Assembly: GCA_033391075.1 (NCBI GenBank)
Contig: JAWPMV010000001.1
Location: 744,001 to 808,000, forward strand
Direction of reading: 5' to 3'
Origin: Bacteroidia bacterium
Lineage (GTDB): Bacteria; Bacteroidota; Bacteroidia; J057
Length of the DNA: 64,000 nt
Positions within the stretch are counted from its first letter, which is position 1. Each line of letters begins with the position of its first letter. Under the pieces are notes generated by a model that ran no database searches, was not told where the DNA came from, and saw nothing but the letters and a program-made list of their open reading frames with translations. The position numbers and the translations under genes were made by a program. Below, piece by piece: positions 1 to 64,000 of the stretch.

Positions 1-485
1 ATTTCCGTTTTATCGGAGGATCTATGGGAAGTGTGGTAGGAGAAAAGATCTCTATGGGGATCGATTATGCCTTGAAGAATAAATTACCCTTCCTGATTAT
101 CTCCAAAAGTGGAGGTGCCCGTATGATGGAAGGAGCCCTAAGCCTTATGCAAATGGCAAAGATCAGTGCCAAGCTGTCCCTTTTAGGTCAGGCAGGGCTT
201 CCCTTTATTTCTTTTTTAACTGATCCTACTACTGGTGGGGTAACGGCTAGCTTTGCTATGTTGGGGGATCTTAACATTGCAGAACCCAATGCACTTATTG
301 GATTCGCAGGCCCAAGAGTTATCAAAGAGACGATCGGGAGAGATTTGCCAGAAGGCTTCCAACGCTCCGAATTCCTGCTAGAGCACGGATTCCTGGATTT
401 TATCGTACATCGCAAAGATCTGAAGGAAAAACTCTACAGTGTGATTTCCATGTTGAGCCAAAAAGCTCCTCAGGAAGTTAAATAA
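1..485 (+). CDS. accD: Acetyl-CoA carboxylase carboxyltransferase beta subunit, C-terminal part
   Basis: The reading frame is open from base 3, so the gene enters from the left edge and only about 160 C-terminal residues are visible. The visible part has the carboxyltransferase core: [11 protein letters not shown], the GGARMMEG oxyanion segment, [13 protein letters not shown] and GFAGPRVI. These are typical of AccD, which with AccA transfers the carboxyl group from carboxybiotin to acetyl-CoA to give malonyl-CoA for fatty acid synthesis in the cytoplasm. The N-terminal zinc finger lies outside the window. An ATG at 24 is internal, not the start. The gene faces trxA across two hairpins. Confidence 0.95.
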
Positions 486-500
486 TCTCTTTCCCTAAAT

Positions 501-553
501 ACTTTTCCATATAAATAGGAAAAGTCGCTGGCAGCAGTATGCTTACAGCGACT
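501..553. terminator. Two overlapping hairpins between convergent accD and trxA
   Basis: ACTTTTCC (501-508) pairs with GGAAAAGT (518-525), and AGTCGCTG (523-530) pairs with CAGCGACT (546-553). The two stems share bases 523-525, so they are mutually exclusive at their edge. No long T-run follows on either strand. A role as a two-way transcription end for the convergent genes is inferred. Confidence 0.45.
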
Positions 554-579
554 CTCCCCGGACTATGGTATGTCCTTAA

Positions 580-903
580 TTAAGCGTGGGCAGCCATCTT
601 GGCAGCAATCACAGACTTGGGAACCAGTCCAACCTGTCTGTCAACCACTTCTCCTCCTTTGAAGAACAATAGTGTCGGAATGCTCATCACCTTATATTTT
701 TGAGCAACCATCTGATTGTTGTCAACATCAAGTTTTCCAACTACACCATTTTCGCCGAACTCACCAGCCAATTCCTCTATAATAGGAGCAATCGCACGAC
801 AAGGTCCGCACCAGGTAGCCCAAAAATCCACTAAAACAGGCTTGTCCGAATTTAATACAAGCTCTTCAAAGTTGGCATCCGTTATTTCAACTGGTTTTGA
901 CAT
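580..903 (-). CDS. trxA: Thioredoxin
   Basis: A 107-residue single-domain thioredoxin, the usual length for the family. The redox motif WCGPC is at residues 31-35 and the cis-proline segment (MSIPT) at about residues 73-77. There is no signal peptide, so it is the cytoplasmic disulfide reductase served by thioredoxin reductase. It stands alone and is convergent with accD. Two Bacteroidota-type -7 boxes lie upstream on the minus strand (968-1012). Confidence 0.97.
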   Translation of the reverse strand: MSKPVEITDANFEELVLNSDKPVLVDFWATWCGPCRAIAPIIEELAGEFGENGVVGKLDVDNNQMVAQKYKVMSIPTLLFFKGGEVVDRQVGLVPKSVIAAKMAAHA

Positions 904-967
904 ATATATTTAGTTAATGTATGATTCAAATTATTCTCAATCTACGCAGATAGATGTAATTCGTTTT

Positions 968-998
968 CAAAAATACATCTTTCCCTTCTTATTGACAA
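968..998 (-). promoter_or_regulatory. Candidate Bacteroidota-type promoter of trxA
   Basis: On the minus strand TATTTTTG (968-975) fits the -7 consensus TAnnTTTG and a TTG (996-998) lies 20 bases upstream as a -33 element. A second, stronger -7 match, TATCTTTG, is at 1005-1012 but has no good -33 partner. The transcript leader would be about 60-100 bases. Confidence 0.45.
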
Positions 999-1281
999 TC
1001 TATACAAAGATAGTCACATCTTAAAGCCAGATTTATCGGCTGAAAGACAATCTGAGAGCCTAGGAAAAGCCTGACATTTTCAGCCTAAATGTAACATCCT
1101 GGATAATTATCCCCTGATTCCCAAAGCGAGGCACAGGATTTGTTTTATTTCAGTATCAATCAATTTCTTCCCACACTAAAGAGAACTCGTATGAAACCAA
1201 TTAACAAAAACAATCAGGAGGGAATAAAGGAAAGGGACATTATTATTTGGCCCTTTTAATAAGATTTTATTCCCAATTTAC

Positions 1282-1320
1282 AGGCGCTTGTGCTATCTCG
1301 ATGGTACAGGCGCCTTTTTT
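1282..1320 (+). terminator. Terminator-like hairpin downstream of a 22-codon open frame
   Basis: AGGCGC (1282-1287) pairs with GCGCCT (1310-1315) across a 22-base loop and runs into six T. It does not lie at the end of any recognised gene, so it may end a small RNA or short leader transcript starting near 1150-1190. The long loop makes it a weak call. Confidence 0.4.
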
Positions 1321-1442
1321 GTTCGGAAATGATCAAAATACTGCAAATTGAGTTTTCAAGATTCGGAAATACAATACTTTAAGGGCTTTCAGACGATTTC
1401 ATGAATAAATAGTTAGATTGTAGCGAAAATCTAACATATAAA

Positions 1443-3206
1443 ATGCACATGTCTGGCCTAAGAATTCCTGGCAAATATTTCTTTATTTATCTCACAATCC
1501 TTATGGGAGGAACTTCAAATCTTTTTGCCCAAAACTCTGTTTTGGGGGATTGGGAAGGTATGCTGGAAGTACCGGGTGCAAAACTCAGGATTGTCTTTCA
1601 TATCCTTGAGGAAGAAGATCAATTGACAGCTAGTTGGGATAGTCCGGATCAAGGGGCATTTGGATTAAAGGTAGATGAGATCAGCATGCAAGATGGCTTG
1701 TTGAAGCTGAGTATGAAATCTGCTTTTGCTTCTTATGAAGGAAGGTATCAGCAAGAAGCTGATATGCTGGAGGGAAAGTTTATGCAAGGGGGGATGAATT
1801 TGGACCTGAATCTAAACCGACAAAAGGAAGAAGAGAGAAAGTTGGCAGAAAATCCCAGCACTCCTGTCACGGGAGACTGGTATGGAAAACTGGAGACCCC
1901 CAGTGGCAATTTGCGGATTGTCTTTCACATCAATGAATATGAAAATGGCGAACTCTCAGCGAGTCTGGATAGCCCGGATCAGGGTGCCAGAGGACTGGCT
2001 GCAAGTTCGATAAATTATGAAGAAGGAGTGCTTAAATTGGAAATGATGGGAGGTGCTGCCAAATATGAAGGCAGTTATATCGCAGATGGAGAAAAGATTG
2101 AGGGGACGTTTAAGCAAGGGGGAGGAGAACTTCCCTTACTCATGGAACGAGAGAAACCAGCAGCGCCTCGCAGGCCTCAAACTCCACAGGAACCTTTCCC
2201 CTACAAAATAGAGGATGTAAAATACCCCAATGAATCCGCAGCCATTGAATTGGGAGCAACCTTAACATTACCTGAAGGTAAGGGTCCCCATCCCGTAGTC
2301 ATTATGATCTCAGGTTCTGGAGCGCAAGATCGGGACGAAACGCTCTTGGGACATAAGCCTTTTTGGGTTATCGCAGATTATATGAGCAGGAGAGGACTGG
2401 CCGTCCTGAGGTTTGATGATAGGGGAGTAGGGGAATCCGGAGGAGATCCCACAAGCGCAACTTCCAAGGATTTTGCTACTGATGTGGAAGCGGGCCTGAA
2501 ATACCTGCTTAGCCGTTCAGATATAGATCCTGCAAAGATTGGCCTTATGGGGCATAGCGAAGGAGGCATGATTGCACCTATTCTCGCTTCCCGATCTGAG
2601 GAAGTTGCTTTTATTGTGCTGCTTGCCGGGCCTGGAATGAAGGGAGATGAATTATTGAGTTTGCAGCAGGAAGAAATCATGCTGGTACAAGGGCTGTCAA
2701 AAGAAACAGTAGGAAAATGGATCAGGGTAAATGAAAATATTTACAATATCCTTGAAAAATATCCAGATTCAGAAGCTTTCAGTGATTTTGTTAAAAAGAA
2801 TGCGGAAAGTCTATTGCAAGAGCTGACAGAGGAAGAAATGGCTGCTCTGGATGTGAATAAAGAAAACCTATCTAATAAAGTCGCCCTCTTCAGCTCTCCC
2901 TGGTTCCGATATTTCCTTTCATACGAACCTGCCGAATTCCTTCAAAAAGTCAGCTGCTCTGTTTTGGCTGTCAATGGAGATAAAGATTTGCAGGTGATCA
3001 GTAAAGACAATTTAGAAGGGATAGAGGCTGCCTTAAAAGCAGGGGGAAACAAAGACTATGAAATCAAAGAATTTCCAAACCTCAACCATCTTTTTCAAAA
3101 AACAGAAACAGGGAATCCTTCTGAATATGCTCAATTGGAGGAAACCTTTTCTGAAGAGGTTTTAGCCTATGTCCACAAATGGATCATGGAGAGAGTACAG
3201 AAATAA
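1443..3206 (+). CDS. Secreted alpha/beta hydrolase with duplicated N-terminal beta domain
   Basis: A 587-residue protein with a signal peptide ending near residue 30 (SNLFAQ). Two homologous segments of about 90 residues follow (about 34-125 and 143-235), each opening with GDW(E/Y)GxLE and an LRIVFHI strand. From about 245 there is an alpha/beta hydrolase of the S33 / COG1073 type. The nucleophile is Ser372 in GHSEGG, the likely acid is Asp513 or Asp515 in NGDKDLQ and the base is His549 in NLNH. It probably hydrolyses an ester or peptide outside the cytoplasmic membrane; the substrate is unknown. An ATG two codons downstream (1449) could equally be the start. Confidence 0.85.
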   Translation: MHMSGLRIPGKYFFIYLTILMGGTSNLFAQNSVLGDWEGMLEVPGAKLRIVFHILEEEDQLTASWDSPDQGAFGLKVDEISMQDGLLKLSMKSAFASYEGRYQQEADMLEGKFMQGGMNLDLNLNRQKEEERKLAENPSTPVTGDWYGKLETPSGNLRIVFHINEYENGELSASLDSPDQGARGLAASSINYEEGVLKLEMMGGAAKYEGSYIADGEKIEGTFKQGGGELPLLMEREKPAAPRRPQTPQEPFPYKIEDVKYPNESAAIELGATLTLPEGKGPHPVVIMISGSGAQDRDETLLGHKPFWVIADYMSRRGLAVLRFDDRGVGESGGDPTSATSKDFATDVEAGLKYLLSRSDIDPAKIGLMGHSEGGMIAPILASRSEEVAFIVLLAGPGMKGDELLSLQQEEIMLVQGLSKETVGKWIRVNENIYNILEKYPDSEAFSDFVKKNAESLLQELTEEEMAALDVNKENLSNKVALFSSPWFRYFLSYEPAEFLQKVSCSVLAVNGDKDLQVISKDNLEGIEAALKAGGNKDYEIKEFPNLNHLFQKTETGNPSEYAQLEETFSEEVLAYVHKWIMERVQK

Positions 3207-3266
3207 ATTTCCCTTTTTACAGGATAGCACTAACTTAGCCCTGGATTAATCTAAACTAACTACTAC

Positions 3267-5057
3267 ATGACTTTATCAAATCTCGATTGGGCCATCATTG
3301 CAGCCTTTTTTGCTGTATCATTGATCACAGGCCTCCTGGTTTCTAAGCGAGCAGGTAGCAGTACAACCGAATTTTTCCTTTCCGGAAGAAATATGCCCTG
3401 GTGGTTACTGGGGGTCTCTATGGTTGCGACTACCTTCTCCACCGATACCCCTAATCTCGTGGCAGATTTAGTTCGGCAAAACGGAGTCTCAGGGAACTGG
3501 GTCTGGTGGGCCTTTCTATTGACGGGTATGCTGACCGTTTTTGTCTACGCTAAACTCTGGCGACGGTCGCAGGTCATGACAGATATAGAGTTTTATGAAC
3601 TCAGATATAGTGGCCCTGCAGCCCGCTTTTTACGGGGATTTCGGGCCTTGTATCTCGGTTTGATTTTTAATACGCTCGTTATCGGTTCTGTAGCATTGGC
3701 TGCGGTGAAATTTGGTGAGGTAGTATTGGGAATTCCCGGTTGGCAGATTCTTCTGGTTGCGGGTTCAATTACCCTTGTATATAGTGCTATGGGAGGATTA
3801 AAGGCCGTAATTATTACTGACTTTATTCTCTTTGTCTTGGCAATGATTGGCTCTGTCTGGGCCGCTATTTATATTCTGAATCTGGATCAGGTAGGGGGAC
3901 TGGATAACCTCCTCGCACAACCTGCAGTTCAAGCGAAAATGAACATCCTCCCGGATTTTAGTGATCCCTCGGTTTGGATTCCCTTATTATTTGTGCCTTT
4001 GGCTGTTCAGTGGTGGGCCTCTTATTATCCTGGAGCTGAGCCCGGTGGGGGAGGATACATCGCCCAGCGTATGTTCTCTGCTAAAAATGAACGCAATGCA
4101 ATAGGAGCTACTTTACTTTTCAATATTGCCCATTATGCCTTGAGACCCTGGCCCTGGATTTTGATAGCTTTAGCTTCAATCATCGTATTTCCGGAGGTTT
4201 CGGATATCCAATCCGCTTTCCCTAGTCTCTCTGCAGATAAATTAGGAAATGATGTAGCCTACCCGGCTATGTTGACCTTTTTGCCTTCTGGATTGTTGGG
4301 ACTGGTCGCAGCATCTTTGATTGCTGCTTTCATGTCCACCATGTCCACCCAGCTCAATCTCGGAGCCTCTTATCTGGTCAATGATTTTTACAAAAGATTT
4401 ATAAAACCAGAAGCGAGTGAGAAAGAATTGGTGTGGGCAGGCCGCTTGTTTACCGTTGTCTCTACGGTTCTGGGTCTTGCCTTAGGACTCATGCTGACCA
4501 ATGCTGCTCAGGCATTTGATCTCTTATTACTATTAGGAGCTGGAACCGGGGCGATCTATTTGCTTCGTTGGTTCTGGTGGAGGATAAATGCTTATACAGA
4601 AATTGTGGCAATGATTGCTTCTCTGGTAATCGCAGGTTATTTGACCTTCATCCATGATGATCTGGGGATCTTTGAATTGGCAGGATGGGAAAAAGTAATT
4701 TATGGAGCTATCCTGACCACCGCAACCTGGGTAATTGCTACCTATTTTACCCCTCCGGATGATGATGAAACTCTAAGAAGCTTTTATATCAAAATTCGTC
4801 CAGGCGGCCCCGGTTGGAATGCTGTAATCGAAAGAGCCGAAGCCGAAGGGGTTTCCATCAAGCGTCATCCCGGTCAGTTGCCTTTGGAAATTCTTTCCAT
4901 GTTTGTGGGAGTATTTACTGTTTATGCAGCCCTTTTTGCAACAGGATTCTGGATTTATGGGGAAACCAGTAACGGAATTCTCTGTACTTGCTTGACAGTT
5001 CTGGGAGGAGCTTTGTTATTTAGAAACTTCAATCGGATCGAGGCCGATACGGAATAG
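3267..5057 (+). CDS. Sodium:solute symporter family protein
   Basis: A 596-residue integral membrane protein with about 13-14 hydrophobic segments. The N-terminus (LSGRNMPWWLLGVSMVATTF followed by STDTP) and the later SLIAAFMSTMSTQLNLGASY stretch are hallmarks of the SSS (SLC5-like) family, where the conserved serines and threonines contribute to the sodium site. It would import a small solute with sodium across the inner membrane; the solute cannot be told from sequence. It starts 60 bases after the secreted hydrolase on the same strand, so the two may be co-transcribed. Confidence 0.9.
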   Translation: MTLSNLDWAIIAAFFAVSLITGLLVSKRAGSSTTEFFLSGRNMPWWLLGVSMVATTFSTDTPNLVADLVRQNGVSGNWVWWAFLLTGMLTVFVYAKLWRRSQVMTDIEFYELRYSGPAARFLRGFRALYLGLIFNTLVIGSVALAAVKFGEVVLGIPGWQILLVAGSITLVYSAMGGLKAVIITDFILFVLAMIGSVWAAIYILNLDQVGGLDNLLAQPAVQAKMNILPDFSDPSVWIPLLFVPLAVQWWASYYPGAEPGGGGYIAQRMFSAKNERNAIGATLLFNIAHYALRPWPWILIALASIIVFPEVSDIQSAFPSLSADKLGNDVAYPAMLTFLPSGLLGLVAASLIAAFMSTMSTQLNLGASYLVNDFYKRFIKPEASEKELVWAGRLFTVVSTVLGLALGLMLTNAAQAFDLLLLLGAGTGAIYLLRWFWWRINAYTEIVAMIASLVIAGYLTFIHDDLGIFELAGWEKVIYGAILTTATWVIATYFTPPDDDETLRSFYIKIRPGGPGWNAVIERAEAEGVSIKRHPGQLPLEILSMFVGVFTVYAALFATGFWIYGETSNGILCTCLTVLGGALLFRNFNRIEADTE

Positions 5058-5081
5058 GGGGGACTCTTCCACTGTAAGCCC

Positions 5082-5101
5082 GTTTCTCTTAACAGAGAAA
5101 C
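5082..5101. terminator. Hairpin after the symporter gene
   Basis: GTTTCTCT (5082-5089) and AGAGAAAC (5094-5101) form a perfect 8-bp stem with a 4-base loop 25 bases after the stop codon. No T-run follows, so transcription termination is only inferred. Confidence 0.35.
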
Positions 5102-5122
5102 AACTCTCTGACCAGACCATAA

Positions 5123-5244
5123 GTCATCTCGAAGTTTGGCTGTGGGTAGGAATGTGGGCTGAGAGATCTTGTATTATGTGAGCGACCGGAATGCAAGATC
5201 CCTCTGCGCGCAGGAGCCAAGGCGCATTCAAGCCTCGAGATGAC
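5123..5244. repeat. Palindromic intergenic repeat with 10-bp inverted ends
   Basis: The 122-base element begins GTCATCTCGA (5123-5132) and ends TCGAGATGAC (5235-5244), perfect inverted ends. Its interior is similar by eye to the reverse complement of 60795-60890: both hold GGGCTGAGAGATC and GCGCGCAGGAGCC. It has no coding capacity. It resembles the REP/MITE-like palindromes seen between genes of many bacteria. Confidence 0.7.
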
Positions 5245-5282
5245 ACGGATATGTGAGGGGTAAATGCTTTTTCAACCGCCGC

Positions 5283-5404
5283 TGTCACCCTGACCGAAGT
5301 GGAAGGGTCTAAGCCTTTTCCTCTCACCTTTTCACGCTTCTTTTGAGATAGTGGAAAATTGCTGGTGAGAAGATGTAGGTCCCTCGACAGGGCTCGGGAT
5401 GACA
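5283..5404. repeat. Second palindromic repeat, GTCAYCCYGA type
   Basis: Starts TGTCACCCTGA (5283-5293) and ends TCGGGATGACA (5394-5404), inverted ends matching at 9 of 11 positions. It lies 38 bases after the first palindrome in the same intergenic region and shares the GTCAT core at its ends but not its interior. Confidence 0.55.
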
Positions 5405-5421
5405 CGATCATCCATAAAAAA

Positions 5422-5452
5422 AGCTCTGCTAGAAGTAGCGGAGCTTTTTTTT
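5422..5452. terminator. Bidirectional intrinsic terminator
   Basis: AGCTCTGCTA (5422-5431) pairs with TAGCGGAGCT (5436-5445) with one G-T pair and a 4-base loop. A run of A precedes and a run of eight T follows, so it can work on both strands: after the symporter (+) and after ccmF (-), whose stop codon lies 14 bases beyond. Confidence 0.85.
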
Positions 5453-5465
5453 ATAGAGTTTAGTT

Positions 5466-8243
5466 TCACCTACTTTCCTGCCACCTTCGATATATCGAAA
5501 GTAAAAAACCAAAGACCAGGATAAAGGTCCCTAACCAAAGCAGGTTGATGAAGGGTTTTTGAATCGCTTTGATCGTTACGTGATCGGAGAAAGGATCGAC
5601 GTACTTGGCCTGGATGGTCAGTCTGTCATTTTCGGGATCAACTCCCACAAAAGCTAGCTCCAATCCCAATTGCGGAATCTCATCTTCTTTCATATCCGGA
5701 ATTTTTCCATCAATGAGGAAAACGGGTTGAGCACCGAAGGTATCTTTTTCTGTATAAGCAACCAGATAGGCAGCTGCAGCAACTTCATATTGCTCCATGC
5801 CAGGTTGATCACTGACATTTCGCACCTGAGCCAGCAGAAGCTTGATGTCCTCTCCAATCTCTGCTACTTCACCTACCTTCATGGGAAGGGTAAAATACTT
5901 GGGTTGCAGAGATTTCGGATCAGGTAAACTGGAAGCATATACGTAAATATCTCTGTCCCAAAAGATTTTTCTACTTGGGTGAGATATGATGCTTTGCATT
6001 TCTTCATTGATCTCAGCTTCTGGCCAGAGTTTGAAGGTACTGCTTGTGTCTGGTTCACGATTTTCATCCAGTGGCTTAAATTCTACGCCATACTGGGTTC
6101 TGTTATTGATTAGACCTGAATTGAAGGCCTTTAGGTTCTTGTTTAAGGTCTCCTCTACCAGGGCAAGGTCTATTACTCCTTGCATCAAAGGATCATTATT
6201 AGAAGCCTCCGTAGGATCTGAAGCGGGATGTATTACTCCATTCTCATCTCTTTTTAGGAAAGGATTTCTGGGTTGTACAGTTGCAAACCTTTCGCCCGTA
6301 GCATCATCAAAGCGCAATTTGAAATAGCCCTGCATCTCCTCTATGATCTGTAGATCAGAAACCGGAGCTATAGCTTCTTTCTTTCCTGTATAGGTAACAT
6401 TGTAGCCCAGAATAGAAGTCTCCATAAATTTGGGAAGCAAAACATTGTCTCGCTTTTCATCCTCACTCATCGGTGCACCCGTAAGATCAGCTACCCGTAG
6501 ATTTTTAGAAATCACAGAGTCATAACCGGAAGAAAATAGCATGCCCAGCAACATCAAGGCGAAACCTATGTGTACGATGGTTCCTCCCATGATCTTAAGG
6601 CCTTTTCTGTTTTTCCTGACGAGAGATAAGAGGATATCCAGATTAGCAAATAGGCCAAAGAGGGCTGTATATAGCATGAGTTCGTCTGCAATAGAAAAGA
6701 AGCCATATTTGATATAGCCCATCATCTTCCCAAAGAATCCCGTTCCGGTAACGGCTGGATCCTTATAAGCAGCGAATATTTTATCATAAGCAAATTCCCA
6801 GCTTCCGCTCTGACTTCTTGCAAACCAGATAGCGAGTATAACGGCACTACCTGTCAGAACCGCAATCAGAAAGGGCCTGAAAATAGCATCTGCGATGCTT
6901 TTCTTTCGACCAATTTTCCACCAAAGAAACTGACCCAATCCGGAGAAAACGCCAAACATAATCGCAAACCAAATGGTCCACTTATAGTAGAATAGCTGCA
7001 CATTTGGAGGAGGCGCTATGTCGGTGCCGAAAATGGAATTGAATACCGGTATGGAAGTGGCAAGTGTTACCAGCAAGCCGGAGAAGGCGAATACCAGCAC
7101 ACCCATAAAGAGCATGAATTCTGCGGACCATACTTTGCTTTCATCTTCCCTTTGCGGAATCTTTTTCCAACGATAGGCCATCATAGCAGCAACAAAGCCA
7201 ACATAGGCAAACATCAGGACCAGAAGTTGTCCGGAAAGGCCCAGATCGGTAAAGGTATGGACAGAAGTTTCTCCCAAAATACCACTACGTGTCAGGAAAG
7301 TCGAATATAAGACCAGCAGGAAAGTTCCGATGATCATCATCATGGTCAGCTTGAGATAAGCCTTTGACTTGCGATAGATGAGCATGGTATGAAGACCCGC
7401 TACCCCGCACAACCAGGGAACCAGGGATGAGTTTTCGACCGGATCCCAGTTCCAGTATCCACCAAAGTTGAGGGTTTCGTATGCCCAGTAGCCTCCCATG
7501 ATGATACCAACTCCAAGGATCATCACTGCAAAAGTTGTCCAGGGCATAGCAGGCTTGATCCACTCATTGTATTTCCCTTTGATCAAACCAGCCATCACGT
7601 AGGCAAAAGGCACTACCGTTGAGGCAAAACCCAGGAAGAGGGTAGGAGGGTGAATAACCATCCAGTAATTCTGAAGCAGTGGATTGAGGCCATTACCATT
7701 GCTGGGGACGAAATCAGGACGCGTCAAATATATCTCTGCATCAGGGAAAGTTTCTTTGAGCAGGATAAAGGGACTTGAACCCAGCTTTATCCCGAAGAAA
7801 TAAGCGCCCAACAACATAGAAACCAGAATCACTTCAACTGAAGCTATAATGGCAATCACAGAATTTCTCCATTCATTTTTCTTCCTCAGCAGGATTCCTC
7901 CCAAAATCGAATGCCAGAAGCACCATAGCAGGAAACTTCCCTCTTGTCCTTCCCAGAAACAGGAGATCATATAATAGACGGGAAGTTCATTGGAGGAATG
8001 CGACCACACATAGTGATATTCGTATCGGTGGTCATAAATGAGATAGAAAAGGGTGACTATGATGCCGACTATACTAAAGATATGCAGGGCAAAAGAGCCT
8101 ACGCCCATGCGTTCCCAACTTGCTTTCTCCAATGCCAGTTGTCGGCGCTCCGCCATAAAAAAGCTGATCATGGACACCAATGCACTGGCAAACGCCATAC
8201 TGGTGAACATTTCTCCAAGCTTACCTGCTGTAAAAAAATCCAT
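5466..8243 (-). CDS. ccmF: Cytochrome c maturation heme lyase component CcmF
   Basis: A 925-residue multi-spanning membrane protein. The tryptophan-rich heme-handling motif of the HemAT/CcmF family is seen as WNWDPVENSS at about residues 262-271, preceded by a MIHPPTLFLGF segment with a conserved histidine. A long extracytoplasmic region (about residues 590-890) precedes a final membrane segment. CcmF takes heme from CcmE and attaches it to CxxCH of apocytochrome c on the outer face of the inner membrane. It is larger than the usual enterobacterial CcmF because of the extended C-terminal loop, which is common in Bacteroidota. It is last in the ccm cluster, after a 240-base gap with a repeat. 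Confidence 0.93.
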   Translation of the reverse strand: MDFFTAGKLGEMFTSMAFASALVSMISFFMAERRQLALEKASWERMGVGSFALHIFSIVGIIVTLFYLIYDHRYEYHYVWSHSSNELPVYYMISCFWEGQEGSFLLWCFWHSILGGILLRKKNEWRNSVIAIIASVEVILVSMLLGAYFFGIKLGSSPFILLKETFPDAEIYLTRPDFVPSNGNGLNPLLQNYWMVIHPPTLFLGFASTVVPFAYVMAGLIKGKYNEWIKPAMPWTTFAVMILGVGIIMGGYWAYETLNFGGYWNWDPVENSSLVPWLCGVAGLHTMLIYRKSKAYLKLTMMMIIGTFLLVLYSTFLTRSGILGETSVHTFTDLGLSGQLLVLMFAYVGFVAAMMAYRWKKIPQREDESKVWSAEFMLFMGVLVFAFSGLLVTLATSIPVFNSIFGTDIAPPPNVQLFYYKWTIWFAIMFGVFSGLGQFLWWKIGRKKSIADAIFRPFLIAVLTGSAVILAIWFARSQSGSWEFAYDKIFAAYKDPAVTGTGFFGKMMGYIKYGFFSIADELMLYTALFGLFANLDILLSLVRKNRKGLKIMGGTIVHIGFALMLLGMLFSSGYDSVISKNLRVADLTGAPMSEDEKRDNVLLPKFMETSILGYNVTYTGKKEAIAPVSDLQIIEEMQGYFKLRFDDATGERFATVQPRNPFLKRDENGVIHPASDPTEASNNDPLMQGVIDLALVEETLNKNLKAFNSGLINNRTQYGVEFKPLDENREPDTSSTFKLWPEAEINEEMQSIISHPSRKIFWDRDIYVYASSLPDPKSLQPKYFTLPMKVGEVAEIGEDIKLLLAQVRNVSDQPGMEQYEVAAAAYLVAYTEKDTFGAQPVFLIDGKIPDMKEDEIPQLGLELAFVGVDPENDRLTIQAKYVDPFSDHVTIKAIQKPFINLLWLGTFILVFGFLLSIYRRWQESR

Positions 8244-8297
8244 AAAAAATCTTTGGCTAAGTAAAGTAGACGTATAATATCTACTTAATCAAAACGA

Positions 8298-8388
8298 CTG
8301 TCATCCCGTCTAAAGGGAAGGGGGCGCTAATTCTCCTCATTTTGAGAAGGAGTGAAGTAAGCCCCTTCGACTGCGCTCAGGCTAACAG
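8298..8388. repeat. Palindromic intergenic repeat between ccmF and ccmE
   Basis: Begins CTGTCATCC (8298-8306) and ends GGCTAACAG (8380-8388), inverted ends matching at 7 of 9 positions. The inner part contains CTTCGACTGCGCTCAGG, a sequence type common in dispersed Bacteroidota repeats. It fills most of the gap between the two ccm genes and may fold in the mRNA. Confidence 0.5.
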
Positions 8389-8483
8389 TACTCATTTTCT
8401 TAGAAACAATTCTGCCCAACAGCTTATGCTTGTTTATCGCTAAAAGCAATTCGGCCATTTCAAAGCAGAATCGATAAATTTGC

Positions 8484-8876
8484 TTAGAGATTCTTCTCTC
8501 CGGCAGTAATGTCCGTTTGTTCAAATTTAGAAGGACATTTCATGATGATCTTTTCCGCTACGAAATCCTCATTTTTATATCCTCCTACTACGACTACTTT
8601 TTCCGCCTGCTCAAAATTCTGAGGTTTGGGATCCTGGTAGTAGACCAATTCTATATTATCGGTCGTATCCTGCATATAAAATTGGAACATATCCGTGTTG
8701 GGATCATAAGAGGTTTGATCTCTGTTCACCCAGGAACCCACTACATGCACAGTCTCATTTGAGGCTTTTGCCGTAGGGAAATCTGAATAGGTACTCGCAT
8801 TGCTGGAAAGGTTCACTCCCAGAGCGGTAATGAAAATAGCAAGTACGACCAGAATGACGATGGAACTTGTTTTCAT
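8484..8876 (-). CDS. ccmE: Cytochrome c maturation heme chaperone CcmE (variant heme-binding motif)
   Basis: A 130-residue protein with an N-terminal membrane anchor (residues about 4-22) and an OB-fold beta domain, as in CcmE. CcmE carries heme covalently from the CcmABCD complex to CcmF. The enterobacterial form attaches heme to His in HxxxY; another known form uses Cys in CxxxY. Here the matching segment is CPSKF near residues 113-117, a Cys-type motif in which the tyrosine is phenylalanine; the codon is clearly TTT on the coding strand. It lies 3 bases after ccmD in a tight ccmC-D-E run. Confidence 0.88.
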   Translation of the reverse strand: MKTSSIVILVVLAIFITALGVNLSSNASTYSDFPTAKASNETVHVVGSWVNRDQTSYDPNTDMFQFYMQDTTDNIELVYYQDPKPQNFEQAEKVVVVGGYKNEDFVAEKIIMKCPSKFEQTDITAGEKNL

Positions 8877-8879
8877 AAC

Positions 8880-9077
8880 TTAATTCTTTTCTAGTTCGTC
8901 CAGTTGTGCTTCCAATTCTTTTACTTTCTTTCCTGTGAAGTAAAGATAAGCAATTACGCCTCCGAAAATGGTGAGTAAAATCACCAGAAGGGAATTTACT
9001 TTATCGCTGACCATCAGCCATTCCTGCTGAATCTCGGTCTGAAGTAAAAAATTGAATATGAATGAAGTATTAAACAT
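8880..9077 (-). CDS. ccmD: CcmD family small membrane protein
   Basis: A 65-residue protein with one hydrophobic segment (about residues 28-47) and a charged C-terminal coiled tail (KKVKELEAQLDELEKN). Small size, single span and position between ccmC and ccmE identify it as CcmD, which helps release holo-CcmE from the CcmABC complex. It overlaps ccmC by 8 bases. A shorter start at the internal Met in MVSDKVN (residue 22) is possible. Confidence 0.8.
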   Translation of the reverse strand: MFNTSFIFNFLLQTEIQQEWLMVSDKVNSLLVILLTIFGGVIAYLYFTGKKVKELEAQLDELEKN

Positions 9078-9855
9078 TATTTTGATTCTTTTGATAGGAA
9101 CGTTCGGCCAGTATTTCTTCTATTCTCATGCTTAGGCTGCCTGTTCTATGGCGGAGGTTATACAACCAAATTCCCAGGCAAATGAAACCGATAAGTCCCG
9201 GATATAGAATAAGTCTTATTTCAGTAGTTATTCCTCCCTTGAATATAAATGACCCTTTTCCTGCAGTAGGATGCAATCCTTCCAGTACTCTGGGTACTAC
9301 AAAGAATAAAGGAATCAAAGTGGAGGCGGCAAAAATATTATAAACAGCAGAAACTTTTGCTCTGGACTCATCTTCAGAAAAGGAAGAACGAAGCAAAAAA
9401 TATGCGGCATAGATCAAGAGGGAAACCAGGGCACAAACCTGTATAGGATCCCATCCCCACCAGGCTGCGAATTCATTTCCGGGGATATTTTCATTCCAGG
9501 TTACGCGGGACCAAACGATGCCCGTAAGCAATCCCAGAATATTGAAAAAAACACCCACGCGGGCAGCTTCTTTTGCTTTTATATCCAGATAAAGAGGATT
9601 GAGATTCGTTTCGGCATCCGGATCAAGGGCCCGCAATAATCGAACGCTATGCCAGACAGATATACCCATCATGACCAGCATGGCAAACCACATGGGGACA
9701 TGATAGAAAATAGCCCTTGAGCTTTGGCCCCAGATGGGATTGTAGGGCATTTCAACCAGCATACCGTATATGATCGCATACAATAACAAGCCTATTGCCA
9801 GGAACTTATAGCTATTTTTTATTATGGGGTTATTTTTCATACTGAGAAGTGGCAA
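9070..9855 (-). CDS. ccmC: Heme export/handling protein CcmC (CcsA-like)
   Basis: A 261-residue, six-span membrane protein. The heme-binding tryptophan-rich motif is present as WWGWDPIQVCALV, with flanking histidines such as in IFYHVPMWF. CcmC presents heme to CcmE at the outer side of the inner membrane. The start at 9855 gives MPLLSMKNNP; the second Met (residue 6, MKNNPII) is an equally good start. It is separated from ccmB by an unusual 476-base repeat-rich gap. Confidence 0.92.
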   Translation of the reverse strand: MPLLSMKNNPIIKNSYKFLAIGLLLYAIIYGMLVEMPYNPIWGQSSRAIFYHVPMWFAMLVMMGISVWHSVRLLRALDPDAETNLNPLYLDIKAKEAARVGVFFNILGLLTGIVWSRVTWNENIPGNEFAAWWGWDPIQVCALVSLLIYAAYFLLRSSFSEDESRAKVSAVYNIFAASTLIPLFFVVPRVLEGLHPTAGKGSFIFKGGITTEIRLILYPGLIGFICLGIWLYNLRHRTGSLSMRIEEILAERSYQKNQNNV

Positions 9856-10331
9856 ATTTGCCGCTTTTGTTCTGTTTTATTGAATTAACAAAGGTAGCCA
9901 TTTTTCTGTTTAGGTTGACTTTGTTTGAGCTTTCTTTTTAGTTGGTTTTTGGTCTTGTTTTCCATCTTTTTCTAAAAAAGATGGAGTCAAAAATCGCAGC
10001 GCCAAGAACCAGCCGCACTCGCCGCCCCATTTCCCGATTGGCGCTGCCGAGCCTGCGGACCAAGGAAGTAGTGGGATGGGTAGGTTCAGAATTCTAATCA
10101 ACTCTAACACCCTAACACCCTAACACGCCAACACTTCCTCTCTATGTGCGCCGGGGCCCCGCTGCTGCATAGGGTGCGGGGGCCGGACTGTGTGTTGGCT
10201 TTGCAGCAGCTTGATTTTTGCTTCTTTTCATTTAAGGAAAAGAAGAAGAGATTAAAAGTTCAACTAAGGAAAAAGAAGAAGAACAAAAACAAAAATCATA
10301 CAGCCTAAACCTAAGCTCGCAAAAGAACATA
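9856..10331. other. Repeat-rich, locally G/C-rich spacer splitting ccmB from ccmC
   Basis: No gene is supported here. It holds a hairpin CCATCTTTTT...AAAAAGATGG (9962-9984), a perfect inverted repeat GCAGCGCCAA / TTGGCGCTGC (9996-10005 / 10038-10047), a CTAACACC tandem repeat (10103-10134) and a G/C-rich stretch at 10148-10190. The composition differs visibly from the flanking genes. It looks like accumulated intergenic repeats inside what is elsewhere one operon. Confidence 0.6.
10103..10134. repeat. Short tandem CTAACAC(C) repeat
   Basis: CTAACACC units of 7-8 bases are repeated three to four times, ending in CCAACAC. A closely similar array is at 56128-56156. Confidence 0.6.
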
Positions 10332-11000
10332 TTAATCTCTCCAAACAAAAGGGAAGAGAATAACAGACAATACCCACAGCACCACACTCATTCCCCCAAT
10401 CATAATCAATTGATCATAGCTATTTTCAATGAGCAGGCCTCCTTCTTTCCCCTCTACCGCATATCGACTCAATCTGATAAGTATGAGCAAAACGGGTACC
10501 AGCAAGGGAAAGCTGAGAACGGCTAAAAGCGTTGCTCGATTTTCTGCTTTGGCTGCTATAGCTGTAACCAGGGTGAGATTGGCGGATAAAGTCGCACATC
10601 CCAGGAGGACTATACTGAGCATCAAGGGCCAGTCCGCGATCTTTATTCCACTCAAAAATCCATAAGAATACAGACAGATCAGAGCAACCAGGCATAGCAG
10701 GATCATATTATAGACGAGCTTGGCTATGATAATCGCTGCAGGATTGGCAAGTGTATATTGATAAAGCAATTGACCCTGCCTTTCTCCCATGAAACTTTTG
10801 GCCACTGCATTGATGGCCACAAAGAGTATAATGATCCAGTAGACGATGTTCCAGGTCAAAGGATTTAGATTTCCTTTGAAGGCCAGAGAAATGACGACTA
10901 CCATGCAAAGAACATAGAGCAAGAGACCATTGAAAGCATACTTTTGCTTCCATTCTATGAGCAATTCCTTGCGGATAAGATTCCTGATTTCTTGCAGCAC
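10332..11000 (-). CDS. ccmB: Heme exporter membrane subunit CcmB
   Basis: A 222-residue protein with six hydrophobic segments and the CcmB layout: an N-terminal amphipathic start (EIRNLIRKELLIEWKQK), a KSFMGERQGQLLYQYTLAN cytoplasmic loop, and a C-terminal span. With CcmA (ATPase) and CcmC it forms the ABC-type complex that releases holo-CcmE. No ccmA lies upstream; instead a divergent histidine kinase gene begins 230 bases away, so the ATPase must be elsewhere or absent. Confidence 0.9.
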   Translation of the reverse strand: MLQEIRNLIRKELLIEWKQKYAFNGLLLYVLCMVVVISLAFKGNLNPLTWNIVYWIIILFVAINAVAKSFMGERQGQLLYQYTLANPAAIIIAKLVYNMILLCLVALICLYSYGFLSGIKIADWPLMLSIVLLGCATLSANLTLVTAIAAKAENRATLLAVLSFPLLVPVLLILIRLSRYAVEGKEGGLLIENSYDQLIMIGGMSVVLWVLSVILFPFVWRD

Positions 11001-11170
11001 GGGACAAAGCTAAGAAAAATCCCTAAGGCTAGCCTACCAATTGTTAAGTCAAAGCTGCCGATTATTCATTTAGCGAGGTTTTTCATCTCAAAATGCCTGA
11101 GTTTGGGGTATAACATAGATGTAAAAAGAATCTTATCCTGTTCCCGAGAGGATCTTTAAGCTTGTGTGTG

Positions 11171-11197
11171 GTCCCAGTGGGGACAGGGTTCTTTTTT
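11171..11197 (+). terminator. Hairpin plus T-run in the leader of the histidine kinase gene
   Basis: GTCCC (11171-11175) pairs with GGGAC (11180-11184), loop AGTG, and a run of six T follows at 11192-11197, only about 30 bases before the ATG at 11229. An upstream CCTGTTCCC (11138-11146) could pair alternatively with GGGGACAGG. The arrangement could serve as an attenuator, but the stem is short. Confidence 0.35.
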
Positions 11198-11228
11198 ATC
11201 CTACGGCATAATGCTAATTTTAAACACA

Positions 11229-14042
11229 ATGAAAACTCCTGGAATAATTTTGATATTTCTGTTCGCCCTTCCCCTAGGGGCTTATTCTCAGGCGCTTCCT
11301 AATCTTGCTGAATTAAGATTGGGAGATAGTTTTGAGGTCGAAGTATTGATTGAAAATAAAAAGGAGCAACTGGGGAAGGGTATAGATATTTTATATACCC
11401 GAACTGAAAAAGAGATTTTCTATTATTTCTTGATGCTTGAAAAGGTCGAGGCTGGTAGTTATCATTTCAGTAGTCAAATCAGAAGATTTCGATCCCGATA
11501 TGATCTGGTATACACCTCAGAGCGGGACAAAAAAAGGGACGAACACAGAAGTTTTGATTCAGATTTTGATATACCGGGATACCCAGATCGAAAAGAGCTC
11601 GATTTTTTAAATCAGTCTTTCACGCTAATCGTTACTCCAGAGAAATTTACCCACCGAATAGTCTTTAAGGAAGAAAATAGAGCTGGGAGAAGCTATGTTT
11701 CCACTGTACTCAATCCCATGGGAATCCCTAATCATGTAAATGCCTTATTCTTTGTCAACAGCCAACCGGTCAACGATGGAAATATTTCAGCTAGAATCAT
11801 TCCTCCAAAGACTTTCCGGAAAGTTTACCTCTCAGGGCAGATTTCACAGCCCCTAAGTCAGAAGCTTCATTTTTCCGCTAATCAGGGCTTTGGAGCGCCG
11901 GCTAAACTTTCAGCTTTTGATAAAGAAGTTATGCTGAATGATGAGGGAAAATTTACCGTAGAATACGAGATCAATGAGGCGAGATTTATATACCTGTTTC
12001 ATTTTGATCAGGAGAATAAAGGCTTTGGGAATGATAAACAAGTTTCCTTTCCAATATATATAGAGCCTGGGGATGAAGTAGAACTTTTCCTGAATACTGT
12101 TCAACCGGATAGTCTGTCCTTTAAGGGGCAAAATTCAGCCAAGTACAGGAGCTTTCACCAATTCGCAATGGCATTTTTGGGTACAAATGCGGATTCCTGG
12201 CAAAGAATTGTTCCGTTTACCTCTCCGAATTACCGCTTCGATAATATGGGAAGGATAAAAAGCTCTCCCATAGACCTGAATTATGAAACCAGGCGCTACA
12301 ATGAAATCCTGAGATATCTTGAGGGAGAAAAATCGGCAATGGGAGAATCTTTGTACCAAAGATTAAAAGCAGAAACGGTGTTTTCTTTCGCCAGAAAAAA
12401 ATTGGCTTCAAAAAACGGCTCTCTACCGGGATTAGAGCTTGATGATCTAAATATCGAAGGCTTAAGTCTTTCGGGAGAAAGGGATCATCACCTCGATAAG
12501 TTTGGGCTTGATTTGGCATCTGTGATCAGCTCTCAATCTTATTCAGATTTCTTGAAAGATCATTTATACGCCAATATGCAATTGTTGCATAGCAAAGACA
12601 TTGTCCAACTTCCAGGAAGGATGCAGTCCTATCACTTTGTACGCTTTGCCTATCGGGACTTCGCTTTGCTTAGTTTAATGAAAAAGATCATTCTGGATGA
12701 CCTAAAGGTCTATGAAAACTCCCTGGGCTTTTCCTTAAATTCTACCCATACCAATAAGCCTGAACTGGCCTTGATTATACAGGATTTTTTATCCATTTGT
12801 AATTATCAACCCTATGTGGATGAGGTGAAAAATGAACTAGGCCGAATTGAAGGATTGCAAAAAGGCAATGAAGCTCCAGATATGCATCTTGACAAGGATA
12901 AAAGGCTTTCAGATTATTTGGGAGAAAAAATCATCTTGATATTATTCCGGAAAATGGAGGATCCTGCGATTCAGGAATTTAAAGCTTTACAAAAGCAATA
13001 TCCAGAATTGAAGTTCATCTTTGTAAATACCAATCCTTTTAAGAAGAAGTTTGAAGACGAAAGGAAGGACAAGGCTTTTCCGACTGAGCTTTATCATTCC
13101 CCTGGCTATGGTTATAGTGAGGAAAGGCCCTACCTATACTCGGGATTTAGGAATTTTGTGCACTATATGATTGATCAAGATGGGAAACTCTGGGGATCTG
13201 CCTCTTCTATTGTCAATTTTGATGTATTTGAACATGAAATAGGTGCTTTAGACCTTTATCAGCCCAATGGCTTAATTCAATTCTACGAAAGACGAAAAAA
13301 GACTCTTATCCAGGCATTCTGGTGGATATCTGGAATTTTCAACTTATACCTGATCTATTTTTTGTTTTACCTTAGGCCCAAACGAAAAAGAGAGATCATG
13401 CATAGAGAACGGATCGAAACGGAACTAAGAGCCATTCGATCTCAGATGAATCCCCATTTTCTTTTCAATTCACTCAGCTCTGTCCAAAACCTCATCAATC
13501 AGGCAGATCCCGAACGTGCCAATTATTATTTGAGTCGTTTTTCTCAATTGGTTCGGAAAGTACTCAATCATTCTGAGCAGGCCATGGTTCCTTTGGCAGA
13601 TGAATTGAAAGTGGTGGATCTCTATTGCGAACTGGAAGCCCTACGGTTCAAGTTTGAATACCAAATTGAGACCGATCCCTCGATAGATGTCCAATTGACA
13701 GAAGTGCCGAGTATGTTGATCCAGCCTTATGTGGAAAATGCGGTGCGCCATGGAATCGCGATGCAGGGAGGATCCGGAATGATCCGCATTCTTGTGAAAG
13801 AGGAAGCTGGATTTATACGAGTTGAAATTGAGGACAATGGAATGGGTATACGCAAGCATATGCAGGAAGTGGCTGGAAAAAAAGAGAAATCTGGTTTTGG
13901 TTTACGTTTGTCGGAGGAAAGGATTGAAAAGATCAATGAGCGATATAAATTGAATATCGTAGTAGCCATCTATGACCGGAGAGATGATGCTGAGGTCAGT
14001 CATGGAACCCGAGTTGTTATAAAAATCCCTCAAGAAGTATGA
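11229..14042 (+). CDS. LytS-type sensor histidine kinase with extracytoplasmic TlpA/DUF4369-like sensor region
   Basis: A 937-residue protein from the ATG at 11229; a GTG start at 11166 would add 21 residues ahead of the signal peptide and is unlikely. A signal peptide ends at about residue 21 (GAYSQ). Residues about 200-320 resemble the DUF4369-type beta domain found before TlpA thioredoxins, and about 547-670 resemble a thioredoxin fold (APDMHLD...LGEKIILILF) but with no CxxC. A membrane span follows near 692-714. The cytoplasmic part has the His_kinase H-box MNPHFLFNS (His near 741), an N-box YVENAVRHGI and a G-box EDNGMGI. It overlaps the response regulator gene by 4 bases. Confidence 0.88.
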   Translation: MKTPGIILIFLFALPLGAYSQALPNLAELRLGDSFEVEVLIENKKEQLGKGIDILYTRTEKEIFYYFLMLEKVEAGSYHFSSQIRRFRSRYDLVYTSERDKKRDEHRSFDSDFDIPGYPDRKELDFLNQSFTLIVTPEKFTHRIVFKEENRAGRSYVSTVLNPMGIPNHVNALFFVNSQPVNDGNISARIIPPKTFRKVYLSGQISQPLSQKLHFSANQGFGAPAKLSAFDKEVMLNDEGKFTVEYEINEARFIYLFHFDQENKGFGNDKQVSFPIYIEPGDEVELFLNTVQPDSLSFKGQNSAKYRSFHQFAMAFLGTNADSWQRIVPFTSPNYRFDNMGRIKSSPIDLNYETRRYNEILRYLEGEKSAMGESLYQRLKAETVFSFARKKLASKNGSLPGLELDDLNIEGLSLSGERDHHLDKFGLDLASVISSQSYSDFLKDHLYANMQLLHSKDIVQLPGRMQSYHFVRFAYRDFALLSLMKKIILDDLKVYENSLGFSLNSTHTNKPELALIIQDFLSICNYQPYVDEVKNELGRIEGLQKGNEAPDMHLDKDKRLSDYLGEKIILILFRKMEDPAIQEFKALQKQYPELKFIFVNTNPFKKKFEDERKDKAFPTELYHSPGYGYSEERPYLYSGFRNFVHYMIDQDGKLWGSASSIVNFDVFEHEIGALDLYQPNGLIQFYERRKKTLIQAFWWISGIFNLYLIYFLFYLRPKRKREIMHRERIETELRAIRSQMNPHFLFNSLSSVQNLINQADPERANYYLSRFSQLVRKVLNHSEQAMVPLADELKVVDLYCELEALRFKFEYQIETDPSIDVQLTEVPSMLIQPYVENAVRHGIAMQGGSGMIRILVKEEAGFIRVEIEDNGMGIRKHMQEVAGKKEKSGFGLRLSEERIEKINERYKLNIVVAIYDRRDDAEVSHGTRVVIKIPQEV

Positions 14043-14785
14043 GTGCGAGCATTCGATCCATTTTAATAGATGATGAGGCTGGAAATCGTGCCAATCTACG
14101 CAGCCTGCTTGAATCTTACTGCCCTCAGGTGGAGGTCATCGGAGAAGCTGATTCTGCCATTGCTGCCATGGATCTCATTCATCAGCTCAAACCTCAACTC
14201 ATATTTCTGGATATAGAAATGCCCAATGGCAATGGTTTCGATCTCCTCAATAAACTGGATCGCATCGATTTTGAAGTCATATTTGTTACTGCATTTGACC
14301 AATATGCCCTCAAAGCCATCAAATTCTGTGCATTGGATTATATCCTGAAGCCCATCGATATCCTCGACCTGAAAGCAGCCGTTCAAAAGGCGGAAACTCG
14401 CCTCCTTGAGCATGAACATTCAGAAGCCTGGCAGGTTTTTCAGGAAAACCAGAAAAGCCAAAGTAATCCCAAGATTGCCTTACCTACAGGCAATCAGGTA
14501 GACTATGTTCCCATAGCCGAAATCATTCGATGCAGAGGAGAAGGGAATTACACCCATTTCTATATAAAAAATGGGAAGAACCTCATGGTTTCCAAAACCC
14601 TCAAAGAATTTGAGGATCTACTCAAAGAGCATCGCTTTCTCCGTGTCCATCAATCTCACCTGATCAATGTCCGATATGTGAAAAGCTATATCAAAAGTGA
14701 AGGAGGCTTTTTGAAAATGGAAGATCAATCGGAGATTCCGATATCGAGGCAGAGGAAGGAGTATGTCTTAGGGAAGCTGAAATGA
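14039..14785 (+). CDS. LytTR family response regulator
   Basis: A 248-residue protein with an N-terminal receiver domain (about 1-125): acidic pair in LIDDEAG, phospho-acceptor aspartate in IFLDIEMP near residue 59, and conserved KP in DYILKPID. The C-terminal LytTR DNA-binding domain (about 145-248) has the typical IRCRGEGNYTHFY and FLRVHQSHLINVRYVKSY segments. It starts at the ATGA overlap with the histidine kinase gene, so the two are a cognate pair made from one mRNA. Targets are unknown. Confidence 0.95.
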   Translation: MSASIRSILIDDEAGNRANLRSLLESYCPQVEVIGEADSAIAAMDLIHQLKPQLIFLDIEMPNGNGFDLLNKLDRIDFEVIFVTAFDQYALKAIKFCALDYILKPIDILDLKAAVQKAETRLLEHEHSEAWQVFQENQKSQSNPKIALPTGNQVDYVPIAEIIRCRGEGNYTHFYIKNGKNLMVSKTLKEFEDLLKEHRFLRVHQSHLINVRYVKSYIKSEGGFLKMEDQSEIPISRQRKEYVLGKLK

Positions 14786-14786
14786 G

Positions 14787-14863
14787 AGGTGTTCAAGTAT
14801 TCTGGTATTCTCGTGTTCACGTTTCAACAATTTGAGACCAGAACACAAGAACACCTGAACACA
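14787..14863. repeat. Inverted array of GTGTTC/GAACAC-type short repeats
   Basis: The left half (14787-14818) is a loose tandem of G(T/A)(A/G)TTC(T/A) units and the right half (14836-14863) carries the complementary GAACACAAGAACACC units, so the region can fold on itself. It lies between the convergent regulator and pruA genes and may act as a transcription end, though no T-run is present. Confidence 0.5.
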
Positions 14864-14880
14864 AGAAAACTTGCAGTTAA

Positions 14881-16512
14881 TTATTCTTCCCCCAAAAATG
14901 GATACTTATAATCCTTGGCAGGAACGAATGTTTCTTTGATCGTACGAGGAGATACCCAGCGAAGCAAGTTCATATAAGAACCGGCTTTATCATTGGTTCC
15001 AGAGGCACGGCCCCCACCGAAAGGCTGCTGTCCTACGACTGCGCCAGTCGGCTTGTCATTGATATAGAAGTTCCCGGCAGTATGTTGAAGCCTGCGGGCA
15101 GTTCTGTCAATGGCAATGCGATCTTGCGCAAATATGGCTCCGGTCAGGGCATAAGGACTGGTGGAGTCCAGGATGTCCAGGGTAGCTTCGAAATCAGCAT
15201 CTTCATACTTATATACCGTAACTACCGGTCCGAAAATCTCCTCACACATGGTCAGGAATTTGGGTTCTTTAGCCAGTACAACTGTAGGTTGGATGAAGTA
15301 TCCCTTGGATTTGTCATAGCCTCCTCCAATGACGACTTCAGCATCTGGAGAAGCTTTTACCTGATCGATGTATCCGGAGATTTTGTCAAAAGCTCTTTCA
15401 TCGATAACCGCATTGATGAAGTTGCGGAAATCTTTGGGGTCCCCCATTTTGAAGCTGGACACTTCGGTTTCTACCTTATTGATAATTTGATCATATAAGG
15501 AAGCTGGGATATACACACGGGAAGCGGCAGAACATTTTTGTCCCTGGAATTCGAAAGCTCCACGAGAAATGGCAGTAGCAGCTGCTTCTGCATCCGCACT
15601 GGGATGGATCATGATATAATCCTTTCCACCGGTTTCTCCTACGATGCGAGGATAGCTTTTATAGGTAGCGATATTCGCACCAATGGTTTTCCAAAGATGC
15701 TGAAATACACCTGTGGAACCGGTAAAATGCAGACCTGCAAATTCAGGATGATTGAAAACAACCTCTCCAGCTTCCGGGCCATCGGTGTAGACAAGGTTGA
15801 TCACTCCATCGGGCAATCCTGCTTCGCGAAACAATTGCATCAGCATGTCGGCAGAATAGATTTGGCTGTCAGCAGGCTTCCAGACACACACATTACCCAT
15901 CAAAGCAGCAGCTGCGGGGAGGTTGGCGGCAATGGAAGTAAAGTTGAAAGGCGTAATACAGAATACAAAGCCTTCGAGGGCACGGTATTCAAGTCTGTTC
16001 CACATGCCAGGATTAGATCCGGGCTGATCAGCATAGATTTGCTGCATGTAGGCCACATTGAAACGGAAAAAATCCGCTAATTCGGCTACAGCATCAATTT
16101 CTGCCTGGTAGATATTTTTAGACTGCGCCAACATCGTGGCAGCATTCATTTTCGCTCTGAAAGGGCCACTGAGAAGGTCGGCAGCTTTGAGAAAAACAGA
16201 AGCTCTGTGTTCCCAACTGGTATTTTCCCAGTCCTTTTTCGCAGCCAAGGCAGCATCTATGGCTTGCTTTACATGGCTGGCATTTCCTCTCGAATAATGC
16301 CCGATAACTTTTTGATGATCATGAGGCGGGCTCAAAGGATGCTTATCATCCGTTCTGACCTCTTTACCTCCGATAAACATAGGGATATCTCTAACCTGTC
16401 CGGAAAGTTCTGCCAGGACTTTTTTAACCTCGGCTTTCTCAGGACTGCCTGGAGCATAGCTCAAAACGGGCTCATTCTTGGGAAGGGGGACGTTGAAAAA
16501 TGCTTTTTGCAT
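14881..16512 (-). CDS. pruA: L-glutamate gamma-semialdehyde (1-pyrroline-5-carboxylate) dehydrogenase
   Basis: A 543-residue aldehyde dehydrogenase of the mitochondrial/Bacteroidota P5CDH type. Seen are the N-terminal PLPKNEPVLSYAPGSPE segment, the FNFTSIAANLPAAAALMG cofactor region, GSTGVF, the glutamate in GETGGKDY and the nucleophile cysteine in FQGQKCSAASR. The C-terminus has QQPFGGGRASGTNDKAG. It oxidises glutamate semialdehyde to glutamate with NAD+, the second step of proline breakdown; a proline dehydrogenase is not in the window. A TATATTTG -7 box lies on the minus strand at 16562-16569. Confidence 0.95.
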   Translation of the reverse strand: MQKAFFNVPLPKNEPVLSYAPGSPEKAEVKKVLAELSGQVRDIPMFIGGKEVRTDDKHPLSPPHDHQKVIGHYSRGNASHVKQAIDAALAAKKDWENTSWEHRASVFLKAADLLSGPFRAKMNAATMLAQSKNIYQAEIDAVAELADFFRFNVAYMQQIYADQPGSNPGMWNRLEYRALEGFVFCITPFNFTSIAANLPAAAALMGNVCVWKPADSQIYSADMLMQLFREAGLPDGVINLVYTDGPEAGEVVFNHPEFAGLHFTGSTGVFQHLWKTIGANIATYKSYPRIVGETGGKDYIMIHPSADAEAAATAISRGAFEFQGQKCSAASRVYIPASLYDQIINKVETEVSSFKMGDPKDFRNFINAVIDERAFDKISGYIDQVKASPDAEVVIGGGYDKSKGYFIQPTVVLAKEPKFLTMCEEIFGPVVTVYKYEDADFEATLDILDSTSPYALTGAIFAQDRIAIDRTARRLQHTAGNFYINDKPTGAVVGQQPFGGGRASGTNDKAGSYMNLLRWVSPRTIKETFVPAKDYKYPFLGEE

Positions 16513-16561
16513 GTATTTGGTTTGTAGTCTATTTGAAGAAGTATAGGCTTGTTTCAGCCTG

Positions 16562-16569
16562 CAAATATA
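16562..16569 (-). promoter_or_regulatory. Candidate -7 box for pruA
   Basis: TATATTTG on the minus strand, 49 bases upstream of the pruA ATG, matches TAnnTTTG. No clear TTG -33 element is seen at the right distance, so support is modest. Confidence 0.35.
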
Positions 16570-16632
16570 CAGGGAAATTTGGGGAAAAACATGTCTTCCC
16601 GAAGACTACTTAAACACAGTAGGAATTGAAGC

Positions 16633-17463
16633 TTATTTAGTTCGAGCTAGCCTGAATCCCAGACCTTCTCCTACATAATCGGCTAAAAAGCCCCTTCTAT
16701 AAGAGACCCTCGAAGTGGGGGTGCCACTAAAAAATCCTCCCCCTTTGATTACTACTGAACTGCTATCCGGATGTACCCAGACTGAGCCATCTGATGGCGC
16801 TCCTTTAAAAGAATAGTGAAAATTATCCTGACAATATTCAAAAACATTGCCGGTCATGTCATACAGCCCAAAACTGTTTGGATTAAATTTCCCCACAGGC
16901 GCCAGGCGAGAATAACCATCTTTGTAGCCATTAAAAAAATGCTGATCGGCAAATAGTTTCTCTGTATCTGTTCCGGAAACATTTCCACCATTTTTTCCTT
17001 TGGGACCCAGGGATCCCCAACTAAATAAAGTGTGTCTCCTCCCGTTGCCTGCAGCGTATTCCCACTCTGCCTCAGTAGGTAATCGATATTGATAGATTGA
17101 GTTTCTATTAAGAAGGGTGATAAATAACTGGACCTCTTCCCAGCTTATATTATCAATCGGGCAGGATAGACAATCCGCAGAAGTTTGGGGAGAGACCTCC
17201 ATCACTCGCGTCCATAATGCTCGCGTTACCTCATATTTCCCTAAATAAAAATCGGGAACTTCTACCCGATGAGCCGGCAATTCAGCATGATAATAGGGAG
17301 TTGAACTGCCCATCATAAAACTACCTCCTTTGATAAAGGCCATTTCTAAGCCTAAAGGATCTGAATAAGAGAGTTCTGCCTCCGGGAGCTTATCGTCCAG
17401 GAAAAATGAATGAAACAGGAAATGAATTCCAATCAATAATAGGTGGATGAATTGTGTCAGCAT
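16633..17463 (-). CDS. SUMF1/FGE-domain protein lacking the catalytic cysteines
   Basis: A 276-residue protein with a hydrophobic N-terminus (signal peptide or anchor) followed by a full FGE-sulfatase fold: MAFIKGGSFMMGSS, HRVEVPDFYLGKYEVT, RLPTEAEWEYAAGNG, YDMTGNVFEYC and a final GFRLART. Genuine formylglycine-generating enzymes carry two cysteines in the C-terminal RGGSY...CHRSYC region; here the matching segment is KGGGFFSGTPTSRVSYRR, with none. It is therefore probably not a sulfatase-activating oxidase but a member of the broad structural or accessory SUMF1 family. It follows the MCE gene by 18 bases and is likely co-transcribed. Confidence 0.85.
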   Translation of the reverse strand: MLTQFIHLLLIGIHFLFHSFFLDDKLPEAELSYSDPLGLEMAFIKGGSFMMGSSTPYYHAELPAHRVEVPDFYLGKYEVTRALWTRVMEVSPQTSADCLSCPIDNISWEEVQLFITLLNRNSIYQYRLPTEAEWEYAAGNGRRHTLFSWGSLGPKGKNGGNVSGTDTEKLFADQHFFNGYKDGYSRLAPVGKFNPNSFGLYDMTGNVFEYCQDNFHYSFKGAPSDGSVWVHPDSSSVVIKGGGFFSGTPTSRVSYRRGFLADYVGEGLGFRLARTK

Positions 17464-17481
17464 GGAATTATTATAGGAATA

Positions 17482-18525
17482 TTAGCCTCCCGGTCCGGTG
17501 ATTTTTTGCTCTTCAGTTTTCTTTTTGTCTCGCTTCTCTTTCTTCTTCCTTTCGATTAGGTAAATCTTGAAATCATCGAAAAAATTACCAGGATTTCTTC
17601 TGACTTCTCTTAAAAGCGCGTTTACATTTTCGGTGGTGGCCGTAAGGCTATCGTAGAGTTGAGTATCATTGAGTAGCATCCCCAGGGTTCCTGAAGTTGT
17701 GTCCAGTTTGGCGATCATGTTTTCGACATGAGCAACTGCAGAACTGGCATCTGTCATCAGGTCCTTTACTTCGCTGGAAGCTGTTACCAGTGAATCTGTG
17801 GTACGGGTTACATTCGCGATGATGTTGTTGATATTGTCATTGTTATCTTCAACATTTCCGACAATACTTACCGCATCTCTTGCCACCCGATTGATCTCTT
17901 TCGCCAGGCTATCAACTTCATCTGTAATGCTGGTCAGGTTTTCAGAGGTTTCGCGTATGTTGCTGAGGGTGGCTCGTAATGTTGTCTGGCTACTTTTGTC
18001 GTCCAGCAATGCTTGCGTCTGAGCTACAATCTCATTGAGTTTTACGGAGAGTTTAGCAACTTCCACCAGAATCTCTGCACCCTGAGAGGTAACCAAATCT
18101 TCTGCTTCCGCAAAAATTCCTTTATCCAGAGTTCCTTTGATCAATTGACCATCCTGTACCAGTTCGCTGGTAGGTGCCAAAGAGTCCGGCACCCAGATTT
18201 TGATTGCCTTGGAGCCCAATAAGTCAGAACTATAGATCATGGCTTCTGAATTTGCAGGGATTTCAAAATCCTTGTCAAACTCCAGTTTTGCGGTAGCCAT
18301 ACCTGCCTTGACATTGAGATCAAGGGCCGTAATTCTGCCTACCTGAAAACCATTGATGGTTATGGGATTCCCTCTGCTCAAGCCTTCAACATTGGCGTAT
18401 TTTGCATATAGGGTAAGAGGTGCTCCAAAGTATTTGGATCCGGAAATATACTGCAGGCCAAAAATAACCATGGCCAATGCTCCAACGACAAATATTCCGA
18501 CCTTAGCCTCGTTACTGAGATTCAT
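17482..18525 (-). CDS. MCE/MlaD family lipid-transport protein
   Basis: A 347-residue protein with an N-terminal membrane span (about 9-29), one MCE domain (about 35-115, with the VEGLSRGNPITINGFQVGRI segment split by conserved glycines), a long helical region rich in heptads (about 150-310) and a lysine-rich tail. MCE proteins bind phospholipids and form hexameric rings in the periplasm as part of ABC-type lipid traffic between membranes. The ATPase and permease partners are not adjacent. It precedes the SUMF1-like gene by 18 bases. Confidence 0.9.
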   Translation of the reverse strand: MNLSNEAKVGIFVVGALAMVIFGLQYISGSKYFGAPLTLYAKYANVEGLSRGNPITINGFQVGRITALDLNVKAGMATAKLEFDKDFEIPANSEAMIYSSDLLGSKAIKIWVPDSLAPTSELVQDGQLIKGTLDKGIFAEAEDLVTSQGAEILVEVAKLSVKLNEIVAQTQALLDDKSSQTTLRATLSNIRETSENLTSITDEVDSLAKEINRVARDAVSIVGNVEDNNDNINNIIANVTRTTDSLVTASSEVKDLMTDASSAVAHVENMIAKLDTTSGTLGMLLNDTQLYDSLTATTENVNALLREVRRNPGNFFDDFKIYLIERKKKEKRDKKKTEEQKITGPGG

Positions 18526-18653
18526 AAGCGTTTGCTTGTCTAAACAGGCGCTAAAAATACAGAAAATTATCGAGAAGCAAGGTCTGATAATGATCCGGAT
18601 TATATCACGCGCTATTCGATGTTAGCTTAACATTCAATTCCGTGGACATAGAC

Positions 18654-20696
18654 CTAAAATTCCAAAAGATCATTGGCCACCTCCTTTAAACGTTCTTTTG
18701 GCAAATATTGTATTTCCAGCTGTGGATGAAAAGGAACAGGGGTGTCCAAAGAGGCTACTCTTTTTACCGGACCGTCCAAATGCTCAAAGCAATTTTCGGA
18801 AATGCTGGCAGCAATTTCTCCTCCAAATCCACCGGTATAGCTGGCTTCGTACAATACGATGCACTTGCCGGTTTTACGGACGGAAACAAATACAGTTTCC
18901 TGATCCCAGGGGATCAATGAGCGAAGATCGACGATTTCGATGGAATCTTCGGAAGCTGCGCTGAACTCTTTGGCCCAGTGAACCCCCATACCATAAGTAA
19001 TGATGCTTAAGTCTTCACCTTCTTCAACTACAGCAGCTTTTCCTATGGGAGTATGGAAGTATCCTTCCGGCACTTCCTCATTTTGGGAGCGATAGAGAAA
19101 TTTATGTTCGAAATAGATAACAGGATTGGGTTCGTCTATGGCTGCTAGCAGGAGGCCTTTGGCATCCGTTGGATTGCTGGGATATAGTACTTTCAATCCG
19201 GGAACCTGTGTAAACCAGGCTTCATTTGTTTGAGAATGAAAAGGTCCGGCTCCTACACCTCCGCCGGCAGGCATACGAATCACAACATCAGCTGCATGTC
19301 CCCAACGGTAATGATTTTTGGCGAGGTTATTTACGATTTGATTAAAGGCACAAGAAACAAAGTCAGCAAACTGCATTTCGACTACACTCTTCTTCCCTTC
19401 AATAGACAAACCTAAACCGATGCCTACGATGGCGGATTCACAAATGGGCGTATTGCGTACCCGATGTTTTCCAAAGTGATCGATAAATCCATCTGTTATT
19501 TTAAATACCCCTCCATAATCCGCAATATCTTGTCCCATGATGACCATTTCATCATGTTTTTCCATGCCAAGTTTGAGGGCATTGCTGATCGCATCCACAA
19601 ACCTCATTTCCCGACTGTTAGAAGGGTCGGGAGCTATCCAGTCTATTTTGGCAGGAGCAAATATTTCTTTGGTTTCTTTTTCGAGTTGTATGCTGATATT
19701 GCTTTCCTCCATCGCTACCTGCACAGTTTGATTGATCTCCTGCTTGATTTCCTTTTGGATTTCAACTATCTGTGCACCATCTAATACTTCTTGTGTGAGG
19801 AGAAAGTCCGCAAAATTGCTGACTGGATCCCGTTTTGCCCAGGCATCCATCATACTTTGGGGAACATATTTGGTACCCGAAGCTTCTTCATGCCCTCTCA
19901 TGCGAAAGGTTTTGCATTCCAGAATCACAGGTTTTCTGTCTTCTCGCATTTCCTGGGCGATTTTGCGAACGGTGGAATAGACTTCCAGAACATTATTGCC
20001 ATCAATGGTATATCCTTTTATACCATAGCCTTCTGCTCTTTGTGCCAGTCTTTCACATTTATATTGCTCCCAGGTAGGAGTAGAAAGGCCGTAGCCATTA
20101 TTTTCGATTACAAAAATCACCGGCAAATCCCAGACAGAAGCGACATTGATAGCTTCGTGAAAATCCCCTTCACTGGTTCCTCCATCTCCTGAGAAAGCAA
20201 CAGCAATTTGATTCTGTCTATTGAGGTTACTCGCCAATGCCAATCCATCTGCCACAGGAAGCATGGCTCCCAGATGAGAGATCATGCCGATTACTCTATG
20301 CTCTAAAGAAGCAAAATGGAAAGAGCGATCTCTGCCTTGTGTAAAGCCGGAAGCTTTTCCCAGCCATTGTCCCAGAAGTCGCTTTAAGGGAATTTTGCGG
20401 GTAGTAAAGACACCCAGATTTCTATGTAAAGGAAGAATATAATCTGAACTCTGAAGAGCCTTTGTCAAGCCTACTGCGATTCCTTCCTGTCCAATCCCGG
20501 AAAACCATTTGCTAATTTTTCCCTGTCTGAGAAGGATTAACATCTTTTCCTCTACCAAACGAGGATAAAGCAGGTCCCTGTACAGGTCCAGCAGTTGGGT
20601 GTTGGTAAGGTCTCCGCGCTGGAAATTCATGGGCTTATCGATATGGGTATTATTCTCATTGGCAAGGGTAGAATCCGGGGATTGAGTTTGCTCCAT
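18654..20696 (-). CDS. 2-oxoacid (branched-chain type) dehydrogenase E1, alpha and beta subunits fused
   Basis: The best start is the Met at 20696 (MEQTQSP), giving 680 residues; the frame extends 15 codons further to 20741. The first half is E1 alpha with the thiamine diphosphate motif GDGGTSEG (about 170-177) closing with ENN (about 198-200). The second half is E1 beta (from about 355) with MGQDIADYGG, the FADF/QIVNN region and GGFGGEIAA near the end. Together they decarboxylate a 2-oxoacid and load the acyl group on the lipoyl E2. The fusion is usual in Bacteroidota; E2 and E3 genes are not adjacent. Branched-chain substrates are the likeliest, pyruvate is not excluded. Confidence 0.92.
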   Translation of the reverse strand: MEQTQSPDSTLANENNTHIDKPMNFQRGDLTNTQLLDLYRDLLYPRLVEEKMLILLRQGKISKWFSGIGQEGIAVGLTKALQSSDYILPLHRNLGVFTTRKIPLKRLLGQWLGKASGFTQGRDRSFHFASLEHRVIGMISHLGAMLPVADGLALASNLNRQNQIAVAFSGDGGTSEGDFHEAINVASVWDLPVIFVIENNGYGLSTPTWEQYKCERLAQRAEGYGIKGYTIDGNNVLEVYSTVRKIAQEMREDRKPVILECKTFRMRGHEEASGTKYVPQSMMDAWAKRDPVSNFADFLLTQEVLDGAQIVEIQKEIKQEINQTVQVAMEESNISIQLEKETKEIFAPAKIDWIAPDPSNSREMRFVDAISNALKLGMEKHDEMVIMGQDIADYGGVFKITDGFIDHFGKHRVRNTPICESAIVGIGLGLSIEGKKSVVEMQFADFVSCAFNQIVNNLAKNHYRWGHAADVVIRMPAGGGVGAGPFHSQTNEAWFTQVPGLKVLYPSNPTDAKGLLLAAIDEPNPVIYFEHKFLYRSQNEEVPEGYFHTPIGKAAVVEEGEDLSIITYGMGVHWAKEFSAASEDSIEIVDLRSLIPWDQETVFVSVRKTGKCIVLYEASYTGGFGGEIAASISENCFEHLDGPVKRVASLDTPVPFHPQLEIQYLPKERLKEVANDLLEF

Positions 20697-20809
20697 TTTC
20701 AGATGATCAACATTGAGTAAGGGAATGTAACCAAGAAACATTCCAGAATTCCCATTTACTAAAGTTTAGCAAATTAGCGAAAAATAAGCTGGAGAAAGCA
20801 AATTTTGCA

Positions 20810-21358
20810 TTATTTGAGCTTTCCTTGTGCTTTGAGCAACATAAGCTTATAAATGGCTGCTACGGTTAGAGAATCAGTGATTTTTCCTGCTTCTACCTCT
20901 CCATACACATAGTCCAGACTCATTTTTTCTACGCGGATGTCCTCATCTTCTTCTGGATTAGCTTCCCCCTCCTTCAGTCCCTGCGCCAGATAAACTATGC
21001 CCCATTCATCAGTCACTGAATTTGAGATATGCATTTCCAGCAATTTTTCATAGCGATCTGCCCGAAGTCCGGTTTCTTCCTGTAATTCTCTTTTTGCGGT
21101 GTCCAGGGGATTCTCGTCCCAAAGTCCGCCTCCTTCGGGAATTTCCCAGCTGTAGATGTCAAGGGGATAGCGATATTGCCCCACCATCCAAATATATCCA
21201 TCCTCATAAGGAACTACTCCTACAGCCTGATTCTTAAAATGTATCGTTCCATAAATCCCCGGTTTTCCTGAAGGATTGAGTACCTGATCTTCCTGAACTT
21301 TTATCCAGGGGTTGTCATAAATGATTTTGCTGGAAAGCGTTTTCCAGGGATTTTTCAT
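20810..21358 (-). CDS. Nudix hydrolase, ADP-ribose pyrophosphatase-like
   Basis: A 182-residue protein with a complete Nudix box: G, five residues, E, seven residues, RELQEETGL, at about residues 74-96. The preceding YRYPLDIYSWEIPEGGG segment is typical of ADP-ribose/GDP-mannose pyrophosphatases of the NudF type. It would cleave a nucleoside diphosphate linked to another group in the cytoplasm. It is followed 39 bases later by nothing on the same strand until the E1 gene end-to-start gap, and it lies 39 bases downstream of the ankyrin gene, so the ankyrin gene may be read into it. Confidence 0.9.
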   Translation of the reverse strand: MKNPWKTLSSKIIYDNPWIKVQEDQVLNPSGKPGIYGTIHFKNQAVGVVPYEDGYIWMVGQYRYPLDIYSWEIPEGGGLWDENPLDTAKRELQEETGLRADRYEKLLEMHISNSVTDEWGIVYLAQGLKEGEANPEEDEDIRVEKMSLDYVYGEVEAGKITDSLTVAAIYKLMLLKAQGKLK

Positions 21359-21397
21359 AAAGGCTATACGTTAATGGGATGAAAGGGAGCGAGGAAA

Positions 21398-22327
21398 TTA
21401 CACATAGGCTTCCAGCAATTGCAGGAGATACTGGTCTTTGTGGGAACCGCTTTCTTTGAATCTTCTAAAAGCGATATCTAATGGGCTTTGGTCCTCATCA
21501 TCTTTGTAAAGGGGATCAGCGTTATAATCCAGCAGAAGCCGGGCCATTTCCGGGCGACTGTTTGCTACTGCGAAATGAAGAGGGTTTCTACTTTGATAAA
21601 GGCCGGGTGCGGGTAGATTGGCATCGGCTCCTTTTTCCAATAAATAGGTGAGCAATTCCATATGACCATTATAAACGGCCCAATGCAAGGCACCTAATCC
21701 TCCTCCTTCCGGACGGAGGTTGATATCAACTCCTCTGCGGATCAGTTCGTCTATAACTTCAACAGTGCCGTAATAACTGACCAGATGAATGGCCGAACAT
21801 CCACGGGCATCTCCACTTTTGACTTTGGCATCTACCTGCCCTCCTTGCTGAATCAATTTTATGCTCAATTCCTTCATGCCTTGATCACAGGCGACCAATA
21901 AGGGAGTCCAGCCTTGTTCCTGATCCACATGATTGGGATTTGCACCTTGCTTAATTAGCCATTCGGCCACTTCTTCATGGCTCTTATTTAGAGCAAGCAT
22001 CAAAGGAGTCCAGGTACGAGTAGAAGAAGTGGAGTCAATTTTTGCTCCATACTCCAATAAGAGGTTAGCTACCTCTCTTCTACCGATCATACAAGCAACT
22101 TGCATGGGGGTATTTCCAAAATCATCTTCCTCCTCTACATTCGCTCCTGATCTGAGGAGTAAACGCAGGGAATCAATGAGTCCTTCATGTACAGCAAGGT
22201 GCAGCAAGGTATGTCCGTACGGATCCCGTGCGTCGGGGTCTCCGCCAGCTTCGAGGTAACGAACGAGCATTTCATAATCTCCGTTGGTTAAACCTTCAAA
22301 TACCTCCAATAGTGATCTTTCCTGCAT
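21398..22327 (-). CDS. Ankyrin repeat protein
   Basis: A 309-residue protein made almost wholly of ankyrin repeats, about eight in tandem, with recurring GxTxLHxAxxxGxxxxxxxLLxxGAxxx patterns (for example GHTLLHLAVHEG and GNTPMQVACMIG). There is no signal peptide or membrane segment, so it is probably a cytoplasmic protein-binding scaffold. No enzymatic domain is attached. It lies just upstream of the Nudix hydrolase on the same strand. The partner is unknown. Confidence 0.9.
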   Translation of the reverse strand: MQERSLLEVFEGLTNGDYEMLVRYLEAGGDPDARDPYGHTLLHLAVHEGLIDSLRLLLRSGANVEEEDDFGNTPMQVACMIGRREVANLLLEYGAKIDSTSSTRTWTPLMLALNKSHEEVAEWLIKQGANPNHVDQEQGWTPLLVACDQGMKELSIKLIQQGGQVDAKVKSGDARGCSAIHLVSYYGTVEVIDELIRRGVDINLRPEGGGLGALHWAVYNGHMELLTYLLEKGADANLPAPGLYQSRNPLHFAVANSRPEMARLLLDYNADPLYKDDEDQSPLDIAFRRFKESGSHKDQYLLQLLEAYV

Positions 22328-22643
22328 GTTTTTGCTTACAAAAGATATGGGAAGATATAAGAGTTGCTGACATTGTGCAAAAGAATCGAGGACTTTTCAG
22401 GCCAGATTATTACACAGGCAATTTTAGTATTTATTATTTACGAATATTACTGTGATAATGATGGTTTTTTATGAAAAATAATTCCTCTATCTCCTAATTC
22501 TTATCGTCTAAGCGACGAAATGCAAGATTTATGCCTGCTCCCATTTAGGTCTATGTTAAGCTTGTATTAAAACTTTCTGAAAATTCAGCCGAATTTTTTT
22601 CATATCTATTTTGCAGAAAAAGAAAATGACGTACATTTGTGCC
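22328..22643. other. A/T-rich intergenic stretch between the ankyrin gene and tRNA-Ser
   Basis: 316 bases. Apart from the tRNA promoter at 22610-22639 no gene, hairpin with T-run or repeat was seen. Confidence 0.5.
22610..22639 (+). promoter_or_regulatory. Bacteroidota-type promoter of tRNA-Ser
   Basis: TTTG at 22610-22613, an 18-base spacer, then TACATTTG at 22632-22639: a full match to the Bacteroidota TTTG / TAnnTTTG promoter. The box ends only 4 bases before the first base of the mature tRNA (22644), so transcription should start at or very near the mature 5' end. Confidence 0.65.
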
Positions 22644-22728
22644 GGAGGAATGGCAGAGTGGTCGAATGCGGTGGTCTTGAAAACCATTGTACCGCAAGGT
22701 ACCGGGGGTTCGAATCCCTCTTCCTCCG
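22644..22728 (+). tRNA. tRNA-Ser, anticodon TGA
   Basis: 85 bases. The acceptor stem is GGAGGAA (22644-22650) with TTCCTCC (22721-22727), discriminator G. The anticodon loop is CTTGAAA within GGT...ACC, giving TGA (reads UCA and relatives). The long variable arm GTACC-GCAA-GGTAC is the class II hallmark of serine tRNA, and the T arm GGTTCGAATCC is standard. The CCA end is not encoded (CAA follows), so a tRNA nucleotidyltransferase must add it. Confidence 0.97.
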
Positions 22729-22737
22729 CAAGGATAC

Positions 22738-22771
22738 AAAAGTCCGAAATCGCAAGATTTCGGACTTTTTT
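22738..22771 (+). terminator. Intrinsic terminator of tRNA-Ser
   Basis: AAAGTCCGAAATC (22739-22751) pairs with GATTTCGGACTTT (22756-22768) over a GCAA tetraloop, followed by T residues to 22771. It starts ten bases after the tRNA, so the tRNA is a one-gene transcript. Confidence 0.9.
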
Positions 22772-22879
22772 CATTCGGTCCATCGAGCAAAATTTATTTA
22801 GGCGAGATGGGTCGAATGCAAAAGCATGAGCGAAGCGAGGGTCTTTCAAAGCTTTGTGTTGAAACTCCCCCTTGCGAAT

Positions 22880-22928
22880 CCGCTTAACGAATCCTCATTC
22901 CGTGTTTGAAAAACGAGGATTTAAGCGG
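22880..22928. repeat. Inverted repeat downstream of tRNA-Ser
   Basis: CCGCTTAACGAATCCTC (22880-22896) is complementary to GAGGATTTAAGCGG (22915-22928) apart from a three-base bulge. It lies in the 306-base gene-free stretch 22729-23034 and has no assigned role. Confidence 0.5.
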
Positions 22929-22946
22929 GAAAATTGTTGTTTGATT

Positions 22947-22978
22947 ATTGATGGGATATCTGGAAAATTGTAGTTTTG
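22947..22978 (+). promoter_or_regulatory. Candidate promoter of the methyltransferase gene
   Basis: ATTG (22947-22950), 20-base spacer, then TAGTTTTG (22971-22978), matching the Bacteroidota -33/-7 pattern. The start codon is about 50 bases beyond the expected transcription start. Confidence 0.45.
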
Positions 22979-23034
22979 CCTGGAATTTACCCATGATTTA
23001 ATATTCTCTCTCCTAACTCAAACAGAAGCGGCAC

Positions 23035-23634
23035 ATGAACAGAAACATACACTATGGATGTGGGCTATCAGCGCCTGAAAGCTGGGAAAATTATGATGTC
23101 TCTCCTTCCCTTCGGCTAAAAAGTATTCCCATACTTGGCAGCCTGGTAAAAGTCGAATGGCAGCCTAATGTAAAGTATGGTAATATCATAAAGGGCATAG
23201 CCCCTGATAACTCCGCAGCTTTCGCCTATTGTTCCCATGTATTGGAGCACCTATCCTTAAATGATTGCAGAAAGGCAATTAAGAATACTTATATGATGCT
23301 GGGAGAAGCTGGAGTATTCCGATTGGTGGTTCCGGATCTGAAAAGATTGACAGAATTGTATTTAGAATCCGGAGATAGCGTCGCCTTTATTAAAGATACC
23401 TTGCTCGGCACAGAAAACCGAATGAGGGGCTTTAAGGGGGTTATTCATCATTTACTTTCCAACAGAAATCACTTGTGGATGTGGGATTATGAAAGCCTGG
23501 CAAAAGAGTTGGAATCGGTAGGATTTAAAGAAGTTAGAAGGGCGAGCTTCAATGATTCCAGCCATGAAATATTCAAAGAAGTCGAAGAGGCTTCAAGATT
23601 TGAAAATGCGCTTGCCATAGAGGCCATCAAATGA
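23035..23634 (+). CDS. Predicted SAM-dependent methyltransferase (class I)
   Basis: A 199-residue protein of the kind found in surface-polysaccharide clusters. It opens with IHYGCGLSAPESWENYDVSPS, a version of the SAM-binding GCG and acidic-loop motifs, and has the post-motif CSHVLEHLSL and LRxxGxxRLVVPDL-like segment (GEAGVFRLVVPDLKRL). It would transfer a methyl group from SAM to an unknown acceptor. It stands alone between the tRNA and the broken sulfatase; the Bacteroidota promoter upstream suggests its own transcript. Confidence 0.8.
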   Translation: MNRNIHYGCGLSAPESWENYDVSPSLRLKSIPILGSLVKVEWQPNVKYGNIIKGIAPDNSAAFAYCSHVLEHLSLNDCRKAIKNTYMMLGEAGVFRLVVPDLKRLTELYLESGDSVAFIKDTLLGTENRMRGFKGVIHHLLSNRNHLWMWDYESLAKELESVGFKEVRRASFNDSSHEIFKEVEEASRFENALAIEAIK

Positions 23635-23853
23635 TTTCCTGATTTATCCGTTTTCCAATCCGACTGTCAAGTATAAATTTTCCTGGAGCTTCCCTCCATT
23701 CCATAAGACCCTTGTCTATTTTTTGTTGAGTTCCGATGAGCAAAAGCTAAGCTGTTAAAGGCTATCTTAATGGGAGATGCATGTCTGAGGCTTGTTCTTG
23801 GAAGCTGGCATCGATGCTTTTGACTCTACTTACTCTTCAAGCTATATTTTTTC

Positions 23854-24553
23854 ATGTCTGCGAGTAAAACTATCCTAACTACTATTGCTGTACTCTGCCT
23901 GTTTTTTTTGTTGGGGGTAGGGCAAGATTCCAAAGCAGCTAAAGATAGCAGGTCTTCAAAATCTCCCAATGTGATCCTGGTACTGACGGATGATCAGGGT
24001 ATAGGAGATTTATCTGCTCATGGTAATCCCTGGTTGAAAAATTGGGAGATCACAAACCTGGGGACCTTTACGTGGAGGAAAATATAGCCTCTTTGAAGCC
24101 GGTACCCGCGTCCCATTTATCAGCTATTGGAAAGGCAAAATTGAAGCGGGCATCTTTGATGCCATGATTTCTCAATTGGATTTGTTCTTTTCGATTGCTG
24201 CTTTAGTGGGTAGTGAAAAAAGAACAGATGATAGCCAGGAATTATTGAAGGTATTGATGGGGGAAAGTAAAGAAGGCAGGGAAGAATTAATCCTGGAAGC
24301 CACTAGACGTACGGCTTACCGAAAAGGAAACTGGGCCTACATTCCCCCTTATGCCGGTCCTGCCATAAATAAATTTGTGAACATAGAACTGGGTAACTCC
24401 CAGGAGGAGCAGTTGTACGATCTTTCCCAGGATATCGGCCAGCAGAACAATCTCGCGAAAAGTCATCCCGAGAAATTGCAGGAGATGAAAGCCGGATTTG
24501 AAAAAATCAGAGGTAAAGGTTTTGGCGAAACCGAGCAATTGGAGTTGAAGTAA
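23854..24553 (+). pseudogene. Sulfatase with its core deleted and frame shifted
   Basis: The 5' part encodes a signal sequence and the sulfatase N-terminus SPNVILVLTDDQGIGDL with metal-binding aspartates, as far as HGNPWLK. The 3' part, in another frame from about 24062, encodes the family's C-terminal part: GPLRGGKYSLFEAGTRVPF, RKGNWAYIPPY and QLYDLSQDIGQQNN. Everything between, roughly 300 residues including the CxPxR formylglycine site, is missing, and the two halves are out of frame. The join is near 24040-24062. The product cannot be an active sulfatase. It lies next to a P450 module and agar-sugar genes, so the parent probably acted on a sulfated algal galactan (inference). Confidence 0.9.
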
Positions 24554-24573
24554 GTATTGTCCGACATACGTAT

Positions 24574-25818
24574 TTAGGATAAAAGCAGGCCTTGTTTGAG
24601 AGATAAATCCGTATCCCTGATTTTATCCTTATCAAGCAATGCTTTCTCCTTAATATACTTTCTTCCCATCATATAAGCTTTGGGAGAATTGACGGCATCT
24701 ACCGCTAACAATTGATCGCCTTTGAAATACCATAGGGAAAATTGATGCTCGCCTTCTTTTCGCATGATGGCTTCATCATAGCCATTGAGAAGGCCCGCGG
24801 TTTGAAATTTTAACTCATACTGATCAGACCAAAACCAGGGAACTTCTTCATAGGGGCTAGGATTGCCGCAGATTGTCTGAGCTGCGGTCCGTGCCTGAGC
24901 AACGGCATTGGGCACGGACTCAATTCTCACATAGCTTTGGTAGATGGGATTAAAGTGGAAACTGTTGTCTCCGATCGCATAGATATCAGGAACCGAAGTC
25001 TCCATGTATTCATTCACCTTGATTCCATGCTCAATCTCAATTCCTGCTTCTCTTGCCAATTCAGTATGAACCCTTATTCCTGTCCCAAGAATAATGAAAT
25101 CTGCTTCGTAATTGCTTCCGTCGGTGCAGGAGATGATGTTTTTTCCTGATTGGGATTCTATATGGGAAACCCCTTTGGAACAAAAGATTTCTACCCCTTT
25201 TTCTGTATGGTAATTCTCATAGAAGGCAGAAATTTCCGGGGAACTCACACGAGCCAGGAGCCTTTGCTCTCTTTCCAGCAAAACGACCTCCAGTCCCATT
25301 TTTCGTAAAGATGCCGCAACTTCCAGCCCGATAAAACCCCCTCCGATGATGAGCACTTTAGGAGAAACTGCGGATTGAACCCTATTTCTGATATGCTTTA
25401 CATCAGCCGCCGATCGAAGCACAAAGCAATTATTCGCCTCCGACAGTCCAGAGATTGGAGGTACCATAGCTGCTGCGCCTGTCGCCAATACCAATTTGTC
25501 GTAGCGGTATGTTTCTCCCTCCTCACAATGAACCTCTTTTTGGTCCGTATCAATTTTTATGATTTTTTTCCCAAGCTTCAAGTCGATTTGGCTTTTTGAG
25601 TAGCTATCTTTGGGCTTGAGAAAGTTGAGCTGCAATTCCTCCTCTACCAAACAGGATTTGGATAAAGGTGGACGATGATAGGGCAATTCCTTTGCTGCTT
25701 CAAAGAGCAGAATCTCACCTTCCCATCCTTCCCTTCTTAACTGAAACGCACAATTTACTCCTGCATGGCTAGCACCGATAATTATGCAAGAGGAATCTTT
25801 GGATAGATTTTCCGACAT
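24574..25818 (-). CDS. FAD-dependent ferredoxin reductase (rhodocoxin/putidaredoxin reductase type)
   Basis: A 414-residue flavoprotein with an N-terminal FAD-binding motif (IIIGASHAGVNCAFQL), a central NAD-binding motif (VLIIGGGFIGLEVAASL, about 156-172) and a YAIGDN segment before the C-terminal domain. This is the class that passes electrons from NADH to a [2Fe-2S] ferredoxin serving a cytochrome P450. It lies 13 bases downstream of the P450 gene on the same strand, so it is almost certainly its partner. The ferredoxin itself is not in this window. Confidence 0.9.
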   Translation of the reverse strand: MSENLSKDSSCIIIGASHAGVNCAFQLRREGWEGEILLFEAAKELPYHRPPLSKSCLVEEELQLNFLKPKDSYSKSQIDLKLGKKIIKIDTDQKEVHCEEGETYRYDKLVLATGAAAMVPPISGLSEANNCFVLRSAADVKHIRNRVQSAVSPKVLIIGGGFIGLEVAASLRKMGLEVVLLEREQRLLARVSSPEISAFYENYHTEKGVEIFCSKGVSHIESQSGKNIISCTDGSNYEADFIILGTGIRVHTELAREAGIEIEHGIKVNEYMETSVPDIYAIGDNSFHFNPIYQSYVRIESVPNAVAQARTAAQTICGNPSPYEEVPWFWSDQYELKFQTAGLLNGYDEAIMRKEGEHQFSLWYFKGDQLLAVDAVNSPKAYMMGRKYIKEKALLDKDKIRDTDLSLKQGLLLS

Positions 25819-25831
25819 GGCTTTTATTTAG

Positions 25832-26989
25832 CTAGTTCTGATGAAATCTGACTTTCAATGCATGAAAGCCTACTTTTCGCTCAAATTCCCCCCACTCTTC
25901 AATATTATCTGTATGATCGAGGATCTCAATCGAAGAAAGCCTTTCCACCAAAACATCCAACAAAGCTAGTAAAATCTGTCTGGTATGTGTAGCTCCCAGG
26001 CATCTGTGATGACTGTATCCGAAAGCTAAATGTGGATTTTTCTTCCTGTCCAAAATCACTTCATTCGGATTTTCAAAAATGCTTTCATCCCGATTAGCAG
26101 AGGCCCAGCATAAAGAAATTCTACTATCATACTTTATGGCGTGCTCACATACTTCCGTTTCTTCTGTTACCACCCTGCCCATATGCGTCAGGGGAGCAAA
26201 ATATCGAACCAATTCTTCTACTGCACGTCTTTTGATCTCAGGTTCTTCCTTTATTCTTGTTAAAGCTTCCGGATGCTCAGCAAAATAGGCAATGGTATTC
26301 GTAATGGCATTGATTACGGTATCCCGACCGCCTGCGAAGGTGAGGATCATGACTCCTTTGATCTCTTCTTTGGTCAATTTTCTGCCTTGAAATTCTGCAG
26401 CAAGGAGGAGGGAATATATATCATCCGTGGGATTTTCCTCTGCTTTGGCAACGGCCTCATCCAGGTAGTCATAAAGAAGATTGGCTTTTGATCCATCCAG
26501 CGGATCATCTTCACTCCTAAACACATGGGTTCCCCAGGATATCCAATGTTCGGCTTCTTCATAGGGACAATTCAATAAAAGGGTCAAAGCCCGTGATTGT
26601 ATGGGGAGAGAAAAATCGTATATAATCTCCACCGAATCCTTCCCCTTCAGTTCGTCGAAACTTTGTCTAATGATTTCCCTGAGCCTTTTTTGATAATCTT
26701 CCTGTACGGGTCTTCGAAACCACTGTTCCACCAGGGCCCGATATTCTTTATGAAGCGGAGGATCAACCTCAAAAGGAATCTGTCGTGTATCCCGGATATA
26801 CACCTCTGAAGGGACGACTATTCTGCCGGGTTTGGCAGCTGACTTAAAGGTTTGCCAATTCATCGCGCATTTCCGTACATCCTCATGCCTGAGGATCATG
26901 TTTACCGGATCGTTTTGGTCATCCATTTCCCCAATGCCTTTTTCCTGACGGGCTTGTTTAAAGGGATCTGGGAATTCACTCTTTTTCAT
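25832..26989 (-). CDS. Cytochrome P450
   Basis: A 385-residue soluble bacterial P450. The heme-ligand Cys is at residue 330 in FGYSHHRCLG, the I-helix oxygen-activation motif AGGRDT at 219-224 and ExxR at 259-262 (ELVR). It is followed at 13 bases by its ferredoxin reductase and preceded by a zinc alcohol dehydrogenase. In marine Bacteroidota, P450 genes placed in agar/porphyran loci demethylate 6-O-methyl-D-galactose, releasing galactose and formaldehyde; the neighbouring anhydrogalactose genes make that the leading inference. Another substrate cannot be excluded from sequence. Confidence 0.93.
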   Translation of the reverse strand: MKKSEFPDPFKQARQEKGIGEMDDQNDPVNMILRHEDVRKCAMNWQTFKSAAKPGRIVVPSEVYIRDTRQIPFEVDPPLHKEYRALVEQWFRRPVQEDYQKRLREIIRQSFDELKGKDSVEIIYDFSLPIQSRALTLLLNCPYEEAEHWISWGTHVFRSEDDPLDGSKANLLYDYLDEAVAKAEENPTDDIYSLLLAAEFQGRKLTKEEIKGVMILTFAGGRDTVINAITNTIAYFAEHPEALTRIKEEPEIKRRAVEELVRYFAPLTHMGRVVTEETEVCEHAIKYDSRISLCWASANRDESIFENPNEVILDRKKNPHLAFGYSHHRCLGATHTRQILLALLDVLVERLSSIEILDHTDNIEEWGEFERKVGFHALKVRFHQN

Positions 26990-27115
26990 CTGGGTATTTT
27001 TTATCGATTTCGATCTTTAGGAATGGGGGAGCAGTTGAGATCAAAAAAGCTGAGACTTTCCCATTCAAAAGGAGCATGGGATAGTTCTATGGTACGAAAG
27101 CAGCTCATCGCCTTT

Positions 27116-28243
27116 TTAATCAAAAACGACTACACCTTTAGCATTTTTCCCTTGCAGCAGATCTTCAAATCCCTGTGCCAGTTCCTCCAATTTATATTCT
27201 CTGCTGATCATTTCGTCGAGTTTCAAATCTCCTTTTTTATACAAGTTCATCAGTTTGGGGAAATCAATCTGTGGACGGCATTTTCCATATAAGGGATTGA
27301 TATAAATTTTGTCCCATTCAAAAAGATTCATATCAATGGTCAGGTCTTCTTCTATCCCACTTACCTGAACAGCCGTCCCCGCATTTCTTATCATCTTCAG
27401 CGGAGCTGCTCCCAGTGCAGGAATGGCAGTACACTCAAAAGAATAATCTGCCCCTCTTCCTCCAAACATAGCTTTCACCTGATTGGCGACCTGATCTAAA
27501 CCTGCATCTTCTTTATCAGCCAGGATTAACTCCGTGGCACCAAATTGCTTTGCCAGTTCCAGTTTATTGGGATTTATATCGACAGCGACGATAGAAGAAG
27601 CTCCCGAAATTTCAGCTGCCTGTATAACATTTAATCCTACTCCACCGCAACCCAAAACCACTACCGAACTACCCGCACTTACTTTAGCCGAATTCACCAC
27701 AGAACCATATCCTGTCATTACCCCACAACTCACAATGCTTGCTGCAGAAAAATTCAATTTATCTTGCTCAATTTTTACTACTGCAGAAGATTTCACTAAA
27801 GCATATTCACTAAGGGTACCCAGGTTGAAAGATCTTTCAATTGCTTCCCCTTTCCACTTTGATCCTTCGAGATGTGCATGTCCGGGCGTAAATCCATTTC
27901 CTCCTGCCACAACCGGAGAATTGTTTTCGCAGATATGTTGATTGCCTTCCTGACATTGAAAACAAGTCATGCAGGGAGTTGCCCAATTCAGAATGACTTT
28001 ATCTCCTTTGCTTAAGCCTCTGACATTAGCCCCGACTTCTGCTATCACTCCGGCTCCTTCATGTCCCATGATGATGGGTTTTCCCCAGGAAAGAGAATCA
28101 TAATCGGTATGGCAGAGTCCGGCGGCTTTCATTTTAACGAGCACTTCATCCTCAGCTGGAGGAGCCAGAATAATGGTGTCAATCAAAAAATCACCGGAGC
28201 CTGTTGCAATGGCACTTTTGGCGGAAACATTCATGGATATCAA
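27116..28243 (-). CDS. Zinc-dependent alcohol dehydrogenase (MDR family)
   Basis: A 375-residue medium-chain dehydrogenase. Seen are the catalytic zinc ligands Cys in GLCHTDYD and His in GHEGAGVI, the structural zinc quartet in CMTCFQCQEGNQHIC, and the Rossmann motif GCGGVGLNV. It resembles the class III/benzyl alcohol type. It heads the ADH-P450-reductase group (126 bases before the P450). Related ADHs accompany P450 demethylases in marine Bacteroidota and may handle the formaldehyde produced; this role is inferred. The start may be Met4 (28234). Confidence 0.88.
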   Translation of the reverse strand: MISMNVSAKSAIATGSGDFLIDTIILAPPAEDEVLVKMKAAGLCHTDYDSLSWGKPIIMGHEGAGVIAEVGANVRGLSKGDKVILNWATPCMTCFQCQEGNQHICENNSPVVAGGNGFTPGHAHLEGSKWKGEAIERSFNLGTLSEYALVKSSAVVKIEQDKLNFSAASIVSCGVMTGYGSVVNSAKVSAGSSVVVLGCGGVGLNVIQAAEISGASSIVAVDINPNKLELAKQFGATELILADKEDAGLDQVANQVKAMFGGRGADYSFECTAIPALGAAPLKMIRNAGTAVQVSGIEEDLTIDMNLFEWDKIYINPLYGKCRPQIDFPKLMNLYKKGDLKLDEMISREYKLEELAQGFEDLLQGKNAKGVVVFD

Positions 28244-28379
28244 TTATTGAGTAGTACAGCTTTCCTTCAAAGAAATTTAAAATTCGAAAGAATTTCTTCT
28301 AGGATTTAACCCAATTAGTTCAATATTTTAACATAGTTTCAGGATTTATCTCTTATTTGTATGTTAAATTATTGACTAA

Positions 28380-29222
28380 GTGAAAGCTGTATTCGAAAAA
28401 GTGCCCGAAGATCCGGCTAGCGAGATAACTGCCTTTTTACATGATGAAGTAGATTTTGGGGCTCCCTGGCATTTTCATCCCGAATGTGAACTTACCTATA
28501 TACTGGAAGGCGAAGGATTGAGATATGTTGGGAATCACATTGCTCCTTTTGCCGCAGGGGAATTGGTTTTGCTGAGAGGTAATTTGCCGCATTGTTGGAA
28601 GAATATACAGAAAGCAGGAAGGTCTAAATCTTTGGTCATACAGTGGGAAGAAAGCCTTATTCCTTCGATCATTGATCTCCACAAGATTATGAAATGTCTG
28701 GATCAAGCCTCACAGGGCTTGATTTTCTCTCCTTCCATCACCGAGTCTGCATTAGTCCATATAAAAGCCTTGATCCTGGAGGGAGATAATCATTTTATCA
28801 AACTTCTTGAGATTCTTCATCTCTTGTCGAAAGATGAAGAGGCAAAGCAATTGAGCAGGGTAGATTATGGAAAGAAAATGTCTCTGGAATCCCAGGACAG
28901 AATGGGCTTGATTTTTAACTTTATTTCGGAAAATTTTGGGCGAAAAATCAGCTTGAAAGAAATCACCCATTTATGCCACTTGAGTGAACCCTCATTTTCT
29001 CGATTCTTTAGCAGCAATTTTCAGAAGCCCTTTTCCTCCTATCTGAATGAATACCGAATCAGTCAGGCGAGCCGAATGCTGATCGAATCTCATGATCCTA
29101 TTGCACAAATTGCCTTTAGTTGCGGATACGAAAGTTTATCCCTTTTCTATACCCAATTTCGCAAATACAAAGCTCTTTCTCCCCGAAAGTATCGAAAAGC
29201 CTATAAGTTGGATTTCTCTTAA
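28380..29222 (+). CDS. AraC family transcriptional regulator
   Basis: A 280-residue regulator starting at GTG (28380); no later ATG retains the N-terminal domain. The N-terminus is a cupin-like sugar-binding fold (WHFHPECELTYILEGEG and LVLLRGNLPHCW). The C-terminal 100 residues hold two helix-turn-helix units ending SLFYTQFRKYKALSPRKYR, standard for AraC. It lies between the P450 module (divergent) and the anhydrogalactose operon (convergent), so it probably senses an agar-derived sugar and controls both (inference). Confidence 0.92.
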   Translation: MKAVFEKVPEDPASEITAFLHDEVDFGAPWHFHPECELTYILEGEGLRYVGNHIAPFAAGELVLLRGNLPHCWKNIQKAGRSKSLVIQWEESLIPSIIDLHKIMKCLDQASQGLIFSPSITESALVHIKALILEGDNHFIKLLEILHLLSKDEEAKQLSRVDYGKKMSLESQDRMGLIFNFISENFGRKISLKEITHLCHLSEPSFSRFFSSNFQKPFSSYLNEYRISQASRMLIESHDPIAQIAFSCGYESLSLFYTQFRKYKALSPRKYRKAYKLDFS

Positions 29223-29242
29223 GTTACGTTCTATGCTTCCTT

Positions 29243-30337
29243 TTACTTTTCCAGATAAGGATTCAGCTTTTCCCAATTGAACTCAACACCTGTTCCAGGA
29301 ATATCAGGCGCGACAGCTCTACAATTTTCCACTACTAAGGGTCTATGGGTATATTCATCAATAGGGAAACTGTGAACTTCCAGCCAGCCAGCATTTGATT
29401 GAGCAGATACCAGGCTTACATGAAGTTCCTGCATGCCATGAGAGCAAACGGGTATATTGTATTTCCGAGAAAGCTCCGCAGCTTGAAGCCAGCCTGTAAT
29501 TCCACCACAGTTAGAGGCATCGGGCTGGATAAAAGAAAGTTTGGCTTCTTCGAAGGCATATCCAAACTCATGAATGGTATGTAGATTCTCTCCCATAGCC
29601 AAAGGCATTCCTGTTGCATCGACTATTTGAGCAAAACCCTTATAATCGTCCGGGATAGTAGGCTCCTCAAACCAGTAGATATTATATGGCCTGAATGCTT
29701 TTGCAGCTTCAATGGCCTCTGCTACTGACATAGAGTAGTTGGCATCAACCATAAAAGTAATTTCTGGCCCAATCAATTCCCGAACAGCAGCAATGCGTTC
29801 AATATCTTCCTCTAACTTATCTCTTCCTATTTTAATCTTGACCGCATTAAAGCCTTTATCCAAATAGGCCTGAATATTGGAAAGCAGCTTTTCCAGGGGA
29901 AAGAGTAGATCTATTCCCCCACAATAGGCTTTGCAACTATTATCGCTTCCACCTGCCATTTTCCAAAGGGGAAGGCCTTCGTGTTTAGCTCGTATATCCC
30001 AGAGTGCTATATCTATGGTCGAAGTAGCAAAAGACAGAATTCCCCCACGACCCACATAGTGCATATGCCATTCCAGGGCCTCATAGATTTCTTCTACTTT
30101 TGAGCCGTCTTTTCCTATCAAAAAAGGCGCAATATCATGCTCGATCATGGATTTGATCGCATGGCCTCCTCTTCCTCCCGTATAAGTATAACCTATTCCT
30201 TCGCTCCCATCTTTCAAGGCTATTGTAGTAGTTACCAATTCAAAATGGGTATGTTCTCCATGCTTGGCATCCGTCAATACCTCTGCGAGTGGAACATTAA
30301 ACAATCGACAATCCACCGAAGATATGCGTGTATCCAT
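29243..30337 (-). CDS. Enolase-superfamily sugar-acid enzyme, likely 3,6-anhydro-L-galactonate cycloisomerase
   Basis: A 364-residue mandelate racemase/muconate cycloisomerase subgroup protein. The KxK base is Lys167/Lys169 (VKIKIG), metal ligands are Asp198, Glu224 and Glu250, and the other base is His300 in CSHGMQELH. The segments [32 protein letters not shown] and [14 protein letters not shown] agree with what I recall of 3,6-anhydro-L-galactonate cycloisomerases of agar-degrading bacteria, which convert anhydrogalactonate to 2-keto-3-deoxy-L-galactonate. The flanking dehydrogenases fit that pathway. The family-level call is firm; the substrate rests on recalled similarity and context. Confidence 0.85.
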
Positions 30338-30339
30338 CT

Positions 30340-30729
30340 TTAGCTAAATTTTACGTAAAAGCTTTTCTTCTCCAGGTATTGCTCGAAGCCGTACTTCCCA
30401 TCTTCTCCACCGGTTCCACTCAATTTCAATCCATTATGGAATCCCTGATGTTGTTCTCCATGCCCGCGGTTGATATACACCTCTCCGAATTCCAATTCAT
30501 CCGTAAACTTATAGAGAAATTCAGCCCTTTTACGCAGCGGTAATTTTCGCCAGCTTTTCTGTGAATTTTTTGAAGCTGTCAGGGCTTTCTCAGCTTCTGC
30601 TTTGGTTCCTTCCTGTACTTTGCCAATGATTTCTTCAGTGCTGGGATTAAGAATATCATCCAATTTGCCCGAATCGGAGGCTATCCATTGCCCATTGATG
30701 TATTGCAAATATGTTGGTATGCTCGTCAT
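30340..30729 (-). pseudogene. AldA-like aldehyde dehydrogenase with in-frame deletion of the catalytic core
   Basis: A continuous 129-codon frame joins the first about 77 residues of an aldehyde dehydrogenase ([33 protein letters not shown]) directly to the last about 50 ([38 protein letters not shown]). A complete family member has about 475-480 residues, so about 350 are gone, including the NAD-binding fold, the catalytic cysteine and the glutamate. The join lies near 30490-30500. The tail is of the lactaldehyde/glycolaldehyde dehydrogenase type, the group to which 3,6-anhydro-L-galactose dehydrogenases belong. It sits 2 bases before the cycloisomerase in the operon. Confidence 0.88.
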
Positions 30730-30745
30730 CTTATTTTGGTCTAAA

Positions 30746-31516
30746 TTATCTGCCCATCCAGCCTCCGTCGACTAGTACAATCGAGCCATTCATATAATTG
30801 GAAGCAGCTGAAGCTAAGAATACGGTAGGTCCTTTGAAGTCATCGGGATCTCCCCATCTGCCTGCAGGAATTCTTGCCAGAATGGAATTGGCTCTTTCAG
30901 GATTATTCCTCAAAGCTTCTGTATTATCGGTTGCGATATATCCGGGAGCTATGGCGTTTACATTAATTCCATGCGGTGCCCATTCGTTGGCAAAGGCCAT
31001 AGTCATTTGCCCTATGGCTCCTTTACTCGCAGCATAACCCGGCACAGTAATTCCTCCCTGAAAGGTCAGTAACGAAGCGGTGAAAATGATTTTACCTGAT
31101 TTTCGAGCCACCATGTCTTTCCCAAATTCTCGGGTCAGGATGAATTGTGCACTCTGATTGACCTCTACTACTTTGTCCCAATAGTCATCAGGATGGTCCA
31201 CAGCAGGCATACGAAGAATGGTACCTGCATTATTTACCAAAATATCAATTTCAAAGCCATCAGATTTTACCTTAGTGATAAAGCGATACAGGGCTTCCCG
31301 ATCAGAAAAATCACATTGGTAGGCTTTGAAACTTCGCCCTTTGGCCAGGACTTCTTTTTCTACAGCACTGCCTGAAGGTTCCAGAGATGCAGAGACTCCA
31401 ACAATATCTGCTCCTGCCTCTGCCAGACCTATGGCCATAGCTTTTCCTATCCCTCTTTTACAGCCAGTGACCAAAGCTGTCTTTCCATCTAGTTTGAATT
31501 GGTTTAAAATGCTCAT
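30746..31516 (-). CDS. KduD-like short-chain dehydrogenase
   Basis: A 256-residue classical SDR: cofactor motif TGCKRGIG (17-24), NNAG (95-98), catalytic Ser148, Tyr161 and Lys165 (YAASK). The C-terminal half closely follows KduD (2-dehydro-3-deoxy-D-gluconate 5-dehydrogenase), as in [20 protein letters not shown] and the terminal VDGGW. In the anhydro-L-galactose route it would reduce the 2,5-diketo-3-deoxy acid to 2-keto-3-deoxy-D-gluconate (inference). It lies 1 base after the MDR gene and 16 bases before the truncated aldehyde dehydrogenase. Confidence 0.9.
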
Positions 31517-31517
31517 G

Positions 31518-32540
31518 TTATTTGGGGCTTACTTCGATTAAATATTTCATGCCCGCCGGGTTTCTGTCGATTTCTTCAAAAACGGATTGAATATCTGTAA
31601 GCGGACTTATTTGGGTAATTAATGTATCAAATGGGATGGCTCCGGAAGCCGCAATTTGGATAGCTTCTTCATAGTCTTCCTCTTCATACAAACGCGCACC
31701 CAACATCTCAATTTCGGACCAGAAGAATTTGAATAAATCAACTTTCCGTGGGCCTCCTCCATGAATAGCAACCATTACAATTCGGGATCGGACATTGACA
31801 AGCTCTGTCATGCTCGCCACCGCAGCCTCAGAACCCGAAACCTCAAAAGCACAATCTATCATAGCTGCATTTGTCAGTTCGCTGATTCTTTCTACCAGAT
31901 TTTCTTCACCAGGATTAAGGACTGTAAATCCCAACTCTCTCAGCATTTGGATTCGCGTCGCATTTACTTCTGAAATGATGACATTTGCCCCTTTTTCCTG
32001 TAGCACATAGGCAATCAGGGTCCCGATAGGTCCTCCTCCCATCACCAGGCAATTTTCGCCAACTTTAACCCGACCGACCTTTACATCATGGCAAGCAACT
32101 GATAGTGGCTCAATAAAAGCTCCATGTTTTAAGGAAAGTTGCTCGGGAAGTTTGTGCAAGGTGTAAGCAGGCAAGGTCCAGCTTTGTTGAAAAGCACCGG
32201 CACTGTCAATTCCAATAAATTTGAGGTTCTTACCTACATGTTTGTGCCCTTTGTCAAAGGGATGAGGATCTCCAAACCTCAGCGGACGAATAGCTACCCG
32301 GTCTCCTACCTTGACATTTTCGACTCCTTCCCCAATTTCCGCAACCACGGCAGAAGCTTCATGTCCTACGATTTGTGGAGGACCAATTCTTTGATCCATG
32401 ACTCCATGAAATATGTGCACATCTGTCCCACATACCCCACAATAGGCAACTTCCAATCTTACTTCTCCCGCTGCGGGTTTTTTGATTGTACTTTCGCCTA
32501 GCTCAAACTTTCCTTTAGAAGAATAAAAGGCTGCTTGCAT
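31518..32540 (-). CDS. Zinc-type MDR dehydrogenase, probable 2-keto-3-deoxy-L-galactonate 5-dehydrogenase
   Basis: A 340-residue medium-chain dehydrogenase of the threonine/sorbitol dehydrogenase type. The catalytic zinc site is visible (CGVCGTDVHIFHG and GHEAS) and the Rossmann motif is GGGPIGTL. The loop that normally carries four structural-zinc cysteines (here between IRPLRFGDPH and GKNLKF) has none. In the anhydro-L-galactose route an oxidation at C5 of 2-keto-3-deoxy-L-galactonate is followed by SDR reduction; this protein fits the first step (inference from context). It is in a tight operon with the SDR (1 base apart). Confidence 0.85.
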   Translation of the reverse strand: MQAAFYSSKGKFELGESTIKKPAAGEVRLEVAYCGVCGTDVHIFHGVMDQRIGPPQIVGHEASAVVAEIGEGVENVKVGDRVAIRPLRFGDPHPFDKGHKHVGKNLKFIGIDSAGAFQQSWTLPAYTLHKLPEQLSLKHGAFIEPLSVACHDVKVGRVKVGENCLVMGGGPIGTLIAYVLQEKGANVIISEVNATRIQMLRELGFTVLNPGEENLVERISELTNAAMIDCAFEVSGSEAAVASMTELVNVRSRIVMVAIHGGGPRKVDLFKFFWSEIEMLGARLYEEEDYEEAIQIAASGAIPFDTLITQISPLTDIQSVFEEIDRNPAGMKYLIEVSPK

Positions 32541-32575
32541 ATGATATATCGATTAATGCTTATAAAGTTTCTTTC

Positions 32576-33073
32576 TTAAGACTCGGATTTCGATGCCTCC
32601 CCTTTAGCCACATGGGTAGTCACCCTATGGCAGTGAAAGCGGCGGATATACTGATAATCATCTGTCATATACTGCTGAGTTATTCCCAAGGCAAGATTGG
32701 CGATGGGATTATCTCCTCCTTCCAAGCTACGATTTAATCCGATAGCGTGAGGGGCTTCTTTTATCACGGATTGAATTTCAAAGTTGATTCCATCCGCGGC
32801 CCATTGGAGGGTGTTTTTTTCTGGTCCATCCGTAGTAATCAGAGAAACCACTCCTCCCTTGTAGTACAAGTAAAACCTCACATTATGAAACAGAATCGAG
32901 GGGTGGTGTCTATTGGGATTATCGCAATCTCCTTTCAAGTCAAATACCTCAAGCTCATAAAACCATTCATTCCCATTCCTCGGCCAGGCCAATGCTCTTT
33001 TTGATACGGCACTAAGAAAGTTTGCATGGGTTATCCCCAATCTATCTAAATCTTGATCTGTGAAGGAATTCAT
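32576..33073 (-). pseudogene. Likely GH117-type alpha-neoagarobiosidase remnant with internal deletion
   Basis: A 165-residue frame. The first half (KRALAWPRNGNEWFYE, NPNRHHPSILFHN, FYLYYKGG) resembles the first blade of GH117 five-bladed propellers; the second half (GPEKNTLQWAADGINFEI, EAPHAIGLNRS, ITQQYMTDDYQYIRRFHC) resembles their last blade. GH117 enzymes have about 350-400 residues, so the middle would be missing, with a join near 32850-32860. The usual catalytic RDPS motif reads RHHPS here. It is first in the anhydrogalactose operon, which suits an enzyme releasing 3,6-anhydro-L-galactose. The family call is from recalled patterns and needs a profile search; it could be an unrelated small protein. 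Confidence 0.5.
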
Positions 33074-33339
33074 AGGAGTTGTTTCGAATTTGAGATCGGA
33101 CTAAGACATTGCTAAGATTAGGCTTTTTGAATTAAGATGATATTTATTCCACTCAATAATAACTGAACAATCTGGATTTATTCACTTGAACAAAAATCGA
33201 TCATTGAATTTTGTTGATTTTAACTTTTATGTCAAGTTTAATTGTTTGGCTTCCTCCCATTTTTTCACTTTCCCTTAGCACAATTCACCTCTGGGAAACT
33301 AAGTCTAGCACTTATTATACTTGCTAAAGCCATATCATT
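33074..33339. other. Divergent intergenic region of the agar-sugar operon and GH50 remnant
   Basis: 266 A/T-rich bases between divergently read genes. It should hold promoters and a regulator-binding site for both directions, but no clear TAnnTTTG pair or strong palindrome was recognised. Confidence 0.4.
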
Positions 33340-34071
33340 ATGAAATCTACGCTGCGTGTAATTTTAGGTCTGTCTTCTTTCACACGCTTCTTATTCTTTT
33401 CATGTGAATCCTCACAGGATATGAACTTGGGTACCAGGTGGACCAAGGATCCCATATGGGATAAGCAAAAACAGGAACTTCTCCTGGATTTTGAAGGAGA
33501 GGCTATGCCCGAAATTCTGGAAAATTCCCGTAGCACTTCTGAATTAGTAGAAAGAAAGGGAGTAAATCAGGGAAGGAAGGCCTTAATAGCCACTTTTCAA
33601 GGAGATGAGAACGCTCCTTTTGTGCTTGTTAAGCCGGAGAGTCCTATAGATGCAAGTGGGTTTGACAATTTTAGTCTGGTATTCGATCTTACCAATATCA
33701 CCCCCGAAAAATCTGCGCAATTGTATATAAGGCTTGCTATTGAGCAGGGGCATAATATTAGAAGAGCGGCGGTCATCCCTCAAGGACAGACCAAACCCAT
33801 GTTCTTCAAACTATCATGGAAATATGTGAACATGGAAACGGCTTTGCGCGATGACCCTCAGCCCTGAAATTCCTCCTCTGTGCAGATGAAAATCCAGGGC
33901 CTCAAGAATCCCATTGATTTTTCAAAAATAGCCTCCCTCAACTTTCATATGGAGCATATTTTAGTAAATCGGGAAATCATAATTGATCATGTGCGTCTGG
34001 TAGAAAGTATTCCCTTTGATGATGAGTACCTGCTAGGAATTATTGATCAGTATGGACAGCATGCTAAAAAG
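33340..34071 (+). pseudogene. GH50-like beta-agarase, N-terminal domain only, with in-frame stop
   Basis: A lipoprotein signal (FLFFSC lipobox) leads into the beta-sandwich domain that precedes the barrel of GH50 agarases: LLLDFEGEAMP, ASGFDNFSLVFDLTN, then after a TGA (33865-33867), in the same frame, IQGLKNPIDFSKIASL, IIIDHVRLVES and LLGIIDQYGQHAKKE. The stop stands where relatives have a tryptophan (DPPSW-like), so TGG to TGA is plausible. Homology ends near 34071, inside the 3' end of the opposite lipoprotein gene; the catalytic barrel is absent. It is thus doubly broken. Confidence 0.75.
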
Positions 34072-34585
34072 GAGCCAATAGGGCCCGTGCAAAATCCAAT
34101 AAGGAGTTTTCATCCAAACAATTATTGGCGGTATTGAAGGTAGCTCCATTTACTTCCAGGTATAAGGAATACTGACCTTTAATTGCATACATGATAACCA
34201 TATCCAGGAATCCGTTTTCCATGTGTATGTTGGCGAAAGCTTCATCCCCGATATCATTGTATTCAACAAAGTCCGGGTCTGGGCGAGCCATGTCCAACTC
34301 ACGATCGTATTCCTCTTTAGCATTATCAACACTAAAGTTGTTATAGATGCGGATCGAAATGCGGTCATCGAAGGTATAGCTGCTATTCTGGTCTGCATTG
34401 CAGATGTCAAAGAGCAGGTTATTGAAATCAAAATGACTGGTAGTCAAGCCACAAAAATCTGAAAAGGCAACTTCGGCCCAGTAATCAGCGCAATTGAGGC
34501 TATCGTCGGGACTTCCTATGGGAGATTCTTCACAGGAAGTGAACAGGATCAAAAGGGAGGTCAAAAGATAAAGATGATGTTTCAT
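34064..34585 (-). CDS. Lipoprotein of unknown function
   Basis: A 173-residue protein with a lipoprotein signal peptide (LLILFTSC lipobox, Cys at about residue 18), so it is probably membrane-anchored outside the cytoplasm. The mature part is acidic, with four further cysteines in the first 60 residues and near residue 155 that could form disulfides. I do not recognise the family. Its last codons overlap the truncated GH50-like gene on the other strand, so a deletion here may also have changed its C-terminus. Confidence 0.75.
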   Translation of the reverse strand: MKHHLYLLTSLLILFTSCEESPIGSPDDSLNCADYWAEVAFSDFCGLTTSHFDFNNLLFDICNADQNSSYTFDDRISIRIYNNFSVDNAKEEYDRELDMARPDPDFVEYNDIGDEAFANIHMENGFLDMVIMYAIKGQYSLYLEVNGATFNTANNCLDENSLLDFARALLAPF

Positions 34586-34693
34586 GACATATGATTTTGA
34601 TCAGTGTATCATCAATCTATCTTTATAAGGTACATCTCGCCGAACTTTGTCAGGGAATGGCTGTTTTTTGTCAGGGAAATATCTCTGAAGGCC

Positions 34694-36154
34694 TTATTTC
34701 CCCAATATCTCCTCACTCACACGAACTCCTGTAGTAATGGCTCCATTCATGGTAGCAGTAAGGGTATGCTCCCCGGCAAAATGAACCACGCCCTCTTTCC
34801 TGGCTGCATAGGCCTGGAAATTCCTCGCCTGACCAACTCCCATAAAAGAATAACTCGCCTTCACCCAGGGATCCTCATTCCAGTATTTGATGGCAGCTCC
34901 TTCCCAGTATTTTCCCGCTCCGGGCCAGGCTTTTTCTACTTCCGCTAAAGCTGTTTTTTGTCGATCTGATTTGGACAAACTACCCAGCTTTTTCGCATCA
35001 TCACCAGAGGTAAAGGACATCAGTATTCCTCTTGGACCGGCTTGATCAATAGACATATCGTAAACTCTTCTCAAAGCTGTATCCGTAAATACCCTTTGCC
35101 CAATACTTCCTTCCCTATTCCAAAAACGTTCTTTGAATTGCATGGCAACTTTCATCACCTGTCCGTAAGCCAACTCACGAATACATTTCATTTTTTCCTC
35201 TGAAAACAAAGGCTCAATTTCCAACTCCCGCAAAATAGAGAAGGGGAGAGCTATGACCAGTTTATTTGCTTTGAGGGATTGCAGTTGACCGTTTTCTTCA
35301 AACCAGACTTCGGCTCCTTCTTTTGAGTGAGAGATTTTTCTGACGGGCCGCCGATACATGATTTTTCCCGCTAGGGCTTTGGCGAAAGCTTTGGGCAGTT
35401 GGTCATTTCCTCCAAATATTCTCCCTTCATCTACTTCTTCATTAAAAAGACTTGCACTCGCATGTTGTTTGAGCAGGCTGAGGGCAGACATTTGATCCGT
35501 TCGGGCGGTTTCTTCAGTAGCATTCAGGTAGGTGAAAAGGTCGATGATATCTTGAGGTGTTCCTTGCTGGATCAGCATTTCCGTAATAGACAGATTATCG
35601 AACTTCAATATTTCAGGTGGAAGCTTTGCAGGGTCTTTTATTTTGTCCAAAAGGGCGGAAAGGTATTTCTTTTCCTGTCCAAACAAAGCACCGCCTACAG
35701 CTCCTTCATAGGGTAAACGCTCTTTGTTTTTCTGAAAGCTATCCATGCGGAAACGGCGATTTCTCACAAAAATCCCATCATACAACTTGGCCGTCATGAT
35801 CTTTAGCCCAAAATCTTTACAATATTTTCTGGCAAAAGCATCATGACCATCTACATATTCAGCCCCCATTTCTGCATACAATCCATCTGCAAAAGGATCG
35901 CGATAGGTTCTCACTCGACCTCCGGGCCGGGACCGTGCTTCCAAAACCCTGACATCATATCCTTCCTTATCCAATTCATAAGCTGCTGCCAATCCTGCCA
36001 AACCCGCTCCCAAAACCAGAACGGTTTTCTCACTTCTTTCTTCAAGTGATGTGAAACTGTTTTGAGGGAAGGCTGAGGCTGCTCCTGCGTATAAAATTCC
36101 AGAACTGGCAGTTTTGATAAACTCGCGTCGAGGGAGAGAAAATTTTGATGACAT
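34694..36154 (-). CDS. Flavin monoamine oxidase family protein, Tat-exported
   Basis: The start at 36154 (MSSKFSLPRREF) gives 486 residues beginning with a twin-arginine signal; the frame runs 29 codons further upstream without a better start. After the signal come the FAD motif VLGAGLAGLAAAYEL, the GGRVRTYRDP arginine segment and the C-terminal FAGEHTLTATMNGAITTGVR flavin-binding motif of amine oxidases. It would oxidise an amine or amino acid outside the cytoplasm with FAD; the substrate is not known. It is divergent from an AraC regulator 145 bases away that may control it. Confidence 0.9.
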   Translation of the reverse strand: MSSKFSLPRREFIKTASSGILYAGAASAFPQNSFTSLEERSEKTVLVLGAGLAGLAAAYELDKEGYDVRVLEARSRPGGRVRTYRDPFADGLYAEMGAEYVDGHDAFARKYCKDFGLKIMTAKLYDGIFVRNRRFRMDSFQKNKERLPYEGAVGGALFGQEKKYLSALLDKIKDPAKLPPEILKFDNLSITEMLIQQGTPQDIIDLFTYLNATEETARTDQMSALSLLKQHASASLFNEEVDEGRIFGGNDQLPKAFAKALAGKIMYRRPVRKISHSKEGAEVWFEENGQLQSLKANKLVIALPFSILRELEIEPLFSEEKMKCIRELAYGQVMKVAMQFKERFWNREGSIGQRVFTDTALRRVYDMSIDQAGPRGILMSFTSGDDAKKLGSLSKSDRQKTALAEVEKAWPGAGKYWEGAAIKYWNEDPWVKASYSFMGVGQARNFQAYAARKEGVVHFAGEHTLTATMNGAITTGVRVSEEILGK

Positions 36155-36299
36155 ATGGATAGATGCTGTAGTAGTAGGAAATGTTTTCTTGAAAAGGAAG
36201 ATAGACAAATTATGGAGAAGGCCTGTGGCTATGTGAATCAATTTGGGATTAGGTGCTTATGCTTTTTTTGAGTAAAATCATCAGAAAGATGTTTGCCGG

Positions 36300-37130
36300 A
36301 TGAAATTTGTAAGTCCCCTCCAGGAAGAAATTTTGATTGCTCAGGTTACTCCTGCAGAAACCTTCTGTTTTGAGCAGGAGCTGGAAGGGAGTATGACGGT
36401 CCTTTGGAACACCGGCCCGGATGCACGATTTATCCTCGACAATAAACCGATCGAAATCGAAAAGGATTGCATCAGTTTCTTTACCGAATTCCACAAAGTC
36501 AGGAACATAGAATTTAGCCAACTTAATATCATTCAGTTCAATCGGGCCTTCTATTGTGTAGAGTCCCAGGACCATGAAACCGGCTGCAGAGGCATTCTCT
36601 TTTACAGTCCCGCCACAGTTCCCAAATTGATCATACCGGAAGAAAGGAGAAAGCAATTTTATGCCCTTTGGGATACCATGCTATTTGAAATGGAGGAGCA
36701 GGATGAACTAAAGCTGGATATGCTTCAAAATTTACTCAAGCGCTTTCTCATTCTTTCTTTAAGGGTCTATCGGGCGCAAAGTCACGACTTGCCTGCTGAT
36801 GATTCCAGCCTTTCTATTGTTCGGGAATTCAATTACCTGGCCTCTATCCATTTTCGGCAATTGAGTCAGGTGAAAGACTATGCGGAAATGCTAAATAAAT
36901 CTCCTAAAACCCTTTCCAATATCTTCAAGAAGTTCACAGATAAGACTCCCCTTCAGATCATCAATGAATTTCGGTTGCGGGAAGCCAAGCATTTGCTTCG
37001 CTATACCGACAAACATATACAGGAAATCTCCGATGAACTCAATTTCAAGGATATCCAGGCCTTTAGCAATTTCTTCAAAAAGAGAGAAAATCAGGCTCCC
37101 ACACTCTATCGTGCCAGCCTTACTCACTAA
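36300..37130 (+). CDS. AraC family transcriptional regulator
   Basis: A 276-residue protein with an N-terminal cupin-like domain and a C-terminal AraC helix-turn-helix pair (about 175-276): LSQVKDYAEMLNKSPKTLS and the second unit ending AFSNFFKKRENQAP. The RREAP-type signature is IQEISDELNFKDIQAF. It is a cytoplasmic regulator, divergent from the Tat-exported amine oxidase, which is its most likely target (inference). Confidence 0.92.
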   Translation: MKFVSPLQEEILIAQVTPAETFCFEQELEGSMTVLWNTGPDARFILDNKPIEIEKDCISFFTEFHKVRNIEFSQLNIIQFNRAFYCVESQDHETGCRGILFYSPATVPKLIIPEERRKQFYALWDTMLFEMEEQDELKLDMLQNLLKRFLILSLRVYRAQSHDLPADDSSLSIVREFNYLASIHFRQLSQVKDYAEMLNKSPKTLSNIFKKFTDKTPLQIINEFRLREAKHLLRYTDKHIQEISDELNFKDIQAFSNFFKKRENQAPTLYRASLTH

Positions 37131-37232
37131 ATCCTTCTAAATCGGGAATAATTTGCAAACAAGCGGGAAAAATGGATGAATAAATCATCTGCTTTAGGGT
37201 TTACCTTTAAGAACAGGTAAACAAGCAATATT

Positions 37233-37736
37233 ATGACAGATCAACATATTAAATACGGAATCGAAGCTTCTCAGGCTCCCGAACTTGCCAAGGATATTGC
37301 GTGGATTGATGGGGAGGGAAAAGAACGGCAAGCTCTTCAACTTTCGGATTATAAAGGAAAGTTCAAAGTCCTCTATGGATTTCAGGCATGGTGTCCCGGA
37401 TGCCATAGTCGAGGCCTACCTGCATTGAAGGAAATGGTAGATGCTTTGCAGGACAATGAGCAGGTAGAATTCTTTGCTATCCAGACGGTTTTTGAAGGAG
37501 AAGATGTCAACACCCAGGATAAACTGGCCGATATTCAGGAGAAGTACGATTTGAAGATTCCCTTTGGACATGATGTAGGAAATGCGGAAACCGGCAATCG
37601 ATCCAGCACCATGTACAATTATCGTTCGGGAGGCACGCCCTGGTTTGTGTTTATTGACCAGCAGGATACAGTAGTTTTTAATGACTTCCACCTCAATGTG
37701 GAGAAGGCGATTGAGTATTTGAAAGAGGTGAAATAA
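37233..37736 (+). CDS. Thioredoxin-fold (TlpA/AhpC-type) protein
   Basis: A 167-residue protein with no signal peptide. The thioredoxin fold carries the CxxC motif in AWCPGCHSRG (about residues 53-62) and the cis-Pro segment in SGGTPWFVFID. The insert after the motif (FAIQTVFEGED) is like that of TlpA/peroxiredoxin-like proteins. It probably acts as a cytoplasmic thiol-disulfide protein. It precedes GNAT and SelO genes on the same strand. Confidence 0.85.
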   Translation: MTDQHIKYGIEASQAPELAKDIAWIDGEGKERQALQLSDYKGKFKVLYGFQAWCPGCHSRGLPALKEMVDALQDNEQVEFFAIQTVFEGEDVNTQDKLADIQEKYDLKIPFGHDVGNAETGNRSSTMYNYRSGGTPWFVFIDQQDTVVFNDFHLNVEKAIEYLKEVK

Positions 37737-37741
37737 ATGTA

Positions 37742-37771
37742 GGTAGGGACAGATGATAATCTGCCCCTACC
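37742..37771. terminator. Hairpin after the thioredoxin-fold gene
   Basis: GGTAGGGACAGA (37742-37753) pairs with TCTGCCCCTACC (37760-37771) with one mismatch and a 6-base loop, directly after the stop codon. No T-run follows. It may be an mRNA 3' stabilising or partial termination structure before the GNAT-SelO pair. Confidence 0.45.
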
Positions 37772-37796
37772 AGAAATCAAATAAGATTTGAATCAT

Positions 37797-38084
37797 ATGC
37801 TAAATCAAGTAAAAAGCGATATTACCCACGATACATCCCGAAACAGATTTGTCTTGAATCTGGGCGAGGACGAAGCCTTTATTACGTATAATATGCAGGG
37901 CGATACCCTTTATCTTCTGCATTCGGAGGTGCCAGCTCATCTTCGGGGTGGAGGAATTGGAAAACAATTGGTGGATAAAACTTTTATGTATATCCAGGAG
38001 CATCAGCTCAAAGCTGTGGCACTTTGTTCTTATATTCAATTGATCCGGGACAGAAATCCTGCCTGGCGAAACCTGATAGGATAA
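37797..38084 (+). CDS. Small GNAT family N-acetyltransferase
   Basis: A 95-residue protein from the ATG at 37797 (a TTG three codons earlier is less likely). It matches the short YjdJ/NATD1-like GNAT family: the LYLLHSEVPAHLRGGGIGKQLV segment, split here as LLHSEVP and RGGGIGKQLV, contains the acetyl-CoA pyrophosphate loop, and CSYIQLIRDRNPAW forms the end. It is cytoplasmic. Its stop codon directly abuts the SelO start codon, so the two are translationally coupled. Confidence 0.85.
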   Translation: MLNQVKSDITHDTSRNRFVLNLGEDEAFITYNMQGDTLYLLHSEVPAHLRGGGIGKQLVDKTFMYIQEHQLKAVALCSYIQLIRDRNPAWRNLIG

Positions 38085-39650
38085 ATGAAATTCGATATTC
38101 AAGATACTTTTAATAAAGAACTCCCTGCCGATCCAAATCGCAATAATACGAGAAGGCAGGTAAAGGAGGCTTCTTATTCTTTTGTGACTCCCCGAATTCC
38201 CGGAGAAGCAAAACTCCTGCATGTTTCTCAGGAGATGGCCAGGGAATTAGGATTAAGTCAGGAAGACATCGATTCAGAGGAGTTTCGAGATATTTTTAGC
38301 GGGGCGAAAGTCCTGGAAGGAACAGATCCTTATGCCATGTGTTATGGAGGGCATCAGTTTGGAAATTGGGCAGGGCAATTGGGAGATGGAAGAGCCATCA
38401 ATTTGATGGAGGTTGTAGTCAACGACAAAAGATGGGCCTTGCAATTGAAAGGTGCTGGCGAAACCCCCTATTCCCGAACAGCAGATGGTTTGGCTGTTCT
38501 CAGGTCCTCAATTCGGGAACATTTGGCGAGCGAGGCCATGCATCATTTGGGAGTACCCACTACTCGTTCTCTTTCTTTGAGTTTGTCGGGCGACCAGGTG
38601 CTGAGAGATATGCTCTATGATGGAAATGCCGCCTATGAGAAAGGAGCTGTCGTTTGTAGACTTGCGCCTTCGTTCATTCGCTTTGGGAATTTCCAAATCT
38701 TCGCCAGTCGCAATGATCATGAAAATTTGAGGAAATTGACCGATTATACCATCCGTCATTTCTTTCCGGAAATAACTTCCACAGGAGCAGAAGCCTATGT
38801 GGAATTTTTCAATGCGGTACTGGATAGGACGATGGAGGTGATTGTTCACTGGCAAAGGGTGGGTTTTGTCCACGGAGTCATGAATACCGATAATATGTCC
38901 ATTCTGGGTTTGAGTATCGACTATGGACCTTACGGCTTTTTGGATAATTATGACCATGACTGGACTCCCAACACAACTGATGCCCAGGGACGGAGGTATC
39001 GCTTTGTCAATCAGCCAGGAATAGCCCAGTGGAATCTCTATCAACTCGCCAATGCTTTATTTCCCTTGATTGGGGATCCTCAGCCATTGGAAGCCGCTTT
39101 AAAGCGCTATGCAGATGAGTATGCAGATAAATACCTAAGCATGATGCGGAGCAAGCTGGGTTTGCATGTAGAGCTCCAGGACGATATTTCATTAATAGAA
39201 TCTCTGGAAAAAGCACTGGAATTGACGGAAACGGATATGACGATCTTTTTCCGTTTACTGGGAAAGATTGCCAAGAGCGATACAGCAACACAAGCCATAG
39301 AGAAAATCCTGCAAGCTTTTTACAAGCAGGAAGAACTGGAAGGCGAAATCCTGACTAGCTGGGAGACATGGTTTGAATTGTATCTAGAGAGGCTACAAAA
39401 AGAAGAGCTTTCGGAGGAAACTCGAAGAGAGAGCATGAATCAAGTCAATCCCAAATACATTCTCCGGAACTATATGGCGCAACTAGCCATAGATGCTGCA
39501 AATGATGGGGACTATTCGGTGATCGAGGAATTGTATCAGCTATTGAGAAATCCCTATGCCGAGCAGCCCGAATACCAGAAATGGTTCATCAAAAGACCCG
39601 ATTGGGCAAGGCATAAAGTGGGCTGTTCGATGCTGTCTTGCAGCTCATGA
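38085..39650 (+). CDS. selO: Protein adenylyltransferase SelO (YdiU family)
   Basis: A 521-residue pseudokinase-fold AMP transferase. Typical segments are YGGHQFGNWAGQLGDGRA, LQLKGAGETPYSR, FGNFQIFA, GVMNTDNMS (the metal-binding region) and FLDNYDHDWTPN. The C-terminus ends CSMLSCSS, with the redox-active cysteine that is selenocysteine in animals. SelO transfers AMP to proteins during oxidative stress and its activity is redox controlled, which fits a neighbouring thioredoxin-fold gene. Length is normal. Confidence 0.95.
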   Translation: MKFDIQDTFNKELPADPNRNNTRRQVKEASYSFVTPRIPGEAKLLHVSQEMARELGLSQEDIDSEEFRDIFSGAKVLEGTDPYAMCYGGHQFGNWAGQLGDGRAINLMEVVVNDKRWALQLKGAGETPYSRTADGLAVLRSSIREHLASEAMHHLGVPTTRSLSLSLSGDQVLRDMLYDGNAAYEKGAVVCRLAPSFIRFGNFQIFASRNDHENLRKLTDYTIRHFFPEITSTGAEAYVEFFNAVLDRTMEVIVHWQRVGFVHGVMNTDNMSILGLSIDYGPYGFLDNYDHDWTPNTTDAQGRRYRFVNQPGIAQWNLYQLANALFPLIGDPQPLEAALKRYADEYADKYLSMMRSKLGLHVELQDDISLIESLEKALELTETDMTIFFRLLGKIAKSDTATQAIEKILQAFYKQEELEGEILTSWETWFELYLERLQKEELSEETRRESMNQVNPKYILRNYMAQLAIDAANDGDYSVIEELYQLLRNPYAEQPEYQKWFIKRPDWARHKVGCSMLSCSS

Positions 39651-39726
39651 TGGCCCAGCTGTCTTGAGCGGGACAGCAAGCTAAGGAAAGGGCAAATAAT
39701 TTGAGGGGTACATAATTAGCAAATAC

Positions 39727-41112
39727 ATGAAGATTTACGATCTCATTGTGATCGGCGCCGGTTCTGGAGGACTGGTCGCCGCTACCACTGCGCATAGAAA
39801 AGGCCTGAAAACTGCCTTGATTGAAAAGAATAAGATTGGAGGAGAATGCACGCATTATGGTTGTGTGCCGAGTAAAGCTTTGATCAATGCGGCGAAGGCT
39901 TATCACAGCCTCACACACATGTCCGCACTGGGAATAGAAACTGCTCCTTCAGCCATTGATTTTGGCCAAATCATGGATAAGGTGGATGAAATTGTACAGG
40001 GGATTTATGCACATGAAACTCCTGATATTTTTCAGGATATGGGAATAGATACCTATGTTCATACAAGTGGTGCCAAATTCCTCGACCCAAACAGCATTTC
40101 CATAGGAGAGGAGGTCTTGCAGGCCAAACATTTCATTATCTGCACAGGTTCAGGGCCACGCATAGCTGAGATTGCTGGAATCGAGAAGGTCCGGATTTTA
40201 CACAATGAAAACTTCTGGGAGCTGAGAGAGCATCCCGGCAAAATCGTTTTTATCGGGGGAGGAGTAATTTCGGTTGAATTGGGGCAGGCATTGGCCCGCT
40301 TAGGATGTGAAGTAACTATTGTAGAAAGGAATCCCAGAGTATTGAAAGTTACGGATCCGGAAATCGGAGAATACCTTTCGAAGAAATTGGAAGCAGAAGG
40401 AGTGGAACTGATCCTGAATGCAAATATCCAGGAATTTAGGGAGTCAAATACGCTGCTATATGAGCAAAGGGGGAAACTAGAATCCCTACAGGCAAATTAT
40501 TTCTTTTTGGCAACAGGCAGAATTCCACATGTAGAGGGCCTGGATTTGGAGAAAGCGGGAGTTGAATATTCCCCTCGCGGCATAAATACCAATGAATACC
40601 TGCATACTTCGAATCCCCATATTTATGCATGTGGAGATGTAAGTACCCTCTTTAAGTTTACCCATACAGCCTCCCATCAAGCCAATATTTGTGTCAGCAA
40701 TATTTTGGAAGCAGAATCGACTCAGAATGATCTGAGCATTTTACCCTGGGCAATCTTCACTGAACCCGAAATAGGACATATAGGATTGAGTGAGAGAGAA
40801 GCTGAAATGAAATATGGCAAAGAAAATATTCAGGTATTCAAAGTGGAGGCGAAAATAGATCGATTCATTACGGATAGGAAAACAGGGGGTATGCTAAAGG
40901 TGATCTTTGATAAAAAGGATCAGGTCTTGGGAGCAGAAGGAATAGGGGCACATGCAGGAGAATGGATTCAATTGCTCACTTTGGTAATCAAAAACAAGAT
41001 TTCTGCAGCACAAATGGCAGATACCATATTTGCTTATCCCAGCTATTCGGAAATTGTGAAAAAGCTGTTTAGTCGATATTTAAGGACCAAAGTGCATGCA
41101 AGTTCTGCCTAA
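39727..41112 (+). CDS. MerA/dihydrolipoamide dehydrogenase-like flavoprotein disulfide reductase
   Basis: A 461-residue FAD/NAD(P) enzyme with FAD motif VIGAGSGGLVAATTA, the redox-active CTHYGC pair, NAD motif IGGGVISVELGQAL and ACGDVS. At the C-terminus the active-site HPT-SE motif of dihydrolipoamide dehydrogenase reads YPSYSE, so the catalytic His is replaced by Tyr, as in mercuric-reductase-like proteins. The thiol substrate is unknown. The gene overlaps the TIGR04283-type glycosyltransferase gene by 17 bases, an association I recall from other genomes. Confidence 0.88.
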   Translation: MKIYDLIVIGAGSGGLVAATTAHRKGLKTALIEKNKIGGECTHYGCVPSKALINAAKAYHSLTHMSALGIETAPSAIDFGQIMDKVDEIVQGIYAHETPDIFQDMGIDTYVHTSGAKFLDPNSISIGEEVLQAKHFIICTGSGPRIAEIAGIEKVRILHNENFWELREHPGKIVFIGGGVISVELGQALARLGCEVTIVERNPRVLKVTDPEIGEYLSKKLEAEGVELILNANIQEFRESNTLLYEQRGKLESLQANYFFLATGRIPHVEGLDLEKAGVEYSPRGINTNEYLHTSNPHIYACGDVSTLFKFTHTASHQANICVSNILEAESTQNDLSILPWAIFTEPEIGHIGLSEREAEMKYGKENIQVFKVEAKIDRFITDRKTGGMLKVIFDKKDQVLGAEGIGAHAGEWIQLLTLVIKNKISAAQMADTIFAYPSYSEIVKKLFSRYLRTKVHASSA

Positions 41113-41815
41113 GATCTCGGCAATTATTGTAGCCCTGAATGAGGAAGAATTGATCCGACAGATAATAAATGAGCTGAGACAACAGGATTATGAAGGAGAG
41201 CTTGAAATAATCCTGGCAGATGGAGGAAGTGAAGATAAAACGCTTGCTTTGGCTCAAAAAGAAGGAATCAAAGTTCTCCTTTCGCCTACAAAAGGAAGGG
41301 CCTGGCAAATGAATGCGGCAGCGGAAATAGCAAGTGGCGATATCCTTTTCTTTGTACATGCAGATATGCGTTTTCGTGAGAATACCTTATCAGCTTTAGC
41401 TAGGAGTATTGCCAAAGGATATGCAGGAGGAGGCTTTGCCAATGAATTTGACACGCACAATGGCCGAATCAAGCAATTAGGTCATTACTTGAATTTTAGG
41501 TTTGTAGATAAAAGAGAACAATCAGATAAGGGAATCTTTTATGGTGATAATGGGATTTTTGTATTGACACATGCTTTCAAAAAATTGGAGGGCTTCAGGG
41601 AAATTCCCATTATGGAGGATTATGATTTCTCAAGAAGATTGAGAAATGAGTTCAGGACGATAAAAATAAAAAGCCCTCGAATTATTGTTTCTTCCCGAAG
41701 ACATCTGAAAGCTGGATTTTTACGAACCCGAATTCAATGGATCTTGATTCGAATCTTATTTAAATGGGGCATTTCTCCCCACTTTTTAAGCAAATGCTAT
41801 AAAAACATCCGATAA
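41096..41815 (+). CDS. TIGR04283 family glycosyltransferase (arsenosugar-type)
   Basis: A 239-residue family 2 glycosyltransferase: ISAIIVALNEEELI at the start, ADGGSEDKT, the metal site in FFVHADMRF, KGRAWQMNAAAE, and the acceptor-side IPIMEDYDFSRRLR and SSRRH. This set is typical of the TIGR04283 family linked to arsenosugar or rSAM/selenodomain gene clusters. No ArsM or radical SAM partner is in the window, so the product here is uncertain. It starts inside the end of the MerA-like gene. Confidence 0.88.
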   Translation: MQVLPKISAIIVALNEEELIRQIINELRQQDYEGELEIILADGGSEDKTLALAQKEGIKVLLSPTKGRAWQMNAAAEIASGDILFFVHADMRFRENTLSALARSIAKGYAGGGFANEFDTHNGRIKQLGHYLNFRFVDKREQSDKGIFYGDNGIFVLTHAFKKLEGFREIPIMEDYDFSRRLRNEFRTIKIKSPRIIVSSRRHLKAGFLRTRIQWILIRILFKWGISPHFLSKCYKNIR

Positions 41816-41825
41816 TCGTAGAGCT

Positions 41826-42101
41826 ATGGACAAAAACAAAAAAGAAGAACTGGCGGCTTTATTTATGCAAGCCGGTAAAGCTCATCATCATGCATATATA
41901 GAAACAGATGGAGATGATCCTGAATGGCCCCTTTGGTATTCGGAGCATTTGAAGGAGTCCTTACCTGCCTTACTGGGAGTGGAAATGACCCGCAGTCGGA
42001 TCATTTATGAACTTATGCATTTGGATGATACGGCAGATACAAGCAAGGAACACTGGACAGAGGTGTATGCCGAAACCCTCCTGGCAAAATATTCCGCTTG
42101 A
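41826..42101 (+). CDS. Small conserved protein with HHxAYIETDG-DPEWPLWY motif
   Basis: A 91-residue soluble protein starting 10 bases after the glycosyltransferase gene. The stretch HHHAYIETDG followed by DPEWPLWYSEHL recurs, as I recall, in a widespread uncharacterised bacterial family of the same size. The His and acidic residues could bind a metal, but no function is known. Its operon position ties it to the glycosyltransferase and MerA-like genes. Confidence 0.75.
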   Translation: MDKNKKEELAALFMQAGKAHHHAYIETDGDDPEWPLWYSEHLKESLPALLGVEMTRSRIIYELMHLDDTADTSKEHWTEVYAETLLAKYSA

Positions 42102-42130
42102 GTCTCCTGGAATTCTTTTAAAACCTAAAC

Positions 42131-42475
42131 ATGGAATGGATTAAACATGCCTTTCTGCTGATAGCTGAAGTCATAGATCTTATAGGTATTGCTATTTTGA
42201 TAGTGGGCTTTGGGAAGTTATTGATTAAATATGTCCGACTGGAATTTTCCAGTCACATTTTTAAACTACCACTGCTTGGACTTCAGAAGATTCGCTGCGA
42301 ATTGGGGATCTATATACTGCTGGCCCTGGATTTTCTGATCTCTTCTGATATCATCCGGACCATCTTGGATATTTCTAGTGAACAACTCATAGCCCTGACA
42401 GCTATGGTGGTATTGAGAACGGGAATTGGATATTTTTTAGGGAATGAGATCGCACAGATACATGAAGAAGCTTAA
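42131..42475 (+). CDS. DUF1622 family membrane protein
   Basis: A 114-residue protein with three hydrophobic segments and the DUF1622 core: an amphipathic GKLLIKYVRLEF region, then LGLQKIRCELGIYILLALDFLISSD (shown in part) and a final span ending at RTGIGYFLGNEI. Family members are small inner-membrane proteins of unknown function. It is last in the four-gene run 39727-42475. Confidence 0.85.
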   Translation: MEWIKHAFLLIAEVIDLIGIAILIVGFGKLLIKYVRLEFSSHIFKLPLLGLQKIRCELGIYILLALDFLISSDIIRTILDISSEQLIALTAMVVLRTGIGYFLGNEIAQIHEEA

Positions 42476-42601
42476 TATAAAGCGTGCCTTATGATTTTGC
42501 TTGGCTAGATTTTTTAGATTCTCTCTCAAAGTTTCAGGGGAAAGATTATATTGCTCTTTCTCCCAATTCTATTATTACTAAGCTACAAGAAGAGAGTATC
42601 C

Positions 42602-43999
42602 ATGAAGAATCTCGATAGAAGAAATTTCCTCAAAAAGACCTCCATGTCCGGGGCCGCATTAGCGATAGGATCAATGCTTTCTGCCGCTACCGAAGCCTAT
42701 CCCGAAAGAGAAAGTGGAGCCCAATACATGGGCGGTTTTTCCGCTCCAAAATTACCAACTATCCGTACTGCTTTTATTGGTGTTGGGGCTCGCGGTCCCA
42801 GCCATTTGCGCTTCCTTTCTCAGTTAGAAGGCGTAGAGATTGTTGCCATTTCTGATCTATATGAAGATAAAGTTCAGAAGCAGGTGGAGTTCTGTAAGAA
42901 AGTAGGTAAAGGGAAAAGACATCAAAATGTAGCGACCTATTTTGGGAGTGAGGATAAATGGAAGCAGATGTTGGATGAAGTAAAGCCCGATGCTGTGTTT
43001 ATTTGCACCAATTGGTTCAATCATGCACCCATGGCCATAGAAGCTATGGAAAAAGGGGCACATGCATTTGTGGAGGTTCCGATAGCGGTAACGCTGGATG
43101 AAATGTGGGACATTGTGATTACTTCCGAGCGTACCCAAAAGCATTGTATGATGATGGAAAATGTCAACTATGACAGAGATGAGTTGATGTTTTTGAATAT
43201 GTGCCGCCAGGGTGTAATCGGCGAACTATTGCATGCCGAAGCTTCCTATATCCACGAATTGCGTGGGCAGATGTATGAGGTAGAACGAGGGACCGGTTCC
43301 TGGCGAACCCATCATTATGCCAATAGAAATGGAAACCTTTATCCCACGCATGGATTAGGGCCAGTCGCGCAATACATGAACCTGGGGCGGGGAGATGATA
43401 ATTTTAAAAGCATCGTTTCCTTTTCAACTCCTGCTTTTGGAAGGCAGGACTTTGCCAAGAAGAATTTCCCTCCAGACCATAAGTGGAATAAGCTTGACTT
43501 TAAAGGAGGAGACATGAATACCTCTATCATCAAAAGTATGATGGGAAGGACGGTGATGGTTCAGTGGGATGAAACCAGTCCAAGGCCTTATTCTCGTTTA
43601 AACCTCGTTCAGGGAACAAAAGGAACCCTGGCAGGATTTCCTACCCGGGTTGCCATAGAAGGGGGAGTCGAGGGAGCTACCGATAGCCACCACCAATGGG
43701 TACAGGGCGAAAAGCTCCAATTGCTGTATGAGAAATATGATCACCCCTTATATAAAAGGCTGAATCAGGCGACCAAAGATAGTGGGCATGGAGGCATGGA
43801 TGGAATGATGGCTTATCGTATCGTCGAATGCTTACGAGAAGGTTTGCCTCTGGATCAAAATGTCTATGAGGGTTGTTTCTGGAGTGCCGTTGGTCCTTTG
43901 AGTGAACATTCTGTTGCTCAGGGTGGGGCTGTCCAGGCCTTTCCGGACTTCACCCGGGGAAATTGGAAAGAGACTGAAGCTTTAGGAATTATCAGTTAG
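42602..43999 (+). CDS. Tat-exported Gfo/Idh/MocA oxidoreductase, GH109-like
   Basis: From the ATG at 42602, 465 residues with a twin-arginine signal (NLDRRNFLKKT). The nucleotide-binding motif is IGVGARGPSHL, then the EVPIAVTLDE proline segment. The THGLGPVAQYMNLGRGD segment is characteristic of the GH109 group, which cleaves alpha-N-acetylgalactosaminides by an NAD-dependent redox mechanism. An exported enzyme of this group would carry its NAD bound from the cytoplasm. Upstream codons to 42551 are open but add nonstandard residues before the Tat signal. Confidence 0.88.
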   Translation: MKNLDRRNFLKKTSMSGAALAIGSMLSAATEAYPERESGAQYMGGFSAPKLPTIRTAFIGVGARGPSHLRFLSQLEGVEIVAISDLYEDKVQKQVEFCKKVGKGKRHQNVATYFGSEDKWKQMLDEVKPDAVFICTNWFNHAPMAIEAMEKGAHAFVEVPIAVTLDEMWDIVITSERTQKHCMMMENVNYDRDELMFLNMCRQGVIGELLHAEASYIHELRGQMYEVERGTGSWRTHHYANRNGNLYPTHGLGPVAQYMNLGRGDDNFKSIVSFSTPAFGRQDFAKKNFPPDHKWNKLDFKGGDMNTSIIKSMMGRTVMVQWDETSPRPYSRLNLVQGTKGTLAGFPTRVAIEGGVEGATDSHHQWVQGEKLQLLYEKYDHPLYKRLNQATKDSGHGGMDGMMAYRIVECLREGLPLDQNVYEGCFWSAVGPLSEHSVAQGGAVQAFPDFTRGNWKETEALGIIS

Positions 44000-44188
44000 T
44001 ATAGAGAAATAGCTGAGACCAGGAGTAGTTTAACTGAAAATACCAGGCTGTAGGCTTTTAGCCTTCATTTTATTTAATTTCGAATCATCCTTCGTCAAGG
44101 TATCAGAGGAGTGCTTCACTATTTGTGATACACTATGCTTTCCTGTATATTATGGAAGCATAAACAATTAACAAGCCCCTGATACACA

Positions 44189-47100
44189 ATGAGATGGATT
44201 AGTCGTGTTGTAATTTGCTTTTTGCTCTTTCTTCCACATTCCCTACTCGCTCAGCAGAATTTTACATCCGTAGCTAGCTGGCTTAAGGCCCTGGAAAAGG
44301 AAAGTAATGAAACCCGATATGGGCTGGTTTATGCCCTTACTGAAGTTCGTGGAAACAAAGTTAAAGCTGCAAAGAAGCTCTACCAGGCGCTCGAGCATTC
44401 TGATCCATTTGTTCGGAGATATGCAGCTCTTGCTTTGGGGGAGCATCAACTAGATCCCGAAAATGCCATTCCTCGTTTATGTGATTTGCTAAAAGATGAG
44501 GAGCTGGAGGTTCAGCATTATGCCCGAATTTCTCTTACGAAATATGGAAAGCCTGCTATTCCTTTTTTAGTTGAAGTCCTTGAAACAGCTGGCCCTCCTT
44601 TCCACATAGAAAATGCTCTGGATGATTTGACGTCAGATGTTAGGCATTCTCTTCCGGCAACTCATGCGACTATGGCTCTTTTGGATATAAAGGAAGGAGT
44701 TTTCGATCAAATGCTCCTACAATTAAAGAGGGAAAATGATTATGTAAAGCTGCTTTCGGATTCCTTGAGGAAAATTTTGTATCCAACCTTAAGTCCCTAT
44801 TATGCTCATCCAGAAAGCTGGATAAAACTCCCACCAGACAGCAGTCATTCTTCCTCCCTTTTGCCCTATAAAAAAGCCTTTCTCTCTATAAAGAATGGAG
44901 ACAAGGATGAAAAATATATAAGAGAATTGGAGAAGGGCCTTCAATCTTCGCAACTCGACATCGCCAAATATAGCCTCCAATTGTTATGGAATCTATTGGA
45001 TCCTCAGGCAGATAGTATTATCGCCAGCAATCTAATTAGAAGAGAATTCGCTATTTCCCCCTACCTACTCGAAATACTCATCGACAGATATGACAAATAC
45101 GGAGAGCCCTATCCCCCGCAAGATGAAGAATATGACTTTATCGGTGGAAAAAGCTGGAAGGAAGCCGAAAGCTTTGCCTTGAAAGATCGTATGAGACTGT
45201 CTCCTGTCTTTTTCTATTCTCTAAAAGAATTAGAAGAGGAAGCTGAGCCAAAGACCCGCCTTCAAATATCTCAGCTATTTAAAAAGTACTTTCCGCAGGA
45301 ACAACACACTTACGATTACCTTTTGGCAAGTTTTTATCAGGAGTCAAACATCAAAAGAAAATGCGAGTATGTGAGCCTGATTTCTCGACTGGCTAATTTG
45401 AATAAGCTCAAACTTGATTGGCCTGCCTTGATTGAGCCCATATTGAAAGACGAAAATTTAAGAAAAAGCGATTGGGAAAAGCTCAATTTAGGCTCCGCCA
45501 GTATTTCTAATCCCGAGCTCTATTCATATCTCGAAGTTTATATGACCAGGGGAAGCAAACGAGAGCGCTTTTTAGTAAGCCAGACTCTGAGAAATAATCC
45601 TGCAAGGGACTCTTCTCAATTGGATAGTTTATTTATTGCCTTACAAAAAGAAAGTGATCCGGATATCTTGCTTGCTTACCTAAGTTCTGTTGAATCTAAA
45701 AGGAACCATCTTGACTTTGACAAGGCCTGGTTTGAACTATTTGAAAAACTCAGCCAAAACGAGCATGAAAGCGTTCGGAGAAAGACCTTTTACCTCTTGT
45801 ACCAAAGATTCAGGTCTCAAGAAGGAGTCTCAGAACTTCTCCTGTCTGTCTATAATGACAAGTCCTTTAACATTCGGTATCAAGCCATTTATTGGCTTAA
45901 CTCAATTATTCCGGATAAGGAAGAAAGGCTCGCTTTTATCCTACAACAAATTCTCAAGGAAGAAGATCCAAGACTTCAAAACAGATGGATACACAGCCGC
46001 CCCAAAGGACTTCAGCCTTTCGCTTTACTACAGCCCCGATTTTATGATCATTTCAAAAAGACACTTTCTGCAAAGGATTCGACCCTAAGAGCCAATTCTG
46101 TTGCAAACTGCCTCTCGGCTCATCCTGGAGGAGAAAAATTACAGCCGGAACTTTTGGGCTTTATACAGGATGATGCCTTTACGGTCAGATTAACACTTGT
46201 AAGTAATCTATTAACCTACTCCAAAGGAAAAGAACTCCGCTTTCAGAATCGAATTGATTTTGAGGATCCGAGCCTGGAAGAAGCTCTGCTGAACCTTATT
46301 CCTAATGAAAGAAAGAGCAGTATCCGAAAAGTAGGGATTGGGCTTCTGGCTGAAACAGGCGTTTGCAAGCATGTCAATTTTTTTCAGACGCAACTGCAAA
46401 AAGAAATCAGATGGGATATGGAGAGGAGAAAATCTGATACATATCAATCTCCTCGCCCTGAGGAAGCAGTTATACCAGTTTTGCTTGAAGCTCTGGCAAA
46501 ATGTCAAAGAGATCCTTTAGCAGGAATTGAAGAAGAAGTACGGCTTCATTATCAGGAAAGTGCATACATTACTCAGGCTCAATACAACCTAAGAGGCATG
46601 AGTTTAGAAAGCCTTAAAGCAGCTCTCAGCTTTTCCCAGAAAAGTAAAGAAAGGGTCCTCACAAGGCTACCACAGTTATTAGCTGATGATTTAGAAATTC
46701 CCTCTGATACCTTCCTCCTGGAATTGACTCAATTTATCTTAAGTCAGCCCAATTCAACTTCCCCTTCAGAAGAGTCAGGATGGGGGCGACACTTTCTCCC
46801 ATACTTTAAACAGCATATCTCTGATCAGTACGATGATTGGAAAAAACTTTTCGATACGAGCCAGAATCTGAACCTTAAATCTAATCTCATACCCATTTTG
46901 CTGCTTAGGTTTGATCGGTGGGAAGAGGAATTGGAAAGCTTATTTCTGGGTTTGCTCGAAGAGCCCGATCCAAAGGTGAAAAGAGAGGCAATTTATCAAT
47001 TAACAAAGTGGCTAGAGAACAAAACGGAATTGGGTGAAACAGCTTCCTCAGATGCATTAAAAGCCAGATATTTCTCCCTTTTAGAAGAACCTGACTTTAC

Positions 47101-48220
47101 AGAAAAAAGAGAAATTCTCGATATTCTTCATCTGAAAGGAGAGATTGCTGAGCTGGGTAAAGAACGGACCTTAAAGCTATTTGAAGACGAAGCCCTCTTT
47201 TTCAAAGATCAGCTCATAGTGAGAACTTTCGATCTATATGGAAGGGATAGTAGTTACTGGTTTATCCTGCTTTCTTTGCTGGGAAGTGAAGATGATCGGG
47301 TATTTTATGAAGCGAGAATCCATCTCAAAAGAGTGTTAGATAATAATCCTCATGCGGCCAAAAGCCTGATGAAAGCTGCATTGAGCATGGAAGAGAATGC
47401 CTCTCTGGAGTTTGTGAAACTTTTGTTGGAATCAGAGCCAAAGGATCAAGAACTGCTAGCATTACTGATGCCTTTATTACACAAAAATTATTTCGAAACT
47501 GATTTCCAGGAATCAATTGCGCAGCTAAAGAAGAAGTTTATCCTGCACCTTCATGAAGATCCTAGCTTTGAGGTTAAATCTGGAAATTCATCCTTTCTGG
47601 ATGGGAATGATAAGTCTCCTCAGCTTCCCTGGCCTCCTCCGGCCTACACCAAAAGAAGTATGCTTCCATCCCATCTTTTGGGAAGTGATTCAGATACACT
47701 AGGAACTATCCTGAAGAATTTGACGGCTATTCTATATGAATCCGGATACCGGGAAAGACGAATTTATAGAACCAAGCAAGGATTTGCAGTATTGACTCAG
47801 CTAGAGCGGATACATGAGGATGTTCGACCCTGGGATGGCATCGATCGATGGACGCAGAAGGAACTTCCTCCATTGGATATTGGTGACTACCTAAGCAGGC
47901 TTTTCATGGGGAGTACGGGCCACTATCGGGTTTTACTATTTATTGTTACGGAGCTTGAAGATATTCATGGACCTGCAGGGCCGGAAGTTAATGCAAAGCA
48001 AATGTCATCCCTGATGAGTGGAGGAAGTCAGACCTTGTCAAAGTCTTATAGATCTCAGGTCTTTAAAGATATGTCAGTCCATTGTCTGATCTACCAATTT
48101 GAAAAAAGAAATGGCGGCGAAACTTTACTTATCCGTCAATCTCCCTTCGTAGTAGAGGACCATCTTCAAAAGGCTGGATTTATGGATAAACTCAATCAAT
48201 TTGCCCGCAAAAGAGAATGA
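44189..48220 (+). CDS. Large exported HEAT-repeat protein with unnamed C-terminal domain
   Basis: A 1343-residue protein with a signal peptide (to about residue 21, SLLAQ) and helical HEAT-type repeats over most of its length, clear near 60-150 (YALTEVRGNKVKAAKKL, DPFVRRYAALALGEH, EVQHYARISL) and again in the centre and C-terminal half. From about 1140 a separate domain begins with LPWPPPAY and continues through LGTILKNLTAILYESGYRE, GFAVLTQLERI and YRVLLFIVTE. I recall such WPPP-GY-GFALVT domains beside other bacterial HEAT/CHAT genes but know no function. Its stop overlaps the CHAT gene start (ATGA). Confidence 0.85.
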   Translation: MRWISRVVICFLLFLPHSLLAQQNFTSVASWLKALEKESNETRYGLVYALTEVRGNKVKAAKKLYQALEHSDPFVRRYAALALGEHQLDPENAIPRLCDLLKDEELEVQHYARISLTKYGKPAIPFLVEVLETAGPPFHIENALDDLTSDVRHSLPATHATMALLDIKEGVFDQMLLQLKRENDYVKLLSDSLRKILYPTLSPYYAHPESWIKLPPDSSHSSSLLPYKKAFLSIKNGDKDEKYIRELEKGLQSSQLDIAKYSLQLLWNLLDPQADSIIASNLIRREFAISPYLLEILIDRYDKYGEPYPPQDEEYDFIGGKSWKEAESFALKDRMRLSPVFFYSLKELEEEAEPKTRLQISQLFKKYFPQEQHTYDYLLASFYQESNIKRKCEYVSLISRLANLNKLKLDWPALIEPILKDENLRKSDWEKLNLGSASISNPELYSYLEVYMTRGSKRERFLVSQTLRNNPARDSSQLDSLFIALQKESDPDILLAYLSSVESKRNHLDFDKAWFELFEKLSQNEHESVRRKTFYLLYQRFRSQEGVSELLLSVYNDKSFNIRYQAIYWLNSIIPDKEERLAFILQQILKEEDPRLQNRWIHSRPKGLQPFALLQPRFYDHFKKTLSAKDSTLRANSVANCLSAHPGGEKLQPELLGFIQDDAFTVRLTLVSNLLTYSKGKELRFQNRIDFEDPSLEEALLNLIPNERKSSIRKVGIGLLAETGVCKHVNFFQTQLQKEIRWDMERRKSDTYQSPRPEEAVIPVLLEALAKCQRDPLAGIEEEVRLHYQESAYITQAQYNLRGMSLESLKAALSFSQKSKERVLTRLPQLLADDLEIPSDTFLLELTQFILSQPNSTSPSEESGWGRHFLPYFKQHISDQYDDWKKLFDTSQNLNLKSNLIPILLLRFDRWEEELESLFLGLLEEPDPKVKREAIYQLTKWLENKTELGETASSDALKARYFSLLEEPDFTEKREILDILHLKGEIAELGKERTLKLFEDEALFFKDQLIVRTFDLYGRDSSYWFILLSLLGSEDDRVFYEARIHLKRVLDNNPHAAKSLMKAALSMEENASLEFVKLLLESEPKDQELLALLMPLLHKNYFETDFQESIAQLKKKFILHLHEDPSFEVKSGNSSFLDGNDKSPQLPWPPPAYTKRSMLPSHLLGSDSDTLGTILKNLTAILYESGYRERRIYRTKQGFAVLTQLERIHEDVRPWDGIDRWTQKELPPLDIGDYLSRLFMGSTGHYRVLLFIVTELEDIHGPAGPEVNAKQMSSLMSGGSQTLSKSYRSQVFKDMSVHCLIYQFEKRNGGETLLIRQSPFVVEDHLQKAGFMDKLNQFARKRE

Positions 48221-49302
48221 GCAAGGAAAGCACACAAATAAAAGCTGCAGATACCTACATGCTCCGCCTCTGGAAACTATGGGGAGCGGGCATGGGATTT
48301 TTACTTGTGCTCATCCTTTTTATGACCATAAGTGGAGCCGGACCTTTTGAGGGAAAGATCAGCTTGACCTGGATGATGACAGGTATTTTGGCTCTGCCGC
48401 TTCTCGGCTTGTTTTTCGGGCAAAAACTGTTGGCTGATGGCCGATTTACCTTCAATGAACAGGTCTTTAAGATAAGTTATATAGGTTCGTTGCTCTATAT
48501 CGTACTTTGTTTGATTGTCTATCTGGGGACTCCATTTTTCAGTACGATGGGACAAATTCCTCCTATACAAGTGATTCAAAATGCCCTTTTAGGACTCCTG
48601 CCTTTACAATCCTTGATCTGGTTTTCATTTTGGTTGCTTTTCTATAAAAAGCGAGAGCTCCTCATTAATCAAAAAATTCTCTTTCTCAGTGCAAATCCCA
48701 AACAAACGGATCAGCTGCGCATAGGGGAGGAGGTACGAAAAATTAGTACTGGATTGAAGCAGGCCAAATACCGCGAGCAATTTGAGCTCAAACAGGAATG
48801 GGCGGTCACGGTAGATACTTTGCAGCAATCTTTATTGGACGAAAAACCGGAATTCGTACACTTTTCAGGGCATGGAGGCAGTCTCGATCAGCAATTGTCC
48901 GGAGGATTTCGCTCCCTGGATTTTGGGGATGAAGGAGCTCCTGAAGATGAATCCGGACTTGCCTTAGAGGAAGAGAATGGGAAACTAAAATTTGTAAAAA
49001 CCCAGGCCCTTAGCAATCTCTTTAAACTATTTTCCGGCGAAGTGAAATGCGTCCTGCTCAATGCATGTTATTCGGAGGTTCAGGCAGAAGCCATCGTTGA
49101 ACATATTCCTTATGTCATTGGTATGAAAAGTTCGATACCGGATTCTGCTGCTATTGCCTTTTCTGTAGGATTCTATAAAGCCCTGGGAGCAGGTGAATCT
49201 ATTCCTTTTGCTTTTGACATGGGAAAGAATAGCATACAATTGCAAGACTTAAACGGAGCCGATTTGCCGGTTTTGCTTGAGAAAAATCCTGCCTCAAAAT
49301 AG
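48217..49302 (+). CDS. Membrane-anchored CHAT-domain protease
   Basis: A 361-residue protein with four predicted membrane spans (about 17-41, 48-73, 83-108, 119-146) followed by a CHAT (caspase-HetF) domain from about 152. The fold start is KILFLSANPKQTDQLRIGEE; the catalytic dyad is His219 in HFSGHGG and Cys284 in LLNACYSE. CHAT proteases are caspase-like enzymes; several are effectors of bacterial immune or cell-death systems. Here the protease domain would face one side of the inner membrane, and the coupled HEAT protein is a candidate sensor or substrate. The pairing is seen; the function is inference. Confidence 0.88.
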   Translation: MSKESTQIKAADTYMLRLWKLWGAGMGFLLVLILFMTISGAGPFEGKISLTWMMTGILALPLLGLFFGQKLLADGRFTFNEQVFKISYIGSLLYIVLCLIVYLGTPFFSTMGQIPPIQVIQNALLGLLPLQSLIWFSFWLLFYKKRELLINQKILFLSANPKQTDQLRIGEEVRKISTGLKQAKYREQFELKQEWAVTVDTLQQSLLDEKPEFVHFSGHGGSLDQQLSGGFRSLDFGDEGAPEDESGLALEEENGKLKFVKTQALSNLFKLFSGEVKCVLLNACYSEVQAEAIVEHIPYVIGMKSSIPDSAAIAFSVGFYKALGAGESIPFAFDMGKNSIQLQDLNGADLPVLLEKNPASK

Positions 49303-49303
49303 A

Positions 49304-49336
49304 CAAATCGTTCTGCCATCCGGGCAAAACGATTTG
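49304..49336. terminator. Hairpin between convergent CHAT and S41 peptidase genes
   Basis: CAAATCGTT (49304-49312) pairs with AACGATTTG (49328-49336), with inner TGCC/GGCA pairs. It begins two bases after the CHAT stop codon and 21 bases before the S41 stop on the other strand, so it could serve both. No T-run is present. Confidence 0.5.
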
Positions 49337-49356
49337 AATGTGTAAGCGAGAGTTTG

Positions 49357-51546
49357 CTAGTCTTTCAAAATAAGCTCGATGGCCTTTTCCAGAAGCTCAT
49401 CCCTGCCTTCTCTGACTCCTTTAATTGTAGGCTTTACTTCTACATCAGGAACGATACCGATCCGTTGAGTTTCAGTCCCATCCGGATAGTAAACCCCGAT
49501 GCCGGAGATCATGGTACTCATGCCTCCAGGCAGGTTAATATTGGAAACATTACCGTCCGCTGCTGCTGTAGTGCTTCCCACAATGGTGGCATTAGGGGAT
49601 GCGCGAAAAGCCATGGAGGTATACTCGGCCTGACTCTGACTGATTTCGTTTAGCAGCACTATGACTTTTCCTTTGAAATGCTTTTTACTTGGAGAAATTT
49701 TCAGATCCGTACCGAAGCTAAATTCGCCGGGCTTGTTGATGTTGCCGCTTGTAAATTTGACAAAAGGAGCAGATTTCTCCAGGAAATAGCTGCCCAATTT
49801 AAAGGGAACAAAAGTGCTGGGATAATTTCGAATATCAATGACGATTCCTTTGCAATCGATGAACTGCTTCTTGATTTCAGGGATGTCTTCATCTTTGATA
49901 ATTCCGAGCGTGACATATCCGATATTATTATTCAGCATTTTGTAGGATTTCTCTCCTTTCCCCCGAAAGACCATCTGCAGACTCAAATCCTTGCCTTCAT
50001 AGGTCGGCAGCTTTAGGGTAGTTTCCTTGGAATCACGCAGGTACGTAATTTCTATTTCTTCCTCATTAGAACGCAAAATATCGCGAGCAATATCTCTCAA
50101 GCGGGTAGGCTCATTGGAAGCAGGGAAATACTTCCGCATTTCTTCCACCTTTTCTTCTACCTTTTTTCCATTTACCTGTGTAATGATATCTCCCGGCTTA
50201 AGTTCGGTCTCTGATGCAAAGTCTGAGTTAAAGAAATCCGCGATCACCAATTTCCCTTCTATGAAACGGGTATAAAGCGGCGCATAACGTTCCCCTTTCC
50301 ATTCGCGAATCTTATCAGAACCTCCCCAAAGGTTGGCATGTGTATCTTGTATGTCCCCAATGATCTGAACCATAGCGAATTCGTATTCCAATTCGTCCTC
50401 GGCCTCTAAAAATGCTGGCAAATAGGCTTTGAGTTGAGGACCCCAGTCTTTATCCATCAAGTGCTTATATGGGAAGAAATAGTGAATAGCATTCCAATAC
50501 CGAAAAAGCGCCAATAAGCGAAATCCCTGATCAGGATAGGGCATGTCCGCATAGCCATCTTCGTGTCTGAATTGCGGATTTCCGACGCCGGGGGACATGC
50601 CGATGTAATAATGATTGCCCTGGTGCCTGTTTTGGAGGATGAATAATAGCTGTTCTTTGAGTTTTGGATTCATCTGGCCGTCCTTTAGCCAGGCATGATC
50701 GGCTTGTAGAAAGGCGTCTTCATCGTATTCTTTGCACCTTGCGCAGCTTTGTACTTCTCCCAAACTCTCAATCCATGCAAGCATGAGCACCTCTCTTGCT
50801 TCTCTTTGGTCTGCATCGAGGTATTTGGGTAAAAATCGGAAGAGTTCGAAATCCCAATTATAATCTCCCCTGCCAATGGCAGGGTGATGGTATTTCAGGA
50901 ACCCCCATACTTTCCCCAAAAACTCCAGATCTGTCAAAAGCGCTTTGTCCAGCTTTTCAATGCTTATACCTGAGCCACTACTGAAAGCTGTATCTTTTTC
51001 GGCTGCAGACAAACTCTTTTCCGGTGCATCCTCCAGTTTTTTTCCATCGATTCTAATCTCCAGATCGTCCAGCCATACTTTTCCCTTCCCGACCAATAAA
51101 GCACCAAAGACAATTTGCCTGGTTTCCTCCTCATCGTATTTCAACTCTATCTCATATTCCTTCCAATCGGTAGTTCCCGTTACGCCTCTGTTGTTCATAT
51201 TATCAAAAGCCACACGGGGATCCAGCCTCAACCAAAGTCCTGCATAGCCTTCGCTTACATTTTCCGTTTTCAGGAAGCCGGTCAGTTTAATCTTCTTCCC
51301 TTTAAATTTTGCCGGAACCGTATAGGCAAATGCTTGAAATCCGATATCATCATTTTTGTTCTCGATGGATGCTGAATACTTTCCTCCATGAAAAACCTCA
51401 CTGTCGATGGCATTTTCATAGGAGCCATTTCCGAAATTATTCCATTTCAGGGCTTTGCCGTCTTTTACGTTTTCGAAATCCAGGTTATCCTGGGCAAAAA
51501 TAGAAGTGCTAAAAAAGAGGATGAGTAGTAGGATTGAGGTTCTCAT
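49357..51546 (-). CDS. Secreted S41 family (C-terminal processing) peptidase
   Basis: A 729-residue protein with a signal peptide (to about residue 19, TSIFAQ). Residues about 20-170 form a carbohydrate-binding-like beta domain (NLDFENVKDG, FHGGKYSASI). A PDZ-like part (about 440-520) includes LKPGDIITQVNGKKVEE, and the S41 domain (about 550-720) has the nucleophile Ser in NEISQSQAEYT and the family end GIVPDVEVKPT. It would degrade proteins or peptides outside the cytoplasm or be anchored to the envelope. It stands alone between hairpin 49304-49336 and the subtilase gene. Confidence 0.9.
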   Translation of the reverse strand: MRTSILLLILFFSTSIFAQDNLDFENVKDGKALKWNNFGNGSYENAIDSEVFHGGKYSASIENKNDDIGFQAFAYTVPAKFKGKKIKLTGFLKTENVSEGYAGLWLRLDPRVAFDNMNNRGVTGTTDWKEYEIELKYDEEETRQIVFGALLVGKGKVWLDDLEIRIDGKKLEDAPEKSLSAAEKDTAFSSGSGISIEKLDKALLTDLEFLGKVWGFLKYHHPAIGRGDYNWDFELFRFLPKYLDADQREAREVLMLAWIESLGEVQSCARCKEYDEDAFLQADHAWLKDGQMNPKLKEQLLFILQNRHQGNHYYIGMSPGVGNPQFRHEDGYADMPYPDQGFRLLALFRYWNAIHYFFPYKHLMDKDWGPQLKAYLPAFLEAEDELEYEFAMVQIIGDIQDTHANLWGGSDKIREWKGERYAPLYTRFIEGKLVIADFFNSDFASETELKPGDIITQVNGKKVEEKVEEMRKYFPASNEPTRLRDIARDILRSNEEEIEITYLRDSKETTLKLPTYEGKDLSLQMVFRGKGEKSYKMLNNNIGYVTLGIIKDEDIPEIKKQFIDCKGIVIDIRNYPSTFVPFKLGSYFLEKSAPFVKFTSGNINKPGEFSFGTDLKISPSKKHFKGKVIVLLNEISQSQAEYTSMAFRASPNATIVGSTTAAADGNVSNINLPGGMSTMISGIGVYYPDGTETQRIGIVPDVEVKPTIKGVREGRDELLEKAIELILKD

Positions 51547-51757
51547 GTGATCGTGTTTTAGGTGAAAATGAGATGGGTGCTAATCTTAGGGCTTTCAAGT
51601 TAGGGATAAAGAAGACAAGATACTGCTTTTGCCTATTTGCGAAACATTCTTTCTCCATGAATATATACCACAACAATTGCCTTTTTCGTTCCGAATTAAA
51701 GTGCTAAGTTTCGACTCTTAGAAACAAACACAGAAGACGGAAATTACACCCTTGTAC

Positions 51758-54700
51758 ATGCGGCTGATCTTTCTCGCCAGGCACTTGCTCTTCTCCCCAC
51801 GCTTCTTACTCCTAATTTTTGCTTTGGGATTCTTTTCTCAGAGTCAGGCACAAGTGGAGGTGAATGTAAAGCTGGCGCCTGGAAATACTTCTTTGCAGCA
51901 ATTTTTTCGAAGCGATAAAGGCAATCAAAATCTTGCCAAATCCCTTCCGATTGCTTTGCAGCAAAATTATCCTTTTCTCCAAAATATCAGATCAGCACAA
52001 AGCCTCCAATCCTCTGTCGCCAAAAACTTGCAGGGAAATGCAGAAGTAGCTCGACTTTTTACCCTCGAATTTGATGGAAACAGTAGCCTAATCTCTCAAC
52101 TGCAAGCCAGTGGCGCTTTTGAATTTGTGGAGGAAAACAGGACCATGCAATTGGATTTTGTGCCGGAAGAGATCATACCTACAGATGATTCCCTCAGCGT
52201 ACAGTGGTACCACCCCTATATAAAATCATTTGCTGCCTGGGAATACACCAAAGGCAGTCCCAACATAAAAATCGGAGTCATTGATACCGGCCTGGATTAC
52301 GAACATCCGGAATTCGTAGGCAAATACCTTGTCAATAGCCTGGAGGATGCAAATGGAAATGGGACATTTGAGCCCTGGTCTGTGAGTGAAACGAGAGATG
52401 GAAAGACCGGAGACTTCGATGGCCTTGACAATGATAATAATGGCTTTGTGGATGATGTGTCTGGCTATGATTTTACCGATCAGCCTCGCAATCCGGTAGG
52501 AGGCGATTACCTCTTTCCCGATCCCAATCCCACAGATGACAACAATCACGGAACCATGGTTTCCGGGGTCATCTTCGCCAGGCATGACAATACCTATGGA
52601 GGCGCAGGTCTGGCTCCGGATTGTAAACTTCTTCCCATACGTGCATTTGGGCCGACCGGAGCGGGAGAAGATGATGATATCGCACGATCTATTATTTATG
52701 CTGCTGATCAGGGTGTGCAAATCCTCAACTTCAGCTTTGGAGATATTTATCCTTCGCTGATGGTGCATGAAGCCATCAAATACGCCTACAGCAAAGGCAT
52801 TGTTATGGTGAGTTCGGCAGGAAATGCCAGAGGGGACGATTTGCATTATCCCTCCGGTTTCAATGAGGTAATATCCGTTTCTGCTTCTACGGCTGATTTG
52901 GAAAGTGGAAGAGAATTTCTTTTTCCCCTGAGTAGCTATGGGGTTACAGTAGACATGACCGCACCAGGAGCCGGAATTTTTGTGCCTGTACCCCTCGATT
53001 CTACCAAAAGTATAGACGAGGCTTTTACCCGTACGCAAGGAACCAGCTTTTCAGCGCCAATGGTGGCTGCTGCGGTTGCCTTGCTTTTTGCCAAGGACGG
53101 GATAAGAAGCCCTCAGCAGATCCGGGGCATTCTGGCATCTTCTTCAGACGATCTTTCCGATCCGGGATGGGATCATTTTACCGGTGCGGGGAGGTTGAAT
53201 CTGCTGCGTGCCTTACAAGTGGTAGGCGCTTCTCATGTAGAATTACTTTCGCCCGAAAATGACAGAGGAAGCGATCAGGATGTGGTGCATATTATTGGGA
53301 CCGTACTGGATCCTGAATTCGAACGCTATCATGTGGAATATCAGGAGGGGACAGAAGATCAGAATCCCTGGGTATCGATTCTGGCAGATCAGATATATCA
53401 GACCGATCAGGATACCCTGGCGAGCTGGGATTTGACAGATTTGCCGGAAGGAGAATATACGCTTCGACTTAGGGTCGAAAAATCAAATGGATTCACCAAT
53501 GAGGATCGCATCCGCTTTATCCGGGATAAAAGTGCCCCTGAAATTGAAATTAAGAGGGCTTCACAGGCCTGGGACAATGATGAAAGGAAAGCTTTGGTTC
53601 TCTTTCGCAGTTCTGATCAGGGCTTCCATACCCTCAATTATCGGCTTCAGGGAACGACTGTATACAAACAGGAAACCTTCGACCGAACTACCCGAAACGG
53701 AGATTTTTTATTAGGCAATAATGTCCTGACTCCCGGGACCTATGAATTTTTCATCGAGAGTCGTAACCTGGCCGGACTTAGTGGCCAAAGCGAAATGGGA
53801 ACTTTTACTTTTCAGCCGGAATTCATCAAACAATCCGGCTTCAATGAGCTGGATTATAAATTGCCCAATGGACGCTTTCTCCCGAAAACCTATGATACCG
53901 ACAATGACCAGCTCAAAGAAGTGGTCATGAATGTGTATGACGAAAGACTTTCCTTTGGGAAGTTGAAAATCTTTGAGTTTACCGGCAATGAATTCGTAGA
54001 AAAAGACTCTCTAAGTGATTTTCGGCGGATTCTGATCCCCAAAGGCCTGGAGGATACAGATGGAGATGGCTTATGGGAACTCTTGTGCTCGGTCAATGAT
54101 TCGACCTATTTATTGGAGCAGGTTTCAGAGGGTGGAAGGTTTGAAACCCAGATGTGGTCCAATGAAGGCCAGCGGAAATTCTCGGCCAATTTTGGTGATA
54201 CAGATGGGGACGGAAAGCTGGATATCCTCATGCGAAATGCTAAGGATTTCTTTGTATTCAAAGGGGTAGTCGGCAATTTCAATGAAGTAGCTACTCTGGA
54301 AAACATTACCCAGGATTTTGAGGGACCTGGATTTACGCAGGCATTGGTAGAGGATTTTGATAAGGATGGAAATACCGAAATACTGTTCGGCGACAATGAT
54401 GCAGACTTTCTAATCTATGAGCATACGGGAGGGGATAATTATGTGAATGTCCTGGCAGATACCAGTTTGATTGCCAATGAAAATTCTGAAGTATATTTTG
54501 AAAAAGGCGATTTTGATAATGATGGTATCGTCGAATTCTTTGTTGGCATCCATACCTCCGATCTCGAAAACATCGACAAGGAATTTGATACCCCGCATTG
54601 GGTGCTACGCATCTTCAAAGCCACTGCGAATAATCAATATGATGTGGTTTGGGAGGATGTGATTTACGATATAGATTCCAAGACTTACAATGCACTTACT

Positions 54701-56080
54701 GTAGGGAATTTGGATACCGACCCTGAATTGGAAATCGTTTTTTCCACTTTCCCCAAAACCTACATCATGGATATCGTAGGAGGGGAGTATAAAATGGATG
54801 CCTTCATTTTTGGATCGGTAGGGACCCACCACATCATTGGAGATTTCAATGGAAATGGAATCAATGAATTGGGTATTGGCATTTCGGATTCGACCTTTTT
54901 CTTCGAAAAGGATTACCTCTATACAGGACCTGCACCGGTTTTCTCTTTGCAAGGAGAAGTGCTGGGGCCAGATCGAGTTCAGCTCAATTGGCAGGCAGTT
55001 CCCGGAGCCAATGCCTATGAATTATGGCGGGTTCCCAATTGGCCTAATAGTTCGGTGGCATCTGTTTTTAGCCCCATCAATACAAATGCAGTTCTGGATC
55101 AAAACCTCGATGCGGATGTGCCGGTACTATATGTCCTCCGAAGTATAGGGGCTACAGATACGAGTGGATTTGGTCGGGCCATTCTGTTGACTCCACATGA
55201 AAGACCTTTGGTAGATAGTCTGGCGGCTATTGGGGAAAATCAAGTGGCCATTTATTTTTCGCAGCCGGTTACAGATCGAAATGAAGATAAATCCAAATTT
55301 CTCCTTAATGGAGACATTGCCCCCATATCGATCACTCATTCCGGCGACAAGGCCAATCGCATCATATTGGGTTTTCGGGATGAATTCAATGAGGGTTTGA
55401 ATACATTCACTATAGACTCTACCTTTAAAGATCGGGGACAGGCGCGTCTTCAAGGCAATCGAAACCTGAGCTTCCGCTACGAACGGAAAGTTGAGAAAAG
55501 CCTCTTTCTCAGCAATTGGGAATCTACCGGAGATAAAACCGCCCTTTTGACCTTTAATCTACCTCCAACAGAAGCATCTGCTCTGGATAGCAGCAATTAT
55601 CGCATAGAACCTGTAGGAAGTATACAGTCAGTAGAGTGGGGGAATGAGGAGCGAACAGCTGTACTCGTAACCATCTCCGAAGCACGATTTGGAGCCCTGG
55701 GATATCCCATCTCTTTGGTGGTCTCTGATATTTGTACAGCCGAAGGCATTTGCAGCAATGAGGAAGGCAATACGGCTACCTTTTCCAGCAATAAGGAAGA
55801 CCTATCCGAAGTTTTTGTCTACCCCAATCCCGCCCGAAATCATGAGTTTTTTGAAGGTGTCCGTTTCGCCAATCTTACCCAACAGGCCTATATCGAGATC
55901 TATACCGTCTCCGGTCGCTTTGTCAATAAACTGGAAGAAACCGATGGAGATGGCGGTATAGAATGGGACCTCCGGGACAAGGGCAAGCAAAGAATCAAGC
56001 CGGGCGTTTATGTCTATCGCGTATATACCGAGATTGATGGAGTAGAAGATTTTGTGGGGAAATTGTCGGTTGTGGAGTAA
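51758..56080 (+). CDS. Giant T9SS-secreted subtilisin-like protease with VCBS/FG-GAP repeats
   Basis: From the ATG at 51758 (a TTG two codons earlier is unlikely), 1440 residues. A signal peptide ends near residue 32 (SQAQ); a propeptide follows. The S8 triad is Asp176 (VIDTGLD), His264 (NNHGTMVSG) and Ser432 (GTSFSAPM). After about 500 come beta domains and calcium-type VCBS/FG-GAP repeats such as DTDGDGLWE and FGDTDGDGKLDIL (about 690-1060). The last about 85 residues, from VFVYPNPARN to the end, are a type IX secretion sorting domain. The protein is thus exported across the outer membrane and anchored or released. It is typical of the phylum. Confidence 0.93.
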   Translation: MRLIFLARHLLFSPRFLLLIFALGFFSQSQAQVEVNVKLAPGNTSLQQFFRSDKGNQNLAKSLPIALQQNYPFLQNIRSAQSLQSSVAKNLQGNAEVARLFTLEFDGNSSLISQLQASGAFEFVEENRTMQLDFVPEEIIPTDDSLSVQWYHPYIKSFAAWEYTKGSPNIKIGVIDTGLDYEHPEFVGKYLVNSLEDANGNGTFEPWSVSETRDGKTGDFDGLDNDNNGFVDDVSGYDFTDQPRNPVGGDYLFPDPNPTDDNNHGTMVSGVIFARHDNTYGGAGLAPDCKLLPIRAFGPTGAGEDDDIARSIIYAADQGVQILNFSFGDIYPSLMVHEAIKYAYSKGIVMVSSAGNARGDDLHYPSGFNEVISVSASTADLESGREFLFPLSSYGVTVDMTAPGAGIFVPVPLDSTKSIDEAFTRTQGTSFSAPMVAAAVALLFAKDGIRSPQQIRGILASSSDDLSDPGWDHFTGAGRLNLLRALQVVGASHVELLSPENDRGSDQDVVHIIGTVLDPEFERYHVEYQEGTEDQNPWVSILADQIYQTDQDTLASWDLTDLPEGEYTLRLRVEKSNGFTNEDRIRFIRDKSAPEIEIKRASQAWDNDERKALVLFRSSDQGFHTLNYRLQGTTVYKQETFDRTTRNGDFLLGNNVLTPGTYEFFIESRNLAGLSGQSEMGTFTFQPEFIKQSGFNELDYKLPNGRFLPKTYDTDNDQLKEVVMNVYDERLSFGKLKIFEFTGNEFVEKDSLSDFRRILIPKGLEDTDGDGLWELLCSVNDSTYLLEQVSEGGRFETQMWSNEGQRKFSANFGDTDGDGKLDILMRNAKDFFVFKGVVGNFNEVATLENITQDFEGPGFTQALVEDFDKDGNTEILFGDNDADFLIYEHTGGDNYVNVLADTSLIANENSEVYFEKGDFDNDGIVEFFVGIHTSDLENIDKEFDTPHWVLRIFKATANNQYDVVWEDVIYDIDSKTYNALTVGNLDTDPELEIVFSTFPKTYIMDIVGGEYKMDAFIFGSVGTHHIIGDFNGNGINELGIGISDSTFFFEKDYLYTGPAPVFSLQGEVLGPDRVQLNWQAVPGANAYELWRVPNWPNSSVASVFSPINTNAVLDQNLDADVPVLYVLRSIGATDTSGFGRAILLTPHERPLVDSLAAIGENQVAIYFSQPVTDRNEDKSKFLLNGDIAPISITHSGDKANRIILGFRDEFNEGLNTFTIDSTFKDRGQARLQGNRNLSFRYERKVEKSLFLSNWESTGDKTALLTFNLPPTEASALDSSNYRIEPVGSIQSVEWGNEERTAVLVTISEARFGALGYPISLVVSDICTAEGICSNEEGNTATFSSNKEDLSEVFVYPNPARNHEFFEGVRFANLTQQAYIEIYTVSGRFVNKLEETDGDGGIEWDLRDKGKQRIKPGVYVYRVYTEIDGVEDFVGKLSVVE

Positions 56081-56085
56081 GACGT

Positions 56086-56175
56086 ATTAGGGTGTTTGGG
56101 TGTTAGCGTATGCTTACTGAAAACTACTCTAACACCCTAACACCCTAACACCCTAAAACTCTAGAACGCTAACAC
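56086..56175. repeat. Inverted array of TTAGGGTG / CTAACACC units
   Basis: TTAGGGTGTTTGGGTGTTAG (56086-56105) faces CTAACACC units tandemly repeated three times (56128-56156) and a further CGCTAACAC (56167-56175). The unit is the same as at 10103-10134. It starts six bases after the subtilase stop codon, so it could fold as the mRNA 3' end. Confidence 0.65.
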
Positions 56176-56264
56176 ATTCCCATGTTACATTTTTCTTGAA
56201 CAAGTATACAAAGACTTGAAGGGCGGAAATTCTTCGCTCCATATTCTCAAGTCAAATATCAAGA

Positions 56265-56696
56265 ATGATGAAACCTATTCAGTTAAGTATTACAATTCTC
56301 CTTTCAAGCTTATTCTTCTTTTCCTCTTTTTCTGCCAAAGCTCAGGTAGATCCTTCTGCCTATGCCAATGGATTTATGGCAGAACTGCTTATGGAAGGAC
56401 CCAATAAAGTCGTAGATATCAGACCTGCACCCAGTGGGATTTTTAATGATACGATCCTGCTAAAGAAGCATTTTATTGTCGCGATGCAGATACGTGGGGA
56501 GGCGGTAATGATGAAGCCCGTTGGAAGAAAAGGGCCAAAACGTCTAATTTTTGGAAAAGGGGTGATGATTTCAAAGAAATCTTTGCGCATTCCTCCAAAA
56601 TTCTGGAAATATTCACAGCCTACTTTCAAACTCAAAGCGGGTCCGGCAATTTATATGCCTCGGGTAAAGGGATATAAGGTTTTGCCAGCTGGATGA
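56265..56696 (+). CDS. Small secreted protein of unknown function
   Basis: A 143-residue protein with a signal peptide (to about residue 27, FSAKAQ). The mature part is basic and rich in Lys, Gly and Pro (MMKPVGRKGPKRL, KSLRIPPKFWK), with no cysteines and no family I recognise. It probably lies in the periplasm or outside. It is closed by a strong terminator and is convergent with mdh. Confidence 0.7.
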   Translation: MMKPIQLSITILLSSLFFFSSFSAKAQVDPSAYANGFMAELLMEGPNKVVDIRPAPSGIFNDTILLKKHFIVAMQIRGEAVMMKPVGRKGPKRLIFGKGVMISKKSLRIPPKFWKYSQPTFKLKAGPAIYMPRVKGYKVLPAG

Positions 56697-56716
56697 GCCA
56701 GAGATATATAAAAGAA

Positions 56717-56750
56717 AAGCCCGGATCTGCATTCAGACCCGGGCTTTTTG
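56717..56750. terminator. Bidirectional terminator between the secreted protein and mdh
   Basis: AAAGCCCGG (56717-56725) pairs with CCGGGCTTT (56740-56748) with an inner CTG/CAG pair, A-run before and T-run after. It serves both convergent genes. Confidence 0.85.
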
Positions 56751-56764
56751 TATAAAGTCTTTGC

Positions 56765-57694
56765 TTAAAGATTGTCCAAAACTGCAACTACATTACGTAC
56801 AGCTGCTTCAGATTGCTTCAAGAGTTCTTTTTCGGCTTCATTGAGATCAAGTTCGATGATCTTCTCGATTCCTTTTCTTCCCAGGACAACGGGTACACCC
56901 AGATAGAGATCATTTACTCCATACTCACCTGTGAGGTAAGAACAAACCGGGAAGATTCTTTTGGAGTCCTTCATGATGGCTTCTACCATTTGAGCAGCAG
57001 CAGCACCAGGAGCATACCAACCAGAAGTTCCGAGCAGTTTAACGATCTCTCCTCCTCCTTTTTTGGTTCTTTCGATGATCGCATTGATTCTTTCTTCAGA
57101 AACCAATTCAGTAACAGGGATACCAGCTACCGTAGTGTAGCGAGGTAGTGGAACCATGGTATCACCATGCCCACCCATGAGTACTGCCTGAATATCTTTA
57201 GGAGAAACGTTCAATTCCAGGGCGAGGAAAGAACGGTAACGAGCCGTATCAAGTACACCTGCCATACCCATCACACGATGAGAGGGGAAGTTGGCAGTCA
57301 GATAAGCCTGATATGTCATCACATCCAAAGGATTGGAAACAACGATGATGATACAATCAGGAGAATGCTTGATTACGTTTTCAGTAACTGTTTTTACAAT
57401 TCCGGCATTGGTTGCAATCAGGTCATCGCGGCTCATACCGGGACGACGAGGGATACCAGAAGTGATCACGACTACATCAGAACCGGCTGTTTTGCTGTAA
57501 TCATTGGTTGAGCCCGTAATGCGGGTATCGAAATAATTTACAGGAGAAGTCTCCCATTGGTCGAGGGCTTTACCTTCGGCAAAGTTCTCTTTGATGTCCA
57601 GCATGACAACTTCGTTGCATACTTCGGCTCTTGCGACGCATTCCGCGCAGGTTGCTCCTACGTTTCCAGCACCGACGACAGTAACTTTTGACAT
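56765..57694 (-). CDS. mdh: Malate dehydrogenase (NAD)
   Basis: A 309-residue lactate/malate dehydrogenase family enzyme of the bacterial (LDH-like) MDH group. Seen are the NAD motif VVGAGNVGATCAE, the substrate arginines in IPRRPGMSRDDL, and the catalytic His in GGHGDTMVPL. Arg in the mobile loop (PRRPGM) points to malate/oxaloacetate rather than lactate. It is the TCA cycle step in the cytoplasm. It stands alone, with a 355-base upstream region. Confidence 0.97.
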   Translation of the reverse strand: MSKVTVVGAGNVGATCAECVARAEVCNEVVMLDIKENFAEGKALDQWETSPVNYFDTRITGSTNDYSKTAGSDVVVITSGIPRRPGMSRDDLIATNAGIVKTVTENVIKHSPDCIIIVVSNPLDVMTYQAYLTANFPSHRVMGMAGVLDTARYRSFLALELNVSPKDIQAVLMGGHGDTMVPLPRYTTVAGIPVTELVSEERINAIIERTKKGGGEIVKLLGTSGWYAPGAAAAQMVEAIMKDSKRIFPVCSYLTGEYGVNDLYLGVPVVLGRKGIEKIIELDLNEAEKELLKQSEAAVRNVVAVLDNL

Positions 57695-58049
57695 GAGATT
57701 ATTGTTTTTCTGAGGATATCTAATGTTGAAATTTGGCCCGCAAGCTACAACATATCAGGGACATAGACCAATTACGCAGCAGCATTTTGCTTTGCAAAAA
57801 AGTTACAAGTTTGCCCAATTCCCTACATGGAGCAGATCGGAGCAAAATGTGTAGTCTCTTTTATACAATTCAGGCATGGGATTTGTGTAAGAATTGGGAC
57901 AGCTATTGGGGAAACTATGCGCTTTCTGATTAATAATTTAACCTGAATCAGAATATTCTTACCCTCAATTTCGTTCTTTAGTCTAAGTGTAGTTTTCTAA
58001 TAGAAAGCTTTTATTTAGATTTATTTATCGTCATACCCAAGATACATAG
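57695..58049. other. Divergent intergenic region mdh / coiled-coil protein
   Basis: 355 bases with no gene. It must hold two divergent promoters, but no full TTTG/TAnnTTTG pair was recognised on either strand. Confidence 0.4.
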
Positions 58050-58709
58050 ATGAGAATGAGGTATTTAATTCAATATATTCCTGTAATTGTTTTGCTCTTT
58101 TGCCTCCCTGCCTTAGCCACTGGTCAAATCTCTAAAGAAGAGAAAAAGTTTTGGGCCGAAAAGGCAAAGATGTACAAAAAGAACCCTATTGCCTTAAAAG
58201 CGGAGTTCGACAATTACCAGGAGCAGATCAAGGATCTGAAGAAAAGAAACAAAGAAATGCAAACCCAGATCTCCGATGGTGGAGGTTCTGAACTGGTTGA
58301 CAGCCTTCGTTGGGCCCTGATCCAAATGGAAGGAGAAATGCAATCTTTGCGTAAAAGAAATGAGCAACTGCTCGCTGAGTACAAATCGCAGAAGACTGTG
58401 ATCAGCGAAGGCATCACTACCGGTCTTGTCTATCGGGTTCAAATCGGAGCCTATGTTTTCCATGAGATGAAAGCGGCACCGGTAGATGGCAATGACTTTG
58501 TAGCGGAAAGAGCTGATGGATTCAACAAATACATGATCGGTATGTTCCGTACCTATGATGAGTGTAATGAATTCAAAGGTGAATTGGTAACCCTCGGGAT
58601 AGAAAATCCCTGGATTGTGCCCTATATAGACGGAGTACGTGTTACCATCGACGAAGCCAATACCTACCTTCGCGAGCAAGGCTCAACAGCCAACTTTATG
58701 AATAACTGA
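58050..58709 (+). CDS. Secreted coiled-coil protein of the Ezrin/radixin/moesin-annotated Bacteroidota type with SPOR-like C-terminus
   Basis: A 219-residue protein with a signal peptide (to about residue 26, ALATGQ), a charged coiled coil (about 30-130; KKRNKEMQTQI, MQSLRKRNEQLLAEYKSQK) and a C-terminal domain starting GLVYRVQIGAYVFHE, which resembles the start of SPOR peptidoglycan-binding folds. Such proteins occur widely in Bacteroidota as periplasmic structural proteins; the role is not established. ATG at 58050 or the one two codons later could start it. It is closed by a strong terminator. Confidence 0.78.
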   Translation: MRMRYLIQYIPVIVLLFCLPALATGQISKEEKKFWAEKAKMYKKNPIALKAEFDNYQEQIKDLKKRNKEMQTQISDGGGSELVDSLRWALIQMEGEMQSLRKRNEQLLAEYKSQKTVISEGITTGLVYRVQIGAYVFHEMKAAPVDGNDFVAERADGFNKYMIGMFRTYDECNEFKGELVTLGIENPWIVPYIDGVRVTIDEANTYLREQGSTANFMNN

Positions 58710-58736
58710 TCCGAATAGGATAAATCATATATAGGT

Positions 58737-58771
58737 TCGCGGTTTCATTAATTTGAAACCGCGATTTTTTT
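58737..58771 (+). terminator. Intrinsic terminator
   Basis: TCGCGGTTTCA (58737-58747) pairs perfectly with TGAAACCGCGA (58754-58764), 6-base loop, followed by seven T. It ends the coiled-coil protein gene. Confidence 0.92.
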
Positions 58772-58934
58772 CGTTGGACAAGGAGTGGAATTTGCGTATA
58801 TTTAAGTAAGGCTACAGAAAATACCCAGAAATTTGTATTCAAACTACAAAAAGCCCGATAGGGTAGCGTTTGAATCATTTGTAAAAAGAAAGCGATACAT
58901 TATCTAATTATTTAGTACGTTAAGTTTTTCACTC

Positions 58935-59615
58935 ATGCCATTCATTAAACTCGATAGCAATTTCCAGGGAGTAAGCCTGGGAGCTTGGAGGATTGAGGAG
59001 GACGAAATGTTCTTTCTTGAGCGGGTGAAGCTGTACGAAAATGAATGGAAACGTTTATCTGGGATTTCCCATGCTGAGAAGCGCCTTGAATGGCTCTCCA
59101 GCCGCTTGTGCATGAAGGAATTGTTGAAAATCGCGAACGATCAACGAATCGAATCCCTCAACAATCACTATGGCAAGCCCTATCTTTCCAATGATAAACA
59201 CCACATTAGCTACAGCCACTCTTCCAAATATGCAGCTGCAATTGCATCCCTTGACTCTGAAGTAGGTATTGATATAGAGTACAGAAAGCGTAAAAAGCCC
59301 AGAAACTTACGTACACGTTTCCTTTTTATGAATGAGGCAGAATTGTCCTTTTACGAGGAGAATTCCAGTATGGAGCTTTTTTTGCTTATCTGGAGTACCA
59401 AGGAGACCATTTATAAGATGCACGGGCAAGGGGTTGCTTTTAAAGACAACATATTCCTCGATTTTGGCGATTTTTCCCAAAAAGATAACGGAATCCTACC
59501 AGTCATCGTAAAAAAGGACAACTGGACCAAAAGCTATGAGATTAGCTACGACATATATGATGAGTTTATCCTTACTTATACTCGCGAACGCCTGTACGAA
59601 GGAGTTCAGCCATGA
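58935..59615 (+). CDS. 4'-phosphopantetheinyl transferase superfamily protein
   Basis: A 226-residue Sfp-type enzyme. The metal/CoA motifs are VGIDIE and WSTKETIYK, both intact, with an earlier NNHYGKPYLSNDKHHISYSHS segment. It moves the phosphopantetheine arm of CoA onto an acyl-carrier or peptidyl-carrier protein. No synthase lies in the window, so it probably serves housekeeping carrier proteins or a distant cluster. Its last 80 bases overlap the start of the next gene in another frame. Confidence 0.92.
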   Translation: MPFIKLDSNFQGVSLGAWRIEEDEMFFLERVKLYENEWKRLSGISHAEKRLEWLSSRLCMKELLKIANDQRIESLNNHYGKPYLSNDKHHISYSHSSKYAAAIASLDSEVGIDIEYRKRKKPRNLRTRFLFMNEAELSFYEENSSMELFLLIWSTKETIYKMHGQGVAFKDNIFLDFGDFSQKDNGILPVIVKKDNWTKSYEISYDIYDEFILTYTRERLYEGVQP

Positions 59616-60045
59616 GATAAGTTATTTAAACGGGGAAGAACTGAAAGAATTGGTAGAGGAATCGGATAAACCATATGTTTTGTTGAATTTCTACAATACC
59701 GCATGTAGACCCTGCGTTAAAGAGATTCCGGATTTGGCTCAATTGCTCAATCATCCTCACAAGCATCTGAATGTACATTTTGTCGCCTTAGATGAGGAAA
59801 ATGATGCAAAGAAAGAATTGAAGCATTTCTGGCAACAATTGGCAATAGAAACCCCCATATATTGTGTAAACAACGAATCATTAAATCAGTTTTTACAAGA
59901 ACACAGGCTTTCTTCCACAACAAGTACGCCCCCAATGAGCCTGATTCTGTCCCGCGACGGACGTCTTATCGAACGTATTAGTACAGTGACGGACGCCAAA
60001 GAAGTCAGTCTAATAATACATAAGGACGAAAGTTTCGGGAACTAA
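59536..60045 (+). CDS. Lipoprotein thioredoxin-like (TlpA type) protein
   Basis: A 169-residue protein with a lipoprotein signal (LILANAC lipobox) and a thioredoxin domain containing FYNTACRPCVKEIPDL, so CxxC is CRPC; cis-Pro lies in TPPMSLIL. It would act as a membrane-tethered thiol-disulfide protein outside the cytoplasm, for example in cytochrome c or envelope redox chemistry. The start overlaps the PPTase gene by 80 bases (or 59 if ATG at 59557 is used), which is unusual. It is followed by another thioredoxin-fold gene 22 bases away. Confidence 0.85.
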   Translation: MRLATTYMMSLSLLILANACTKEFSHEISYLNGEELKELVEESDKPYVLLNFYNTACRPCVKEIPDLAQLLNHPHKHLNVHFVALDEENDAKKELKHFWQQLAIETPIYCVNNESLNQFLQEHRLSSTTSTPPMSLILSRDGRLIERISTVTDAKEVSLIIHKDESFGN

Positions 60046-60067
60046 TGTTCAACCAAACCATTTTTTT

Positions 60068-60679
60068 ATGACTAAACTTGTTTATACTACCTTTCTGGCA
60101 TTTTTGCTTAGCACAGTGCTGCTTTCAGTACCTGCGCTTGCTCAGAAGGTAGACTCCGTAACCGAGTTTGCGCTTACGGATGGAGAAAAGGTAGTCAAGC
60201 TCTCTGATTTTAGTAATCAGAAACTGGTCGCTGTTGTGTTTACCAGCTCTCATTGTAGCTGGGCCAAAAAATACGAGGAGCGCCTCAAAGAACTCCACAA
60301 TAGCTATGCTGATAAGGGGCTGGCCATCATTGCTGTAAACAGCAATAATGCTGCAATGAACGAAATGGACGATCCCAGTGTGATGCGGACCGTTACCGTT
60401 TTCCCTTTTCCTTATTTGAAAGATGAGGATCAGTCCGTAGCAAAGATGTTTCAGGCGAAAAAGAACCCTGAGGTATTTCTGCTCAGACCTGTCGGATCGG
60501 GTTTTAAGGTTGTATATAGCGGGAAAATCGACGACAATCCCCTTGACGCCAAACTCGTAAAGCAGAACTTTCTAAATGACGCCATTGATAGTTTGCTACA
60601 AGGATCAAGTCCTGCGGTCAAGCACAGCCCGGCTAGTGGCTGCCTGATCAAGAGCATGGATGCGACTCCCAGCAGATAG
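60068..60679 (+). CDS. Exported thioredoxin-like peroxiredoxin-type protein
   Basis: A 203-residue protein with a signal peptide (to about residue 25, PALAQ). The redoxin fold has one Cys at the active position, TSSHCSWAKKYEERL, the layout of the PRX_like1 group (HCPxVKxYE), and a second Cys near the C-terminus (ASGCLIKS), where that group has a resolving Cys. It probably acts as a thiol peroxidase or redox sensor outside the cytoplasm. It is followed by a perfect hairpin terminator. Confidence 0.85.
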   Translation: MTKLVYTTFLAFLLSTVLLSVPALAQKVDSVTEFALTDGEKVVKLSDFSNQKLVAVVFTSSHCSWAKKYEERLKELHNSYADKGLAIIAVNSNNAAMNEMDDPSVMRTVTVFPFPYLKDEDQSVAKMFQAKKNPEVFLLRPVGSGFKVVYSGKIDDNPLDAKLVKQNFLNDAIDSLLQGSSPAVKHSPASGCLIKSMDATPSR

Positions 60680-60718
60680 ATCATCTGACATATAAGCTCT
60701 TTTGAGCAACATTATACT

Positions 60719-60750
60719 GCGCCTGCAAAGATTCTTTGCAGGCGCTTTAG
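60719..60750 (+). terminator. Intrinsic terminator with 12-bp perfect stem
   Basis: GCGCCTGCAAAG (60719-60730) and CTTTGCAGGCGC (60734-60745), loop ATT, then TTTAGCTTTA. It ends the 58935-60679 gene run. The right arm sequence TTTGCAGGC recurs in the terminator at 63352-63390. Confidence 0.85.
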
Positions 60751-60794
60751 CTTTAGCACCACCCGCTTTGTCCTCCCGGGGCTAGATTTTAGAA

Positions 60795-60890
60795 GGGCTC
60801 CTGCGCGCCGAGGGACCTTGGATTAAAGCGTACTCAAAATACATGATCTCTCAGCCCACAAGCCAGCTCACAGTCAAACTTCGAGATGAC
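60795..60890. repeat. Palindromic repeat, inverted copy of the 5123 element
   Basis: Reverse complement ends in GTCATCTCGAAGTTTG, as at 5123, and shares the inner GGGCTGAGAGATC and GCGCGCAGGAGCC. Only the TCGAGATGAC end (60881-60890) is intact; the other end is degraded. Confidence 0.6.
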
Positions 60891-60914
60891 GCAACTTTTA
60901 AGAAACAATACCCT

Positions 60915-61005
60915 TGTCATCCTGGAATCTATCAGATATCCGGGATCTCTAGCTAAGGATGAACAAGCAAGAGATCCCGGCTCTAGTATGTAGGCCGGGA
61001 TGACA
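60915..61005. repeat. Palindromic repeat with CCGGGATCTCT inner arms
   Basis: Outer ends TGTCATCCTGG / CCGGGATGACA and inner arms CCGGGATCTCT / AGAGATCCCGG form a nearly complete 91-base palindrome. Confidence 0.7.
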
Positions 61006-61025
61006 ACTCCTCTAAATTATTCTCT

Positions 61026-61145
61026 GTCATCTCGAAGCTTGGATGAGAATAGGTTCCTGTGCGCTCAGGGACCTTTTACTTCGAAGAGTGAAAAAGAATC
61101 CACGGTCTCTCAGCCCTCCAAGTTATCCGCAAACCAAACTTCCCG
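61026..61145. repeat. Palindromic repeat, partial relative of the 5123 element
   Basis: Starts GTCATCTCGAAGCTTGG (61026) and ends near CCAAACTTCCCG; contains GGTCTCTCAGCCC like the other copies. The right end is decayed. Confidence 0.5.
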
Positions 61146-61234
61146 CTAGCATAGCTTTATTACTCAATCATGAATTTTCCCCTGATTTGGCGTTTTGACT
61201 ATCTTTTTATGTAATTTCAATCCGTGAAACCCAC

Positions 61235-61242
61235 TAATTTTG
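61235..61242 (+). promoter_or_regulatory. Candidate -7 box of the His-rich lipoprotein gene
   Basis: TAATTTTG, 23 bases before the ATG at 61265, fits TAnnTTTG. No good TTTG -33 element was seen. Confidence 0.3.
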
Positions 61243-61264
61243 AAAACAATTACACACGAATAAA

Positions 61265-62158
61265 ATGAAAGTAACAATCTCAAGGCTGTTGATGGCAGCT
61301 TTACTCGTATTTTTCTATGCATGTGGTGGTAGCGACTCAGATAGTCACACACATGAAGATGGAACTACTCACGAAAACCATGCAGAAGGACATGATGAGG
61401 CAGGAGAAGAAGGAAAAGGCGAAGCCGGAGAAGAAGGAATGAGCGAGAGTAGGGCCATGGTAAAAGGGGATATCAAAGTTACTCCTTTGAGTGGTTCTCC
61501 TGATTTTCCCAAAGCCAAACTGAGCCTCAAAGGAAAGGTAGAAGCTGGAGATGATGGAACTCATACCTTCAATTTCGATGTTAAAGACTATGATCTGGGA
61601 GCGCAAACACAAAAGCCAGCTCCTTTAGCCAATTCTGGTAAAGGGCAGCATATCCATTTCATCGTTGACAATGGACCTTATTCTGCTCACTATGATCCCA
61701 TGGTAACTACTGAGAAACTTCAGCAGCCCGGCAATCATGTAGTATTGGCTTTTCTTTCCCGCTCGTATCATGAGAGTGTGAAGAATAAAAAATCTTTTGT
61801 AGTAACTCAGGTTCAGACAGGAGATACAGAGGCGGCAGAAGCTGACCTTTCAGCTATGCACATGTTCTACAGCCGTCCTAAAGGAACGTATAAAGGAGAA
61901 GATACCAAGCAGCTTCTTTTGGACTTCTTCCTGCTAAACGTAGATGAAGGCCTCTCAGAAGAAGGCTATAAGGTGCATACCTTTATCAATGGAGAAGAAT
62001 TCCTGCTTACTTCCTGGGAGCCATATATAATCGAAGGCTTGCCTATGGGAGAAGTTGAGATCAAAATGACCCTGGTTGATGGAAAGGGAGACATGGTTCC
62101 CGGACCTTTCAATACCGTTACCAGAAAAGTAACTCTGGCACCAGCTGATCCTTCGTAA
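61265..62158 (+). CDS. His-rich lipoprotein of unknown function
   Basis: A 297-residue protein with a lipoprotein signal (FFYACGG lipobox, Cys at about residue 20) followed by a low-complexity His/Glu/Gly stretch (HTHEDGTTHENHAEGHDE, about 28-60) that could bind metal ions. The remaining beta-rich part includes GKGQHIHFIVDNG and a GLPMGEVEIKMTLVDGKG end that recall immunoglobulin-like or copper/zinc-binding envelope proteins. I do not recognise the family. It lies 60 bases before pyrD. Confidence 0.75.
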   Translation: MKVTISRLLMAALLVFFYACGGSDSDSHTHEDGTTHENHAEGHDEAGEEGKGEAGEEGMSESRAMVKGDIKVTPLSGSPDFPKAKLSLKGKVEAGDDGTHTFNFDVKDYDLGAQTQKPAPLANSGKGQHIHFIVDNGPYSAHYDPMVTTEKLQQPGNHVVLAFLSRSYHESVKNKKSFVVTQVQTGDTEAAEADLSAMHMFYSRPKGTYKGEDTKQLLLDFFLLNVDEGLSEEGYKVHTFINGEEFLLTSWEPYIIEGLPMGEVEIKMTLVDGKGDMVPGPFNTVTRKVTLAPADPS

Positions 62159-62182
62159 ACACGAAACATTTTATATAATCAA

Positions 62183-62218
62183 CCGGATTTGTACCTTTGG
62201 TGCAAATCCGGATTTTTT
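62183..62218 (+). terminator. Perfect 13-bp hairpin and T-run ending at the pyrD start codon
   Basis: CCGGATTTGTACC (62183-62195) pairs with GGTGCAAATCCGG (62199-62211) at all 13 positions (one G-T), followed by A and six T (62213-62218); the pyrD ATG is the next base. It can end the lipoprotein transcript. Confidence 0.85.
62192..62199 (+). promoter_or_regulatory. Candidate pyrD -7 box inside the hairpin
   Basis: TACCTTTG matches TAnnTTTG. Start of transcription would be near 62204, giving a leader of about 15 bases. The -33 region (TTTT near 62169-62172, 19 bases upstream) is degenerate. Confidence 0.4.
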
Positions 62219-63256
62219 ATGTACAAATCTCTGCTGCGACCGATCTTTTTCTCTCTGGATGCTGAAAAAGCCCACCACCTTACTTTTAGCCTCTTAAAAT
62301 TCTCTTTATCGCTTCCATTGGTTCGAGACCTTTTTCGAATCAATACCGAACTCAGTCTCAAAAGTCTGGAAGTCAAACAATTTGGCCTGACTTTTAAAAA
62401 TCCGGTAGGATTGGCGGCGGGTTTTGATAAAGATGCCTATATCGGCGATAAATGGAAGTATATGGGCTTTGGCTTTGTAGAGTTTGGCACCGTTACCCCC
62501 AGATCCCAGGCGGGTAATCCCAAACCTCGCCTCTTTCGCTTGCTGAGGGATCGTGCGGTCATCAATCGTATGGGCTTCAATAATGCAGGAGCTGATGCCA
62601 TGCTGAAAAAGCTCAAAAGGATGAAGAAAGGTGACATGGTCGTTGGTATGAACATTGGCAAAAACAAGGATACCCCCAATGAAAAAGCGGTCGATGATTA
62701 TGTATACTGCTTCGAATTGCTCTTTGATTATGTGGACTACTTTGTTGTGAATGTGAGTTCGCCCAATACCCCCGGATTGAGAAGTTTGCAGGAGAAAGAA
62801 CCCCTGACCCAGTTATTGCTGAGGCTTCAGGATCTTAACCAGAAAAAAGAGAGTCCCAAGCCTTTACTCCTGAAGATTGCTCCAGACCTCACAGAATCGC
62901 AATTGGACGATATCGTAGAAGTTGCAGAAAAGGCTCAGTTATCGGGTCTGATTGCCACCAATACTACTATATCACGAGCAGATCTTGACACTCCAGAGGC
63001 TGAGGTAGAGGCGCTGGGAGCCGGAGGTTTGAGTGGATTGCCCTTGACGCATACTTCCTGGGAGATCATGAATTATATCCACAAAAAGACGGATGGAAAA
63101 TTGCCTCTGATCGGAGTGGGAGGAATTATGGAGCCTTTGGATGCTAAAATGCGCATGCAGGGCGGGGCTTCTTTGGTGCAGGTGTATAGTGGCTATGTAT
63201 ATGAAGGGCCTGGCTTTGTCAAGCGGATTTTAAAGGCGCTGGCATTTCCGAAGTAG
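62219..63256 (+). CDS. pyrD: Dihydroorotate dehydrogenase (quinone), class 2
   Basis: From ATG 62219 (MYKSLLRPIFFSLDAEKAHHL, shown in part), 345 residues. An upstream TTG would only add residues encoded by the hairpin. The N-terminal amphipathic membrane-binding segment and the catalytic Ser in NVSSPNTPGLRSLQ mark class 2, which oxidises dihydroorotate with FMN and passes electrons to quinone at the inner membrane. Other motifs: NPVGLAAGFDKD, GTVTPR, NRMGFNN, GVGGI. It is the fourth step of pyrimidine synthesis. Confidence 0.96.
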   Translation: MYKSLLRPIFFSLDAEKAHHLTFSLLKFSLSLPLVRDLFRINTELSLKSLEVKQFGLTFKNPVGLAAGFDKDAYIGDKWKYMGFGFVEFGTVTPRSQAGNPKPRLFRLLRDRAVINRMGFNNAGADAMLKKLKRMKKGDMVVGMNIGKNKDTPNEKAVDDYVYCFELLFDYVDYFVVNVSSPNTPGLRSLQEKEPLTQLLLRLQDLNQKKESPKPLLLKIAPDLTESQLDDIVEVAEKAQLSGLIATNTTISRADLDTPEAEVEALGAGGLSGLPLTHTSWEIMNYIHKKTDGKLPLIGVGGIMEPLDAKMRMQGGASLVQVYSGYVYEGPGFVKRILKALAFPK

Positions 63257-63595
63257 GTTCCCTCCTGAAACTGGCGAAAGGAAGTATCTTTAATTCTCTC
63301 CTGGACTCGGCAGCACAAATGCTACTTCCTTACTTTGAGAAAGTATGGAGTGCCTGCAAGCCAAAGAATAGCTTTGCAGGCTGCTTTTTTTTTTCGATCT
63401 TGAGTAAGACCTGAAACGCAATACCTTCCTTGAAAAAAAACATCATTTATTTTCGTGTAAACGGCACCTGCTTGAGTTTCGGGTTAGCAGAATAAATCGG
63501 CTCTGAGAGCCTGGGAAAGCGGTATAATAAGAGATAAACGAAATAACTTCGTATACACTAATGTTATGCTCAAATAAAAAAGGGGAAATATACAA
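63257..63595. other. Intergenic region before the right-edge gene
   Basis: 339 bases: the pyrD terminator, then an increasingly A/T-rich stretch with a CGAA-ATAAC-TTCG hairpin at 63539-63551. No further gene. Confidence 0.5.
63352..63391 (+). terminator. Intrinsic terminator after pyrD
   Basis: GCCTGCAA (63352-63359) pairs with TTGCAGGC (63374-63381), extended by GC/GC with a bulge, then a run of ten T. It lies about 95 bases after the pyrD stop. Confidence 0.88.
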
Positions 63596-64000
63596 ATGGT
63601 AAAAATCTTTCTTATAATAATTTCACTTCTTTTCAACAGCCAAGCTTTTGGGCAAAAAAATGAAACTCCCCAAGAGCTTGGAAAAATTGTTTTTGAAGCT
63701 TTAACAAAGAAAGATTCAGCTTTATTTGAGAAAGCTAAAACGAATGAGGCAGATTTAATATTTGCAATTCAAAGAATGATGAAGAAAGTGGACAAAGAGA
63801 TTGAGGATGAAAAAATAAAAGAAACATATACAATGTATTCTACAAATTTTATGCTCAGTTTTTTAGAAACAATAAAGCAAGGAGAAAATGAAGGAATTGA
63901 ATGGTCTAAAATAACTTACTCAAAAACATATTTTAATGAAAGGCCAGATTCTGATCCAGAACATATAGAAATTGGAAGAACATATTTGGAGTTCAAATAC
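63596..64000 (+). CDS. Partial secreted protein of unknown function (continues beyond the right edge)
   Basis: An ATG at 63596 opens 135 codons to the window end. It begins with a signal peptide (FLIIISLLFNSQAFGQ), then a helical charged region (ELGKIVFEALTKKDSALFEK, MMKKVDKEIEDEKIKETY). Codons are visibly richer in A and T than in the neighbouring genes, which suggests recent arrival. It resembles small cassette-type secreted proteins but I do not recognise a family. Confidence 0.7.
   Translation, partial: MVKIFLIIISLLFNSQAFGQKNETPQELGKIVFEALTKKDSALFEKAKTNEADLIFAIQRMMKKVDKEIEDEKIKETYTMYSTNFMLSFLETIKQGENEGIEWSKITYSKTYFNERPDSDPEHIEIGRTYLEFKY

Follow-up and report, generated by a model that had tools for sequence, protein, structure and literature searches.

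In this marine bacterium a cluster for the use of red-seaweed sugars, of the agar/porphyran kind, has decayed only in part: a sulfatase, an AldA-like dehydrogenase, a GH117, a GH50 and the ferredoxin of a cytochrome P450 are damaged or missing, with intact genes interspersed among them. In the window (the whole 64,000-nucleotide stretch of DNA analysed) this looks like ordinary gene decay caught midway, not an assembly error, and deletion at short repeats was probably the cause of the part losses; the cluster is considered to have eroded through relaxed selection combined with deletions between short direct repeats, a reading given a probability of roughly 0.8. The process has already been seen in other bacteria, and the present case is clear yet ordinary. 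It presents a catabolic cluster between function and loss, with adjoining genes either constrained or hollowed out.

It is proposed that selection was relaxed on the sulfatase, GH50, GH117, anhydrogalactose dehydrogenase and the P450's ferredoxin, and that their cores would then have been excised by RecA-independent deletion across short direct repeats; all of the joins may stem from repeat slippage or annealing, and purifying selection on the retained genes would stop deletions at gene borders. Such selection on the neighbours suffices to explain why the deletions are confined to dispensable genes. An earlier sequence-only reading of this DNA rightly described the neighbours as spared, since undamaged genes do sit between damaged ones; it overstates the case in calling this unusual for ordinary decay, as repeat deletions are documented in decaying bacterial genes, where repeats with a median of 8 nt flank 136 of the 193 indels longer than 4 nt (PMC3637634, in the portion consulted). 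That system, fish-adapted Streptococcus agalactiae, is alike in its short-repeat-flanked intragenic deletions and relaxed selection, with repeats that we infer to be about 6-10 bp in the window; it differs in that here a single catabolic cluster in a genome of 9.49 Mb is concerned, and that the homologues are too distant for every ancestral repeat to be read directly (comparison limited to the same portion of PMC3637634).

Core-deleted genes and their intact relatives

The window was compared with the best 80 of 571 related loci found. The L-anhydrogalactose operon of agar degraders has the gene order of G003 (locus L027), a genome from the window's own family that is collinear here and has AldA, GH117 and GH50 all at full length; zinc dehydrogenase, SDR, AldA and cycloisomerase follow one another on one strand in 45 of the 80 loci, and GH117 also lies upstream, completing the set of five, in 28, whereas the window's GH117 and AldA are only remnants. 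No second genome of the same genus was present among 60 genomes examined. Ten other window genes were scanned against Pfam, and 9/10 match most of their main profile; the exception is the P450, with a partial match (233-431 of 462). The damaged genes and their junctions are as follows.

23854..24553, plus strand: sulfatase remnant; N-terminal piece in frame 1 and C-terminal piece in frame 2, joined out of frame
24033..24040, plus strand: sulfatase junction, GTTGAAAA; read in different phases, these letters match both the left gene (..WLK) and the right gene (VEKIG)
30340..30729, minus strand: AldA-like remnant (3,6-anhydro-L-galactose dehydrogenase type), 129 aa, one in-frame deletion
30496..30501, minus strand: AldA junction, GATGAA (Asp-Glu); LADEI-type left and NDELE-type right motifs overlap
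32576..33073, minus strand: 165-aa GH117 remnant with three pieces kept and two in-frame deletions
32927..32936, minus strand: GH117 junction 1, GAAAGGAGAT (Lys-Gly-Asp); LKGD...KKGD repeat
32854..32860, minus strand: GH117 junction 2, AAGGGAG (YYKG...KGG)
33340..34095, plus strand: remnant of a GH50 agarase; its CBM-like 5' part covers 1-121 of the 178 positions of Pfam PF17992

The sulfatase is, as had been claimed, a 5' end joined to a 3' end with the core gone; alignment with orthologous open frames of 519-530 codons shows about 280 codons missing at the join, and the C-terminal piece is 47-52% identical to orthologues in L134, L135, L084, L124 and L139. In the AldA-like gene one in-frame deletion fuses the first ~76 residues to the last ~53; against intact homologues (the G003 enzyme has 485 aa) 353-354 codons are gone, and Pfam PF00171 is matched only at positions 1-65 and 410-460 of 461. 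The description of its ends as kept and its core as gone stands. Within the lost segment, about 81-433, falls the GQVC stretch (G003 residue 285 onward), whose Cys is presumably catalytic. Among the 67 AldA matches in the best 80 of 571 related loci none is internally deleted; 66 are full length and the remaining one starts at a contig end. Short open reading frames annotated as "GH117" or "aldehyde dehydrogenase" can thus be core-deleted pseudogenes, a warning for annotation.

The GH117 gene has lost about 157 and 50 codons (~207 in all) relative to a 371-aa homologue; the core loss described earlier was correct, but it came about by two joins, the one already placed near 32855 and a second at 32927-32936. 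Asp90, Glu167, His302 and Glu303 all fall within the deleted parts, and Asp245 is His in the remnant (numbering as in the portion of PMC11574756 consulted). In the GH50 only the 5' part is recognisable, so that the gene is indeed cut but does not keep both ends; a TGA stands at 33865-33867, and similarity (tblastn, 23% identity, weak) stops near 34095. The 3' end and catalytic part were not found in 33001-36300, where only weak matches in other frames occur. No GH50 was found elsewhere in the organism's own genome by a search in which the G003 and G162 controls were positive and the window's remnant was missed too, so a distant GH50 could escape it.

Repeats at the junctions and codon phase

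Repeat tests covered the sulfatase, AldA and both GH117 junctions, and the proposal of microhomology deletion fared unevenly across them: GH117 deletion 1 agrees with it best, the sulfatase and GH117 deletion 2 are plausible, and AldA is weak. The intact GH117 of L078 carries the same 10-bp repeat at both places of deletion 1. Across 67 intact homologues this run reaches at least 8 bp in 24 and at least 10 bp in 11, with 4.3% of random in-frame pairs equally good on average. In 13 of the 52 genes with both anchors (own-genome paralogue included) no direct repeat is longer; in G003, L086 and L137 the run is just 5, 5 and 6 bp long. At deletion 2 the run is at least 6 bp in 14/67 homologues (15.5% of random pairs do equally well), and at the AldA junction at least 6 bp in 12/66 (30.6% do equally well); both of these tests are weak because the true ancestor is unavailable. 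For the sulfatase we infer an 8-bp direct repeat from the letters of the join, indirectly since the ancestral left flank is lacking; its copies would lie out of phase, which would explain the frameshift of the remnant.

Direct repeats of at least 8 bp in intact genes are in frame in 62% of cases for GH117 (938 repeats) and 63% for AldA (1578). Most such repeats are already in codon phase, so the in-frame GH117 and AldA remnants need no special cause; the bias, seen in two families, offers a simple reason why core deletions are often in frame.

In a second lineage (L079, found among the best 80 of 571 loci and not through the phylum survey), an otherwise kept cluster has its own doubly deleted GH117, with one deletion out of frame (646 bp) and stops present. 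The right breakpoints of the two GH117 remnants lie about one codon apart; this does not prove a hot spot, since with several breakpoints available for comparison the coincidence is, on a rough estimate, only suggestive. A survey of 395 genomes of the phylum for internally deleted GH117 found only the window's copy split in two among the matches listed; at least 12 GH117 places at 60% identity or more were present, own paralogue included, and those 12 are single stretches of at least 326 residues, one with an internal TAA.

Constraint, drift and rival readings

The retained genes between and beside the remnants, and the site of the missing ferredoxin, are listed below.

24574..25818, minus strand: ferredoxin reductase, intact; Pfam Pyr_redox_2 2-291/291 and Reductase_C 1-83/85
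25819..25831, no strand: ferredoxin site in relatives; 13 bp left here between P450 and reductase
25832..26989, minus strand: cytochrome P450, intact and constrained; among solved structures it matches 6g5o best (612.8 bits, residues 1-383)
27116..28243, minus strand: zinc alcohol dehydrogenase of the demethylation module, intact (Pfam)
28380..29222, plus strand: AraC-type regulator, intact (Pfam)
29243..30337, minus strand: 3,6-anhydro-L-galactonate cycloisomerase, intact; best solved match 5xd7
30746..31516, minus strand: SDR dehydrogenase, intact (Pfam) and constrained; 2/132 near-invariant sites changed
31518..32540, minus strand: zinc dehydrogenase, intact (Pfam) and constrained; 1/138 near-invariant sites changed, with only 15 homologues

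The GH117 remnant has drifted and its neighbours are under constraint. Near-invariant sites are changed at 12/92 positions in the GH117 and AldA remnants together, against 9/554 in the retained cycloisomerase, SDR, zinc dehydrogenase and P450 (Fisher p 3.5e-6); GH117 contributes 9/47, while AldA alone is borderline (3/45, p 0.054). The cycloisomerase is of the L-specific type, scoring 615.5 bits against 5xd7 and 153.4 bits against 5olc, the D-specific DauB (PMC5698469, in the portion consulted). It has 3/167 near-invariant sites changed, and its continued constraint with the upstream dehydrogenase gone is odd under a reading of decay. In the P450, 3/117 invariant sites are changed, and its homologues have 0-6 of 117-123.

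It had been suggested that the assembly dropped reads common to near-identical paralogues and so joined gene ends falsely, and the clustering of several hits within 10 kb and the tidiness of in-frame joins would fit this; such an artefact is nonetheless very improbable, as no near-identical copy was found of any of the three remnants compared. In whole-genome DNA searches the sulfatase remnant matched one other place only (76% over 67 bp) and AldA none; the best match of the GH117 remnant to its one close paralogue is 78.6% over 98 bp. The remnants also bear substitutions at near-invariant sites, which a mis-join would not yield, and the contig is 8.16 Mb long in a genome of 5 contigs. The intact copies elsewhere that the sequence-only reading had thought worth seeking amount to one GH117 paralogue, 63% identical to the G003 enzyme, with no close AldA (best full-length paralogue 38% identical) and no near-identical sulfatase. 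The genome also encodes 50 other sulfatases, each in an open frame of at least 436 aa, and 11 further aldehyde dehydrogenases, whose frames span at least 439 aa; with the second GH117 these are a possible source of redundancy.

Selection on operon polarity would keep in-frame excisions of GH117 and AldA, because an open frame running to the native stop protects translation downstream, and would leave the sulfatase and GH50, which lie outside the operon, to break freely. The operon deletions are in frame in 3/3 cases (1/27 if random), the sulfatase is out of frame and the GH50 has a stop, and 2 bp separate the AldA stop from the cycloisomerase gene's start; the two operon remnants contain 0 stop codons against ~2.7 expected (P 0.067), which hints that open frames may be kept. 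In-phase repeats alone, however, give 3/3 with probability 0.24, and the L079 remnant with its out-of-frame deletion and stops speaks against such protection; this reading is unlikely. A general rule for operon loss, by which codon-phase motif repeats (KGD...KGD in GH117) and polarity selection would lead the same enzyme to the same in-frame collapse in separate lineages, is likewise doubtful; if true, enzyme cores would be removable in frame at preset places with short open frames kept. Among the papers listed on in-frame operon decay and on agarase-locus pseudogenes, titles and abstract openings contained nothing on point. Adaptive loss, in which selection favoured quitting the attack on polymer and scavenging small sugars, with demethylation and the late anhydrogalactose steps kept, is quite unlikely: most of the lost genes presumably act, from what is known of their families, on polymer or oligosaccharide or in the first oxidation, and the retained genes tested remain constrained, but the cycloisomerase has no local dehydrogenase feeding it and the P450 no ferredoxin. 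Relaxed selection accounts for the same pattern, and active selection against the degradative genes, also raised by the earlier reading, is therefore not needed.

The demethylation module and its missing ferredoxin

The P450 is likely a 6-O-methyl-D-galactose demethylase, judging by its sequence match to 6g5o, which we take to be the Zobellia demethylase. A ferredoxin gene adjoins the P450 in 12/12 other loci examined and is missing here, a loss unremarked in the earlier reading; the 126 bp that separate the alcohol dehydrogenase from the P450, inspected by eye in six frames, showed no ferredoxin remnant. When the L028 ferredoxin was compared with the organism's own genome, the sole match, at 35%, was among 15 Fer2 matches. 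The porphyran 6-O-methyl-D-galactose demethylation module consists of P450, ferredoxin, reductase and alcohol dehydrogenase in the portion of PMC10033563 consulted; the window has the P450, reductase and alcohol dehydrogenase in common with it, without the ferredoxin gene. An AraC-type homologue occurs in 9/12 P450 loci, as 8 long matches at 31-42% identity and 1 short match (L192). Homologues of the alcohol dehydrogenase lie near the P450 set in L138, L028, L134 and L135; the gene is upstream of the P450 in the window, as in L134 and L135, and downstream in L138.

Damage to a probable galactan cluster

The window covers bases 744001-808000 of contig C1 (8.16 Mb) in a five-contig genome of 9.49 Mb. 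Its region from 23.8 to 34.1 kb appears to be a red-algal galactan cluster. The cycloisomerase there (29243-30337) scores 615 bits against 5xd7, a solved L-anhydrogalactonate cycloisomerase, and the P450 scores 613 bits against the solved structure 6g5o, the 6-O-methyl-galactose demethylase. The operon of G003, a relative from the window's own family, holds in the same order cycloisomerase, AldA (a 3,6-anhydro-L-galactose dehydrogenase type aldehyde dehydrogenase; 485 aa), SDR, Zn-dehydrogenase, and GH117 (371 aa), all full-length, and is adjoined by a GH50 (743 aa); its GH117 matches solved 3,6-anhydro-L-galactosidases. Among the best 80 of 571 related loci, Zn-dehydrogenase, SDR, AldA, and cycloisomerase follow the window's order on one strand in 45, and GH117 lies upstream of this ordered set in 28. 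Published work describes the set of P450, ferredoxin, reductase, and alcohol dehydrogenase (PMC10033563) and the D-specific anhydrogalactose route (PMC5698469). The damaged genes of the window are:

23854-24553, sulfatase: about 280 codons gone, with a change of frame
25819-25831, former ferredoxin site: gene gone, leaving 13 bp between P450 and reductase
30340-30729, AldA: 353-354 codons gone, in frame
32576-33073, GH117: two segments of about 157 and 50 codons gone, each in frame
33340-34095, GH50: CBM-like 5' part alone kept, carrying a stop

The internal deletions claimed by the sequence-only reading for the sulfatase and AldA are thus present; for GH117 the loss of the core is real, but it results from two deletions rather than a single join, and the GH50 described as cut is indeed damaged, with only its 5' part kept. 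Comparison with solved GH117 chains, numbered by means of 4ak7 (Gln in place of the Glu303 of 4ak5), shows that Asp90 and Glu167 fall in deletion 1 and His302 and Glu303 in deletion 2, and that the middle piece, which survives, carries His in place of Asp245. Mutation of any one of these five residues is reported to inactivate the enzyme (PMC11574756). All 12 other loci examined have a ferredoxin next to the P450 (ten loci plus L138 and L028; L134 and L135, in which the P450 reaches the locus end, were left out); its loss from the window is clean, yet the P450 is still constrained. The 126 bp gap between alcohol dehydrogenase and P450 (26990-27115) contains a short open frame.

Probable decay rather than assembly collapse, and possible redundancy

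A false join would keep the joined pieces undamaged, therefore changes at near-invariant sites within the remnants speak for real decay. A site counted as near-invariant when 97% or more of the homologues share one residue in that column; the homologues had at least 57-70% identity and 90% coverage, did not include copies from the own genome, and were only partly cleared of near-duplicates. Few are changed in the retained genes: 3/167 in the cycloisomerase (83 homologues), 2/132 in the SDR (55 homologues), 1/138 in the Zn-dehydrogenase (15 homologues), and 3/117 in the P450, where the columns are invariant in 12 homologues. The AldA remnant has 3/45 changed (p 0.054 alone against the retained genes) and the GH117 remnant 9/47, including 6/13 in its middle piece; pooled, these two remnants differ from the retained genes (12/92 versus 9/554, p 3.5e-6), also when the GH117 middle piece is removed (6/79, p 0.006). 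Assembly collapse over near-identical paralogues, one of the causes proposed earlier, is not supported. In whole-genome DNA searches the AldA remnant has no other copy and the sulfatase remnant matches only 67 bp at 76%; the GH117 remnant and its one close paralogue share 78.6% identity across 98 bp. We regard the finding as real and well accounted for, and as one of a known kind.

Redundancy is a plausible source of relaxed selection. Elsewhere in the genome, a second, intact GH117 in an open frame (contig C1, 389279-390349; L059, L062, L063) is 63% identical to the G003 enzyme, the closest of 11 other aldehyde dehydrogenases is 38% identical to AldA, and no second GH50 was found in a search of limited sensitivity. 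The genome also holds 50 other sulfatases and 15 Fer2 matches. No cluster genes were recognised by eye around the second GH117 among open frames of at least 150 aa in 375000-405000. The cycloisomerase of the window is still constrained though the local substrate-making dehydrogenase is gone.

Deletion joins

The role suggested for microhomology is best supported at GH117 deletion 1, whose join falls exactly on Lys-Gly-Asp; in the intact GH117 of locus L078, GAAAGGAGAT is common to both places. Of 67 intact GH117 genes, 24 have a common run of 8 bp or more and 11 have one of 10 bp or more; random in-frame pairs equal it in 4.3% of cases on average. This evidence is countered by runs of just 6 bp in L137 and 5 bp in both G003 and L086; codon usage therefore decides whether this repeat is present. 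The sulfatase join appears to fit GTTGAAAA in two phases, and this out-of-phase repeat would account for the frameshift. Deletion 2 (YYKG...KGG) and the AldA join (DEI...DEL) fit shorter repeats that 15.5% and 30.6% of random pairs equal, which is weak support. Direct repeats of at least 8 bp inside intact genes, which are related and hence not independent, are in frame in 62% of cases for GH117 (938 repeats) and 63% for AldA (1578); three in-frame joins of three are therefore expected with a probability near 0.24 instead of 0.04. This weakens the case that selection keeps the frames of the operon open, though such selection may still contribute. No stops were seen in the AldA and GH117 remnants, where about 2.7 are expected (P 0.067). 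A documented precedent comes from S. agalactiae, whose decaying genes lose sequence between short repeats: of 193 indels longer than 4 nt, 136 lie between such repeats, with a median repeat of 8 nt (PMC3637634).

Comparable damage elsewhere

Core deletion is rare in the window's own genome for the two families surveyed, sulfatases and aldehyde dehydrogenases. The 53 sulfatase matches resolve into 47 almost complete single stretches, of which one contains a TAA, two genes with 634-aa open frames that match in two stretches (the gaps between them span 53 and 39 profile positions), one partial match in a 582-aa frame, and the window remnant. Of the 13 aldehyde dehydrogenase matches, two are the halves of the AldA remnant and 11 are other genes; for one of these, in a 439-aa frame, the match is limited to 26-299 of 461.

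In the best 80 of 571 loci, scanned at identity thresholds of 50% (AldA), 45% (GH117), and 55% (SDR), 66 carry a full-length AldA, one (L128) an AldA truncated by the contig end, and 13 give no AldA match. For GH117, coverage is at least 85% in 53 loci and partial in two (L077, whose copy lies at the edge of the locus, and L079), and 25 lack the gene. For the SDR, 55 loci have a full gene, two a partial one (L068, L121), and 23 none. Good coverage is not equivalent to an undamaged gene, since GH117 damage of other kinds occurs: the Zobellia uliginosa gene (L123:4165-5270) spans two reading frames, apparently through a frameshift or an error in sequencing, and an uncultured Algibacter record (L130:13436-14542) has an internal stop codon. 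The L123 frame change lies just after LKG, near the KGD site of deletion 1.

A second GH117 loss is found in L079, an uncultured Lewinella MAG collinear with L078 (79% DNA identity across the AldA-cycloisomerase stretch). Compared with L078:14387-15664, L079:13440-13877 lacks two segments, one of 646 bp that breaks the frame and one of 174 bp that preserves it; the remnant carries stop codons, and the rest of the anhydrogalactose cluster is kept. About one codon separates the end of its second deletion from that of deletion 2 in the window, a near-coincidence suggestive of recurrence though not proof.

The operon SDR of L068 (7824-8300) is without its 5' part, with the match limited to residues 98-256, and the preceding bases look repetitive by eye. 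At L121:4758-4949, an in-frame chimera of the AldA 5' end, including its upstream bases, and the SDR 3' end sits upstream of an intact AldA (6550 on), and is probably a leftover of duplication plus deletion.
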